Assembly (NCBI GenBank): GCA_019449635.1
Contig: JAGRPI010000004.1
Span: forward strand, 1 to 64,000
Direction of reading: 5' to 3'
DNA length: 64,000 nt
From: Candidatus Ferrigenium bremense
GTDB lineage: Bacteria; Pseudomonadota; Gammaproteobacteria; Burkholderiales; Gallionellaceae
The notes beneath the pieces are model-generated. The model did not search any database. It worked only from the letters and a program-made list of their open reading frames with translations, and was not told the origin of the DNA. This document shows positions 1 through 64,000 of this stretch, in pieces; the stretch's first letter is position 1, and each line of letters opens with the position of its first letter. The position numbers were made by a program, and so were the translations under genes.

Positions 1-1
1 C

Positions 2-754
2 ATCGCCTACGGCATGGGGCTGACGGCGGAGAAGGTGGCGGAGCGCTGGAAGGTGTCGCGCGAGGCGCAGGATGCGTTCGCCTATGAGAGCCACCGGCGC
101 GCGCTGGTGGGAATTGCGAATGGCGAGTTTGCGGACGAGATCACGCCCTTCGAGATCGTCGAGCATCAGCCGGATCTGGATGCGCGCGAGGCGAAGGCGC
201 AGCGCCGCTTGGCCATACATGACGAGGGGCCGCGCGCCGACACCTCACTCGATGCCCTGGCGAAGCTCAGGCCGGTGTTCGCGCAGCAGGGTTCGGTGAC
301 GGCGGGCAACAGTTCGCAGATGTCGGACGGTGCGGGCGCGGTGCTGTTGTGCTCCGAGGCCGCGCTGAAGCGCTACAACCTCACGCCCATCGGCAAGTTC
401 CTCGGCTTCAGCGTCGCGGGCGTGCCGCCGGAGATCATGGGCATCGGCCCGAAGGAGGCGATTCCGCGCGTATTGAAGCAGGTCGGCCTCAAGCTTTCCG
501 ACATGGGCTGGATCGAGCTCAACGAGGCTTTCGCCGCGCAATCGCTCGCGGTGATCCGCGATGTCGGCCTCGACCCGGCCGTGGTCAACCCGCTCGGCGG
601 CGCGATCGCGCTCGGCCATCCTTTGGGTGCGACCGGCGCGATCCGCACCGCGACGCTGCTGCACGGCCTGCGCCGCCGCAAGCAGAAGTACGGCATGGTG
701 ACGATGTGCATCGGCACGGGGATGGGCGCGGCGGGAATCTTCGAGGCGCTGTAA
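2..754 (+). CDS. Acetyl-CoA acyltransferase (thiolase), 5'-truncated by window edge
   Basis: Thiolase C-terminal motifs NEAFAAQSLAV, NPLGGAIALGHPLGATGAIR and GMVTMCIGTGMGAAGIFE; frame open to the window start. Confidence 0.93.
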   Translation: MAYGMGLTAEKVAERWKVSREAQDAFAYESHRRALVGIANGEFADEITPFEIVEHQPDLDAREAKAQRRLAIHDEGPRADTSLDALAKLRPVFAQQGSVTAGNSSQMSDGAGAVLLCSEAALKRYNLTPIGKFLGFSVAGVPPEIMGIGPKEAIPRVLKQVGLKLSDMGWIELNEAFAAQSLAVIRDVGLDPAVVNPLGGAIALGHPLGATGAIRTATLLHGLRRRKQKYGMVTMCIGTGMGAAGIFEAL

Positions 755-895
755 AGCTACTGCGCGCCGCCATGACGGTGTTGCCCAATCGCTCAGAATC
801 CTCATGTACTGGTTGTACATTCCGGTTCTTCGCGCTTGTGCGCCTTGTCCTGACGGCGCTCGTGACGCTTTCCAGGTATTGCTTATCGCGGAAAA
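745..895. repeat. Decayed copy of the GAATCCTCATGTAC..GTACATTCCGGTT repeat family
   Basis: Core CTCAGAATCCTCATGTACTGGTTGTACATTCCGGTTC matches the cores at 4038-4228 and 4837-4981; no clear terminal inverted repeats here. Confidence 0.6.
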
Positions 896-935
896 CTCTC
901 GGCTATGCCGGGGGATATTGTCTGAAGGAAAGAAA

Positions 936-1499
936 GTGAAGAGATTTATTTTGATATTGCTGCTGTGCCTGTCCGCGCAGGCGTCCGCGCTGGAGGTGGC
1001 CGGGGTGAAGCTCGCGGACAGCGTGCAGGTCGCCAGCCGCGATCTGCAACTCAATGGCGCGGGGGTGCGCAGCAGGTTCTTTCTCGATCTGTACATCACG
1101 GCGCTCTACCTGCCCGGGAAAAGCACCAGTTTCGCGGCAGTGCTGGCTGACGGCGGCGAAAAGCGCATCGCGCTGCATCTGTTGATCGGCATCAGCGCCG
1201 ACCACCTGTATAGCGCGCTGAAGAATGCCATCGCGGCCAACCATACTCCCGCCGAACTGGGTGCGCTTGAGGCGCCTCTCAAGGAGTTCGCGGCGATCTT
1301 CCATGCGATCGATGAGATCAACAAGGGCGATGTCGTCACGCTGGATTACCTGCCGGGCAGCGGTACGCTGGTCAGCGTGAACAGGGTGGCGAAGGGCACG
1401 GTCGGCGGCGCGCCGTTCTATGGCGCGCTGCTGAAAGTCTGGCTGGGCGACAAGCCGGCGCAGGCCGATCTCAAGCAGAAGTTGCTGGGTGGGCAGTAA
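936..1499 (+). CDS. Chalcone isomerase-like periplasmic protein
   Basis: GTG start in frame; signal peptide MKRFILILLLCLSAQASA; GAGVRSRFFLDLYITALYLP is typical of chalcone-isomerase-like domains. Confidence 0.75.
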   Translation: MKRFILILLLCLSAQASALEVAGVKLADSVQVASRDLQLNGAGVRSRFFLDLYITALYLPGKSTSFAAVLADGGEKRIALHLLIGISADHLYSALKNAIAANHTPAELGALEAPLKEFAAIFHAIDEINKGDVVTLDYLPGSGTLVSVNRVAKGTVGGAPFYGALLKVWLGDKPAQADLKQKLLGGQ

Positions 1500-2819
1500 G
1501 TGAGCGAGGCGGAACGGCTCAACGCGGATTGCCAGGCTGCCCTGCTGGACCGCGCCGCGCTGCAGCGCGCGATGCACCGGGAAGGCGAGCTGTGGCGGAG
1601 CCTGGTGACCGAGCGTTGCCAGCACCTGTTTGCCGACGTGCCGGTGTTCATCACGGCTGTGCAGATGCGGCAGATGCGCGAGGTGATCGATGCGGTGGAG
1701 CGGGTGGTGATGCTGCCGGGGTGGGGCGTCCCTCCCCCGCAACCCCCTCTCCTCAATCCTCTCCCGCAAGCGGGAGAGGAGGCAAACGTGAAAAGCAATT
1801 TTCAATCCCTTGGTGTGTTCTTCGGCTACGACTTCCACCTGAACAGCGACGGCGCGCATCTCATCGAGATCAACAGCAACGCGGGCGGCGGATTCCTGAA
1901 TGCGCTGCTGCTCGACAGCCAGCGCGAGACCGCATGGCCGGGCGAGGCACCCGTTCATGCTGAGGTATCGAAGCATGGGAGTTCACCCTTCGATACATCA
2001 GGGCGAACGGATGTTTCTCTAAATAATGTCTTCCTGGAGATGTTCCGCAACGAGTGGCGGCTGGAGCGCGGCGAGGCAACGCTGCACAGCGTCGCCATCG
2101 TGGACGAGCAGCCGGAGGCGCAATACCTGTATCCCGAGTTCCTGCTGGCGCAGCGCATGTTCGAGCGCGCCGGGATCGCGGCCTATATCGCCGATCCTGC
2201 CGCGCTGCATTCGCGTGATGAAGGCGTTTATCTGGATGGCCAGAAGATCGACCTGGTGTACAACCGCCTGACGGATTTTTCCCTGCAGCAGCATCCCGTG
2301 TTGCGCCAGGCGTATCTGGAAGGCAGTACGGTCGTGACGCCCGGTCCCGCACACTATGCGCGCTACGCCGACAAGCGCAACCTGGCGCGTCTCACCGATG
2401 CGGAAGCATTGCGCACGCTAGGAGCGAGCGAAACGGACATCGCCATTCTGCAGGCGGGTGTGCCGCAGACCCGGTTGGTGGAGGCGGCGGATCAGGAGCA
2501 GTGGTGGCAGGAGCGCAAGCAATGGTTCTTCAAGCCCGCCACGGGTTTTGGCAGCAAGGGCAGCTACAGCGGCGCGAAGCTCACGCACCGGGTGTTCGAG
2601 GAGATCATGCGGGGCGGTTATGTCGCGCAGCGCATGGCCGCGCCGGGCGAGCGCATGGTCTGTGCGGAAGGAGCGGAACCGCAGCCGCTCAAGTACGATG
2701 TGCGCTGCTACGTTTACGACGGGCGGGTGCAACTGGTTGCGGCGCGGCTCTACCAGGGCCAGACCACCAACTTCCGCACGCCGGGCGGCGGCTTCGCGCC
2801 GGTCTGCCTGGTGGAGTAG
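1500..2819 (+). CDS. ATP-grasp-like conserved hypothetical protein carrying two in-frame repeat-derived segments
   Basis: Long ORF; LIEINSNAGGG and WFFKPATGFGSKGSYSG resemble ATP-grasp substrate/nucleotide motifs. Segments at 1745-1799 and 1951-2010 match repeats seen elsewhere. Confidence 0.65.
   Translation: MSEAERLNADCQAALLDRAALQRAMHREGELWRSLVTERCQHLFADVPVFITAVQMRQMREVIDAVERVVMLPGWGVPPPQPPLLNPLPQAGEEANVKSNFQSLGVFFGYDFHLNSDGAHLIEINSNAGGGFLNALLLDSQRETAWPGEAPVHAEVSKHGSSPFDTSGRTDVSLNNVFLEMFRNEWRLERGEATLHSVAIVDEQPEAQYLYPEFLLAQRMFERAGIAAYIADPAALHSRDEGVYLDGQKIDLVYNRLTDFSLQQHPVLRQAYLEGSTVVTPGPAHYARYADKRNLARLTDAEALRTLGASETDIAILQAGVPQTRLVEAADQEQWWQERKQWFFKPATGFGSKGSYSGAKLTHRVFEEIMRGGYVAQRMAAPGERMVCAEGAEPQPLKYDVRCYVYDGRVQLVAARLYQGQTTNFRTPGGGFAPVCLVE
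1745..1799. repeat. Intragenic palindromic element (CTCTCCCGCAAGCGGGAGAG core)
   Basis: 53 of 55 nt identical to the reverse complement of 49531-49585 inside glnE. Confidence 0.9.
1951..2010. repeat. Intragenic palindromic repeat (GGTATCGAAG..CTTCGATAC family)
   Basis: CCGTTCATGCTGAGGTATCGAAGCATG / TTCACCCTTCGATACATCAGGGCGAACGG arms; same family at 2875-2946. Confidence 0.85.
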
Positions 2820-2850
2820 AATGCGCCGAGCAAGGATTGCACAGTACCTT

Positions 2851-2975
2851 TTGAGCATTCCATAATTCATTACACCGTTCACCATGAGGTATCGAAGGGT
2901 GAAGTCTTGCGCCAACCTTGGGCTTCGATACCTCAGCCCGAACGGGGCTGTTGTCGCAAACTGTAGAATGCTCAA
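2851..2975. repeat. Palindromic repeat nested within 10-bp terminal inverted repeats
   Basis: TTGAGCATTC (2851-2860) and GAATGCTCAA (2966-2975) bracket the GGTATCGAAG..CTTCGATACC palindrome. Confidence 0.7.
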
Positions 2976-2992
2976 TATTTGGAGATGTGGCT

Positions 2993-3313
2993 ATGTTCCG
3001 GAATAAATTGGTGTTACCAGGCGCGCTGTTGCTGGCTGTTTTCCTGTTCGGCCTGCCGCCTGGGGTGCTGGCGAAGGATCTGTCCACCGTGCAGACGGCG
3101 CTGCGGATCGCACAGGATGAGATGAAAGCCGCCGAAGCGGAGCGCGATACCGATGCGAAACGCGTGGCTGCGACCGAAAAGGAAATGGTGCGCTTGAAAA
3201 ATCAATTGGAGGCCGAGCGGAAGAAAGCCGCCCAGTCGGAAAAGCGTTACATTGAAAGCAAGAAGCGGTCTGACAAGGCGCAAGCCGCTATGGATCAGGC
3301 CTGGAAGCGCTAA
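2993..3313 (+). CDS. Exported coiled-coil hypothetical protein
   Basis: Signal peptide (LVLPGALLLAVFLFGLPPGVLA) followed by a K/E/A-rich heptad-like region. Confidence 0.55.
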   Translation: MFRNKLVLPGALLLAVFLFGLPPGVLAKDLSTVQTALRIAQDEMKAAEAERDTDAKRVAATEKEMVRLKNQLEAERKKAAQSEKRYIESKKRSDKAQAAMDQAWKR

Positions 3314-3325
3314 GCGGACCGGGGT

Positions 3326-3709
3326 ATGACGCTCTATGCATTTCTCGCAGTAGGGATCGGCGCGGCGTTCGGCGCATGGCTGCGCTGGGGCTTCGGGCTA
3401 TGGTTCAACCCGGCGCTGCCGGAATTGCCGCTCGGCACGCTCGCGGCCAACCTGGTCGGCGGCTACCTGATCGGGCTGGTGATCGCCTTCTTCGTCCAGC
3501 ATCCGACCGTGTCGCCGGAATGGCGGTTGCTGATCATCACCGGCTTTCTTGGCGGGCTGACCACTTTTTCCACCTTCTCCGCGGAGACTGTCACCCTGCT
3601 GTTGCGCGGGCAGTATGCGTGGGGAGCGGGCATCATCGCGGCGCATCTTGGCGGTTCGCTGCTGATGACGGTGCTGGGTATACAGACTTTCAAGTGGCTT
3701 CAACATTAA
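3326..3709 (+). CDS. crcB: Fluoride channel CrcB/Fluc
   Basis: [25 protein letters not shown] and [16 protein letters not shown] motifs. Confidence 0.95.
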
Positions 3710-3732
3710 GACAGCTTTTTAGGAGGACGACG

Positions 3733-4038
3733 ATGAATCAGCTTACTTTTTATGTCACCGAAAAACAGCTCCATGCCGGTGTGCCTCTGCATGAATGGCT
3801 GCTGGAAGAGGCCAAGGGGCTCGGTATCCTCGGCGGTTCGGCATTTCGCGCCATTGCCGGGTTCGGGCGGCACGGCAGGCTGCATGAGGAGACTTTCTTC
3901 GAGCTGGCCGGGGAACTGGCGGTGAAGGTCGAGTTCATTCTGGATGACAAGCTCGCCGAACAGATGTTGCAGCGGGTGCGCGCGCAAAACCTGAATATCT
4001 TCCATGTGCGCTACAAGGTCGAGTCCGGGATAGTCTGA
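3733..4038 (+). CDS. DUF190 family protein
   Basis: LHEWLLEEAKGLGILGGSAFRAIAGFGRHGRLHEE is typical of DUF190; follows crcB with an AGGAGG RBS. Confidence 0.85.
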   Translation: MNQLTFYVTEKQLHAGVPLHEWLLEEAKGLGILGGSAFRAIAGFGRHGRLHEETFFELAGELAVKVEFILDDKLAEQMLQRVRAQNLNIFHVRYKVESGIV

Positions 4039-4228
4039 GAAGCTGTTTATAAAAGTGCTGCGCGATCGTGATGCAGGGTCGTGCGGTGCTCGGAATCCTC
4101 ATGTACTTCTGTGTACATTCCGGTTTGGCTACGACTAACCTGAAGGTAAGTCTTCACCGCAACTGCGTTGTCTGCGCTCCGGACTCCCTTACCTGACGAC
4201 CGCTCGGTGATTTTTCTAAACAGCTTCT
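4038..4228. mobile_element. MITE-like element A
   Basis: Terminal inverted repeats AGAAGCTGTTTA / TAAACAGCTTCT; shares core with element B in opposite orientation; left end overlaps the TGA of the DUF190 gene. Confidence 0.75.
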
Positions 4229-4246
4229 GAAAGGGGGACTAACGTC

Positions 4247-4837
4247 ATGAGCTCACCAATTTCGATGCGGCTGCTGTTGTCTGTAGTGGTGCTGGCGTTG
4301 CTGCCATCCTTTGCCTATGCCCATGTCGGTATCGGAGAAGCTGGCGGTCTTCTGCATGGCTTCACGCACCCAACCAGCGGCCTGGACCATGTCTGTGCGA
4401 TGCTGGCCGTCGGGCTGTGGGCGGCGCAGATGGGCGGACGTTCCGTGTGGGCGGTGCCGCTCACCTTCGTCGGCGTGATGGCGCTGGGCGGCGCATTGCC
4501 GCTGCTGGGCATCGGCCTGCCGTTCGTCGAGCAGGGCATCGTGCTGTCCGTGCTGCTGCTGGGCGTCTTGATCGCTGCGGCGATACGTCTGCCGCTCTGG
4601 CTGAGCAGCGGCATGGTCGGGTTGTTCGCGCTATGGCACGGCCATGCGCACGGCGCCGAGATGCCGGCGGCAGCCTCCGGAATCGAATATGCGCTGGGCT
4701 TCATGCTGGCGACGGCGTTGCTGCATGCCATCGGCATCGCGTTCGGCCTGGGGATGCAACGTCTGATGCATGAGCGCATTATTCCTGCGGCCGGCGCAAG
4801 CATCGCGCTGTGCGGGGTATATCTGGTAGCGGTATGA
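4247..4837 (+). CDS. HupE/UreJ family protein (putative nickel/metal transporter)
   Basis: HVGIGEAGGLLHGFTHPTSGLDHVCAMLAVGLWAAQMGG N-terminal signature; hydrophobic. Confidence 0.9.
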   Translation: MSSPISMRLLLSVVVLALLPSFAYAHVGIGEAGGLLHGFTHPTSGLDHVCAMLAVGLWAAQMGGRSVWAVPLTFVGVMALGGALPLLGIGLPFVEQGIVLSVLLLGVLIAAAIRLPLWLSSGMVGLFALWHGHAHGAEMPAAASGIEYALGFMLATALLHAIGIAFGLGMQRLMHERIIPAAGASIALCGVYLVAV

Positions 4838-4981
4838 GAAGCTGTTTAAAAAAATCAGCGAGCGGCTGTCAGGCGGGGGAGGCCGGAGCGCAGGAACCGG
4901 AGTGTACGCAAGAGTACATGAGGATTCCGAGCACCGCACGACCCCGCATCGCAGTCGCGCAGCATTTTTTTATCAGCTTCT
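4837..4981. mobile_element. MITE-like element B (inverted relative to A)
   Basis: AGAAGCTGTTTAAAAAAAT at the left end and ATTTTTTTATCAGCTTCT at the right; its reverse complement aligns to element A through GGTCGTGCGGTGCTCGGAATCCTCATGTAC. Confidence 0.75.
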
Positions 4982-4990
4982 GAGGCTGCG

Positions 4991-5755
4991 ATGCGCCTGA
5001 CTGTGCTGGGCTGTTATGGCGGGATCGGCGGTTCGCGGCGCACTACCGCGCTGCTGCTGGACGATGACATTCTCATCGATGCGGGCAGCGGCGCGGGCGA
5101 TCTCACGCTGGAGCGCATGGTGCTTCTGGATCATATCTTTCTCACCCATGCACACCTCGACCACAGCGGGTTTGTGCCGCTGCTGGCGGACGCCGCCGCC
5201 TATCTGCGCCAGCGCCCGCTGAATGTCCATGCGTTGCCAGAGACCATTGCCGCGCTGAAGAAGAATATGCTGAACAGCGAACTGTGGCCGGACTACAGCG
5301 TGCTGCCGAGCGCGGATGATCCTTACATCCGTTTTGTCCCGCTGGCGTGCGGCGCAACGCTGCAGCTCGGTGAGCGGCGCATCACGCCGCTGCCGGCCTG
5401 CCATTCGGTGCCGGCCGTGGGTTATCGCTTGGACAGCGGCGCCGCCAGTTTCGTCTATAGCGGCGACACCACGGACTGCGAAGAATTCTGGGCTGCGTTG
5501 AACCGCATCGACAACCTGCGCTATCTGATGGTCGAGACGACCTTCCTCAATGCCGCCAGCCAAGCCGCCGCCAGGTCCGGCCACCTTACCGCCGAACTGC
5601 TGGCGCGCGGCCTGGCGCGGTTGCAGCGCCCGGTGCAATTGCTCATCACGCACATGGAACCGGGCAGGGAAGAGCGTACCATGCAAGAAATCATGGCTGC
5701 CTGCGGTGCATTCCAGCCGAAGCAGTTGCAGCAAGGGCAGCAGTTTGTTTTTTAA
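4991..5755 (+). CDS. MBL-fold metallohydrolase (class II cyclic-nucleotide phosphodiesterase-like)
   Basis: FLTHAHLDHSG motif, YSGDTTDCEEFW, LLITHMEPG. Confidence 0.8.
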   Translation: MRLTVLGCYGGIGGSRRTTALLLDDDILIDAGSGAGDLTLERMVLLDHIFLTHAHLDHSGFVPLLADAAAYLRQRPLNVHALPETIAALKKNMLNSELWPDYSVLPSADDPYIRFVPLACGATLQLGERRITPLPACHSVPAVGYRLDSGAASFVYSGDTTDCEEFWAALNRIDNLRYLMVETTFLNAASQAAARSGHLTAELLARGLARLQRPVQLLITHMEPGREERTMQEIMAACGAFQPKQLQQGQQFVF

Positions 5756-5785
5756 TATGACGTCAAGATTGAAGTGGCAATTTCT

Positions 5786-5935
5786 GAAGCCGCTCGTGGT
5801 GAGCTTGTCGAATTATGAATGGCCGACGGAAAGGCTGTTCACCCTTCGACAGGCTGATAAAACAACTAGCCATTCCACTTGGTTGTCAAAAAAACGACAA
5901 CCAAGTAGCTGGTTATCAGGGCGAACGGTTGTTTA
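5786..5935. repeat. REP-like palindrome (GTGAGCTTGTCGAA..CCCTTCGACAGGCT..CAGGGCGAACGG) interrupted by a hairpin element
   Basis: Right arm CCCTTCGACAGGCT|CAGGGCGAACGG is split by an approx. 60-nt hairpin unit. Confidence 0.7.
5867..5915. repeat. Covarying hairpin element, copy 1
   Basis: TAGCCATTCC ACTTGGTTGTC AAAAAAAC GACAACCAAGT AGCTGGTTA; 11-bp perfect stem. Confidence 0.75.
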
Positions 5936-5981
5936 TGTGGCATTGTTTATGTCGTTACGTTTAAACAACAGGGAGGACGTT

Positions 5982-6776
5982 ATGAAAAAGTTCATGATGC
6001 TGGTTTCGCTGTTTTGTTTGGCTGTTCCGGCGGCACAGGCTGCAGTGCAGGGCAAGGAGGTGAGCTATCAGGCGAATGGCACGACCCTCAAGGGTTATCT
6101 CGCCTATGACGCTGCCATCAAGGGCCGGCGCCCGGCGGTGCTGGTGGTGCATGAGTGGTGGGGGCACAACGGCTACGCGCGCAAGCGCGCTGACATGCTG
6201 GCGGGATTGGGCTATACCGCGCTGGCGGTGGATATGTATGGCGACGGCAAGCAGGCCAATCATCCGGACGAGGCGGGCAAGTTCGCCACCGAGGTGAGCA
6301 AGAATATGCCGCTGGCCAGGGCGCGTTTCGAGGCTGGCATGCAATTGCTGCGCAAACAGAAGACCGTGGACGCCGGACGGATGGCGGCGATCGGTTATTG
6401 TTTCGGCGGCGCTGTGGTGCTGAACATGGCGCGCATGGGAGTGGACCTGAGAGGCGTGGCGAGTTTCCACGGTTCGCTCGGCACGGGCAATCCCGCGCAG
6501 CCCGGCAAGGTCAAGGCGCGCATCATTTCTTTCACCGGCGAAGACGACCCGATGATCCCGGCCGATACGGTCGCCGCCTTTAGGAAGGAAATGGAAAGCG
6601 CAGGTGCGGATTTCAAGGTGGTCACCTATCCCGGCGTGAAGCACAGCTTCACCAATCCCGATGCGGATGAACTGGGTAGGAGATTCAATTTGCCGCTGGC
6701 TTATAACGCCGCAGCCGACCAGGACTCGTGGCAGCAAGCCACGGTGTTCATGCGCGAAATATTTGCCACGAGGTGA
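5982..6776 (+). CDS. Dienelactone hydrolase family protein, exported
   Basis: Signal peptide; VLVVHEWWGHNGYARKRADMLAGLGY, IGYCFGGAVVLNMAR, YPGVKHSFTNPDAD. Confidence 0.93.
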   Translation: MKKFMMLVSLFCLAVPAAQAAVQGKEVSYQANGTTLKGYLAYDAAIKGRRPAVLVVHEWWGHNGYARKRADMLAGLGYTALAVDMYGDGKQANHPDEAGKFATEVSKNMPLARARFEAGMQLLRKQKTVDAGRMAAIGYCFGGAVVLNMARMGVDLRGVASFHGSLGTGNPAQPGKVKARIISFTGEDDPMIPADTVAAFRKEMESAGADFKVVTYPGVKHSFTNPDADELGRRFNLPLAYNAAADQDSWQQATVFMREIFATR

Positions 6777-6786
6777 TTCCAGCGCA

Positions 6787-7380
6787 ATGGGCCAAGTTGG
6801 TGAGTATCTGACTATGAGCCTTTCGGATTTCATCGCGCAGTACGGCTACGCCGCGCTGTTCCTGGGTACCCTGCTGGAGGGCGAGACGCTGCTGATACTG
6901 GCCGGGTTCGCGGCGCATCAGGGTTATCTGCAACTGCACTGGGTAATAGCCATCGCGCTGTTCGGTGGCTTCCTGGGCGACCAGATCTATTTCTGGCTGG
7001 GAAGGCAGCGCGGTCCGTGGGTGCTGTCCCATTTTCCGCAGCTTGTCCCCGCGTTCGGACGAGCCAATGCACTGATAGATCGTTATCACGAGGTGCTCAT
7101 CGTGGGCATGCGGTTCCTCTACGGCTTGCGCACGGTAGGGCCGATGGCACTGGGGATGAGTGCCGTGCCAGCGTGGCGTTTTGTGTCGTTCAACCTGCTG
7201 GGTGCGGCTGTCTGGGCGGCAGGGATTGGTGGAGCTGGCTATCTTTTCGGGCATGCATTGGAGCTGCTCTTTGATGATTTAAAAAAGCTGGAAGAGATAT
7301 TGCTAATCGCCATCCTGTTCGGAGGCGCAGTCGTCTGGGGCTGGCGACGCTGGAGGTTTCGCAGGAAATTCCGCCAGTAA
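6787..7380 (+). CDS. DedA family membrane protein
   Basis: GTLLEGETLLILAGFAAHQG, GGFLGDQIYFWLGRQRG, RFLYGLRTVGPMALGMS. Confidence 0.92.
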   Translation: MGQVGEYLTMSLSDFIAQYGYAALFLGTLLEGETLLILAGFAAHQGYLQLHWVIAIALFGGFLGDQIYFWLGRQRGPWVLSHFPQLVPAFGRANALIDRYHEVLIVGMRFLYGLRTVGPMALGMSAVPAWRFVSFNLLGAAVWAAGIGGAGYLFGHALELLFDDLKKLEEILLIAILFGGAVVWGWRRWRFRRKFRQ

Positions 7381-7488
7381 GTGCGAATAGGATTGGCGGA
7401 TTCAACTCTGAAGTGCAACTTTTCTAAGCGGGCAGCGGGCGTAGGGTGCATTCCATGCACCATGGCGCGCATAGCGCACCCTACAAAG

Positions 7489-7929
7489 CTATAGTCTCAG
7501 CGGTTTGACGGTTGCCACGGCAGCCGGATTGTCGCGCCATAGCCTGGGGTCGGCATCCACGTACAACTCGATCTCGATGCCGTCCGGGTCCTTGATGTAG
7601 AGCGACTGGCTGACGCCGTGGTCGCTGCTGCCGAGTATGGTAACGCCATGCCGTTCCAGATGCGCCTTGCATTCGCGCAATTCGTCGAGCGAGTCACCGA
7701 CCTTGAATGCGACGTGATACAGGCCGAGGCTGTGCGGGCCGGGCAGTTCGGCCTGTGCGCCGAGTTGCAGCAGGCCGAGGTCGTGGTGGTTCTGCCCGAG
7801 CGAAAAAAACACCATCGCGTCCCGATAGCGCGCGACTTCCTTCATGCCGAGGAGGTCGCGGTAGAAGGCGACCGAGCGTTCCAGGCTGCGCACCTTGAGT
7901 ACCACATGGCCGAGTGCTTTGATCTGCAT
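7489..7929 (-). CDS. VOC/glyoxalase-fold dioxygenase family protein
   Basis: LGHVVLKVRSLERSVAFYRDLLGMKEV and YIKDPDGIEIELYVD. Confidence 0.88.
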   Translation of the reverse strand: MQIKALGHVVLKVRSLERSVAFYRDLLGMKEVARYRDAMVFFSLGQNHHDLGLLQLGAQAELPGPHSLGLYHVAFKVGDSLDELRECKAHLERHGVTILGSSDHGVSQSLYIKDPDGIEIELYVDADPRLWRDNPAAVATVKPLRL

Positions 7930-8032
7930 GGCGGACTCCAGAAACAGTTGGGAGACTTAAGACGTGAGTCGTAAGCAAAACCCGGAGTGGTTTTAACTTA
8001 TGTCTTACGTCTCCAGATTTGCGTCTAAAGCG

Positions 8033-9166
8033 TTACTGCCCAAAAAAATCCTTTACTTTATCCATCCAGGATTTGGCGCGCGGGTTGTGGTGACCGCTGT
8101 CGGTTGCATTGATCGTTTCAAACTCGCGCAGCAGTTCCTTCTGCCGATCGGTCAGGTTCACCGGCGTTTCCACGATGACGTGGCAGTGCAGATCGCCGTG
8201 GCTCGAACTGCGCACGCCCTTGATGCCCTTGCCGCGCAGGCGGAATTGCTTGCCGCTTTGCGTTTCGGCGGGAATCTTGATGCGCGCCGCACCGTCCAGA
8301 GTGGGGATCTCGATCTCGCCGCCCAGCGCGGCGGTGCTGAAGCTGATCGGCATTTCGCAATGCAGGTCGTTGTGGTCGCGCTGGAACACCGCGTGCGGCT
8401 TGATGTGGATCACCACATACAGATCGCCGGGCGGCCCGCCGTTCATGCCATGCTCACCCTCGCCGGACAGGCGGATACGGTCGTCGTTGTCCACGCCTGC
8501 CGGGATCTTCACCGACAGCGTTTTGTGCTGCTTGATGCGTCCGTTGCCGCTGCAATCCTTGCACGGCGAGGCGATTATTTTGCCGCTGCCGTGGCAGCGC
8601 GGGCAGGGTTGCTGGATGGAGAAGAAGCCCTGCTGCATGCGCACCTGGCCCATTCCGCCGCAAGTGGTGCAGGAGGTCGGGCTGGTGCCGGGCTTGGCGC
8701 CCGAGCCGTGGCAGGTCTCGCATTCCGCCATGGTCGGCACGCGGATCTGCGTCTCGGTTCCGCGCGCGGCCTGCTCCAGCGTGATCTCCATGTTGTAGCG
8801 CAGATCGGCGCCGCGCTGCACGTTGCTGCGCCCGCCGCCTCCGCGCCCGCCGCCGAAGATGTCGCCGAAGATGTCGGAGAAATCGAAGCCTGCCGCGCCC
8901 GCGCCACCCGCGCCGAACGGGCTGCCGCCGCCCATGCCGCCCGCCTCGAACGCAGCATGTCCATATTGGTCGTAAGCCGCGCGCTTTTGCCCGTCGCTCA
9001 GCGTCTCATAGGCTTCCTTGGCTTCCTTGAAGTGTTCCTCCGCCTTCGGGTTGTCCGGGTTGCGGTCGGGGTGGTGCTTCATCGCCAGTTTGCGATAAGC
9101 CTTCTTGATCTCTTCGTCCGAGGCGTCGCGGTTGACGCCCAGCACTTCGTAGTAGTCTTTTTTCAT
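8033..9166 (-). CDS. dnaJ: Chaperone DnaJ
   Basis: J domain with HPD, G/F region, four CxxCxGxG zinc-finger repeats. Confidence 0.98.
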
Positions 9167-9246
9167 AGTCGTAAGACGTAAGTCGCAAGACGTAAGTTGA
9201 AAAGCATCCCGAAGGTTTTGCTTACGACTTACGTCTTACGTCTCCG
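9167..9246. repeat. GTAAGACGTAAGT inverted repeat between dnaK and dnaJ
   Basis: CGTAAGACGTAAGTCGCAAGACGTAAGT...ACTTACGTCTTACG; related repeats at 7960-8012 and 50425-50520. Confidence 0.7.
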
Positions 9247-9249
9247 TGC

Positions 9250-11175
9250 TTATTTTTTATCCTTTACTTCCGTAAACTCCGCATCCACCACGTCGCCTTC
9301 ATCCCTGGCGGGTTCCGCGTGCGTTTCACCGCTTGCGCCGGCCTGCGCTTTGGCCTGTTCGGCAGCGTACATCTTCTCGCCCAGCTTCTGCGCGGCAGTC
9401 GCCAGTGCTTCGGTCCTGGCTTCGATGGCTTCCTTGTCGTCGCCTTTTACCACTTCTTCGGCTTCCTTCAGGGCGGCTTCGATGGCGGCCTTTTCCTCGG
9501 TATTCAGTTGCTCGCCATATTCCTTAAGCGACTTGTGCGTCGAGTGGATCAGCGAGTCGAGCTGATTGCGTGCGGTCACCAGTTCCAGCGCCTTGCGGTC
9601 GTCTTCGGCATGGACTTCGGCATCCTGCACCATGCGATCGATCTCTGCTTCGCTCAAGCCGGAGCTGGCCTGGATCTTGATCTTGTTCTCCTTGCCGGTC
9701 GCCTTGTCCTTCGCAGACACATGCAGGATGCCGTTTGCGTCGATGTCGAAGGTCACTTCGATCTGCGGCATGCCGCGCGGTGCGGGCGGGATGTCGGACA
9801 GGTTGAACTGCCCCAGGCTCTTGTTGCCGGAAACCACTTCGCGCTCGCCTTGCAGCACATGGATGGTCACCGCGCTTTGGTTGTCGTCGGCAGTGGAGAA
9901 CACCTGCGACGCCTTGGTCGGGATGGTGGTGTTCTTCTTGATGAGTTTGGTCATCACGCCGCCCATGGTCTCGATACCCAGGGATAATGGTGTCACGTCC
10001 AGCAGCAGCACGTCCTTCACCTCGCCTTGCAGCACGCCGCCCTGGATCGCCGCACCGACTGCGACGGCTTCGTCCGGGTTCACGTCCTTGCGCGGTTCCT
10101 TGCCGAAGAACGCCTTCACTTTTTCCTGAACCAAAGGCATACGCGTCTGGCCGCCGACCAGGATCACGTCGGCGATGTCAGCATTGGACACGCCCGCATC
10201 CTTCATGGCGATCTTGCACGGTTCGATAGTGCGTGCGACCAGGTCTTCCACCAGGCTTTCCAGCTTGGCGCGGGTGATCTTCACGGCCAGGTGTTTCGGA
10301 CCGCCCGCATCCGCGGTGATGTACGGCAGGTTCACTTCGGTTTGCTGCGCGGAAGACAGTTCGATCTTGGCCTTTTCCGCCGCGTCCTTCAGGCGTTGCA
10401 GCGCCAGCATGTCCTTCTTCAGGTCGATGCCGCTTTCCTTCTTGAATTCGTCCACCAGGAATTCGATCACGCGCATGTCGAAGTCTTCTCCGCCGAGGAA
10501 GGTATCGCCGTTGGTGGACATCACTTCGAACTGGTGCTCGCCTTCGATTTCGGCGATGTCGATGATGGAGATGTCGAACGTGCCGCCGCCCAGGTCATAT
10601 ACCGCGATCTTGCGGTCGCCTTCCTGTTTGTCCAGGCCGAAAGCCAGCGCGGCTGCGGTGGGTTCGTTGATGATGCGCTTCACTTCCAGCCCGGCGATGC
10701 GCCCCGCGTCTTTGGTGGCCTGGCGCTGCGAGTCGTTGAAGTAGGCGGGCACGGTGATGACCGCTTCAGTGACCGGCTCGCCGAGGTAGTCTTCGGCGGT
10801 CTTTTTCATCTTCGCCAGCACTTGCGCGGAGATTTCCGGTGCGGAGATATCCTTGTCGCGCACCTTGATCCACGCATCGCCGTTCTTCGCCTTGACGATG
10901 TTGTAGGGCACCATGCCGATGTCCTTCTGCACCATCTTCTCCTCGAAGCGGCGGCCGATCAGGCGCTTCACGCCGTACAGCGTGTTCTTCGGGTTGGTCA
11001 CGGCCTGGCGCTTGGCCGCCGCGCCGACCAGTATCTCGCCGTCTTCCATGTAGGCGATGATGGACGGGGTGGTGCGCGCGCCCTCGGCGTTCTCAATCAC
11101 CTTGGTCTTGCCGTTTTCCATGATGGCCACACAGGAGTTGGTCGTGCCCAGGTCAATGCCGATGATTTTTCCCAT
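9250..11175 (-). CDS. dnaK: Chaperone DnaK (Hsp70)
   Basis: [22 protein letters not shown]...; full-length Hsp70. Confidence 0.99.
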
Positions 11176-11269
11176 GATGCTTTTCCTTTCAGTTGAATGT
11201 GTTGAATTCGTAAAACTGCTGCCGCTTAAAGTGGGGCGGGTAATCCATATTTCAAGTGGTTGATTTGGA

Positions 11270-11349
11270 GAAGGGAGAAGAGGGAAGGGAGAAGGGTAAA
11301 CCCGCGCCTTTTATTCGGAGAACAGGCTCTCACCCTTCCCCCTTCCCGG
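11270..11349. repeat. Homopurine/homopyrimidine inverted repeat (GAAGGGAGAAGGG..CCCTTCCCCCTTC)
   Basis: Purine-rich left arm and pyrimidine-rich right arm between grpE and dnaK; similar at 16626-16710. Confidence 0.6.
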
Positions 11350-11352
11350 TAT

Positions 11353-11901
11353 TTATTCCTTGCCCTTCGCCACCATCACCAGCGCCGGGCGCAGCACCCG
11401 GTCATTCAGCGCATAGCCCTTCTGCATCACGCTGACCACGGTATTGGCGGGCTGGTCGCTGTCCAGCATGCCGATCGCCTGGTGTTTGTGCGGGTCCAGC
11501 TTTTCGCCGACCGGGTTGATCTCGCTGATGTTGAATTTTTCGAACACACCTGACAGTTGCTTGAGCGTCAGTTCCATGCCGCTCTTGAAGCTTTCCACGT
11601 TCTGCGTGGTGACCGCCAGGCCGGCTTCCAGGCTGTCCTTCACCGCCAGCATCTCACCGGAAAAACGTTCCACGGCGAACTTCTGCGCCTTGCTTGCGTC
11701 ATCGGCAGCGCGGCGGCGGATGTTCTCGCCCTCGGCCTTGGCGTACATCCACGCGTCATAATGCTCCTGCGCCTTGCGCTCGGCCTCCTTGAGCATCTCC
11801 TCCAGGCTGGGCATGACTTCCGGCGCGCTGGCCGCGGCGGGTTCGGCGCTTGCCGGGGTTGCCTGCTGTTCAAGTTGCGGGTTGGTTTCGTTTTGTTCCA
11901 T
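11353..11901 (-). CDS. grpE: Nucleotide exchange factor GrpE
   Basis: GrpE C-terminal region: [41 protein letters not shown]. Confidence 0.95.
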
Positions 11902-12020
11902 GCTGTATCTCCCTAGATCGACTCGCGGTTCAATTGGGGCGAAGTTTCCGTTTTCAAGAGCAGAAGCAATATTATTTTTGCGGCATGAGATAATGCGCGC
12001 CGTTCGTAAGTTGCATCGTC

Positions 12021-13178
12021 ATGTCCACCACCAAGAACTACCACTGGCGCATCGCTGGCTTCTATTTCTTCTATTACGCCTTCGTGGGGATGTTCGCGCC
12101 CTATTGGAGCCTGTATCTCCGATCCATCCACTTCGATGCCATCGAGATCGCCATCCTGATGTCGGTGCAGCCGGTGATGCGCATGATCGCGCCGAACATC
12201 TGGGGCTGGCTGGCTGACCGATCCGGGAAACGCAGGGAGGTGGTTGTCGCGGCTGCGAGTCTGAGCGCCGTGTTCTACCTGGGTGTGTTCGCCACCACCA
12301 GTTTCTGGGGCATGTTGCTGGTGCTGGGGCTGATGAGCTTCTTCTGGAGCGCGTCGATGCCGCTGGTGGAGGCGACCACGCTCACCTGGCTCGGCAAACA
12401 TACCGCGCATTACGGGCGCATCCGCTCGTGGGGCTCGATCGGATTCATCGTTGCGGTGGTGGGGCTGGGCTACGCCTTCGACTATATCGCCATCGCCTGG
12501 CTGCTGTGGGCCGGGCTGGCCTGCGAGTTGGGCATCCTGCTGTTCGCGCGGCAGATCCCGCCCACCGAAGTGCTGGCGCACCATACTGACAGCCAGTCGA
12601 TCCGGAACATCGTGCTGCAGCCGCGCGTGCTGGCGCTGTTCGGCGCCTGTTTCCTGATGTCTGTCGCGCACGGCCCTTATTACACTTTCTTCTCGATCTA
12701 CCTGGTCGAACACGGTTACGCCAAGAGCGCGGTCGGCGGGCTGTGGGCGCTCGGCGTGATCTGTGAGATCGGCGTGTTTTTCCTGATGCCGTGGCTGGGG
12801 CGGCGCTTTGGGTTTACGCGCATCCTGGTTGTCAGCCTCGGCTTGGCCGTGCTGCGCTTCATGCTGATCGGCTGGGGCGTGGATTTCCTGTTGCTGCTGC
12901 TCGTCGCCCAGGTGCTGCACGCCGCCACTTTCGGCGCGTATCACGCCGCCTCGGTGGGGCTGGTGCATGAGTTCTTCCAGGGGCGGCATCAATCGAAAGG
13001 CCAGGCCATGTTCGGCAGCCTCACCTACGGCGCGGGCGGCATGCTGGGCGGGCTGGCGAGCGGCCCGATCTGGCAGCACTACGGCGCCAGCGTGCTGTAT
13101 TCGTGCAGCGCGGGCATGGCGCTGCTGGGATTGTTGCTGATGGGGTGGAAACTCGGCATGGCGCGCCCGGCGGTGTGA
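12021..13178 (+). CDS. MFS transporter (PPP/3-phenylpropionate permease-like)
   Basis: 12-TM-like hydrophobic protein; YYAFVGMFAPYWSLYLRSIHF, RIRSWGSIGFIVAV. Confidence 0.85.
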   Translation: MSTTKNYHWRIAGFYFFYYAFVGMFAPYWSLYLRSIHFDAIEIAILMSVQPVMRMIAPNIWGWLADRSGKRREVVVAAASLSAVFYLGVFATTSFWGMLLVLGLMSFFWSASMPLVEATTLTWLGKHTAHYGRIRSWGSIGFIVAVVGLGYAFDYIAIAWLLWAGLACELGILLFARQIPPTEVLAHHTDSQSIRNIVLQPRVLALFGACFLMSVAHGPYYTFFSIYLVEHGYAKSAVGGLWALGVICEIGVFFLMPWLGRRFGFTRILVVSLGLAVLRFMLIGWGVDFLLLLLVAQVLHAATFGAYHAASVGLVHEFFQGRHQSKGQAMFGSLTYGAGGMLGGLASGPIWQHYGASVLYSCSAGMALLGLLLMGWKLGMARPAV

Positions 13179-13216
13179 TCGGCGGCGTGCCTCGTGCCAT
13201 GCCGCCCCCGTTGTGG

Positions 13217-13222
13217 CATAAT
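13217..13222 (+). promoter_or_regulatory. Putative -10 hexamer upstream of leuC
   Basis: TTGTGGCATAATCGTGCGC resembles other CATAATCCGCGC sites upstream of recA and ribF. Confidence 0.3.
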
Positions 13223-13261
13223 CGTGCGCTCTTAAAATGAGTATCAAGCAAGCGAAACAAC

Positions 13262-14665
13262 ATGAACGCACAAACTCTTTACGACAAACTCTGGAATGCT
13301 CACGTGGTGCGGCAGGAAGCCGACGGCACCGCGCTGATTTATATCGACCGACATCTGGTGCATGAAGTAACCAGCCCGCAGGCATTCGAAGGATTGAAGC
13401 TGGCCGGACGCAAGCCGTGGCGCACCGCTTCGATGCTCGCGGTGGCCGACCACAATGTGCCGACCGCCAACCGTGCTGCGGGCATCGCCGATCCGGTTTC
13501 GCGCCTGCAGGTGGAGACGCTGGACAACAATTGCGCCGAGTTCGGCGTGACCGAATTCAGGATGGATGACGTGCGCCAGGGCATCGTGCATGTGATCGGG
13601 CCGGAGCAGGGCGCGACCTTGCCGGGCATGACGGTAGTGTGCGGCGATTCGCACACCAGCACGCACGGCGCGTTCGCCGCGCTGGCGTTCGGCATCGGCA
13701 CCTCCGAGGTCGAGCATGTGATGGCGACGCAATGCCTGCTGATGAAAAAATCCATGGCCATGCAGGTGGTGGTGGACGGCGCATTGGGCAAGGGCGTGAC
13801 CGCCAAGGACATCGCGCTGGCGGTGGTCGGCAGGATCGGCACGGCGGGCGGCACCGGCTACGCGATCGAGTTTGCCGGCAGCACGATCCGCAACCTTTCC
13901 ATGGAAGGGCGCATGACGCTGTGCAACATGGCGATCGAGGCGGGCGCGCGTGCCGGCATGATCGCCGCGGACGATACGACGATTGCTTACCTCAAGGGCC
14001 GCCCATTCGCGCCGCAGGGCGCGGCATGGGACCAAGCGGCGGCCTACTGGCGCACATTGCACAGCGACGACGGCGCGCGGTTCGACAAGGTGGTGCATCT
14101 CGATGCCGCCGAAATCAGGCCGCAGGTGACCTGGGGCACGTCGCCGGAAATGGTGGTGGCGGTGGACGGGTGCGTGCCCGATCCGGCTGCCATGGCCGAC
14201 CCGGTCAAGCGCGAGGGTGCCGAGCGTGCCTTGCACTATATGGGGCTGGCGGCGAACACACCGATCACGCAGATCAAGATCGACAAGGTGTTCATTGGTT
14301 CCTGCACCAATGCACGCATCGAGGATATGCGCGCCGCCGCGGCAGTGGCGCGCGGCAAGCATGTCGCCCCGAACGTGAAGCTGGCGATGGTGGTGCCCGG
14401 CTCCGGCCTGGTAAAGCAGCAGGCCGAGCAGGAAGGCTTGGACAGGATATTCGTTGCGGCGGGTTTCGAGTGGCGCGACCCGGGTTGCTCGATGTGCCTG
14501 GCGATGAATGACGACCGGCTCTCGCCGGGCGAGCGTTGCGCCTCGACTTCCAACCGCAACTTCGAGGGGCGGCAGGGTCAGGGCGGGCGTACCCATCTGG
14601 TGAGTCCGGAGATGGCGGCGGCCGCCGCGATTGCCGGGCATTTTGTCGATGTGAGTGTTGATTAA
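13262..14665 (+). CDS. leuC: 3-isopropylmalate dehydratase large subunit
   Basis: [51 protein letters not shown]. Confidence 0.98.
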
Positions 14666-14678
14666 ATAGGAGATGACG

Positions 14679-14798
14679 ATGAAAGCAGTTGCATTGTTTT
14701 TGGCGGTGTTGATGTTGGCGGGTTGCAATGCCATGGAAGGCTTGGGCAAGGATATCCAGAAGGGCGGCGAGAAATTGGAGAAGGCAGCGAACAAGTAA
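14679..14798 (+). CDS. Entericidin-like small lipoprotein (39 aa)
   Basis: Read directly: [39 protein letters not shown]; lipobox LAGC; AGGAG RBS; too short for the ORF track. Confidence 0.85.
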
Positions 14799-15430
14799 TG
14801 CAAAAATTTACCTTGCTTGATGGCTTGGTCATGCCGTTGGATAGAGCCAACGTGGATACCGATGCGATCATCCCCAAGCAGTTCCTGAAGTCGATCAAGC
14901 GGTCCGGATTCGGCCCGAATGCGTTCGACGAATGGCGCTATCTGGATCACGGCGAGCCGGGCATGGACAACGGCAAGCGTCCGCTCAATCCGGATTTTGT
15001 GCTGAACCAGCCGCGCTATCAGGGCGCGCAGATCCTGCTGGCGCGCGAGAATTTCGGCTGCGGCAGTTCGCGCGAACACGCTCCCTGGGCGCTCGAAGAC
15101 TACGGCTTCCGCGCCATCATCGCGCCGAGTTTCGCCGACATCTTTTTCAACAATTGCTTCAAGAACGGGCTGCTGCCGATCCGCCTGACTGCGCAACAGG
15201 TGGATGCGCTGTTCAAGGCAGTGGAGGCGACGCCGGGGTACCGTTTGACGATCGACCTGGAGCGGCAGAGCATCACCGCGCCGGACGGTACGGTGTATCG
15301 GTTCGAGGTGGAGGCGTTCCGCAAGCATTGCCTGCTGAACGGCCTGGACGATATCGGCCTGACCTTGCAGCATGTGGGCGAGATCAGGGAGTTCGAGGCG
15401 AAGTATCGCGCGGAACAGCCGTGGCTTTAA
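14798..15430 (+). CDS. leuD: 3-isopropylmalate dehydratase small subunit
   Basis: [42 protein letters not shown] overlaps the upstream TAA. Confidence 0.97.
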
Positions 15431-15554
15431 GAGGCGGGGAGTGGGGAGTAGGGAGTGGGGGAGGGCGGGTTTCCCACTTCCCACTGAGACGCGAAGCGTC
15501 GATCCACTCACCACTTACCACTTCCTGTGTTTCACGTATTTATAGGAATTTGAA

Positions 15555-16619
15555 ATGAAGATTGCAGTTTTGCCAGGTGACGGGATAGGCCCGGAGATCG
15601 TCGCGCAAGCGGTGAAAATGCTGGAAGCGTTGCGCAGCGACGGTTTGAAGATCGAGATGGAATACGCGCACCTTGGCGGTGCGGGATATGACGCGGCGGG
15701 CGATCCGTTCCCGCCCGCGACTGAAAAATTGGCGCATGCCGCCGACGCGGTGCTGCTCGGCGCGGTGGGTGGTTACCAGTACGATATGCTGCCGCGGCCG
15801 ATGCGCCCGGAGCAAGGCTTGCTGCGCATCCGCAAAGGCCTGGGGTTGTTCGCCAACCTGCGTCCGGCGCTGGTGTATCCCGAGCTGGCCAATGCGTCCA
15901 GCCTGAAACCGGAACTGGTTGCCGGCCTGGATATCATGATTTTGCGCGAGCTGACCGGCGACATCTATTTCGGCCAGCCGCGCGGCATCCGCATGCTGGA
16001 CAACGGCGAGCAGCAGGGCTTCGATACCATGATGTACAGCGAGTCGGAGATCCGCCGCGTGGCGCATGTCGGCTTCCAGATCGCGCTGAAGCGCGGCAGG
16101 AAACTGTGCTCGGTGGACAAGGCCAACGTGCTGGATACCAGCATGTTCTGGCGCGAGATCGTCATCGATGTGGCCAAGGAATATCCGGCTGTCGAGCTGT
16201 CGCACATGTACGTGGACAATGCCGCGATGCAACTGGTGCGCGCGCCCAAGCAGTTCGACGTGATCCTGACCGGCAATATCTTCGGCGACATCCTGTCCGA
16301 CGAGGCCTCGATGCTGACCGGCTCGATCGGCATGTTGCCGTCCGCTTCGCTGGATGCGCACAACAAGGGCCTGTACGAGCCATGCCACGGCTCGGCGCCG
16401 GATATCGCGGGGGCGGACATCGCCAATCCGCTGGCGACCATCCTGTCGGTGGCGATGATGATGCGTTACACTTTTGCGCGCGAAGACATCGCGCAGCGCA
16501 TCGAAACGGCGGTGCGCAAGACGCTGCAACAGGGACTGCGCACGGCGGACATTGCCGAGGCAGGCATGCAGAAGATAGGCTGTGCGGCGATGGGCGACGC
16601 GGTGGTCGCGGCGCTTTAA
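15555..16619 (+). CDS. leuB: 3-isopropylmalate dehydrogenase
   Basis: [45 protein letters not shown]. Confidence 0.98.
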
Positions 16620-16625
16620 TATATT

Positions 16626-16710
16626 AGGAAGGGGAAAGAGGGAAGGGAGAAGGGTAACAGTGGTGAGAGATTTTCACCCTTATCCCTTCCCTCTTATCCC
16701 TTTCTCCAGA
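16626..16710. repeat. Homopurine/homopyrimidine inverted repeat between leuB and asd
   Basis: GGAAGGGGAAAGAGGGAAGGGAGAAGGGT ... CACCCTTATCCCTTCCCTCTTATCCC. Confidence 0.6.
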
Positions 16711-16736
16711 TTTATCGAGTTTAGTCGGGGAAAATA

Positions 16737-17759
<1,023 letters not shown>

Positions 17760-17846
17760 GACATAATGCGAAAAATATTATGAGCTTGTGCTTATAACTC
17801 CATGATGTTATTTTACTTGTTCAATAAATAAACATAAGGTGATAGC

Positions 17847-20408
17847 GTGCGAAAGTCACTACTGAAACTGCTCGGGGTCGTTGCTGCTTTAACACTATCC
17901 ACATGTGTTTCCGCCGTTGGCATGGGCGGAATCAAAGTGTCTTCCGCTTTGGGGCAGCCGCTGAAAGCCGATATCGAATTGGTGGCAGTCAACAAGGCCG
18001 ACAAACCCAGTCTGGTTGCCCGTCTTGCGTCGCCAGATATCTACCGGGGAGCCGGACTGGAATACCCGTTTGGTACCAAGTTCAAGTTTCAGATCGAGAG
18101 CCGCGCGAGCGGCGAGTCGTATATCAGGGTAAGCAGCGCGCAACCGATCAATGATCCTTTCGTGAGCATGCTGGTCGAGTTGACCTGGGCGTCCGGCAAA
18201 CTGCTGCGCGAATATACTTTCCTGCTCGATCCGCCTGACTATGTTGCGGAACAACCCAAGCCGGTTGAAGTGCAAGCCGTCGCACCGGCAGTGCAAGCCG
18301 CGCCGCCGGAAACTGCCGCCAAACCTCTTGAACAAGCCCCGGTAGCTGCAGCGCCGGTTGAGAGTCAGCCTGCCGAGAAACCAGCCAGCAAACCGGCGAT
18401 TGCAGAGCCGGCCAAACCGGCCGCAGTCGCGCCAACGGAAAAGAGTATCGCGACGGGTAACATTACCGTCCACCGCGGCGACACACTGAACAAGATCGCC
18501 ATGCAGAACAAACCGGCTGAAGTGAGCCTGGAGCGTATGCTGGTCGCGCTATACCGTGCCAACGCCGATCAATTCGACGGCAAGAACATGAACCGCATCA
18601 AGGCCGGCAAGATTCTGCGCCTGCCCGACCAGAGCGCGTTGATGAATGTGGCGCAGTCCGATGCGGCAAAGGAAATCCGCGCCCAGACAGCCGACTGGAA
18701 TGCCTACCGGCAAAAACTGGCTGCTGCCCCGGCCGCCAGCCAGCCACAGGAAGCCCAGCAAGTTGCCACCGGCAAGATCGCTAGTTCGGTTGCAGACAAG
18801 GCTCCTGTCGCCAAGGAGTCCGCCAAGGAAGTGCTGAAATTGTCCAAGGGCGAAGCTCCGGGAGACAAGGCCGCCGCCGGTGCGGCAGGCAAATCCGCGA
18901 CTGCCCAGGACAAGAAGAATGCCGAGCAGGAAGATGCGATCGCCAAGGAAAAGAGCCTGAAGGAAGAGCAGGCGCGCGCCGCATTGCTGGAAAAAAACCT
19001 CAAGGACATGGAACGCCTCGCCCAATTGAAATCCGAGGCTGCAGCACTGGCGGCGCAATCGCCTGTCGCGGCATCCCCAAGCGCGGTATCTGCAGTCGCC
19101 GCCGCTTCCGGGGTTGCTGCAGCCAGCGAAGTCAAACCGGCAGCCGTTGCCAAGCCCAAACCCAAGCCACAACCGGTGGTTGTGCCGCAACCTTCCCTAG
19201 TGGACCAGATTCTGGGCGAGCCGCTTTATCTGATTGGCGGAACGGCGATTCTGCTTGGCTTGGGCGGCCTTGGCTTTATGTTGAGCCGCCGCAAGCAAAC
19301 TGCAGCAGTCGAAGGAAAAGATGAGGATGCCGGCTCGGTAACCGGCCAGCTTACCGCACCGGTCGCTCCTTCTCCCGAGACTGGCGATTTCACCAGTGCG
19401 ACAGGAGGGCATCCCGCAGCGGCTCCCGCCTCGGATGAAGTCGATCCGATCAACGAGGCGGACCTGTTCCTGAATTTCGGCCGCGATGTGCAGGCGGAGG
19501 AAATATTGAAGGAAGCCTTGCAGAACACGCCCAACAATCATCAGATCCATCTCAAGCTGCTGGGTATTTACGCCAATCGCAAAGATGTAAATTCCTTCTC
19601 GGCCATTGCGCGTCAGTTGAAGGATGCGGGCGATGAAGAGGCATGGCAGCAGGCTGCGGCAACGGGGCGCAAGCTCGAGCCGAACAACCCGATGTACGGA
19701 GGTGCCGGAACCATCGAGGATGACGGCAGCGCGACCAGGCAGGTGACCGCCGCGCACGATGCGGCCGCAGCACAGGGAGCATCGGCACCCGATGTGGATT
19801 TTGATTTGGGTGGTGCTACGGAAAAAACCGCGACTCTGTCAACTGACGACAGGGCTGCGGCTAAAGCAGAAGCCATGGATTTTGATGTGACTTCCACTGG
19901 CCCATCGCTCGCTGCCCCGACAGGCATGGATTTCGATATCACTTCGACCAGCCCTTCGATGCCGGCGGCTGTTGGAGAGAAGGAAGCCGCGCTACCTAAT
20001 CTGGACGACCTGATTTTTGACGTGACATCCACCCATCCACCCATGCCGGCGGTGCAACCGGAGGTCGAACCGGCAAAAGCCGCGCAAGCCGACGAGGGCG
20101 GCATGGAGTTCACGCTCGACTTCCCGATTGAAGAGGCGGTTGCGAAGCCTGCACCTGCGGCGCAACCAGCCGAGGCCGGCTTGGCGGGCATCAGCCTGAA
20201 TCTGGACGACATCGGAGCGCCGGGAGAACCGGCATCGGATGACAAGGACGAGCATTGGCATGAGGTTGCCACCAAACTCGATCTGGCCAAGGCCTATCAG
20301 GAAATGGGCGATGCGACCGGCGCGCGTGAAATCCTCGAGGAAGTCTTGCGCGAGGGCGATGCGGGGCAGCGTGAGGCAGCGCAGTCCATGCTCGACCAGC
20401 TCGGCTAA
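17847..20408 (+). CDS. fimV: FimV/HubP family protein
   Basis: Signal peptide, GGIKVSSALGQPLKADIELV N-terminal domain, LysM-like HRGDTLNKIA, single TM, C-terminal KLDLAKAYQEMGDATGAREILEEVLREGD. Confidence 0.95.
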   Translation: MRKSLLKLLGVVAALTLSTCVSAVGMGGIKVSSALGQPLKADIELVAVNKADKPSLVARLASPDIYRGAGLEYPFGTKFKFQIESRASGESYIRVSSAQPINDPFVSMLVELTWASGKLLREYTFLLDPPDYVAEQPKPVEVQAVAPAVQAAPPETAAKPLEQAPVAAAPVESQPAEKPASKPAIAEPAKPAAVAPTEKSIATGNITVHRGDTLNKIAMQNKPAEVSLERMLVALYRANADQFDGKNMNRIKAGKILRLPDQSALMNVAQSDAAKEIRAQTADWNAYRQKLAAAPAASQPQEAQQVATGKIASSVADKAPVAKESAKEVLKLSKGEAPGDKAAAGAAGKSATAQDKKNAEQEDAIAKEKSLKEEQARAALLEKNLKDMERLAQLKSEAAALAAQSPVAASPSAVSAVAAASGVAAASEVKPAAVAKPKPKPQPVVVPQPSLVDQILGEPLYLIGGTAILLGLGGLGFMLSRRKQTAAVEGKDEDAGSVTGQLTAPVAPSPETGDFTSATGGHPAAAPASDEVDPINEADLFLNFGRDVQAEEILKEALQNTPNNHQIHLKLLGIYANRKDVNSFSAIARQLKDAGDEEAWQQAAATGRKLEPNNPMYGGAGTIEDDGSATRQVTAAHDAAAAQGASAPDVDFDLGGATEKTATLSTDDRAAAKAEAMDFDVTSTGPSLAAPTGMDFDITSTSPSMPAAVGEKEAALPNLDDLIFDVTSTHPPMPAVQPEVEPAKAAQADEGGMEFTLDFPIEEAVAKPAPAAQPAEAGLAGISLNLDDIGAPGEPASDDKDEHWHEVATKLDLAKAYQEMGDATGAREILEEVLREGDAGQREAAQSMLDQLG

Positions 20409-20453
20409 TCATGGCTTTGTATAGCCATCTGACAAGTTGGTAAACGCGTTGCA

Positions 20454-20501
20454 TAGCCATTCTGCTAAGTCACCAAAAGACGATGACCAAGCCGCTGGTT
20501 A
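20454..20501. repeat. Covarying hairpin element, copy 2
   Basis: TAGCCATTCTGCTAAGTCACCAAAAGACGATGACCAAGCCGCTGGTTA. Confidence 0.65.
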
Positions 20502-20509
20502 GCTCTGCA

Positions 20510-20557
20510 TGGCCATTCAACTAAGCTGGCAAAAAACGCCAGCCAAGTTGCCGGTCA
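20510..20557. repeat. Covarying hairpin element, copy 3
   Basis: TGGCCATTCAACTAAGCTGGCAAAAAACGCCAGCCAAGTTGCCGGTCA; 56-nt period from copy 2. Confidence 0.7.
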
Positions 20558-20579
20558 ACGCCAACAAAGTCATTGGTTA

Positions 20580-20612
20580 ACGGCAGTCCGCTTCCGGGCT
20601 GCCGTTTTCTTT
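20580..20612 (+). terminator. Rho-independent terminator-like hairpin
   Basis: CGGCAGTCCGCTTCCGGGCTGCCG followed by TTTTCTTTT. Confidence 0.65.
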
Positions 20613-20623
20613 TGGAGTGAAGA

Positions 20624-21238
20624 TTGCAATTCCATCCAGCCGCACAAATCCTGACCTGGTGTCTGCTGGTTGCTGCCATGCAGGTATTGGCGCCCGGCCG
20701 GTTGCTGATTGCCGCCGGTTTGATCCTGCTGTGCGCCTTCGCCGTTTCCAGGCACAAATTCATCCAGCTGGTGCGCCGCACCCGCTGGATCATGCTGTCG
20801 CTATTGCTGATCTACGCCTACAGTACGCCCGGACAAACGGTGTCGGCCGAGTTCGGCATGTTCGGCCCGACCCGCGAAGGGCTGGCCGATGGCGTGCTGC
20901 AATTGACCCGTTTGCTGGCCGCACTGGCCGGCTTGGCGATACTGCTGGACCGCCTGCATCGCCAGCAGCTGGTCGCCGGGCTATACACACTGCTTGCACC
21001 ATTGCAATGGCTGGGGCTGTCGCGCGAACGGTTCGCGGTACGGCTGGCCTTGACCTTGCACTATACCGAGGCGGCGATGCTGCGCGAGACGCATGATTGG
21101 CAAGATGCCTTGCGCAGCCTGTTCGAGCCGCATGGCGAGGCTACCCGGTACATGGAATTGCCGCTGTACCGTTTCGGCATCGGCGATGTGCTGCTGCTGA
21201 GTTTTGCGCTGCTGCTGTTCCTGGGGGCGCTGCGATGA
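20624..21238 (+). CDS. CbiQ/ECF transporter T-component-like membrane protein
   Basis: Multi-TM; GVLQLTRLLAALAGLAILLDRLHRQQLVAGLYTLLAPLQWLGLSRERFAVRLALTLHY resembles T-component coupling region; TTG start. Confidence 0.6.
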   Translation: MQFHPAAQILTWCLLVAAMQVLAPGRLLIAAGLILLCAFAVSRHKFIQLVRRTRWIMLSLLLIYAYSTPGQTVSAEFGMFGPTREGLADGVLQLTRLLAALAGLAILLDRLHRQQLVAGLYTLLAPLQWLGLSRERFAVRLALTLHYTEAAMLRETHDWQDALRSLFEPHGEATRYMELPLYRFGIGDVLLLSFALLLFLGALR

Positions 21239-22023
21239 GGATAGCTCTTGGGGTCGAATACGATGGCCGCCCGTATTCCGGCTGGCAGAGCCAGGCGGAT
21301 GGGCACACCGTGCAGGACACGCTGCAGCGCGCGTTGACCCAGATTGCCGGCGAAACAGTCTCGGTCATCGCCGCGGGACGCACCGACACCGGCGTGCATG
21401 CGCTGGAACAGGTGGTGCATTTCGATACCAGCGCACAAAGGCCGCTGACTGCCTGGGTGCGCGGCGCGAATGCCATGCTGCCGGACAGCGTCGCGGTGCG
21501 CTGGGCGCATCCGGTACCCGATGAATTCCATGCGCGCTTTTCCGCGCACGGGCGCAGCTACCGCTACCTGCTGATCAACCGGCCGGTGCGCAGCGCCATC
21601 CATGCCGGCAAGGCGGGCTGGTTCCATGCGCCGCTGGATGTCGCGGCGATGCAGGCCGCCACGCAATGCCTGCTCGGCAAACATGACTTCAGCGCGTTCC
21701 GCGCGTCCGAATGCCAGGCCAAATCGCCGGTCAAGCATTTGCGCCAACTGGACATCCGCCGCGAAGGCGAGATGCTGATCTTCGATCTGAGCGCCGATGC
21801 GTTCCTGCATCACATGGTGCGCAACATCGTCGGTTGCCTGGTGTATGTCGGCAAGGGCAAGCATCCGCCGGACTGGCTGGCAGAAGTATTGGGCGGCCGC
21901 GAGCGCAGTCTCGCCGCGCCGACTTTCGCGCCGGATGGCTTATACTTGCGCCGCATACAATACGAGGCGAAGTGGGGGTTGCCGCACATGGATAAGGAAA
22001 CAATGCTGGGAGAATTGCTGTGA
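21235..22023 (+). CDS. truA: tRNA pseudouridine(38-40) synthase TruA
   Basis: [43 protein letters not shown] overlap with the upstream gene. Confidence 0.97.
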
Positions 22024-22652
22024 CGCGCGTCAAGATCTGCGGCATCACCCGCGTGGCAGATGCGCTGGCGACCGTGCAGGCTGGCGCGGATGCCATCGGG
22101 CTGGTGTTCTACGAGCGCAGCCCGCGCCGCGTGGATATCGCACAGGCCGCGCAACTGGCCACCGCGCTGCCGCCGTTCGTTTCTGCAGTAGGATTGTTCG
22201 TCAACGCCGAAGCCACCCTGGTGCGCGAGGTGCTGGCGCATGTGCCGCTCGACCTGTTGCAATTCCACGGCGACGAATCTCCCGAGTTTTGCGCGCAATT
22301 CGCCCGACCCTATCTCAAGGCGATCCGCGTCAAGGCCGGGGTGGATTTGCTACAATGCGCGTCCGTTTTTAGCAGCGCCAAGGGCTTGTTGCTCGACGCC
22401 CATGTGGAAGGGGTGCCGGGCGGCACCGGAGCGACCTTCGACTGGAGCCTGATCCCAAAGCATTTGCCGTTGCCGGTGATCCTGTCCGGCGGGCTGGATG
22501 CGGAAAATATCGCGGCGGCGATCGAACAAGTGCGGCCCTACGCGGTGGACGTATCCAGTGGCGTGGAGACGAGCAAGGGAATCAAAGATGCGGCGAAGAT
22601 CGCCCGCTTCATACAAGAGGTTAAACGAGCAGATGTACGACTACCCGGATAA
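22020..22652 (+). CDS. trpF: Phosphoribosylanthranilate isomerase
   Basis: [56 protein letters not shown]. Confidence 0.97.
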
Positions 22653-23829
22653 GAACGGCCACTTCGGCCCGTACGGCGGCATTTATGTCGCCGAGACCCT
22701 GATGGGCGCGCTGGACGAGTTGAACCAGGCCTACGAGAAATACCGCCGCGACCCGGAATTCATCGCCGAACTGGATGCCGACCTCAAGCACTATGTGGGG
22801 CGCCCCAGCCCGATCTATCACGCCAGGCATCTGTCGCACCACCTCGGCGGCGCGCAGATCTACCTGAAGCGCGAGGACCTCAACCATACCGGCGCGCACA
22901 AGGTGAACAACACCATCGGCCAGGCCTTGCTGGCCAAGCGCATGGGCAAGAAGCGCGTGATCGCCGAGACCGGCGCTGGTCAGCATGGCGTGGCGACGGC
23001 GACCGTCGCGGCGCGCTACGGCATGGAGTGCGTGGTGTACATGGGCGCGGAGGATGTGCAGCGCCAGTCGCCGAACGTATTCCGCATGAAGCTGCTCGGC
23101 GCGACGGTCGTGCCGGTGGAGAGCGGCTCGAAGACGCTCAAGGACGCGCTGAACGAGGCGATGCGTGACTGGGTGACCAACATCGAAAACACCTTCTACA
23201 TCATCGGCACCGTGGCCGGCCCGCATCCGTATCCGATGATGGTGCGCGATTTCAATGCCGTCGTCAGCAAGGAATGCGTGGTGCAGATGCCGGAGCTGGC
23301 GTGCCGCCAGCCGGATGCGGTGATCGCCTGCGTCGGCGGCGGCTCCAACGCGATGGGCGTGTTCTACCACTATATCGATATGCCCGGCGTGAAGCTGATC
23401 GGCGTGGAAGCGGGCGGACACGGCATCGGCAGCGGATCACACGCCGCACCCTTGACCGCCAACAGCCCGGTCGGCGTGCTGCACGGCAACAAGACCTACC
23501 TGATGCAGGATGCGGACGGCCAGATCATCGAGACGCATTCCATTTCGGCGGGACTGGATTATCCTGGAGTCGGCCCCGAACATGCCTGGCTGAAGGACAG
23601 CGGGCGCGCTCAATATGTCGCGATCGACGACGACGAGGCATTGCGCGCCTTCCATGACCTGTGCCACTTCGAGGGCATCATCCCGGCGCTGGAATCCAGC
23701 CACGCCCTGGCGCACGCGATGAAGATTGCGCCGACCATGGGCAAGGACAAGGTGCTGCTGGTCAACCTGTCCGGGCGCGGCGACAAAGACATCAATACCG
23801 TGGCCAAACTGGCGGGGATCACGCTGTAA
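22633..23829 (+). CDS. trpB: Tryptophan synthase beta chain
   Basis: [43 protein letters not shown]. Confidence 0.98.
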
Positions 23830-23873
23830 TCAAGGGTAAATATGAGAAGCTGGTTTTTCAGATACTGCACGGA

Positions 23874-24086
23874 ATGTCGGATGCCAATATCGGGTTTGAT
23901 GAACTTTGCAGTTTGCTGAGCCACTTGGGATTCGAAATGATGGTTCGCGGGAGCCACCATGTTTTCCGCAAACAAGGGGTGCCGGAGAAGATAAATCTTC
24001 AGCGCCAAGGCTCACAAGCTAAGCCCTATCAGGTAAAACAGATCAGGGCCATCATCCAGAAGCACAAACTTGCCAAGGAGGAATAA
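23874..24086 (+). CDS. HicA family toxin-like protein (start uncertain)
   Basis: FDELCSLLSHLGFEMMVRGSHHVFRKQG..EKINLQ..GSQAKPYQVKQIRAIIQKHKL with conserved G-S-H-H; homology-like residues (KYEKLVFQILHG) extend upstream of the first ATG. Confidence 0.75.
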   Translation: MSDANIGFDELCSLLSHLGFEMMVRGSHHVFRKQGVPEKINLQRQGSQAKPYQVKQIRAIIQKHKLAKEE

Positions 24087-24295
24087 TGGATCGCTACGAA
24101 ATCATTCTTTACTGGAGCGCCGAAGATGCGGTGTTCATCGCTGAGGTGCCTGAATTGTCGGGCTGCATGGCGCATGGGGATACGCAGGAAAAAGCATTGT
24201 CCAGCGTAAAAGAGGCGATGGGCTTGTGGATAGATACCGCGCGTGAGTTTGGCGATCCTGTCCCCGAGCCGCGCGGACGCCTCATATATGCCTGA
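24086..24295 (+). CDS. HicB family antitoxin-like protein
   Basis: MDRYEIILYWSAEDAVFIAEVPELSGCMAHGDTQEKALSSVKEAMGLWIDTA; short HicB fold without a C-terminal DNA-binding domain. Confidence 0.85.
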   Translation: MDRYEIILYWSAEDAVFIAEVPELSGCMAHGDTQEKALSSVKEAMGLWIDTAREFGDPVPEPRGRLIYA

Positions 24296-24322
24296 ACAGA
24301 ATTTAAGATGGGACACCGAGCA

Positions 24323-25123
24323 ATGAGCCGCATCCAAACTACCTTCGATAAACTCAAGCAGCATAAACGCAAGGCGCTCATCCCGTTCTTCACGGCGGGC
24401 GATCCCAATCCGGCGCTCACCGTGCCGCTGCTGCACGCGCTGGTGGAGGCGGGTGCGGACGTCATCGAGCTGGGTGTGCCATTCTCCGATCCGATGGCGG
24501 ACGGGCCAACCATCCAGCGCGCTTCCGAGCGCGCCCTCAAGCACCATGTCGGCCTGCATCACGTGCTGGATATGGTCGCCGAATTCCGCAGCAGCAACAG
24601 CAGCACGCCCATCGTGTTGATGGGCTACGGCAATCCGATCGAGGCGATGGGCTGGGAGACCTTTGCGCAGCGTTGTGCCGAAGTCGGCGTGGACGGCGTG
24701 CTGACCGTGGACTTCCCGCCGGAAGAAGGCCATGAGGCATTTGCGCACCTGACCAGGCACGGCATCGACCCGATCTTCCTGATCGCGCCAACCAGCAGCG
24801 ATGCGCGCGTGGCGCGCGTCGCCAAACAGGCGCGCGGCTATGTGTATTATGTCTCGCTGAAAGGCGTGACCGGTGCGGGACATCTCGACCTGGCCGCCAT
24901 CGAACAGAAGATCCCGCAGCTGCGCAAGCATATCCAGTTGCCCATCGGTATCGGTTTCGGCATCCGCGATGCCGCGACCGCGCTGGCGGTGGCGAAGCTG
25001 TGCGACGGCGTCGTGGTGGGCAGCCGCATCGTGCAGGAAATCGAAGACTCGACCGGACAGAATGTCGTCGCCAACGTGAGCAAACTGGTCAAAGAACTGA
25101 GACAGGCTGTCGATCGAGCCTGA
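24323..25123 (+). CDS. trpA: Tryptophan synthase alpha chain
   Basis: [54 protein letters not shown]. Confidence 0.98.
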
Positions 25124-25227
25124 AAAACAATGTAGGTTGGGTTAGCGTAGCGTAACCCAACGTTTGCAATGTTGGGTTATGCGATGAAGCCGCTAACCCA
25201 ACCTACGACTGAGACAGGCTGTCGATC
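25096..25227. repeat. Palindrome (GTAGGTTGGGTTAGCG..CTAACCCAACCTAC) flanked by a 20-bp direct repeat
   Basis: ACTGAGACAGGCTGTCGATC occurs at 25096-25115 and 25208-25227, on either side of the palindrome at about 25131-25206. Confidence 0.85.
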
Positions 25228-25247
25228 AGGCCTAAGGAGAAAAGAGC

Positions 25248-26129
<882 letters not shown>

Positions 26130-26134
26130 TGTAA

Positions 26135-26485
26135 ATGTTTTACTACGCGCTGAAAATTGGTATTTCCGCATTAGTCATTGTGGCGATAACGGAAATCGCC
26201 AAGCGCAGTAGCGGTTTCGCCGCGCTGCTCGCCGCACTGCCACTGACCTCTTTGCTGGCGTTCATGTGGCTGCATATCGAGGGGACAGAGCCTTTACGTA
26301 TCGCCGAGCTTTCCAGCCAAATCTTCTGGCTGGTGCTGCCCTCGCTGGTTTTGTTCTTGCTCTTGCCGTTGTTGCTTAGACAGGGCTTTGGATTCTGGCT
26401 TAGCCTGGTACTTTCAATTTCAATTACCGCTGCTTGTTACTTTGCCATGTTGCCTTTACTGCGCAAGTTCGGGGTGCAGTTGTGA
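26135..26485 (+). CDS. Small multi-TM protein (DUF3147-like)
   Basis: Hydrophobic 116-aa ORF with KRSSGFAALLAALPLTSLLAFMWL. Confidence 0.7.
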   Translation: MFYYALKIGISALVIVAITEIAKRSSGFAALLAALPLTSLLAFMWLHIEGTEPLRIAELSSQIFWLVLPSLVLFLLLPLLLRQGFGFWLSLVLSISITAACYFAMLPLLRKFGVQL

Positions 26486-26542
26486 GGGTTTAATTTTCGA
26501 CATGCCGAACACCCTGGCAAGCGTAGGACGCAATAATCAACG

Positions 26543-26602
26543 GGCATGGCGCCAGATGTTTCAACGAGATTTGGTGCAATGCGCTTTGCTTATTGCACCC
26601 TA
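26543..26602. repeat. GGTGCAAT..ATTGCACC hairpin repeat
   Basis: TTTCAACGAGATTTGGTGCAATGCGCTTTGCTTATTGCACCCTAC; related copy at 58935-58983. Confidence 0.65.
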
Positions 26603-26611
26603 CAAAACCCA

Positions 26612-27898
26612 ATGCCCACGACTCTTGCCGACTGGCTGACCTACTTTGAATCCCTGCATCCCGAGACCATCGCACTCGGCCTGGAGCGCGTCGCGCAGGT
26701 CAGGCAGCGGCTGAATCTTGATCCCGGTTTCCCTATCATCACAGTAGGCGGCACCAACGGCAAGGGCTCGGTATGCGCGATGCTGGAAAGCATGCTGCAT
26801 GCCGCCGGCTACCGCGTCGGCTGCTACACCTCGCCGCACCTGCTGCATTACAACGAGCGCGTGCGCATCGGAAAAAAGCAGGCGAGCGATGCGCAGCTGT
26901 GCGCTTCCTTTGAAAAAATCGAGCAGGCACGCGGTGATATTTCACTCACATACTTCGAGTTCGGCACGCTGGCCGCGATGCAGTGTTTCATCGAGCACAA
27001 GGTGGAGATCGCGATCCTGGAAGTGGGGCTGGGCGGCAGGCTGGATGCGGTGAACGTGTTCGGCAGCGATTGCGCGGTAGTGACCAGCGTGGATATCGAC
27101 CATACCGATTACCTCGGCGACACGCGCGAGGCCATTGCTTATGAAAAGGCGGGCATCTTCCGCACAGGCAAGGTGGCGATCTGCGCGGATAGCGATGTGC
27201 CGCAGGCGATCCGTGCACATGCACAGCAGATAGGCGCGCAGTTATGGTGCATCGGCAGCGAGTTCGGTTTTACAGCCCACCAGGGGCAGTGGGACTACCG
27301 CAGCTTGATCGGCACGCGCAACGCGCTGCCATATCCGGCGTTGCGTGGCGCATTCCAGTTGAGCAACGCCAGCGCGGCGCTGGCGGCATTGGATGCGCTG
27401 AAAGGGCGTTTGCCGGTGAGCATGGAGGCGGTGCGGCGCGGGCTGGTCGAGGTGCAACTCGCCGGGCGCTTCCAGTTCGTGCCGGGCAGGCCGACGCTGA
27501 TCCTGGATGTGGCGCACAACCCGCACGCGGCGCGCTCGCTGGCGCAGAACTTCGCCGGCCTGCCGCCATGCCCGCATACCTGGGCGGTGTTCGCGATGCT
27601 CAGGGACAAGGACATGGCAGGCGTGGCGGCGGCGCTCGACCCGTTTATCGATACCTGGCTGGTGGCGGGCATCGCCGTACCGCGCGGCGCGACCGCTGCG
27701 GAACTGGCGCAAGTGCTGCAAAACACTGGCGTGCGCGGGGATATTCAAACCTTCCATGATGTCGGCGAAGCGTTGCGTTATGCCTGTAACGCTGCGGGCG
27801 AAAATGATAGAATTGCGGCCTTCGGATCGTTCTATACCGTGGCGGAAGCGATGGCCGCAAAAGGACTGAAATTTCAAGATTCGCTGAGGGTTCCCTAA
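26612..27898 (+). CDS. folC: Bifunctional folylpolyglutamate synthase/dihydrofolate synthase
   Basis: ITVGGTNGKGSVCAMLESML; CYTSPHLLHYNERVRIG; LDVAHNPHAARSLAQN. Confidence 0.96.
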   Translation: MPTTLADWLTYFESLHPETIALGLERVAQVRQRLNLDPGFPIITVGGTNGKGSVCAMLESMLHAAGYRVGCYTSPHLLHYNERVRIGKKQASDAQLCASFEKIEQARGDISLTYFEFGTLAAMQCFIEHKVEIAILEVGLGGRLDAVNVFGSDCAVVTSVDIDHTDYLGDTREAIAYEKAGIFRTGKVAICADSDVPQAIRAHAQQIGAQLWCIGSEFGFTAHQGQWDYRSLIGTRNALPYPALRGAFQLSNASAALAALDALKGRLPVSMEAVRRGLVEVQLAGRFQFVPGRPTLILDVAHNPHAARSLAQNFAGLPPCPHTWAVFAMLRDKDMAGVAAALDPFIDTWLVAGIAVPRGATAAELAQVLQNTGVRGDIQTFHDVGEALRYACNAAGENDRIAAFGSFYTVAEAMAAKGLKFQDSLRVP

Positions 27899-27901
27899 CG
27901 T

Positions 27902-28594
27902 ATGGCAAAACAGTTGACGGATGACGAGCTGAATCTCAGGCGCAATGCGCGCCGCCGCCTGATCGGGGCGATCGCGCTCACGCTGGCGGTGGTGGTGATC
28001 CTGCCGATGGTGCTGGACAGCGAGCCCAAGCCCACCGGGCAGGACATCGAGCTGCGCATCCCGGCTCCCGACAAGGCCGGCGAGTTCGTTCCTGGGGTGG
28101 CGGTTTCCGAAGTGGCGGCAGCTTTGCCACTGGCATCATCCGCAGTCGGGGCCGTTTCGGCTCCGGCTGCCGCTCTCGCCGTGGCGCAAGCCAAACCGGC
28201 TAGCGCGCCGGCTGTTGCAGCACCGGGCAAGCCTGCCGCAAACAATCCCAGGAGTGAAGCGCAGGGCAAGATACAACCCGCCGCCAATAAACAGCCGGAA
28301 GCAAAGGCTGCGGAAGTCAAGAGCCCTGAATCAAAGAGCCCTGAATCCAAAAATACGGGCAAGCCGGCCAGCGGCGAAAGTTTCGTTGTGCAGGTCGGTG
28401 CCTATGCCAATCCCGATACCGCAAAACAGGAAGCGGACCGGCTGAAGAAACTGGGCTTCAAGGCTTACACCGAAAAAGCCGGCGACAAGGTGCGCGTGCG
28501 CGTCGGGCCGTATGCGGAGCGTGACAAAGCCGAGAAGGTGCGCCAACTGCTGGAGAAGCATGGGCTGCACCCGGTAGTAACTACTGCCAAATGA
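27902..28594 (+). CDS. SPOR domain-containing protein
   Basis: Single N-terminal TM, low-complexity linker, C-terminal FVVQVGAYANPDTAKQEADRLKKLGFKAYT SPOR domain. Confidence 0.92.
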   Translation: MAKQLTDDELNLRRNARRRLIGAIALTLAVVVILPMVLDSEPKPTGQDIELRIPAPDKAGEFVPGVAVSEVAAALPLASSAVGAVSAPAAALAVAQAKPASAPAVAAPGKPAANNPRSEAQGKIQPAANKQPEAKAAEVKSPESKSPESKNTGKPASGESFVVQVGAYANPDTAKQEADRLKKLGFKAYTEKAGDKVRVRVGPYAERDKAEKVRQLLEKHGLHPVVTTAK

Positions 28595-29085
28595 CCGGAT
28601 TTGATTTTTCCGTCATAGCGATATTGCTGGTTTCGCTGACGTTCGGTGTGTGGCGCGGTATGGTTTACGAAGTGTTGTCGCTGGCGGGTTGGCTGGTCGC
28701 GTTCCTGTTGAGCAAATGGTTCGGCGGCAGCGTCGCCCCGATGATGCCGGGGGCGCAGGAGACGGTGCGCCTGGCACTGGCCTACGCGGTAGTGTTCATT
28801 GCTGCATTGATCGTGTGGGGTGTGCTGGCCTGGCTGCTCTCCAAACTGGTGAAAGCGGCCGGGCTGGGCTGGCTGGACAGGATGCTGGGCGCGTTGTTCG
28901 GCTTGCTGCGCGGTATGCTGGTGATACTCGCGCTGGTGTGGCTGTCCGGATTGACGCATATTCCGGAGCAGCCGTTCTGGCGTAGTGCGCAGACGAGCAG
29001 AGCGGCGGAGAATGTCGCCTTGCTGACCAAGTCATGGTTGCCGGACGACATCGCGCGGCGCATCCGTTACGGCGCTCGCAGTTAA
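28591..29085 (+). CDS. cvpA: CvpA family protein
   Basis: Four-TM CvpA pattern, located directly upstream of purF. Confidence 0.92.
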   Translation: MTGFDFSVIAILLVSLTFGVWRGMVYEVLSLAGWLVAFLLSKWFGGSVAPMMPGAQETVRLALAYAVVFIAALIVWGVLAWLLSKLVKAAGLGWLDRMLGALFGLLRGMLVILALVWLSGLTHIPEQPFWRSAQTSRAAENVALLTKSWLPDDIARRIRYGARS

Positions 29086-29102
29086 TTTTGGGATAAAAAC
29101 AC

Positions 29103-30629
<1,527 letters not shown>

Positions 30630-30691
30630 TGGGCGGGATTCAGAAATCGGGATTCAGGATTCAGGATTCAGACGAGATTATGAGGGACGAG

Positions 30692-31864
30692 ATGAGCGAG
30701 CAAAATTATCAGCCGGAAACCCTGGCGGTGCGCGCCGGTGCGGTGCGCAGCCAGTTCGGCGAAAACAGCGAGGCGCTGTTCCTGACCTCCAGCTTCGTGT
30801 TCGAAAGTGCCGCGCAGGCCGCCGCGCGTTTCATCGGCGAGCAGCCGGGCAACATCTATTCGCGCTTCACCAACCCGACCGTGACGATGTTCGAGGAACG
30901 GCTCGCCGCGCTGGAAGGCGCGGAGCAATGCGTCGCCACGGCCTCGGGCATGTCGGCGATCCTGGCATGCGTGATGGGCCTGCTGAAGGCAGGCGATCAC
31001 ATCGTCGCCTCGCAAAGCATTTTCGGCGCGACGGTCAACCTGTTCAACAACGTCATCAGGAAATTCGGCGTGGAGACGACTTATGTCTCCGCCACCGATG
31101 TGCCCGAGTGGCAGGCGGCGGTGCGCCCCAACACCAAGCTGTTCTTCCTCGAGACGCCGTCCAATCCGCTCACCGAGATTTCGGACATCGCCGCGATCGC
31201 CGAGGTGGCGAAGGGTTGCGGCGCGCTGCTGGCGGTGGACAACTGCTTTTGCACGCCGATCCTGCAGCGTCCGCTGGAACTGGGTGCGGACATCGTGATC
31301 CAGTCCGCGACCAAGTACATCGACGGGCAGGGGCGTGTGCTGGGCGGTGCGGTGCTGGGCAGCAGGAAGAACATGGAGGGCGTGTACGGTTTCCTGCGCA
31401 CTGCCGGGCCGACGCTGAGCGCTTTCAACGCCTGGGTATTGCTGAAGGGCATGGAGACGCTCAAGCTGCGCATGGACGCGCACAGCGCCAATTCACTGGA
31501 GTTGGCGCGCTGGCTGGAGGCGCAGCCCAATGTGGCGCGGGTCTTTTATCCGGGCTTGCCGTCGCATCCTCAACATCAATTGGCGATGAAACAACAGAAG
31601 AGCGGCGGCGGCATCGTGTCGTTCGAGGTCAAGGGCGGCAAGGAGGCCGCGTGGCGCGTGATCGACAATACGCGGCTGATCTCCATCACCGCCAATCTGG
31701 GCGATACCAAGACCACCATCACCCATCCGGCCAGCACCACCCATGGGCGCATTTCGCCGGAGGCGCGCGCCGCCGCAGGCATTACGGACGGCCTGATCCG
31801 CATCGCGGTCGGGCTGGAGGCTGTCGTGGATATTCAGAACGACCTCGCGCGTGGGTTAGGTTGA
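30692..31864 (+). CDS. metZ: O-succinylhomoserine sulfhydrylase
   Basis: Cys/Met-metabolism PLP enzyme; VIQSATKYIDGQGRVLGGAVLG; chosen start skips the GGATTCAG-repeat-derived N-terminus. Confidence 0.9.
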   Translation: MSEQNYQPETLAVRAGAVRSQFGENSEALFLTSSFVFESAAQAAARFIGEQPGNIYSRFTNPTVTMFEERLAALEGAEQCVATASGMSAILACVMGLLKAGDHIVASQSIFGATVNLFNNVIRKFGVETTYVSATDVPEWQAAVRPNTKLFFLETPSNPLTEISDIAAIAEVAKGCGALLAVDNCFCTPILQRPLELGADIVIQSATKYIDGQGRVLGGAVLGSRKNMEGVYGFLRTAGPTLSAFNAWVLLKGMETLKLRMDAHSANSLELARWLEAQPNVARVFYPGLPSHPQHQLAMKQQKSGGGIVSFEVKGGKEAAWRVIDNTRLISITANLGDTKTTITHPASTTHGRISPEARAAAGITDGLIRIAVGLEAVVDIQNDLARGLG

Positions 31865-31878
31865 ATTCAGGTGCGATG

Positions 31879-31958
31879 ATTAGCCACGGATTAACACGGA
31901 TGTCCACGGATAGAACCATGGTTTTGTCTGTGCTAATCCGTGTATATCCGTGGCTAAA
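31879..31958. repeat. Inverted repeat TTAGCCACGGATTAACACGGAT..ATCCGTGTATATCCGTGGCTAA
   Basis: About 40-bp imperfect arms meeting near CCATGG. Confidence 0.8.
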
Positions 31959-31979
31959 TTGCCTTTCTGGCGAGAACTG

Positions 31980-32471
31980 ATGGACATCCTGGCCGCTCAA
32001 GTCGGTGGTTTGCTCAAGGCGCACGGACTGAAGCTGGCGACGGCGGAATCCTGCACCGGCGGCGGCGTGGCGCATGCGATCACCGATGTGGCGGGCAGCT
32101 CGGCATGGTTCGAGCGCGGCTTCATCACTTATTCCAATCTTGCCAAGCAACAGATGCTGGGTGTGAGCGAAGCGACGCTCAGCCAGCATGGCGCAGTATC
32201 CGAGGCGACGGTGCGCGAGATGGTGACGGGCGCGCTGGCCAACAGTGCGGCACAAGTGGCATTGGCGGTGAGCGGCATCGCCGGTCCGGATGGCGGCACG
32301 CCGGACAAGCCGGCCGGCACGGTATGGTTCGCCTGGGGGCTCAAGCACGGCGCGACGCACGCGCAACGCCATCAGATCGGCGGCAGCCGCGCCGAAGTGC
32401 GCGCGCAGTCTGTGCATATCGCCTTGCAGGGCGTGCTCGACCTGCTCGGGCGGCGCACGGAACTGGCTTGA
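31980..32471 (+). CDS. Nicotinamide-nucleotide amidohydrolase (CinA C-terminal/PncC family)
   Basis: LATAESCTGGGVAHAITDVAGSSAWFERGFITYSN; AVSGIAGPDGGTPDKPAGTVW. Confidence 0.95.
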   Translation: MDILAAQVGGLLKAHGLKLATAESCTGGGVAHAITDVAGSSAWFERGFITYSNLAKQQMLGVSEATLSQHGAVSEATVREMVTGALANSAAQVALAVSGIAGPDGGTPDKPAGTVWFAWGLKHGATHAQRHQIGGSRAEVRAQSVHIALQGVLDLLGRRTELA

Positions 32472-32477
32472 TCCCAA

Positions 32478-32637
32478 ATAATCCATTAGGCCGTCTACCG
32501 GCGAAGGCCGGTATCCAGCAATAAAAGATAGGCCGCGAAGCGGACAAAACATGAAGTTGTCCCACTTCGTGGGGGTTTATTAAACAACTGGATACCGGCC
32601 TTCGCCGGTATGACGTAAATTTTTGCTAATGGATTAT
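32478..32637. mobile_element. 160-bp MITE-like element with perfect 12-bp TIRs, upstream of recA
   Basis: ATAATCCATTAG (32478-32489) / CTAATGGATTAT (32626-32637); inner inverted TACCGGCGAAGGCCGGTATCCAG arms; CCCACTTCGTGGG hairpin. Confidence 0.85.
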
Positions 32638-32697
32638 CTCGGTTGATTTTTCATAGGGTGTGCCATAATCCGCGCACTATTTTTTGGGGAGAAAACG

Positions 32698-33772
<1,075 letters not shown>

Positions 33773-33789
<17 letters not shown>

Positions 33790-34261
33790 GTTAAGCCTGC
33801 GCGCGCGCGCCCTGCAATATCTGGCGCGCCGCGAATACAGCCGCGCCGAGCTGCGCGGCAAGCTGTTGCCGCACGTGAAAGCAGGTGAAGATTTCGGGCA
33901 GTCATTTGATTCCTCTGGGCCGGTCAATTTGGATGCGCTGCTGGACGATTTGACGGCGCGCGGCTGGCTGTCTGATGCCCGCGCCGCCACACAACTGGTA
34001 CATGCCAAGCGCAGCCGTTTCGGCACCCAGCGCATTGCCCATGATCTGCGCCAAAAAGGTATTCCGGAAGAGTTAGTCAGTGCCGCATTGCCCGCATTGA
34101 AGGAAAGCGAGTTGGAAGCCGCGCGCAGTGTGTGGCAAAGGAAGTACGGCGCAATGCCGCAGGATGCCGGAGAAAAAGCCCGGCAAATGCGCTTCCTGCA
34201 ATCGCGCGGGTTCGGGTTCGAGGTGATTTTTCAGGTGTTGCGACTGGCAGAAGAAAACTAG
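33773..34261 (+). CDS. recX: Regulatory protein RecX
   Basis: [51 protein letters not shown]; overlaps the recA 3' end. Confidence 0.93.
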
Positions 34262-34285
34262 TCGTTTTGTTTTGGGAATGTGAAG

Positions 34286-36907
<2,622 letters not shown>

Positions 36908-36927
36908 GGCACCTCTAAAAATTCAGA

Positions 36928-37078
36928 TTTCGTCGTTCCGGCGAAGGCCGGAATCCAGCAATAAAAAACAGGCCGCGTAGCGGACAAAAATATGAAGTTG
37001 CCCCACTTCGTGGGGATTTATTAAACAACTGGATACCGGCCTTCGCCGGCATGACGTAAATTTTTGCTAATGGATTAT
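36928..37078. mobile_element. Second, left-end-replaced copy of the recA-proximal MITE-like element
   Basis: GGCGAAGGCCGGAATCCAGCAATAAAA...CTGGATACCGGCCTTCGCCGGCATGACGTAAATTTTTGCTAATGGATTAT matches 32500-32637; left TIR absent. Confidence 0.8.
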
Positions 37079-37114
37079 CTCGGATAAAGGCTCACACATT
37101 AAGGAACGATACAG

Positions 37115-37579
37115 GTGAACACAGGCCGTTATAACGTGTTGCTGGTCGAGGACGATTTACTGACCACGGATCTGGCGCGCCGCGCCGCTGCCGAGTCTTG
37201 TCCAGAGATCAATCTGACCATGGTGGGGAGCGGTGATGCCGTGCTGGATTGGTTGAGCGACAGCGTCGCGAAAAAAGAACAAATACCGCATATCATCCTG
37301 ATGGATCTGAAGCTGCCGAAACTGGATGGTTTGGCGGTGTTGCGCACTCTCCGCAAGCATGATGCCATGCGCGATATTCCCATTGTGGCATTTTCGGCGG
37401 AATACACGCAGGCCGACGTGTTGATGAGTTATCAGGTCGGGGCAAACAGTTTTGTGGCCAAGCCGGCCGACCTTGAGCAATTCACCGGATTTTTCCGCGA
37501 GCAGCTGGCCTACTGGATGCAACCGCGCCAACGCGAACTGGCCTTTGCCCCGGGGAAGGGCGCAACAGGCCGACCCTGA
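37115..37579 (+). CDS. Single-domain response regulator
   Basis: LLVEDDLLTTDLARRA; HIILMDLKLPKLDGLAVLRTLR; VGANSFVAKP. Confidence 0.93.
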   Translation: MNTGRYNVLLVEDDLLTTDLARRAAAESCPEINLTMVGSGDAVLDWLSDSVAKKEQIPHIILMDLKLPKLDGLAVLRTLRKHDAMRDIPIVAFSAEYTQADVLMSYQVGANSFVAKPADLEQFTGFFREQLAYWMQPRQRELAFAPGKGATGRP

Positions 37580-37601
37580 TCGTTGCGGTCATCAATCTCG
37601 G

Positions 37602-38537
37602 CTACACCACGTAGTTCGGGCTCTCGACGATCTGCTGGTAGATCATGCTTTGCAGGATGATCATGTCATTCGGTTGCAGGCTTTGGAATTCGATGCTGTG
37701 GCGGATGGTCTCCGGATCGGAGATATCGTCCTCGCCGCTGCGCATGGCGCGGATGATTCCCCTGATCGACAGGAATGCATCGATCTTGTGCAGGTTTACA
37801 CGGAACGCCAAGTTGAGGATGTCGCCCTTTTTGCCCAGGGGACGCTTGCTATCAAGCGCCGCGCCGTTGGCGCTGAGGTTGGAAATGAGCGCCGGAGTCT
37901 GCTCCCCTGCGGTGCGCGAATTGCCGTTCTGCACTGCCGCGATGATGTTGGTCTTGACCCGGGCCGCCTTGCGTATCACGATTCCCTGTATGGTATCGGG
38001 AAATGACAGGTGCAGGTATTCGTAAGGCAGTCTGCATGCACGTTCCACGGTGCAGGCGAAGGCGAACGCATTCTGTCCAGAGAAGGAACGCATAACGACC
38101 TTCTCTCCCTCCATGAGCTGCAGCCGGACGCCATTGGCCGTGGCAGGCGCGGTGACCAGCAGGCTGACACCCCTCAGATAGCCGATCACCTTGACCAGGA
38201 TGCGTTCGCTCCCCAGCTGTTTGGGAGGTTCGAGTTGCAGGCGGCCTTCCGCCTTCAGCTTCATGTCGTCAAAGGTGAACTGCGTGCCGAGTTCGTCTGC
38301 GTTGCTTTGGTCGGGAGTCATCTGGGCAGCGGAAAGGTGGTTGCCGCCGTTCTTGTCGCTGGGCGCTTCCCATGACAGTTCGCGGTAGACACCGTTGGCC
38401 AGCAGGAGGTCCAGATGTTCTTTGTCACGGACTATGCCTCCTTGTTCTACCAGGACCTGGTGTCCTTGGTCATACAACTGCCAAGGCAATGGTTTGCCGA
38501 GGGCAATATCGTTTCTGTTGACAAGAATCAGGCTCAT
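37602..38537 (-). CDS. PilZ domain flagellar-brake-like (YcgR-type) protein
   Basis: Two-domain architecture; RKAARVKTNIIAAV and LISNLSANGAALDSKRPLGKKGDILNLAF resemble PilZ RxxxR and [D/N]xSxxG motifs. Confidence 0.75.
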   Translation of the reverse strand: MSLILVNRNDIALGKPLPWQLYDQGHQVLVEQGGIVRDKEHLDLLLANGVYRELSWEAPSDKNGGNHLSAAQMTPDQSNADELGTQFTFDDMKLKAEGRLQLEPPKQLGSERILVKVIGYLRGVSLLVTAPATANGVRLQLMEGEKVVMRSFSGQNAFAFACTVERACRLPYEYLHLSFPDTIQGIVIRKAARVKTNIIAAVQNGNSRTAGEQTPALISNLSANGAALDSKRPLGKKGDILNLAFRVNLHKIDAFLSIRGIIRAMRSGEDDISDPETIRHSIEFQSLQPNDMIILQSMIYQQIVESPNYVV

Positions 38538-38620
38538 AGCGCCAATCGCTCCCTTGGGTTATTTCGAAGATTATAGGCAACAAGCCTTGCCCGGCATAAA
38601 ATTTTTTGTGTCAGCCTCAT

Positions 38621-40036
38621 TTAGAACGGCAGTTGCAAATGTGGTGCTGCTTGCCGGAACATCCCGCGGAAATCGTCCTGGATGCGCTGCAGCGCAGCCT
38701 CGCTGTCTGCCTCGAAGCGCAATACGATCACCGGCGTGGTGTTACTGGGGCGCGCCAGCCCGAAGCCGTCGGCATACTCCACGCGCAGCCCGTCCAGCGT
38801 GATGATCTCCCTTGCTTCAGTAAACATGGGCGCATCGGCAAACTTTGCGGTTTGCTGCAATTGTGCGAGCAGCGCGTGGTTCTCGCCTTCGGCGGTGCGG
38901 ATGTGGAGTTCCGGGGTGCAGATTGCATCCGGCAGCGCGTTCAGCGCCGAGCTCGGGTCTGCCACCTTGCTGAGGATTTCCAGCAGGCGCGCGCCGGCAT
39001 AAAGCCCGTCGTCGAAGCCGTACCAGCGTTCCTTGAAGAACATATGGCCGCTCATCTCGCCGGCCAGCAGCGCGCCGGTTTCGCGCATCTTGGCCTTGAC
39101 CAGCGAATGGCCAGTCTTCCACAGCACCGGCTTGCCGCCGTGCGAGCGTATCCAGAAAAAGAGATTGCGCGTGGATTTGACGTCGAAAATGATTTCCGCG
39201 CCGGGGTTGCGGCTCAGCACATCGGCGGCGAACAGCATCAGCTGGCGGTCCGGATAGATGATCCTGCCGTCCCTGGTGACCACGCCGAGCCGGTCGCCGT
39301 CGCCGTCGAATGCCAAGCCCAGCTCGCTGTCGTTATCGCGCAGCGCGGCAATCAGGTCTGCGAGGTTGTGCGGGTCGGACGGGTCGGGATGGTGGTTGGG
39401 AAAATGGCCGTCCACCTCGCAGTACATCTCCGTTACTTCGCAGCCCAGCTGGCGGTACAGATTGGCGGCATAGTCGCCCGCCACGCCGTTGCCGCAGTCC
39501 ACGGTGATCTTCATCGGGCGCGCCAGCCTGATGTCGGAGACGATGCGCGCGAGGTAATCCGCGCCGATGTCGCGTTGCACGTAACTGCCGGAGCCATGCG
39601 TGAGATCATTCCGCTCGATGCGCGAGCGCAGTTTCTGTATGGTCTCTCCGGACAGCGTTTCTCCGGCCAGCACCATTTTCAGTCCGTTGTAATCCGGCGG
39701 GTTGTGGCTGCCGGTGAGCATCACCGCGCAGTGGGTCTGTAACTGGTAGGCGGCGAAATACACCATCGGCGTCGCGACGCGCCCCACGTCGATCACGTCG
39801 ATGCCGCTTTTCCGGATGCCGCGCGCCAGGGCGGAACTCAGTTCCGGGCCGGACAACCTGCCGTCGCGGCCGATCGCAATCGTGCGCTGTCCGCGCGCCA
39901 TGGCTTCCGAGCCGAGCGCATGGCCGATGGCCTCCACCACTTCTGGTGTCAGCGTCCGGCCGACGATGCCGCGAATGTCATAAGCCTTGAAGATTTCTTT
40001 GGGCAGGTCCTGCAGCATGATGGGTATCGGTTTCAA
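38621..40036 (-). CDS. Phosphomannomutase/phosphoglucomutase
   Basis: IFKAYDIRGIVG; MLTGSHNPPDYNGLKM; AFDGDGDRLGVV. Confidence 0.95.
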   Translation of the reverse strand: MKPIPIMLQDLPKEIFKAYDIRGIVGRTLTPEVVEAIGHALGSEAMARGQRTIAIGRDGRLSGPELSSALARGIRKSGIDVIDVGRVATPMVYFAAYQLQTHCAVMLTGSHNPPDYNGLKMVLAGETLSGETIQKLRSRIERNDLTHGSGSYVQRDIGADYLARIVSDIRLARPMKITVDCGNGVAGDYAANLYRQLGCEVTEMYCEVDGHFPNHHPDPSDPHNLADLIAALRDNDSELGLAFDGDGDRLGVVTRDGRIIYPDRQLMLFAADVLSRNPGAEIIFDVKSTRNLFFWIRSHGGKPVLWKTGHSLVKAKMRETGALLAGEMSGHMFFKERWYGFDDGLYAGARLLEILSKVADPSSALNALPDAICTPELHIRTAEGENHALLAQLQQTAKFADAPMFTEAREIITLDGLRVEYADGFGLARPSNTTPVIVLRFEADSEAALQRIQDDFRGMFRQAAPHLQLPF

Positions 40037-40190
40037 TGAAGTTGGGCAAATTAAATGTTTTTTGAATCATGCCGATCTGCCGGCCTGTATCCAAGGATAG
40101 TCAGCTGGTGTCGGAGATCATTAGTGCCGAATCGGCCAATAGCGGAGCTTGAAGCAGTCCGGTACAGGCTGCATCCTGATGCAAGGTTCA

Positions 40191-43004
40191 TTATGCGTTA
40201 TGCTCCCGAAGGTATTCGGCAAATCGTTCCGCCGCCAGGGGCTTGCTGAAATAATAGCCCTGGATCGTGTCGCATTGCCAGCCGCGCAGCAGGTCGAGTT
40301 GACCCTCCGTCTCTACGCCTTCCGCCACAACGGATTTGCCCAGGGTGTGTGCGAGTGTAACGATCACCTCGGCGATGGCGCGCGCGTTGTCGTCGTCGAC
40401 CATGTCATCGATGAACGACTTGTCTATCTTTATGCAGTCCATGGGCAGCCATCTCAGGTAAGACATGGACGAATACCCGGTGCCAAAGTCGTCGATCGTC
40501 ACTTTCAGCCCCATTTGCCGTAGCTCATTGAGTACCGACGTCACATCGCAGGTTTCGTCCATGAAAAGGCTCTCGGTGACTTCGATTTCCAGTGCGCTGG
40601 ACGGTGTGGACGTTGTTTGCAGCGCTTCGTTGATGATCTGGATCAGGTCGCCGCGCCGGAACTGCCGCCCGGAAACGTTGACGGCTATTCGCGGGGCATC
40701 GACACCCGCAGCCCGCCATGCCGCGTGTTGGGTGCAGGCCTGCCATATCACATTCCTGCCGACCTCCTCGATGATTCCGGTGTCCTCGGCGACGCCGATG
40801 AAGACATCCGGATAAACCAGGCCGCGGGTCGGGTGGTTCCACCGCAAGAGGGCCTCCGCCCCTGTGACGCTGCCGGTGCGCAAGTCTACCTTCGGCTGAT
40901 AGTGAAGCAGGAACTCATCGCGAAGCAAGCCTTGCCGTATCTCGCGTTCCAGGTTCATGTGCTCGGTTGCCTCAACGTTCATCTGCTCTTCGAAATAGAC
41001 GAACCTGCCGCGCCCGAGAGCCTTGGCACGGTACATGGCCGTGTCGGCCTTTCTGAGCAGCTCTTCGCTGTCATTGCCGTCCACGGGGGAGATGGCGATG
41101 CCGATGCTGGCACTGATATGGTTCTCCTGGCCGGCAATCTCGAAAGGCTGCGAGAATGCTTGCAGGATGTGCTCCGCTACCGTGGTGGCGCTGCGTATTC
41201 CCGGGATGGCCGGCAGGATGATGGCAAACTCGTCGCCGCCGAGGCGTGCGACGGTATCGCTCCCGCGGTTGCAGCGGCGCAATCGCTGGGCGGCTTCCTT
41301 CAGCAGCTCGTCGCCCGCCGAGTGACCGAGCGTGTCATTGATACTTTTAAAGCGATCAAGATCGACGAACAGTAACGCCATGATGCGCCCCTCGCGCTGG
41401 GCGAAGGATATCTCGCTGGAAAGCTGTTCCTTGAACAGGAGGCGATTCGGCAGGCCGGTCAGGTCGTCGTGGCGAGCCTGAAAGATCAGCTTCTCGTCAC
41501 GTGCAACGGCGGACATGGCGACACCGATACGATCGCCAAGGTCGCGCAGATGGATCAGCGTGTGCGGCGGCAAGTCACCGGCGTTTTTGAATGCAAGGCA
41601 GATAAAGGCACTCAGGGTCCCTTCGGCGAGGATGGGCAGTATGAACAATCGCCCGTCTATCTGAAACCCCGGCTGGTGGATGTAATGCTGAAGGCTCGCG
41701 GCGTCATCCAGCCAGAAGCCCTGGTCCCGCCCGGCAAATTCCTGCAGCCTTCCGGCATTCACCCGGATCCGATTCGATTCCATGTTGGAGTCAGGCCCGG
41801 CTTGCATAAAATAGATCCGTGCTTCGCACGCCGCCGGCTTCTCCAGCACGACGATGCCCGCAAAGCCGGCGGAAGTGAGCTTGCGGATGCGCTCCAGCAC
41901 GATGCCGAAAACAGGCTCGATATTCAAATCGGACAAGATCACCCGGTCGATATTGGATAGCACCTTGAGGGTGTCGAGCTGACTGCCAAGTCGCCCGGCC
42001 ATGTCGTTGAACGAAGCGGACAGTTCTCCGAATTCGTCGTGGCCCACCACGTCGACCCGGTGGTCGAACTTCCCGTCAGCAACGCGCCGGGTACCATTGA
42101 TCAGCTTCTCCAGCGGCCCCATGGTCCGGCGGATCTGGCCGACGCTCAGGAGCGCCGCCAGCAGCAGGGCCAGCACGATGACTCCGATGAAGATTCGACT
42201 GAATTTTTCGGCTTGGCGCAAGCCGATCGCCATCGGTTGCGCAGCGACCGCAGTCCAGTACGGCTCGTGAAACTTGGGTTTCAGGAAGAGCTGCCATTGC
42301 CCCATGATCCAGGGTTCGCCGCTGATCTGCATCTGGGGCTCAGCCGGGGCGCCAATCTTGTTTGTCAGCATGGCGGACTGTGTTTCAAGTTCGCGTTTCG
42401 AGCAGAACAGCATGACGCCGGTACCGGAATACATGCACAAGCCGGTCATGAACGGATAGTTCTCCTCACCTCCCCAGATTTGCGCAGGATTAAGTTCCGC
42501 GACCATAGCGGTGCTATCCGGCTGGCCTGCATCGACCGCGTGCAGGAGCAGAATCCGGGGTGACGCGCCGAAACCTGGTTGAACGACCAGAACAGACTCA
42601 CCCTTCGCCAGGTGGGCGCGCTCTGTCTCTCCGAGCTCCGGCCAGGCGAGAGCCTCGCCTATGAGCGGGGTGCTCCGTGTACCGGCCTTGACGAGGGTCA
42701 GGCTGGAAAACAACCCCCTGAGGGACGCCAAGACTGGAGTGCTTGGCATTAAATGGTCATCGTGTATATCCAGTGCGGTTCGCGCGAGGCTGCCCTGCAT
42801 CAGCTGCAGCCGTTGATTGACGGACATGGCGAAATCCTTGCCGGTTTCGACCAGTCTGGAGCGGGTCTGCTCGGCAATGATGCTGCGCACCTGGCTGTAG
42901 GTCAGCACGGCCATCACCACCATGGGAAGGAAAGCGGACAGGACAAACAAGGCAAAGATACGGCGCGCCACGCCGCCACGCATGAACGTCGTTTCGATCC
43001 TCAT
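40191..43004 (-). CDS. HAMP-GGDEF-EAL diguanylate cyclase/phosphodiesterase
   Basis: N-terminal TMs, HAMP, GAF-like region, degenerate-looking RLGGDEFAI GGDEF, EAL domain with GAEALLRWNHP and DDFGTGYSSMSYL. Confidence 0.95.
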   Translation of the reverse strand: MRIETTFMRGGVARRIFALFVLSAFLPMVVMAVLTYSQVRSIIAEQTRSRLVETGKDFAMSVNQRLQLMQGSLARTALDIHDDHLMPSTPVLASLRGLFSSLTLVKAGTRSTPLIGEALAWPELGETERAHLAKGESVLVVQPGFGASPRILLLHAVDAGQPDSTAMVAELNPAQIWGGEENYPFMTGLCMYSGTGVMLFCSKRELETQSAMLTNKIGAPAEPQMQISGEPWIMGQWQLFLKPKFHEPYWTAVAAQPMAIGLRQAEKFSRIFIGVIVLALLLAALLSVGQIRRTMGPLEKLINGTRRVADGKFDHRVDVVGHDEFGELSASFNDMAGRLGSQLDTLKVLSNIDRVILSDLNIEPVFGIVLERIRKLTSAGFAGIVVLEKPAACEARIYFMQAGPDSNMESNRIRVNAGRLQEFAGRDQGFWLDDAASLQHYIHQPGFQIDGRLFILPILAEGTLSAFICLAFKNAGDLPPHTLIHLRDLGDRIGVAMSAVARDEKLIFQARHDDLTGLPNRLLFKEQLSSEISFAQREGRIMALLFVDLDRFKSINDTLGHSAGDELLKEAAQRLRRCNRGSDTVARLGGDEFAIILPAIPGIRSATTVAEHILQAFSQPFEIAGQENHISASIGIAISPVDGNDSEELLRKADTAMYRAKALGRGRFVYFEEQMNVEATEHMNLEREIRQGLLRDEFLLHYQPKVDLRTGSVTGAEALLRWNHPTRGLVYPDVFIGVAEDTGIIEEVGRNVIWQACTQHAAWRAAGVDAPRIAVNVSGRQFRRGDLIQIINEALQTTSTPSSALEIEVTESLFMDETCDVTSVLNELRQMGLKVTIDDFGTGYSSMSYLRWLPMDCIKIDKSFIDDMVDDDNARAIAEVIVTLAHTLGKSVVAEGVETEGQLDLLRGWQCDTIQGYYFSKPLAAERFAEYLREHNA

Positions 43005-43017
43005 CTACAGCCCGCGC

Positions 43018-43467
43018 TCAAAAGTCGACCGCATAACCCAGGAACTGGCCGTTGCGCGCCCGAATGATATCGTCCCGGCTCGCCTTCGCGGTCAGCGGCG
43101 TTTTACTGTCGCGATCCTTGCCCATGCTATAGAGATCGAAGTCGGAGTTGAGCGGGTGCAGCGATTTGTCCTTGCGCGTCGTGCATGCAGATGTTCCCGA
43201 CGCGAGTTCGCAGTACTGATAGGGTTTTCCCCAGGGGTCAAGCAGGGTCCCCGCGCCCACGGTGCCCAGTTGCTGCGGGTAAGCCTTGTTGTCGGCATAG
43301 TATTGTGCGATTGCCGTTTCGATTTTTTTAATGTCGGACTTTGCTTGGGCGAATTTGACTTTATCCTGATAGTCACCATATTGAGAAGCCGCTAATGCGC
43401 CAAGCACGCCTAGAATGGCTGCCGCCAAGATCAATTCGATCAGAGTGAAACCCGCGTAGTGTCGCAT
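43018..43467 (-). CDS. Type II secretion/type IV pilin-like pseudopilin (GspG-like)
   Basis: MRHYAGFTLIELILAAAILGVLGALAASQYGDY prepilin leader with G^FTLIEL. Confidence 0.85.
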   Translation of the reverse strand: MRHYAGFTLIELILAAAILGVLGALAASQYGDYQDKVKFAQAKSDIKKIETAIAQYYADNKAYPQQLGTVGAGTLLDPWGKPYQYCELASGTSACTTRKDKSLHPLNSDFDLYSMGKDRDSKTPLTAKASRDDIIRARNGQFLGYAVDF

Positions 43468-43760
43468 CGCGACACGCCGGAACGGGATTTGTGATCCGGC
43501 CAAAGAGGCGATCAGCTGGCGAAGAAATATTAGTTTCATGATATCGGCAGGAACAGGCTTGATTTTGGAAGTAGTCCGCTCGATTGAAGCAACCGGGTAC
43601 GAATTTTCCACGAATTCCTTTTGTTTTAAACGGCCGGCCGGTTTGTGTAAGCCTGTCTGTGCTGCATTCTAAGCGGTTGACTTGCGCCATACAATAGACC
43701 GAAATGCCTATATATTTCGGTCTAGGTGGTACTGAAAGAGTACTTGGCGATTCTTTGGTT

Positions 43761-44822
43761 CTATTTCGTGTGCCCTGTGGTCAAAGGCGGTCGGTTTTCA
43801 CCGAGGGTGCGTTGCAATCTCTCCCACACCAGATCGGGTGTGAGTCGCGTCATGCAATTGAAATGCCCGAGCGGGCATTCGCGTTTGAAGCACGGGCTGC
43901 ACTCGATGTCGAGCTTGACGACCTGCGCCTGCGCCGACTGCGGCGGGGTGAACTGCGGGCTGCTGGAACCGAACAGCGCGAGCATTGGCCGGTCCAGCGC
44001 GGCGGCCAGGTGCATCAGGCCGGAGTCGTTGCTGATGACCAGTTGCGCGCTCGCCAGTAGCGCGAGCGCATCGCCCAGGTCGGTGCTGCCGCACAGGTTG
44101 ATGCATTGGCCTTCGGCGAGGCGGTCGATTTCGTCCGCGACCGGCTTGTCCTTGGCGGAACCGATCAGCCAGACCGCATAACCGCGTTGCCACAGGCGCT
44201 GTGCGATGTCCGCATAATAGGCTGCCGGCCAGCGCTTGGCGGGGCCGTATTCGGCGCCGGGGCAGAATACCGCGACGGGTTGGTCCAGCGTCAGGCCCAG
44301 CTTGTGCAGCGTAGCTGCGCGCTGAGTTTCGGAGATCGCCAGTTTCGGGTTCGCCAGGGGGCGCGGAATTTCGCCTTGCACATCTTCGGCGAGCTGCGCG
44401 AAGCGTTCCACCATCAGCGGCAGTTTCTGCTTGTCGAGTTTGCGCGCATCATTGAGCAGGAGGTAGCGCGACTCGCCGACAAAACCGGTGCGCAGCGGGA
44501 TACGCGCGAGGAACGGCACGAGCGCGGATTTCCATGAGTTGGGCAGCACGATGGCCTGGTTGTAGCACGCAACGCGCAGTTGTATGCCGAGCAGGTAGCG
44601 TGCCGTCAGTTGCAGTGCGCCGTGCGGGAACGGGTTGATGATGACGTCATGCACTTCAGGCATCTGGCGCAGCAGCTTCTCCGTCCATGGCGGGGCGAAC
44701 ACGTCGATGCGGCAGCCGGGATGGCGTTGTCTGAGGCGCATCAGCATCGGCTGCATCAGCATGCAGTCGCCCACCCAGCTCGGGCTGATAACCAGAATTT
44801 TGCGTATCGCGGTTTTGGGCAT
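43761..44822 (-). CDS. waaF: Lipopolysaccharide heptosyltransferase II
   Basis: ILVISPSWVGDCMLMQPMLMRLRQRHPGCRIDV; CPGAEYGPAKRWP; ISNDSGLMHLAAALDRPMLALFGSSSP. Confidence 0.95.
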   Translation of the reverse strand: MPKTAIRKILVISPSWVGDCMLMQPMLMRLRQRHPGCRIDVFAPPWTEKLLRQMPEVHDVIINPFPHGALQLTARYLLGIQLRVACYNQAIVLPNSWKSALVPFLARIPLRTGFVGESRYLLLNDARKLDKQKLPLMVERFAQLAEDVQGEIPRPLANPKLAISETQRAATLHKLGLTLDQPVAVFCPGAEYGPAKRWPAAYYADIAQRLWQRGYAVWLIGSAKDKPVADEIDRLAEGQCINLCGSTDLGDALALLASAQLVISNDSGLMHLAAALDRPMLALFGSSSPQFTPPQSAQAQVVKLDIECSPCFKRECPLGHFNCMTRLTPDLVWERLQRTLGENRPPLTTGHTK

Positions 44823-44864
44823 CAGCAGGGTTGCGTACCTTGGTGTGCTGTAGGGTGCATTGGG

Positions 44865-45065
44865 TTAATGATGCGCCTTGGGCAATTCACCCTTGAATTT
44901 ATACAAGGTGCCGCAATACGGGCAACGCGCTTCACCGCCGTGGTTCAGCGGGATCATCACTCTCGGGTGGGCATTCCACAGGCTCATGTTCGGCATCGGG
45001 CAGGTCAGCGGCAGGTCGTGCGCGGTCACTTCGATGTAGCGCTGGGTGATGTTTTCGTTGCTCAC
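44865..45065 (-). CDS. Zinc-finger domain-containing protein
   Basis: HGGEARCPYCGTLYKFKGE; located between ilvE and waaF. Confidence 0.85.
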   Translation of the reverse strand: MSNENITQRYIEVTAHDLPLTCPMPNMSLWNAHPRVMIPLNHGGEARCPYCGTLYKFKGELPKAHH

Positions 45066-45077
45066 GATGTTTTCCCC

Positions 45078-45998
45078 TTAGATGTAGGCCAGCCAATCGG
45101 TGTGTTGCGGATGCTTGCCCGCCACGCAATCGAAGAACGCCTGTTGCAGCCGGGTGGTGACCGGGCCGCGCGAGCCGCAGCCGATGGTGCGGTGATCGAG
45201 TTCGCGGATCGGGGTCACCTCGGCGGCCGTGCCGGTGAAGAAGGCTTCTTCGGCGCAATAGATCTCGTCGCGGGTGATGCGCTTCTCGATCACCTCGATG
45301 CCCATTTCCCTGGAGAGAGTGATGACGGAATCGCGCGTGATGCCTTCCAGGCAGGAGGTCAGGTCGGGCGTGTACAGCTTGCCTTTCTTGACGATGAAGA
45401 TGTTCTCGCCGGCGCCTTCCGCGACGTAACCGTCCACATCGAGCAACAGGGCCTCGTCGTAGTTGTCGTTGGCGGCTTCATGATGCGCCATTATCGAGTT
45501 GGTGTAGGTCGCCACCGACTTGGCGCGGCACATGTTCACGTTGACATGATGGCGGGTGAAGCTGGAAGTCTTGACGCGGATGCCTTTTTGCATGCCTTCC
45601 GCGCCGAGATAGGCCCCCCACGGCCAGGCGGCGATCGCGACATGGGTGGACAGCGTCGTTGCGGCGATGCCCATTGCTTCCGAGCCGTAGAACACGATCG
45701 GGCGGATGTAGCAGGATTCCAGCTTGTTGGCGCGCACCACTTCGCGCTGTGCTTCCAGTATGGTCGCCTTGTCCCAGGGCATTTTCATCTGGAAGATATG
45801 CGCGGAATTGAACAGCCTGTCGGTGTGTTCCTGCAGGCGGAAGATCGCCGTGCCTTTGGCGGCCTTGTAGGCGCGCACGCCTTCAAACACGCCCATGCCG
45901 TAATGCAGCGTGTGGGTCAGCACGTGGGTGGTGGCATCGCGCCACGGCACGAGCTTGCCGTCATACCAGATAAAACCGTCGCGGTCGGACATCGACAT
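45078..45998 (-). CDS. ilvE: Branched-chain amino acid aminotransferase
   Basis: FIWYDGKLVPWRDATTHVLTHTLHYGMGVFEGVRAY; EGITRDSVI. Confidence 0.97.
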   Translation of the reverse strand: MSMSDRDGFIWYDGKLVPWRDATTHVLTHTLHYGMGVFEGVRAYKAAKGTAIFRLQEHTDRLFNSAHIFQMKMPWDKATILEAQREVVRANKLESCYIRPIVFYGSEAMGIAATTLSTHVAIAAWPWGAYLGAEGMQKGIRVKTSSFTRHHVNVNMCRAKSVATYTNSIMAHHEAANDNYDEALLLDVDGYVAEGAGENIFIVKKGKLYTPDLTSCLEGITRDSVITLSREMGIEVIEKRITRDEIYCAEEAFFTGTAAEVTPIRELDHRTIGCGSRGPVTTRLQQAFFDCVAGKHPQHTDWLAYI

Positions 45999-46177
45999 GA
46001 TGGGGGTTCCTTTGATGGGTCGGTTGCAAAGCGCGGATTCTAGCGTTTTCTGGCCGGTTTTTGAAGAAGCATGGCTAAATTATCCGGCCCGAATGGGCGA
46101 GTGAAATGATAATGCCTGCCGGCTCGGTAGCCAGCCTTATTTTTTACTTGGTAATTCGGGTATGATGACCGGGTTTG

Positions 46178-46201
46178 CCAGATAATGTCCCAGATAATGT
46201 C
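46178..46201. repeat. Perfect 12-bp tandem duplication (CCAGATAATGTC x2)
   Basis: Direct reading of CCAGATAATGTCCCAGATAATGTC 17 bp upstream of the cyclase start. Confidence 0.85.
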
Positions 46202-46217
46202 TTAGAGCCATAACCGA

Positions 46218-47522
46218 ATGGCAACTGCACCGATGATCAAACTGTCTGAAATCACTGCGGAAACAACGGATACGCAAGAAGAGAAGTTGCGCAAGAGCCT
46301 GTTGATCCTGGCCTGTGCCTTCATGAACCTGGGAGTGGTGTTGTGGCTGGCCATTTACTGGCTGATGGGGCTGCAATTCTCGGCGAATGTGCCGTTGATC
46401 TATCAGTTGATCTCCGTAGTTTCACTGGTCCACTATTTCAAAACCAGACGGTTTGGACCGTTCCGTTTTGTCCAGTTGTGCCTGTTCCTGTTTGTGCCGT
46501 TCATCATGCAATGGAGCCTCGGCAGCTCGGTGACATCGAGCGGGGTGATGCTGTGGGCATTGCTGGCTCCGATCAGCGCGCTGGTCGTGTCGGGTTGGCG
46601 CGATTCCATCCCCTGGTTTGTCGCGTATATCGTGATGACGGTCGTATCCGGGGTATTCGATTATTTTCTCGGTTTTGGAAGCGTTTCCGGGATGCCGGCG
46701 AAGGCCATCGGCGTATTCTTCGCGCTTAATTTTGGCGGGATTTCATCCATCATTTACTTTCTGATGCGTTATTTCGTCATCGAGATGGACAAGATCAAGA
46801 GCCAGCTCGACCAGCAGCACCGATTGCTGGCCGAGGAGCAGGAAAAATCCGAGCGCGTGCTGCTCAACATGTTGCCAGGCAGCATCGCGCAACGGCTGAA
46901 GAACCATCAGGGCCTGATCGCGGATGGACATGCGGATGTGACGGTGATGTTCGCCGACCTGGTGAATTTCACGCAACTGACCGAGTCGCTCCCTCCCGGA
47001 CAAATGGTCACTTTACTCAACATTATTTTCTCCGGTTTCGACGAGCTGTGCGAAAAATACGGCGTGGAGAAAATCAAGACGATAGGCGATGCCTACATGG
47101 TGGTCGGCGGGCTGAACCGCGACAGGCCGGACTACACCTGCGATATCGCGGATCTGGCGCTGGAGATGGGCCAGTTTGTGGCCAACCACCCCGAGCTGTC
47201 CAGATTCAAGTTGGGTATGCACACCGGCATTGCTACCGGCCCCGTGGTTGCCGGGGTGATCGGTACCAAGCGATTCGTCTATGACTTATGGGGCGACACG
47301 GTCAACATCGCCAGCCGCCTGACCAACGAGGCGGCGCCGGGCGTGATCAAGGTGGACAAAACAACCTACAACCGGATCCGGCATGAGTACGCCTTCGAAC
47401 CGCCCGCCACGATCTGCGTCAAGGGCAAAGGCGAAATGGTCATGTATCGCCTCACCGCACGCCTCGGCGGTTCCACGCGCCGGGCGAATGCGCCGTTGCC
47501 GGGGGCGGTGCCGGAAGTTTAG
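46218..47522 (+). CDS. Membrane class III adenylate/guanylate cyclase
   Basis: N-terminal TMs; VTVMFADLVNFTQLTESLPPGQMVTLLN; KIKTIGDAYMVVGGL; LWGDTVNIASRL. Confidence 0.93.
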   Translation: MATAPMIKLSEITAETTDTQEEKLRKSLLILACAFMNLGVVLWLAIYWLMGLQFSANVPLIYQLISVVSLVHYFKTRRFGPFRFVQLCLFLFVPFIMQWSLGSSVTSSGVMLWALLAPISALVVSGWRDSIPWFVAYIVMTVVSGVFDYFLGFGSVSGMPAKAIGVFFALNFGGISSIIYFLMRYFVIEMDKIKSQLDQQHRLLAEEQEKSERVLLNMLPGSIAQRLKNHQGLIADGHADVTVMFADLVNFTQLTESLPPGQMVTLLNIIFSGFDELCEKYGVEKIKTIGDAYMVVGGLNRDRPDYTCDIADLALEMGQFVANHPELSRFKLGMHTGIATGPVVAGVIGTKRFVYDLWGDTVNIASRLTNEAAPGVIKVDKTTYNRIRHEYAFEPPATICVKGKGEMVMYRLTARLGGSTRRANAPLPGAVPEV

Positions 47523-47533
47523 GCTTCCTCCAG

Positions 47534-50386
47534 CTAGGCATTCTCGAAAAGCAATCCCCATAACTTCCGGCACGCGGTAACTTCGATCTGTCCGTGTTCA
47601 ACGCGGCACGGCAACTGGCTGTTAAGCCGGATGCGGTGTTGCGTCTGGCGCAATATGCGGTACAGCGTGCGGGTCTGTTCGGCAAGCTCGGCAGGAATCA
47701 GGCCAAGTTCGCCCGCCAGCTTGAGCAGCGCCAGGTTGCCGATATTGCCGGTCAGTTGCGGGTGTCGATGGGCGTAGGCGAGCACCAGATATTGCACCAT
47801 GAACTCGATGTCCACCATGCCGCCCCGGTCGTGCTTGATGTCGAACAGGTCGGTATCGTTGGGATGGCCGTCGAGCATCTTCTGGCGCATCTCCAGAATC
47901 TCCTTGCGTAAGGCCGCCAGTTCGTGCGGCTGGCACAGTACCTGTTTGCGGATGTCCTCGAAGGCGGCGCCGACCTGTGCATCGCCCGCGCAGAAACGCG
48001 CGCGCGTCAGGGCCTGGTGTTCCCATACCCAGGCTTGCTTCTGCTGGTATTCGGCAAACGCCTCAACCGTGCTGACCAGCAGGCCGCTCGCGCCGTTCGG
48101 GCGCAGGCGCAGGTCTGTTTCGTAGAGGCGGCCGGAAGAGGTGTAGCTGCTCAGCATGGTGTTGATGCGCTGCCCCAGCCGCGCGTAGTTTTCCTGCGCA
48201 TCGGGGTGGTCGTCATCGTAGAGGAAGATCAGGTCGAGGTCGGAGGCGTAGCTCAGTTCCTTGCCGCCCAGCTTGCCGTACGCGATGATGGCGAATCTCG
48301 GTTCGTCGCGATGCCGTTTGCGCGCGGTCGCCCAGCTCAGCCTCAGCACATGGCGCAGCAGCAGATCGGCCAGATCGCTCAGGTGGTCGCTGAGTTTTTC
48401 CAGCGGCAGCAGGCCTTGCAGGTCCATCGCCAGCAACTGGAAGGTCTGTTCCTGCTGGACCAGGCGCAACACATCCAGTTGCCGTTCGGCATCCCCGGCG
48501 CAGTCATCCAGCCGGCTTTGCAGATTGCGGTCAAGCTGCTGCCACTGCGGCGGCTGGTACATCTCACGCGCAGCCAGCAATTCGTCGAACAGTGCCGGGT
48601 GCTGGGTCATGTATTCGCCCGCCCAGCTGCTGGCGGCGACCATCCGGGTCAGGCGCTGCATGGCCTGCGGGTACTCGGCCAGGAAGGCGAGGTAGGAAGC
48701 GCGGCGGCTGATGCCTTCCACCAGGGTGAGCAACCTGGACAATGTTTCGTCCGGATTGGCTTGTTGCGCGCACAGGGCTATGAATTGCGGGACCAGCTTG
48801 TCCAGCCTCTGCTTGCTGAGTTCGGGCAATTGCTGGTAGCGGTTGCCGGCTTGCAGTTGCAACAGGCGTTGCGCACTGTCGCTTGCAGTGCGGTAACCGA
48901 GTTTTGCGAGGCGGGCCTGCAATTCTTCGGCGCTGACCCCTTCATGCCAGAATTGCCCGTCGTCCTGCCCTTCCTCAGGCGCGCCGAAAATCAGCTCGAA
49001 TTGCTGGTTGACCAGAGCGCGATGGCGATCGAGCTCAATCAGCAGTGTGGCGTAATCCGCGTAGCCCATCGCATCGGCGATGATTTCCCGGTCTTCGGTT
49101 TTTTCGGGCAGTTCCTGGGTCTGCTGGTCATCCAGATATTGCAGGCGGTGCTCGAGGTTGCGCAGGAATACATAGGCCGTATCCAGGTCGGCGACGACCG
49201 GCGCGGGCAGCTGGCCGTTCTTTGCGAGTTGCTGCAGCGCAGCCTGGGTGGGGCGGATGCGCAAAGCGGCGTCGCGCCCGCCGCGGATCAACTGGAATAC
49301 CTGCGCGGTGAATTCGATCTCGCGTATGCCGCCGGGGCCGAGCTTGATGTTGTTGAGCCGGTCGCGGCGCAGTACTTCCTGGCGTATTTGCGCGTGCAGC
49401 TTGCGCATCGAATCGATCGCGCCGAAGTCGAGGTATTTGCGGAACACGAACGGCTGCGCGAGCTGCATCAGTTCGTTAACGTAAGACTCGCGCAGCGATT
49501 CGTTTGCCTCCTCGCCCGCAGGAATCAACAATTGCTTTTCTCGTTCGCCTCCTCTCCCGCTTGCGGGAGAGGATTGAGGAGAGGGCATCGGGAGAGGGGA
49601 ACGGGCATGATGACTATTCGCGGGAGAAACGACGCGCGCCTTGATCCAGGCGTAGCGCTCCCATTCGCGCCCCTGGCTGACCAGGTATTCCTCCAGCGCG
49701 GCGAAACTCACCACCAGCGGACCGCTGTCGCCGTAGGGGCGCAGCCGCATGTCCACGCGGAACACATAGCCGTCGCCGGTCGGCTCGTTGATCAGGCTGA
49801 TCAGGCGGCGCCCCAGCCGCGTGAAGAACTCATGGTTGCTCAGCTTGCGCGGTCCATCCGTTTCGCCGTCTTCCGGATAAACGAAGATCAGGTCGATGTC
49901 GGACGAGACATTCAGTTCGCCGCCGCCCAGTTTGCCCATGCCGATGACCAGCAATGGCTGCGGCGTTGTGCCGTTTTCGCCCAGCGGTGTGCCGAATTGC
50001 GCCTGCAGGACCTCCATCAGACAGGCCTGCGCCTGCTGGATGCATACTTCCGCCAGTGCGGTCATGGCTTGCATCACCTCGTCCAGACCGGCCAGCCCGT
50101 TGAGGTCGCGCAGGATCAGCTTGGCCATCACCTGCTTGCGCAGCCTGCGCACGGCACGCGCCAGGCCGGCTTCGTCATCAGGGCCGAGGCCGTATTGCTG
50201 CAACAAGGCCTGCATTTCCGCGCGCTCGCACGGCGTGAGGTAATTTTCCTGCAACCAATTCAACAGCGGCGGGTCTGCTTCCAGTACATGCCTGGCATAA
50301 CGGCTGCAGCGCAGCGCCTTTTGCAGCAGGCCATCGAAGGGCCTGTCCTGAGCCAGGTCGAAGGGCGGCAAGTTTGCGGTATTCAT
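47534..50386 (-). CDS. glnE: Bifunctional glutamine-synthetase adenylyltransferase/deadenylase, with repeat-derived segments
   Basis: VIGMGKLGGGELNVSSDIDLIFVY and AYGKLGGKELSYASDLDLIFLYDD; FRKYLDFGAIDSMRKLHAQIRQEV. Confidence 0.97.
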   Translation of the reverse strand: MNTANLPPFDLAQDRPFDGLLQKALRCSRYARHVLEADPPLLNWLQENYLTPCERAEMQALLQQYGLGPDDEAGLARAVRRLRKQVMAKLILRDLNGLAGLDEVMQAMTALAEVCIQQAQACLMEVLQAQFGTPLGENGTTPQPLLVIGMGKLGGGELNVSSDIDLIFVYPEDGETDGPRKLSNHEFFTRLGRRLISLINEPTGDGYVFRVDMRLRPYGDSGPLVVSFAALEEYLVSQGREWERYAWIKARVVSPANSHHARSPLPMPSPQSSPASGRGGEREKQLLIPAGEEANESLRESYVNELMQLAQPFVFRKYLDFGAIDSMRKLHAQIRQEVLRRDRLNNIKLGPGGIREIEFTAQVFQLIRGGRDAALRIRPTQAALQQLAKNGQLPAPVVADLDTAYVFLRNLEHRLQYLDDQQTQELPEKTEDREIIADAMGYADYATLLIELDRHRALVNQQFELIFGAPEEGQDDGQFWHEGVSAEELQARLAKLGYRTASDSAQRLLQLQAGNRYQQLPELSKQRLDKLVPQFIALCAQQANPDETLSRLLTLVEGISRRASYLAFLAEYPQAMQRLTRMVAASSWAGEYMTQHPALFDELLAAREMYQPPQWQQLDRNLQSRLDDCAGDAERQLDVLRLVQQEQTFQLLAMDLQGLLPLEKLSDHLSDLADLLLRHVLRLSWATARKRHRDEPRFAIIAYGKLGGKELSYASDLDLIFLYDDDHPDAQENYARLGQRINTMLSSYTSSGRLYETDLRLRPNGASGLLVSTVEAFAEYQQKQAWVWEHQALTRARFCAGDAQVGAAFEDIRKQVLCQPHELAALRKEILEMRQKMLDGHPNDTDLFDIKHDRGGMVDIEFMVQYLVLAYAHRHPQLTGNIGNLALLKLAGELGLIPAELAEQTRTLYRILRQTQHRIRLNSQLPCRVEHGQIEVTACRKLWGLLFENA
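49531..49585. repeat. Intragenic palindromic element in glnE
   Basis: 53/55 identical to the reverse complement of 1745-1799. Confidence 0.9.
50334..50365. repeat. Repeat segment in the glnE N-terminal coding region
   Basis: GCCTGTCCTGAGCCAGGTCGAAGGG, about 22/25 identical to the reverse complement of 53394-53418 in yhdP; encodes PFDLAQDRPFD. Confidence 0.75.
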
Positions 50387-50424
50387 AGGCGGGGCTTCAA
50401 GTTAAAATGCGGATGATTATAAGG

Positions 50425-50525
50425 CAGTCGTAAGTCGTAAGACGTAAGTTGAACAATACCCGCGCAGCAGGCAGCGCCAGCTTGCGTCTTACTCCTTCCA
50501 GCTTACGTCTTCCAACTAACGACTA
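50425..50525. repeat. GTAAGTCGTAAGACGTAAGT inverted repeat upstream of yhdP
   Basis: GTAAGTCGTAAGACGTAAGTTG...CAGCTTACGTCTTCCAACTAACGACTACC. Confidence 0.65.
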
Positions 50526-50538
50526 CCAACTGAACTTC

Positions 50539-53500
50539 ATGCTGAATTCTCTTCCCATCCGCCTGCTCTGGCACAGCCTCAACTGGCTGACGCGACTGAC
50601 CATCGTCGCGTCGGCGGTGCTGGCCGTGCTGACGGCGCTGGCGATCCTCATGTTGCGCTATTGGCTGTTGCCGAATGTCGAGCAGTATCACGACCGGATC
50701 GCCGCTTCTTTGGCAGGCGCGATCGGCAATCCGGTCACCATCGGCAGGATCGAAGGCGATTGGATGGGGTTCCGGCCGCGCCTGAGCTTCGCCGATGTGC
50801 ATATCCTGAACGAGCAGCGGCAACCCGCACTGGTGCTGCCCCATATTGACGGCAGCGTGTCGTGGATGTCGCTGTTCACCGCGGAACTGCGGCTGGCCAG
50901 CCTGGAGGTCGACAGGCCGGAATTGCGGATACGCCGCGATGCGCAAGGGAAGATTTTTATCGGCGGCGTGGAACTCTCCAAACAGGGCAGCGGTAACGAT
51001 CTGGCCGACTGGCTGCTGCGCCAGTCGCGCATGGTGGCGCGCGATGCGCTCATCATCTGGGTGGACGAACAGCGCGATGCGACACCGCTGGTGCTGCAAC
51101 GGGTCAATCTGCGCATCGAGAACCTGTTCAGCCATCACCGCTTCGCCTTGCGTGCTGTGCCGCCAGCCGGACTGGCGACTCCGCTGGACGTGCGCGGCGA
51201 TTTTGACGGGGCAAGTTTCGATGGCCTGGGCGCCTGGCACGGCCAGGTTTATGCCAGGCTCGATTACACCGATGTGACGGCCTGGCGGACCTGGCTGGAT
51301 TTGCCCGGCGAATTCAGCCGGGGCCGCGGCGCGCTGCGCGGCTGGCTGGACGTCGAGGGTGGCAGGGTGACGGGGATCACCGCCGACCTGGGCTTGCGCG
51401 ATGTGGCGACCAAGCTGGCCGAGGATGTGCCGGAAATGCTATTGCTCGATTTGCGCGGACGCGCCGCATGGAAAGCCGTGGCGGGTGGCATGGAGGTTTC
51501 CACCAAGCGCCTGGCGATGCGCTTGCATAACGGCATCGAGCTGCAACCGACGGATTTTTATTTCCGCACCGCAAAGGCTGCCGATGGACTATCTGCTACC
51601 AGCGAGATACGCGCCAATCTGCTGCAACTGGAAAGCCTCACCGGCCTGGCCAATTTTCTGCCGCTGGAAGCCGGCCTGCGCGCCAAACTGGATGCCTATG
51701 CGCCAAGAGGAAAGGTGTCCAACCTGAATGCGCAATGGCAGGGCATGCTCGAAAAACCGGATAGCTACAAGATCACGAGTTACAAAATCAAGGGGCAGTT
51801 CGAGAACCTCGCGCTGCGCCAGGTCGGCGGGCTGCCCGGTTTCTCCGGCCTGTCGGCTGAGGTGGACGGCAGCGATGCGGGCGGCAGACTGCATATCGAT
51901 TCACGCCAGTTGGCGGTGGATGCGCCGGGGGTGATGCGCGAACCGCTGTTTTTTGCCACTTTGACCGGTCAGGCCGGCTGGCAGCACAAGCGCGGGGAGT
52001 TGCTGGTCAAAGTCGACAATGTCGCCGTCGCCAACGATGACCTGGCGGGCAACCTGTATGGCAGTTACCAGACCAAGGCGGGCACTCTGGGGGTGCTGGA
52101 CCTGACGGTCAGCCTGACGCGCGGCGATGTCCGGCGCGCCGCCCGCTACACCCCGCTGGTTGCGCTGGACAAGGAAGACAACGACTGGCTGAACGGCGCG
52201 ATGCTGGCGGGACATACCGAGGATTTCCGCGTGCGCGTAAAGGGCAACCTGAGCGATTTCCCCTTGAAGGAGGGAACGGAAGATGCGCTGCTCGAGGTCG
52301 GCGGGCATGCGCGGGATGTGTCCATGGAATTCGACAAGGATTGGCCGCGCATCGAAAACATCTCGGGCGAATTCTGGATACGCGGCAACAAGATGGAAGT
52401 GAAGTCGCCGTCTGCGACCATGCTGGACGCACATTTGCAGAACCTCACCGTCTCCATAGCGGATTTGCAGAGCGATGATCTGCCGCTGGAGATAAAGGGC
52501 AGCGCGGCGGGTGCGAGCGATACCTTTTTGCGATTCATCCAGCAAAGCCCGGTGCGCGGCTACATAGACGGATTTACCGACGGCATGAGCGCCAACGGCA
52601 ACGGGCATCTCGGCCTATCCTTGCATATTCCGCTGGGCGGTACGACACGGTGTGCGAAATCATCCGGTGCGGGAGTGCCGCCCACTCGCCTCCTCCCGCA
52701 AACGGCTGGCTGCACCAGTAACGTGTCGGAGGCGGGGGGTGACAAGCCGGTCAAGGTGTCCGGCACGTTCCGCGTGCAGGATAACGATATCAACCTGGGT
52801 GTAGGGGTGCCGCTGTTGCGCAGGACGCGCGGCGAACTGTCGTTCACCGAATCGGGCATGCATGCCAGCGGCGTGTCGGCGGAAATACTGGGCGGAGCGA
52901 CCAGCATCAATGTGCAGACCGCCGCAGGCGGTGTGGTGCATGCCTCCGTGAAAGGGCGCAGCAACCTCGATGTGTTGCGCAAGATCGATCCGCATCCGCT
53001 GCTGAACTATCTGTACGGGAGCGCGGCATGGGATGCCGACATCAGCGTGGTGAAAAAATCCGCGCAGTTGACCATCAATTCCAATCTGCAGGGGATCGGC
53101 TCAAATCTGCCGGAACCTTTTGCCAAGCCTGCCGATGAAGTGATGCCGTTGCGCCTGGAGAAGAAGAATGTCGCCGAAGGGCAGGACGTCATCATCGTGC
53201 AACTGGGCAAACTGCTCAGCGCGCGGTTGGCGCGGCGCGATGAAAACGGTGCCATGGTCATCAGGCGCGGCACCGTCAATTTCGGCGCAGAGAATATTCC
53301 CGGCAATCAGGGGAGGCGTTCGGGTACCCGCCGGCTGCAGGAACAGCTTCTGGGTGCCGGGGCCACCGGTGCAGCTCCGCGCAGCAGGGGTGGCCCTTCG
53401 ACTGAGCTCAGGACAGGCATATGGCTGAGCGGCAGCTTGCCGGAGCTGTCTTTGCAGGGCTGGGGCGGCCTGCTCGGTGCGTCGGGCGGTACGACTGGCG

Positions 53501-54612
53501 TGTCGGAGGTGGGCGGCTTGCCGATTGCCGGTGCGGATCTCGTGATCGGCAGGGTGAGCGGGTTCGGCATGCATATCGATAACCTGAAGATCGATGCCGG
53601 CAAGCGCGGCGACGGATTGTTCGCGCATTTGTCCAGCAGCGCGCTGAATGGCGAAGTGGATTGGCAGCCGCGCGGGGAAGGTAAATTGACGGCGCGCTTG
53701 CAGAACCTGCTATGGAGCGGCAATGGCCATGCGGCAACCCCTCCTGTCAAACCAGTTCAATCCGCACAATCCGCATCGGTGCCGCCCGGCAGCCTGCCAG
53801 CCCTGCAGATATCCATCGAGAATTTGCAGGTGGAAGGCAAACAGGTCGGGCGGCTGGAACTGGTGGGGCATCCGGACGGCGATGATTGGCGGCTGCGCCG
53901 CTTGAACATCGTCAACCCGGATGGCAGCCTGGTCGGGGACGGGGTGTGGCGCAACGCGCAGACCCAGGCCAATCTGTTGCTGCAAATCAGCGATGCCGGA
54001 AAAATCCTGGCGCGTTCCGGTTACCCCAATACCGTCAAGGGCGGCAGCGGGAAACTGGCGGCGGATCTGTCATGGGCCGGCAACCCCGGCGAATTCAACT
54101 ATGCGACGCTGGATGGTTCGCTCAAGCTGGATACCAGCAAGGGGCAATTCCTCAAGATGGATCCGGGCCTCGGCAAATTGCTTGGCATCCTCAGCCTGCA
54201 GGCATTGCCCAAGCGCATCACGCTGGATTTCGCCGATGTGTTCAGCGACGGTTTCCAGTTCGACAATATCAATGGCAATGCGGCCATCAAGAGCGGCGTG
54301 ATCGACACGCAGGATTTTCACATCGACGGTTCGGCCGCCAAGGTGACCATGAAAGGCAGTGTCGACCTGAACAGCGAAACCCAGAATCTGCGCGTGCTGA
54401 TTCTTCCCGCGCTGGGCGACAGCGTATCGCTGCTCGGCGCCTTTGCTGCCGGTCCGGTGGCGGGTATCGGTTCGCTGCTCATCAACAAGGTATTGGGCGA
54501 TCCGCTCGATAAGTTGGCGTCGTTTGAATACAATGTCAGCGGCACCTGGAGCGATCCCAGGGTGGTCAAGGTGGGCGAAGCGCCAGTCAAGGCAAATAAT
54601 AAGCGTAAATAG
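50539..54612 (+). CDS. YhdP/TIGR02099 family AsmA-like envelope protein, with repeat-derived segments
   Basis: N-terminal TM, large repetitive beta-rich protein, C-terminal DFADVFSDGFQFDNINGNAAIKSGVIDTQDFHIDGSAAKVTMKGSVDLNSETQNL. Confidence 0.9.
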   Translation: MLNSLPIRLLWHSLNWLTRLTIVASAVLAVLTALAILMLRYWLLPNVEQYHDRIAASLAGAIGNPVTIGRIEGDWMGFRPRLSFADVHILNEQRQPALVLPHIDGSVSWMSLFTAELRLASLEVDRPELRIRRDAQGKIFIGGVELSKQGSGNDLADWLLRQSRMVARDALIIWVDEQRDATPLVLQRVNLRIENLFSHHRFALRAVPPAGLATPLDVRGDFDGASFDGLGAWHGQVYARLDYTDVTAWRTWLDLPGEFSRGRGALRGWLDVEGGRVTGITADLGLRDVATKLAEDVPEMLLLDLRGRAAWKAVAGGMEVSTKRLAMRLHNGIELQPTDFYFRTAKAADGLSATSEIRANLLQLESLTGLANFLPLEAGLRAKLDAYAPRGKVSNLNAQWQGMLEKPDSYKITSYKIKGQFENLALRQVGGLPGFSGLSAEVDGSDAGGRLHIDSRQLAVDAPGVMREPLFFATLTGQAGWQHKRGELLVKVDNVAVANDDLAGNLYGSYQTKAGTLGVLDLTVSLTRGDVRRAARYTPLVALDKEDNDWLNGAMLAGHTEDFRVRVKGNLSDFPLKEGTEDALLEVGGHARDVSMEFDKDWPRIENISGEFWIRGNKMEVKSPSATMLDAHLQNLTVSIADLQSDDLPLEIKGSAAGASDTFLRFIQQSPVRGYIDGFTDGMSANGNGHLGLSLHIPLGGTTRCAKSSGAGVPPTRLLPQTAGCTSNVSEAGGDKPVKVSGTFRVQDNDINLGVGVPLLRRTRGELSFTESGMHASGVSAEILGGATSINVQTAAGGVVHASVKGRSNLDVLRKIDPHPLLNYLYGSAAWDADISVVKKSAQLTINSNLQGIGSNLPEPFAKPADEVMPLRLEKKNVAEGQDVIIVQLGKLLSARLARRDENGAMVIRRGTVNFGAENIPGNQGRRSGTRRLQEQLLGAGATGAAPRSRGGPSTELRTGIWLSGSLPELSLQGWGGLLGASGGTTGVSEVGGLPIAGADLVIGRVSGFGMHIDNLKIDAGKRGDGLFAHLSSSALNGEVDWQPRGEGKLTARLQNLLWSGNGHAATPPVKPVQSAQSASVPPGSLPALQISIENLQVEGKQVGRLELVGHPDGDDWRLRRLNIVNPDGSLVGDGVWRNAQTQANLLLQISDAGKILARSGYPNTVKGGSGKLAADLSWAGNPGEFNYATLDGSLKLDTSKGQFLKMDPGLGKLLGILSLQALPKRITLDFADVFSDGFQFDNINGNAAIKSGVIDTQDFHIDGSAAKVTMKGSVDLNSETQNLRVLILPALGDSVSLLGAFAAGPVAGIGSLLINKVLGDPLDKLASFEYNVSGTWSDPRVVKVGEAPVKANNKRK
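52636..52740. repeat. Putative inserted segment 1 in the yhdP-like gene
   Basis: GGCGGTACGAC...CGTGTCGGAGGCGGGGGG ends shared with 53485-53516; encodes an atypical GGTTRCAKSSGAGVPPTRLLPQTAGCTSNVSEAGG. Confidence 0.6.
53312..53418. repeat. Putative inserted segment 2 in the yhdP-like gene
   Basis: Ends with the CCCTTCGACTGAGCTCAGGACAGGC unit also found in glnE; encodes atypical RRSGTRRLQEQLLGAGATGAAPRSRGGPSTELRTG. Confidence 0.6.
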
Positions 54613-54622
54613 AAAGCAATCC

Positions 54623-55468
54623 ATGCCGCAAGGAAATTTCACACAGCAGCCTGCACCGCGAGTCAACGCATTCAAGGTGGCCGCCATCCAGATGGCTTCC
54701 GGCCCGAACGTCACGGGTAATTTGAACGAGGCACGCCGCCTCATCGCCAAAGCCGCCGAACAGGGGGCGCGCCTGGTGGTGTTGCCGGAATTCTTCGCCA
54801 TCATGGGCATGTCCGAACAGGACAAGGTCGTGGCGCGCGAGCAGCCGGGTCAGGGGCCGATCCAGTCGTTCCTCAGCGAAACCGCGCGCCAGCACAAGAT
54901 CTGGCTGGTGGGCGGCTCGATCCCGCTGGCGGCCGGTGCGCCGGACAAGGTGCTGAACAGCTGCCTGGTATTCGATGAGCAGGGCGAGCAAGCGGCGCGC
55001 TACGACAAGATCCATCTGTTCAATCTGGAATTGGGCAACGAGCGTTATGACGAAGCCAGGACCATCGAACCTGGCAACCAGGTCGTGGTGGTGGATAGTC
55101 CGTTCGGGCGTATCGGTCTGGCGGTTTGCTACGACCTGCGTTTCCCCGAGCTGTTCCGCGCGATGAAAGACGTGGATATCATCGTGCTGCCTGCGGCGTT
55201 CACCGAGACCACCGGCAAGATGCACTGGGAAGTGCTGGTGCGCGCCCGCGCCGTGGAAAACCTGGCGTATGTGGTGGCCGCCGCGCAAGGCGGCTATCAC
55301 GTCAGCGGACGCGAGACGCACGGCAACAGCATGGTCGTCGGCCCGTGGGGCAGCGTACTGGACAGGCTGCCGCGCGGTTCGGGCGTGGTGATCGCCGAAG
55401 TGAACCCGTCCTATCAGGCCAGCCTGCGCGCCAGCCTGCCGGCGCTGACGCACCGCGTCTTGTTTTAG
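54623..55468 (+). CDS. Carbon-nitrogen hydrolase (nitrilase/omega-amidase family)
   Basis: VVLPEFFAIMG; RYDKIHLFNLEL; LAVCYDLRFPELFRAM. Confidence 0.94.
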   Translation: MPQGNFTQQPAPRVNAFKVAAIQMASGPNVTGNLNEARRLIAKAAEQGARLVVLPEFFAIMGMSEQDKVVAREQPGQGPIQSFLSETARQHKIWLVGGSIPLAAGAPDKVLNSCLVFDEQGEQAARYDKIHLFNLELGNERYDEARTIEPGNQVVVVDSPFGRIGLAVCYDLRFPELFRAMKDVDIIVLPAAFTETTGKMHWEVLVRARAVENLAYVVAAAQGGYHVSGRETHGNSMVVGPWGSVLDRLPRGSGVVIAEVNPSYQASLRASLPALTHRVLF

Positions 55469-55496
55469 CTGCGCGCCGAGCAGAGAAAAAAGCTTT

Positions 55497-55615
55497 ACCA
55501 CGAAGAACACGAAGACTTTATCGAGGAATGAACAATATTGGGATTTGACTACAAAGCGACTGTTACTTTGGGGCGGTATATCGCTTTTCTTCGTGGCCTT
55601 CGTGTTCTTCGTGGT
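55497..55615. repeat. 18-bp perfect inverted repeat (ACCACGAAGAACACGAAG / CTTCGTGTTCTTCGTGGT)
   Basis: Direct reading of both arms around an approx. 80-bp spacer. Confidence 0.85.
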
Positions 55616-55629
55616 TCAGTGGTTTAATA

Positions 55630-57108
55630 ATGGAATTTGAGTTTATGCATACCATGCAACAAGACCAGTCCTTCGATACGCTATTCGCCACGGCTCAGCA
55701 ATCGCTGCTGGCTCCGCATTCCGTCGAGACGCGCCATATCGAACAGGTGTTCGCCAGCATGATGGCGCATCGCCTCGATTACGCCGATCTGTATTTCCAG
55801 TACAGCCGTGCCGAGAGCTGGTCGCTGGAGGAGGGTATCGTCAAATCCGGCAGTTTCAACATCGATCAGGGTGTCGGCGTGCGTGCGGTGAGCGGCGAGA
55901 AGACCGCCTTTGCCTATTCCGATGACATCAGCCTGAACGCGCTGGAAAGCGCAGCGCAGGCCACGCGCGCGATCGCCAAGCAGGGCGGCACGCAGACCGT
56001 ACCGATGTTGTATCAGGGTTCACGGCGCGAGATCTATCTGCCGCACGACCCGATCGCCAGCCTCAAGGATGCCGACAAGGTGGCGTTGCTGGAGCGGCTC
56101 GAAGGCTACGCACGCGCACGCGATCCGCGCGTGAAGCAGGTGATGGCCGGGCTGGCGGGCGAATATGAAGTGGTGATGGTGGCGCGCAGCGACGGCCTGA
56201 TGAACGCCGACATCCGCCCGCTGGTGCGCCTGTCGCTCACGGTCATCATCGAGAGCAACGGCAAGCGCGAACAGGGTTCGGCGGGCGGCGGCGGGCGTTT
56301 CGATTACGCCTATTTCGACGACGCGCTGCTGCGCAAATATGCCGCGCAGGCGGTGCATCAGGCGGTGACCAACCTGGATGCCGCACCGGCTCCGGCAGGC
56401 AACATGACCGTGGTGCTGGGCAACGGCTGGCCGGGCATCCTGCTGCACGAAGCGATCGGGCATGGCCTGGAAGGCGACTTCAACCGCAAGGGCAGCTCGG
56501 CGTTTTCCGGCCGCGTCGGCGAGCGCGTCGCGGCACCGGGCGTCACCGTGGTGGACGACGGCACGCTGGTGCGGCGGCGCGGTTCGTTGCAGATGGACGA
56601 CGAAGGCAACCCCGCGCAATGCACCACGCTGATCGAGAATGGCATCTTGCGCGGTTATTTGCAGGACTCGCTCAATGCTCGGCTGATGGGCGCGGCTCTG
56701 ACAGGCAATGCGCGTCGCGAGTCTTATGCGCACCTGCCGATGCCGCGCATGACCAACACTTACATGCTCAATGGCGACAAAGATCCGCAGGAGATCATCG
56801 CCTCGGTGAAACACGGCCTGTACGCGGTGAATTTCGGCGGCGGGCAGGTGGACATCACCAGCGGCAAATTCGTGTTTTCCACCGCCGAGGCCTATATGAT
56901 CGAAGACGGCAGGATCACCCATCCGGTCAAGGGCGCGACACTGATCGGCAACGGCCCCGACGTGCTGACACGCATCTCGATGATAGGCAACGACATGGCG
57001 CTCGACCCCGGTGTCGGCACCTGCGGCAAGGAAGGGCAGAGTGTGCCGGTCGGCGTGGGGCAGCCTACGGTCAGGATCGACGGCCTGACGGTAGGCGGAA
57101 CGGCATAG
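55630..57108 (+). CDS. tldD: Metalloprotease TldD
   Basis: [40 protein letters not shown]; start may be internal ([13 protein letters not shown]). Confidence 0.96.
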
Positions 57109-57146
57109 CATGATGCTTCGTTTACATAACTAATCTATTCGATGAC

Positions 57147-58010
57147 ATGAACCAAATCTCGCCGGAGCTGGCAAAAAAACTCACCCTGGCCGTGGAAAAG
57201 ATGCCCGCCTTTCCCAAGAGCGTGCAGAAAATCCTGGAGTTGACGAGGAATCTGGACTGCGAGCCGAAGCAACTGGTGCAGGTGATCGAAAAAGATCCGG
57301 TGATGACGGTCAAGATCCTCAGGGTGCTCAACTCGGCCTATTACAACCTGCCCAGCAAGATCACTTCGGTCAATCACTCGGTGGTTTTCCTCGGCTTCAA
57401 TACCATCAAGAACCTGGCGCTCAGCATCGCCTCGGTCGGCATTCTGCCCAAGTATAATGCCGCCGGTTTCGATATCCAGCATTATCTGCTGCATTCCCTG
57501 ACCACTGCCGGCATCGCCAAATCGCTGGCCGGCAAGCTGGGGGGGGCCGACCCGATGGATTGCTATATCGCCGGGTTGCTGCACGATTTCGGCAAGGTGG
57601 TGTTCGCCCAGTTCATGCCCGACGAATTCAACCAGGCGATGCAGAAAAGCCGCAGTGAAAATATATCGCTGCATGTGGCGGAAAGCCAGGTGATCGGCGT
57701 CGATCATACCGTCGTGGGCTCGATGCTGGCGGAGAAATGGCAATTCCCCCAAACGCTGATCGATTGCATACGCAACCATCATTCCGCGGATAGCGGTGAA
57801 GGAGGGATGTGGGCCAGCGTCTATGCCGCCAACCAGATCAGCAAGAAGCTGTCTTTCGGCGACAGCGGCAATCCCTGCATCGAGACGCTACCCCCGGCAG
57901 TCTGCAACTATTTCGGCGGTGATATCGATGAAATCATCGCCTCGCTCAGAGACCTGCCGAAAATCGTCGAGGAAGCGCAGTTGTTTTCCCAAGTCGGAGC
58001 CGACGCATGA
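57147..58010 (+). CDS. HDOD domain-containing protein
   Basis: MPAFPKSVQKILELTRNLDCEPKQLVQVIEKDPVMTVKILRVLNSAYYNLPSKI; LLHDFGKVV. Confidence 0.94.
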   Translation: MNQISPELAKKLTLAVEKMPAFPKSVQKILELTRNLDCEPKQLVQVIEKDPVMTVKILRVLNSAYYNLPSKITSVNHSVVFLGFNTIKNLALSIASVGILPKYNAAGFDIQHYLLHSLTTAGIAKSLAGKLGGADPMDCYIAGLLHDFGKVVFAQFMPDEFNQAMQKSRSENISLHVAESQVIGVDHTVVGSMLAEKWQFPQTLIDCIRNHHSADSGEGGMWASVYAANQISKKLSFGDSGNPCIETLPPAVCNYFGGDIDEIIASLRDLPKIVEEAQLFSQVGADA

Positions 58011-58894
58011 AAATCAGATTCTGGGGTGTGCGCGGCTCGATTCCCTCTCCCGGCCCCAACACCGTCAAATATGGCGGCAACACCACCTGCATCGAGATAC
58101 GCACCGACGACAACGAACTGATCATCCTCGACGCCGGCACGGGGATTTTCGCGCTGTCGCAAGCGCTGCTCAAGGAGATGCCGGTTGCCGCAAACGTCTT
58201 TATCACCCACACCCATTGGGATCATATCCAGGGCTTACCGTTCTTCATCCCGATTTTCATTCCCGGCAATACCCTGCGCCTGCATGGCGCATTCGATCCC
58301 GTTTCCGGACGCGGCATCGAGCAGATCATGGAAGTGCAGTTGCAGTACAGTTATTTCCCGGTGCGCGAAGCCGAAATGAAGGCCAAGATCGAATACGAAA
58401 CCCTGATGCCGGGACAAAGCGTGCAGATCGGCTCGGCCACGATCACGCCGACGCTGCTCAATCACCCGGTCATCAACTTCGGTTACCGCATCGATTGCAA
58501 CGGCAAATCGGTTTTCTTTACCGGCGACCACGAACCCTATTACAACATCTATGCTCCCGGCGACGAAGGCTACGAGGAATACCGGATGCTGATCGAGGAC
58601 AAGGAAAAATCCATCATCGAGGCGATGCGCGGCGTGGACGTTCTGATTGCCGATTCGTCCTACACGACCGGGGAATACCCGTCGAAAAAAGGCTGGGGGC
58701 ATGGCACATTCGATTCCAGCATCGCCATGGCAAAAAAAGCCGGTGCCAGGATCGTGTATTGCACCCACCACGAACCCACCCGCAATGACGAGGCATTGGA
58801 ACGGGAATTCGAGAAAGTGCTGGCACTTCATCCCCGGGAGGGCTGCGGCCCGGAATGCCGACTGGCGCGCGAAGGCGAGGAAATCGAGATATAA
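58007..58894 (+). CDS. MBL-fold metallohydrolase (class II 3',5'-cyclic-nucleotide phosphodiesterase-like)
   Basis: MKIRFWGVRGSIPSPGPNTVKYGGNTTC; FITHTHWDHIQGLPFF. Confidence 0.9.
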   Translation: MKIRFWGVRGSIPSPGPNTVKYGGNTTCIEIRTDDNELIILDAGTGIFALSQALLKEMPVAANVFITHTHWDHIQGLPFFIPIFIPGNTLRLHGAFDPVSGRGIEQIMEVQLQYSYFPVREAEMKAKIEYETLMPGQSVQIGSATITPTLLNHPVINFGYRIDCNGKSVFFTGDHEPYYNIYAPGDEGYEEYRMLIEDKEKSIIEAMRGVDVLIADSSYTTGEYPSKKGWGHGTFDSSIAMAKKAGARIVYCTHHEPTRNDEALEREFEKVLALHPREGCGPECRLAREGEEIEI

Positions 58895-58929
58895 GTGTGC
58901 TTACGGTGCAATGACCGGCAGGCATTGCA

Positions 58930-58983
58930 CCAGGTGTTTCAACGATCAATGGCGCAATGCGCTACGCTTATTGCGCCCTACGG
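58930..58983. repeat. GGCGCAAT..ATTGCGCC hairpin repeat
   Basis: TTTCAACGATCAATGGCGCAATGCGCTACGCTTATTGCGCCCTAC. Confidence 0.65.
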
Positions 58984-58989
58984 TATAAT
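58984..58989 (+). promoter_or_regulatory. Putative -10 box directly upstream of ribF
   Basis: CGGTATAATCCGCGCCCATG; consensus TATAAT 8 nt before the ribF ATG; no good -35 recognised. Confidence 0.4.
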
Positions 58990-58997
58990 CCGCGCCC

Positions 58998-59924
58998 ATG
59001 TTGATTCTACGCGGCCTCTATTCTCCAGATACCCAGCCTGTTGCGCTCACCATCGGCAATTTCGACGGTGTGCATCTGGGCCACCAGGCGTTGCTGAACG
59101 AACTGCGCACAGTGGCGCAGGCACGCGGGCTGCAAACAGCGGTGGTGATTTTCGAGCCGCATCCGCGCGAGTTTTTTACGCCGCTGCAGGCGCCGGCCCG
59201 ACTGACCAGTTTGCGCGAGAAGCTGGAACTATTCGGCGCCATGGGCATCGGCCACGTGCACGTGTGCCGCTTCAATGCGCGCTTCGCGCAGATAACTGCG
59301 GACGGGTTCATTCATGCGCTGCATGAAAGACTGTCGGCGAAGTTCGTGCTGATCGGCGACGATTTCCGCTTCGGCAGCGGGCGCGCCGGCGATTTTGCGC
59401 TGATGGAAAAAATCGGTATGCAGCACGGCTTTGCGGTTCAGGCGGTGCGCAGCGTGACGCACGGCGGCGTGCGCATTTCCAGCACGGCGGTGCGCGCCGC
59501 GCTGGCGGAGGGCAACATGCGCGTGGCGCAGTCCTACCTGGGGCGGCCATACAGCATCAGCGGGCGCGTGGAGCATGGCGACGGCCTGGGCAAGAAGCTG
59601 GGTTTTCCGACCGCCAACATCCAGTTGAAACACAATCGCCCGCCGCTGTCCGGGATTTTCGTGGTGCGCGTGCATGGCGATGGCTTGCCGCCGATGCAGG
59701 GCGTGGCGAGCCTGGGCGTGCGCCCGACGGTGAGGCAGGACGGCAAAGCGGTGCTGGAAGTGCATGTGTTCGATTTCTCGGGCGAGATTTACAACAGGCA
59801 TATACGCCTGGACTTCCTGCACAAGCTGCGCGACGAAGAAAAATATCCCGATGTGGAAACGTTGACGCGTCAGATCGCGTTGGATGTGGAAAATGCAAAG
59901 CAATGGTTAAAACAACATGACTGA
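58998..59924 (+). CDS. ribF: Bifunctional riboflavin kinase/FMN adenylyltransferase
   Basis: LTIGNFDGVHLGHQALLNEL; GRPYSISGRVEHGDGLGKKLGFPTANIQL. Confidence 0.97.
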   Translation: MLILRGLYSPDTQPVALTIGNFDGVHLGHQALLNELRTVAQARGLQTAVVIFEPHPREFFTPLQAPARLTSLREKLELFGAMGIGHVHVCRFNARFAQITADGFIHALHERLSAKFVLIGDDFRFGSGRAGDFALMEKIGMQHGFAVQAVRSVTHGGVRISSTAVRAALAEGNMRVAQSYLGRPYSISGRVEHGDGLGKKLGFPTANIQLKHNRPPLSGIFVVRVHGDGLPPMQGVASLGVRPTVRQDGKAVLEVHVFDFSGEIYNRHIRLDFLHKLRDEEKYPDVETLTRQIALDVENAKQWLKQHD

Positions 59925-59975
59925 TTTCAACGCTTCGTCATTCCGGCGTTATATAGATTTTGTTTTGGAAAAACT

Positions 59976-62909
59976 ATGACTGACTATAAAAACACGCTTA
60001 ATCTGCCCGATACCCCGTTCCCGATGCGCGGCGACCTCGCCAAACGCGAGCCGCAGATGGTGGCGCGCTGGCAGGCGCAGCAACGCTATCAGAAGATCCG
60101 CGCGGCCAGGCAGGGCAAACCGAAATTCATCCTGCACGACGGCCCGCCGTATGCGAATGGCGACATCCACATCGGCCACGCGGTGAACAAGGTGCTCAAG
60201 GATATCATCGTCAAGAGCAAGACGCTGGCGGGTTTCGACGCGCCCTATGTGCCGGGCTGGGATTGCCATGGCCTGCCGATCGAGTTGCAGGTGGAAAAGA
60301 AACACGGCAAGGCGATCCCCCCCGCGCAGTTCCGCGAGTTGTGCCGCGAATACGCCAAGGAACAGATCGAGCGGCAGAAGAAGGACTTCATCCGTCTCGG
60401 CGTGCTGGGCGACTGGGAGCATCCCTACCTGACGATGGACTTCAGGACCGAGGCCGACATCATGCGCTCGCTCGGCAGCATCTACGAGCGCGGCTACCTC
60501 TACCAGGGGCGCAAGCCGGTGAACTGGTGCCTGGATTGCCAGTCGGCGCTGGCCGAAGCGGAAGTGGAATACGAGGACAAGACTTCGCCCGCGATCGATG
60601 TGGGATTCGAGGTCAAGGACAGGCCGGCGCTGGAAAAGGCATTCGGCGTGTCGCTGCCGATCGACGCGAAAGTATATGCGGTGATCTGGACCACCACGCC
60701 GTGGACATTGCCCGCGAACCAGGCGGTGAGTGTACATCCCGAAATGGAATATGCCTTGGTTAAAACGGAGAAAGGTTATTTGATTCTGTGTGCGGAGTTG
60801 GATACGTCACCGCAGTACGTTAGATCATCGCCTGCAGATGGAAAGCCCCATGTACCTGAATTTCAGATACCCCCAAAGTATGCGGCCATTCTTCAGAGGT
60901 ACGCTTTAGAGAATCAGGGTGAAGTGGGGCGTTGTAAAGGAGGTGCGCTGGAATTGTTGGCGTTGCAGCACCCGTTCCATGAGCGCAGCGTGCCGATCAT
61001 CTGCGGCGAGCATGTCACGCTGGAAGCGGGTACCGGGCTGGTGCATACCGCCCCGGCGCATGGCCTGGACGATTACTTCGTCGGCCAGAAATACAATCTG
61101 CCGACCGACAACCCGGTCGGCGACGACGGCAAGTTCATCGCCAGCACGCCCCCGGCGGGAGAAAACGCTTTGGCGGGGCTGTTCGTATGGAAAGCCAACG
61201 ACGTGGTGATAGCCGCGCTGCAGGCCAGCGGCCATCTGCTGCACATGGAGAAGATGCAGCACAGCTATCCGCATTGCTGGCGGCATAAGACGCCGATCAT
61301 CTTCCGTTCCACGCCGCAGTGGTTCATCGGCATGGACAACGCCGCCTATCCGATGGCGGCAGAGGCCGAGAGGCTGGTGCGTGAGGGCCGTTCCCATGCG
61401 AAACATGACGGCACAACCCTGCGCGACCTCGCCAACCGTGCGGTCGAACATACCGAATTCTTTCCTGCCTGGGGGCGCGCGCGCCTCGAGGCGATGATCA
61501 GGAACCGTCCGGACTGGTGCGTGTCGCGCCAGCGCAATTGGGGCGTGCCGATGCCGTTCTTCGTGCACAAGGAAACGATGCAGCTCCATCCGCGCACCCC
61601 GGAATTGCTGGAACGGGTTGCGCAGCGCGTCGAGCAGGACGGCATCGAGGCATGGTTCGACCTGAACTCGGTGGACCTGCTCGGCGAGGAGGCGGCGCAC
61701 TACCGCAAGCTCACCGACACGCTGGACGTATGGTTCGATTCGGGCGTCACGCACGTGTCCGTGTTGCAGCGCCGCATGGAACTGCATGCGCCCGCCGACC
61801 TGTACCTGGAAGGCTCCGACCAGCACCGCGGCTGGTTCCAGTCCAGCCTGCTGACCGGCTGCGCGATCAACGGCCATGCGCCCTTCAAGGCGCTGCTCAC
61901 GCACGGCTTCGTCGTGGACGGGCAGGGCCACAAGATGTCCAAGTCCAAGGGAAATGTGATCGCGCCGCAGAAGGTGCTCGACACGCTCGGCGCCGACATC
62001 CTGCGCCTGTGGGCGGCCCTGACCGACTACTCGGGCGAGCTGACCATCTCCGACGAAATCCTCAAGCGCGTGGTGGAGAGCTACCGGCGCATCCGCAACA
62101 CCCTGCGTTTCCTGCTGGCCAACATCTCGGATTTCGAACCGCAGCGGCATGCGCTGCCGGTGGAACAATGGCTGGAGATCGACCGTTATGCGCTGGCGCT
62201 GGTGGAACGGTTGCAGGATGAAGTGAAACAGGATTACGCGCGCTATGAATTCCATCTGATCGCACAAAAATTACAGACCTTCTGTTCCGAGGATCTCGGC
62301 GGTTTCTATCTCGACATCCTGAAAGACCGCCTGTATACCGCCGGGGAAGATTCCCGGGCGCGCCGCTCCGCACAGAATGCGCTGTACCACATCACCCACA
62401 GCCTGGTGCGCCTGATGGCGCCGATCCTCAGCTTCACGGCGGAAGAGGCGTGGGAGGTGCTGGGCGGCAGGGAGGATGGCAGTATTTTTATCGAAGAATG
62501 GTATGGTTTGCCCGATGCGCAACTGGATGGCGAGGCGATTGCCGCATGGCTGAAGATCGGAGCATGGCGCGCCAAGGCGAACAAGCAACTGGAAGAGGCG
62601 CGCAGCGTCGGGCTGATCGGCTCGGCGCTGGCCGCCGAGGTGGACGTGCATGTGGCCGGGCAGGACTACGACGTGCTGGCGCGCCTCGGCGATGACTTGC
62701 GTTTCGTGTTCATCACCTCGCGCGCCACGGTGCATCGCGTGGCGACTGAAGCCGAACAGCACCTCGATGTTGCCGCGAGCCTGCACGACAAATGCGAACG
62801 CTGCTGGCATTACCGCGAAGACGTGGGCAGGGATGCCGACCATCCGACTATCTGCGGCCGCTGCGTGAGCAACCTGTTCGGCAGCGGCGAGGCGCGAAAG
62901 TATGCGTAA
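59976..62909 (+). CDS. ileS: Isoleucyl-tRNA synthetase
   Basis: [59 protein letters not shown]-terminal zinc motif [17 protein letters not shown]. Confidence 0.99.
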
Positions 62910-63465
62910 AACCCCTCCCGGCCTCCCCTTGTCAGGGGAGGAGATAGGCTTCCCCACTGATAAGGGGGGAGAGCTTGCGAGGGGGCAGAGGGGGGGCAGA
63001 TTTACTCTCTTCAAATGGCTCTCCTTGAGCGCGCTGGTGATCGCGCTCGACCAGTTGAGCAAGATTTGGATCACCGGTCACTTTGTCTTCGGCGAGAGCC
63101 TCCGCGTCCTCGGCGTGTTCGATCTGGTGCTGGCGCACAACACCGGCGCGGCGTTCAGCTTCCTGCACGACGCGGGCGGGATGCAGCGCTGGCTGTTCAG
63201 CGGCATCGCCATCGTCGCGTCGCTGTGGATCGTCTGGCTGTTGCGCGGGCACGGCGCGCAAACGCTGTTTGCGCTGGCGCTGAGCCTGATCCTCGGCGGT
63301 GCGCTCGGCAACCTGATCGACCGCATCGCCTACGGCTATGTGGTGGATTTCCTGCATTTCCACTGGAACGAACATTACTTCCCGGCATTCAATATCGCCG
63401 ATTCCGCAATCACCTGCGGCGCGTTTTTATTGATCCTGGACAGCCTCACAGGCAAGGTAAAATGA
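62902..63465 (+). CDS. lspA: Lipoprotein signal peptidase, with repeat-derived N-terminal extension
   Basis: [62 protein letters not shown]. Confidence 0.95.
62911..62999. repeat. Palindromic repeat within the lspA 5' coding region
   Basis: CCCCTCCCGGCCTCCCCTTGTCAGGGGAGG..CTGATAAGGGGGGAGAGC..GGGGGCAGAGGGGGGG. Confidence 0.75.
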
Positions 63466-63536
63466 CATTCATGATGATGCGATTACTCTTGCAGGGTTAT
63501 TGGCGTTGGGCAGTAACCTGCAAAGCTGCGCCTGTT

Positions 63537-63582
63537 TCCCCCTCCCTATCCCTCCCCCGCAAGCGGGAGAGGGGAGGAAGGT
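63537..63582. repeat. CTCCCGCAAGCGGGAGAG repeat between lspA and ispH
   Basis: CCCTCCCTATCCCTCCCCCGCAAGCGGGAGAGGGGAGG; same core as 1745-1799 and 49531-49585. Confidence 0.75.
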
Positions 63583-63618
63583 TTCGCTACGCGAGCTTTA
63601 CGTTTACCGAGCGCAAGC

Positions 63619-64000
63619 ATGGATCTGCTGCTGGCTAATCCGCGCGGCTTCTGCGCCGGTGTGGATCGCGCCATTACCATCGTCGAGCGCGCGCTGGCAT
63701 TGCACGGCGCGCCGGTTTATGTGCGCCACGAGGTAGTGCACAACAAATTCGTCGTGGACGGCTTGCGCAAGAAAGGCGCGGTGTTCGTCGAAGACCTGGC
63801 CGATGTGCCGCCCGGCAGCATTCTGGTATTCAGCGCGCACGGCGTACCGCAGTCGGTGCGCCGCGAGGCCGAAGCGCGCGGTCTGACGGTGTTCGATGCG
63901 ACTTGCCCGCTGGTCACCAAGATACACATCGAAGTAGCGCGGCTGCGCAGGCAGGGCAAGGAGATCATCGTGATCGGACATGCCGGGCATCCGGAAGTGG
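63619..64000 (+). CDS. ispH: 4-hydroxy-3-methylbut-2-enyl diphosphate reductase, 3'-truncated by window edge
   Basis: [49 protein letters not shown]. Confidence 0.97.

Follow-up and report, generated by a model that had tools for sequence, protein, structure and literature searches.

A mobile hairpin family of Gallionellaceae inserts at CT, nests within itself and lies in frame inside genes

Introduction

Three short hairpins lie at 5867-5915, 20454-20501 and 20510-20557 of the 64,000-nucleotide stretch of Candidatus Ferrigenium bremense DNA analyzed here (the window), raising the question of whether they form a family and, if so, what kind of element it is. A sequence-only reading proposed that they share a conserved frame around stems whose changes preserve pairing, and that selection acts on their structure, either as RNA or as a substrate for single-stranded DNA transposition. 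Among bacterial repeats, REPs are some of the commonest, and the movement of single REP copies has been inferred mainly from biochemistry and population counts.

Results

All three hairpins are present at these positions and fold as claimed, with shuffle z-scores of -5.7, -1.6 and -3.9 for the copies at 5867, 20454 and 20510, respectively. Inner-stem pairing was found in each, although that of copy 20454 is imperfect, with one inner mismatch, and its fold is barely above shuffles. We aligned the three with a fourth copy, found by pattern and located between cbbR and cbbM, and obtained a 17-pair structure in which 92.6% of cells are paired and 7 pairs are changed on both sides; 0-1 of 500 shuffles match it, and sliding the partners by 1-3 columns leaves at most 48.5% paired. 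A covariance model built from these four copies gave at least 145 matches in the host genome (2.4 Mb, Gallionellaceae), with 150 of 913 candidates scored. Further copies are thus numerous, and the pairing noticed in three is upheld in a larger alignment, where all 17 pairs are 83-100% canonical across 206 distinct 48-nt copies. In the same alignment, 7 of the 19 top coupled column pairs are predicted base pairs, including those ranked 1-3 (18-32, 10-40 and 9-41), fifth (20-30) and sixth (19-31). Columns 8-42 couple through an internal mismatch, either T.C or the swapped C.T, which is therefore itself kept. The resulting hairpin is imperfect and three-part: conserved outer and middle stems that retain internal loops, an A-rich loop, and an inner stem that is the most variable part and is entirely replaced in a 42-nt class (GCCCGCAAGCGGGC, GGCGGCAAAGCCGCC). 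The stem covariation of this family is real.

The family is present in 72 of 76 genomes of the host genus, with counted copies ranging from 0 to more than 70; all per-genome counts are lower bounds. Exact matches in named GTDB records, among the matches listed, belong mostly to Gallionella, Sideroxydans, Ca. Ferrigenium and other Gallionellaceae/Nitrosomonadales MAGs. We rejected a reading of the family as restricted to the genus (0/24 other families), because a wider, order-wide sample of 200 genomes contains the hairpin scattered over 15 genomes in 8 of 108 genera, other families included. At L378, which comes from another family, leader and target type (see below) are identical to those of the host. 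No Rfam family matched the hairpin above or near threshold, and a search of the open literature, with subscription papers outside it, yielded no description of such a hairpin family in Gallionella. Two IMG/VR tailed-phage contigs bear one copy each (L274 416-457; L275 5608-5655), showing that the element also enters phage DNA; as candidate vehicles they were rejected, being ordinary tailed-phage fragments with no obvious enzyme.

The mobile unit extends beyond the hairpin originally delimited. At the first site, the 49-nt hairpin with its 11-bp inner stem (5867-5915, 71.2 bits; this and all window features below are on the forward strand) is preceded by an 11-nt leader, GATAAAACAAC (5856-5866), and followed by a terminal T (5916), making this copy 61 nt long (11+49+1). 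The leader belongs to type 1, whose consensus GRTGRAACNAC comes from a profile over 92 sites; the T occurs in 96% of the 3' flank profile, and its boundary is unambiguous in a nested copy of genome G072. The element is placed within another repeat, CCCTTCGACAGGCT/CAGGGCGAACGG (a slash marks the point of insertion), the left half of which (5842-5855) ends in the CT target and the right half of which occupies 5917-5928. Rejoining the flanks gives TTCGACAGGCTCAGGGCGAACG, which occurs elsewhere in the genome at <=2 mismatches.

Most copies are such type-1 units (leader, hairpin and T) of 60 nt with a 48-nt hairpin. The length classes are 11+48+1=60 (65 copies), 12+47+1=60 (8) and 11+42+1=54 (11); 12-nt leaders mostly accompany 47-nt hairpins, the total staying 60 even between genes. 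Counted beside an 11-nt leader, the bases before the unit are CT at 72 of 92 sites and TT at 6 of 92, the remainder being mostly 12-nt leaders after CT; at the right end the cut falls after AT instead of CT. Across the fetched genome stretches in which we examined copies and restored sequences, exact excision at 88 sites restores, in 50 cases, a 22-mer that also occurs at another place in the genome, compared with 0 sites when the cuts are shifted by +1, +2, +3 or -1, 1 site at -2 and 2 sites with the left cut at -1. Target duplication is absent at insertions of the unit. Frequent targets are other palindromic repeats: CCCTCT/CCCGCAAGCGGG, GGCT/CAGGGCGAACGG (window 5867), GAGCCT/GTCGAAGGGC and CCCCT/TGACAAGGGG.

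The remaining two window copies are not simply adjacent: both lie within the loop of a fourth, interrupted copy. Its 5' arm, TAGCCATCTGACAAGTTGG (20422-20440), is identified by the uninterrupted ortholog TAGCCATCTGACTAAGTTGGTAAACTACGCCAACTAAGTCATTGGTTA in G021, and its 3' arm is GCCAACAAAGTCATTGGTTA (20560-20579). Between the arms, a type-2 leader, GCGTTGCA (20446-20453; common to G018 and to copies at C30:4099, C37:166386 and others), precedes the first nested hairpin (20454-20501, 76.1 bits), which is present in G018 and missing in G021. A second type-2 leader, GCTCTGCA (20502-20509), precedes the other (20510-20557, 81 bits), missing in both relatives. Adjoining the array and not part of it is an ordinary intrinsic terminator between fimV and truA (20580-20613), which is kept in relatives without any hairpin.

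At this fimV-truA site (window 20409-20613), relatives carry zero, one, two, three or more hairpins, mutually nested. G092, G027, G020, G017 and others have the terminator alone, G021 carries a single hairpin, G018 another within the loop of the first, and the window has two within the loop. Still more are found in G072 and G065, where some type-1 units follow GACT within the 5' arm of an older hairpin and others are inserted into such a unit in turn. The boundary in G072, GACT/60 nt/AAG versus GACTAAG in G021, is unambiguous and without duplication. Empty sites recur elsewhere: at aroA, both repeat and hairpin are missing from G021, G092 and G027, the repeat alone is present in G017 and G020, and the host has repeat plus hairpin, while at C31:125319 the unbroken repeat is kept in G021 and G027. 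Tandem dimers with a doubled leader, also observed, are explained as self-insertion at ACT/AGCC. Units with the second leader type, GCNNTGCA, are found nested within loops of hairpins; their ends are less sharply defined, with slightly different junction bases in G018 and G021. With these observations we regard it as nearly certain that the family is a mobile DNA element, one that has exact ends, prefers CT, leaves no target duplication, nests in itself and is tolerated in genes.

Several arrangements of the repeats deserve separate mention. Three tandem type-2 copies with identical GCCCTGCA leaders and a period of 54 nt occupy G000:C19:4630-4783. Repeated copies at contig ends (C9, C11, C29 and C3) were considered as an insertion sequence and rejected, no transposase lying beside the C14 copies; they appear to be a repeat with a nested pair inside. 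L312, the fimV-truA site of G096, holds an inverted repeat of another kind, which has TAGTGTAGTG... ends and encloses GTAG-type repeats, beside a diverged hairpin in the same intergenic hot spot. At L047 5461-5567, a hairpin element interrupts the D-arm of a 5' tRNA-Phe gene fragment; an intact tRNA-Phe gene follows about 200 nt downstream. The window also contains other repeats. Inverted copies at 4048-4228 and 4837-4972, 82-87% complementary, flank a gene for a HupE/UreJ-like membrane protein (4247-4837); one of them matches the Xanthomonas sRNA family sX9 (RF02228, 54.2 bits), and sX9, classed as an sRNA, could be a dispersed repeat itself. Near-identical direct repeats of about 145 bp with hairpins bracket a gene block at 32498-32642 and 36938-37083.

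About a third of the delimited copies are located in frame within genes. At 32 of 92 delimited copies, an open reading frame (ORF) runs through the element with at least 70 codons on each side, and 30 of these 32 are also open after excision; at 3 further sites of the 92, the ORF is open only after removal of the element. Of the 33 sites spanned by an ORF, 30 remain open across the element, with lengths that are multiples of 3. These counts are the fairer frame test, as comparing the proportion of lengths divisible by three (23/23 coding versus 62/69 other copies) is biased by the detection of coding copies through their open frame. Genes with in-frame insertions include def, murD, lpxK, kdsB, aroA and valS, and Pfam matches around or across the inserts comprise RecJ, MurD, TilS, peptide deformylase, valyl-tRNA synthetase, a KdsB-type cytidylyltransferase, LpxK (two inserts), EPSP synthase, a LysA-type decarboxylase and Mfd. 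Of the 32 coding copies, 27 are in sense orientation; the family overall occurs in both orientations relative to genes.

As a candidate mobilizing enzyme we considered the Y1/HUH transposases of the TnpA-REP (RAYT) kind. Hairpin number correlates with RAYT presence (rho 0.56 in 76 genomes; 0.71 in the 47 genomes at least 90% complete), in an analysis that ignores shared ancestry and uses lower-bound counts. The co-occurrence holds outside the genus as well (8/12 vs 4/23, p=0.007), again with shared ancestry ignored. A search with PF01797 at E<=1e-5 had shown no enzyme correlation; this result was misleading, because RAYTs here score near or below the cut-off (the host RAYT at E=3.7e-5), and a RAYT protein query reversed the outcome. 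Discordant genomes exist in both directions: G086 (93% complete, 46 hairpin matches) is one example of the hairpin-rich genomes without a detected RAYT, and G023, G001 and G070 bear RAYTs without hairpins. The 30 RAYT loci carry other GTAG repeats of their own, with hairpin-model matches near only a few, and at L352 it is the RAYT's own GTAG REP that contains the nested hairpin. No autonomous or gene-bearing version was found among 224 leader instances (2.0 Mb of fetched sequence), nor did the Y1 transposase loci examined have the hairpin at their ends. Single-strand insertion often gives a replication-strand bias; we detected no lagging-strand orientation bias (31 vs 35, p=0.71). Many different RAYT/REP pairs coexist within the host genus, and the host itself has RAYT genes at L057 1459-1995 (G000:C3:16734-17267), flanked by GTAGGTCGGGTTAGCGCAGCGTAACCCGAC repeats, and at G000:C42:95463-95963.

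Discussion

The initial proposal that structure matters as RNA or as a single-stranded transposition substrate gains strong support in its second half, from precise insertions, empty orthologous sites and self-nesting; its RNA half gains none, with copies in both orientations and Rfam silent. Taken as a whole, the family is probably a non-autonomous mobile DNA element of about 60 nt for which an HUH/RAYT step is proposed. Transfer of the element would proceed through a folded single strand, which a Y1/HUH transposase of the TnpA-REP (RAYT) kind, acting in trans, would cut and rejoin. We infer this route because covariation implies a need for the hairpin, target duplication is absent and the target is CT; TnpA-REP enzymes cut at CT, a site selected by the AG of their GTAG guide (PMC8266576). 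The HUH/RAYT step itself is a tentative assignment, falling just short of an even prospect. The lengths of 54 and 60 nt and the open frames may be the outcome of purging copies that break genes.

A conserved RNA element retained for a role in transcripts, whether as regulator, processing site or terminator, could display the same strong covariation, and many copies are intergenic, one adjoining a terminator and another between cbbR and cbbM. Yet orthologous loci vary in the presence and number of hairpins, copies occur in either orientation and within coding sequence, no T run follows the stem and Rfam holds no match at threshold, making this explanation highly improbable. The covariation might instead arise without selection for pairing, as a side effect of templated repair acting on imperfect palindromes, by template switching within the hairpin. 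Pairing-preserving changes are real and selection is not proven by them, as such correction could also yield them; the wholesale inner-stem replacement in the 42-nt class is what templated copying could do. Such repair would, however, pair columns 8-42, where a mismatch is conserved; internal loops also persist in the outer and middle stems, and we think this origin unlikely. Concerning copies inside genes, ribosomal bypass or removal from the RNA, a proposal made for hairpin inserts of yeast mitochondrial genes, would make the reading frame irrelevant and would suit their presence in essential enzymes whose domain matches show no obvious damage. The preponderance of ORFs open through the element, at lengths divisible by three, speaks against it, and we give it very little credence.

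A closer contest concerns the enzyme. The same mobile element may be moved by one unrelated to RAYTs, namely a different HUH nuclease, a tyrosine recombinase that works on folded strands or some host repair activity, and RAYT-rich genomes would then be richer in copies only through their REP target palindromes or lineage kinship. The separate GTAG repeats flanking RAYTs, the hairpins within such a repeat in L352, the hairpin-rich genomes with no RAYT detected and the failure to find an autonomous copy all favor this account, which we judge plausible, at somewhat less than even weight. Against it, CT specificity without target duplication fits TnpA-REP biochemistry (PMC8266576), and RAYT co-occurrence extends beyond the genus. 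Possible as well, although we lean towards doubting it, is that the family constitutes a distinct minimal class of single-strand transposon: a 60-nt hairpin whose leader is an 'address' specifying CT, which spreads into palindromes and into itself, has had its length filtered to a multiple of the codon, leaving three of the six frames readable and allowing spread through essential genes too, and is served by an enzyme other than a cognate RAYT.

With the RAYT-mobilized REP/BIME/REPIN repeats, the family shares short, high-copy palindromes, absence of target duplication, CT specificity and greater numbers in RAYT genomes; REPs within coding sequence and palindromes inserted in palindromes have been described (PMC3733652). 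Unlike them, it is longer (48-nt hairpin, 60-nt unit), nests in itself repeatedly and has insertion ends and orthologous empty sites resolved to the base. GTAG REPs have that motif at the 5' foot and are cleaved and inserted at CT, and an identical palindrome flanks the RAYT gene in inverted orientation (PMC2817692). The hairpin unit likewise inserts at CT, but its leader, ...AACNAC, stands directly before TAGCCA, with TAG at the foot of the CCA/TGG stem and G not the first base, and the hairpin does not flank the genes at the 30 RAYT loci. Rickettsia palindromic elements (RPE) and Wolbachia WPE are mobile palindromes found between genes and in frame in conserved genes, with no known transposase (PMC2229807, PMC3733652). 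Our family resembles RPEs in having both kinds of copies; RPEs differ in measuring 105-146 bp, in some cases with CGTC at one end, and in being restricted to Rickettsiales, whereas these 54/60-nt elements lack CGTC, target CT and belong to the order Burkholderiales (Gallionellaceae and scattered relatives). Strand-specific hairpin ends and insertion 3' of a short target without duplication are shared with IS200/IS605 and its non-autonomous derivatives (PMC8266576, PMC2817692). The present element, unlike those, has one hairpin only, and among the 224 leader instances no transposase-bearing version shares its ends. IS110/IS621 bridge-RNA recombinases also have a CT core and a REP preference; here the right junction is AT rather than CT, and the size and gene content of such elements are absent. 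The terminal inverted repeats and target-site duplication of classical DDE MITEs are not seen at the G072/G021 junctions or in the exact excision test. Integron attC core boxes read RYYYAAC ... GTTRRRY, a pattern that the hairpin does not match: its 3' side reads GGTTATS. Because the GTAG, flanking-RAYT, size and CGTC comparisons failed, we do not place the family among REPs or RPEs: it is a variant distinct from both, REP-like in its working and RPE-like in its behavior in genes.

The 'protein-coding palindrome' phenomenon, best known from Rickettsiales, is thereby found in free-living iron-oxidizing bacteria. With base-exact insertions, empty sites and nesting intermediates available in relatives, the mobility of such repeats, their choice of target and their mobilizing enzyme become testable.
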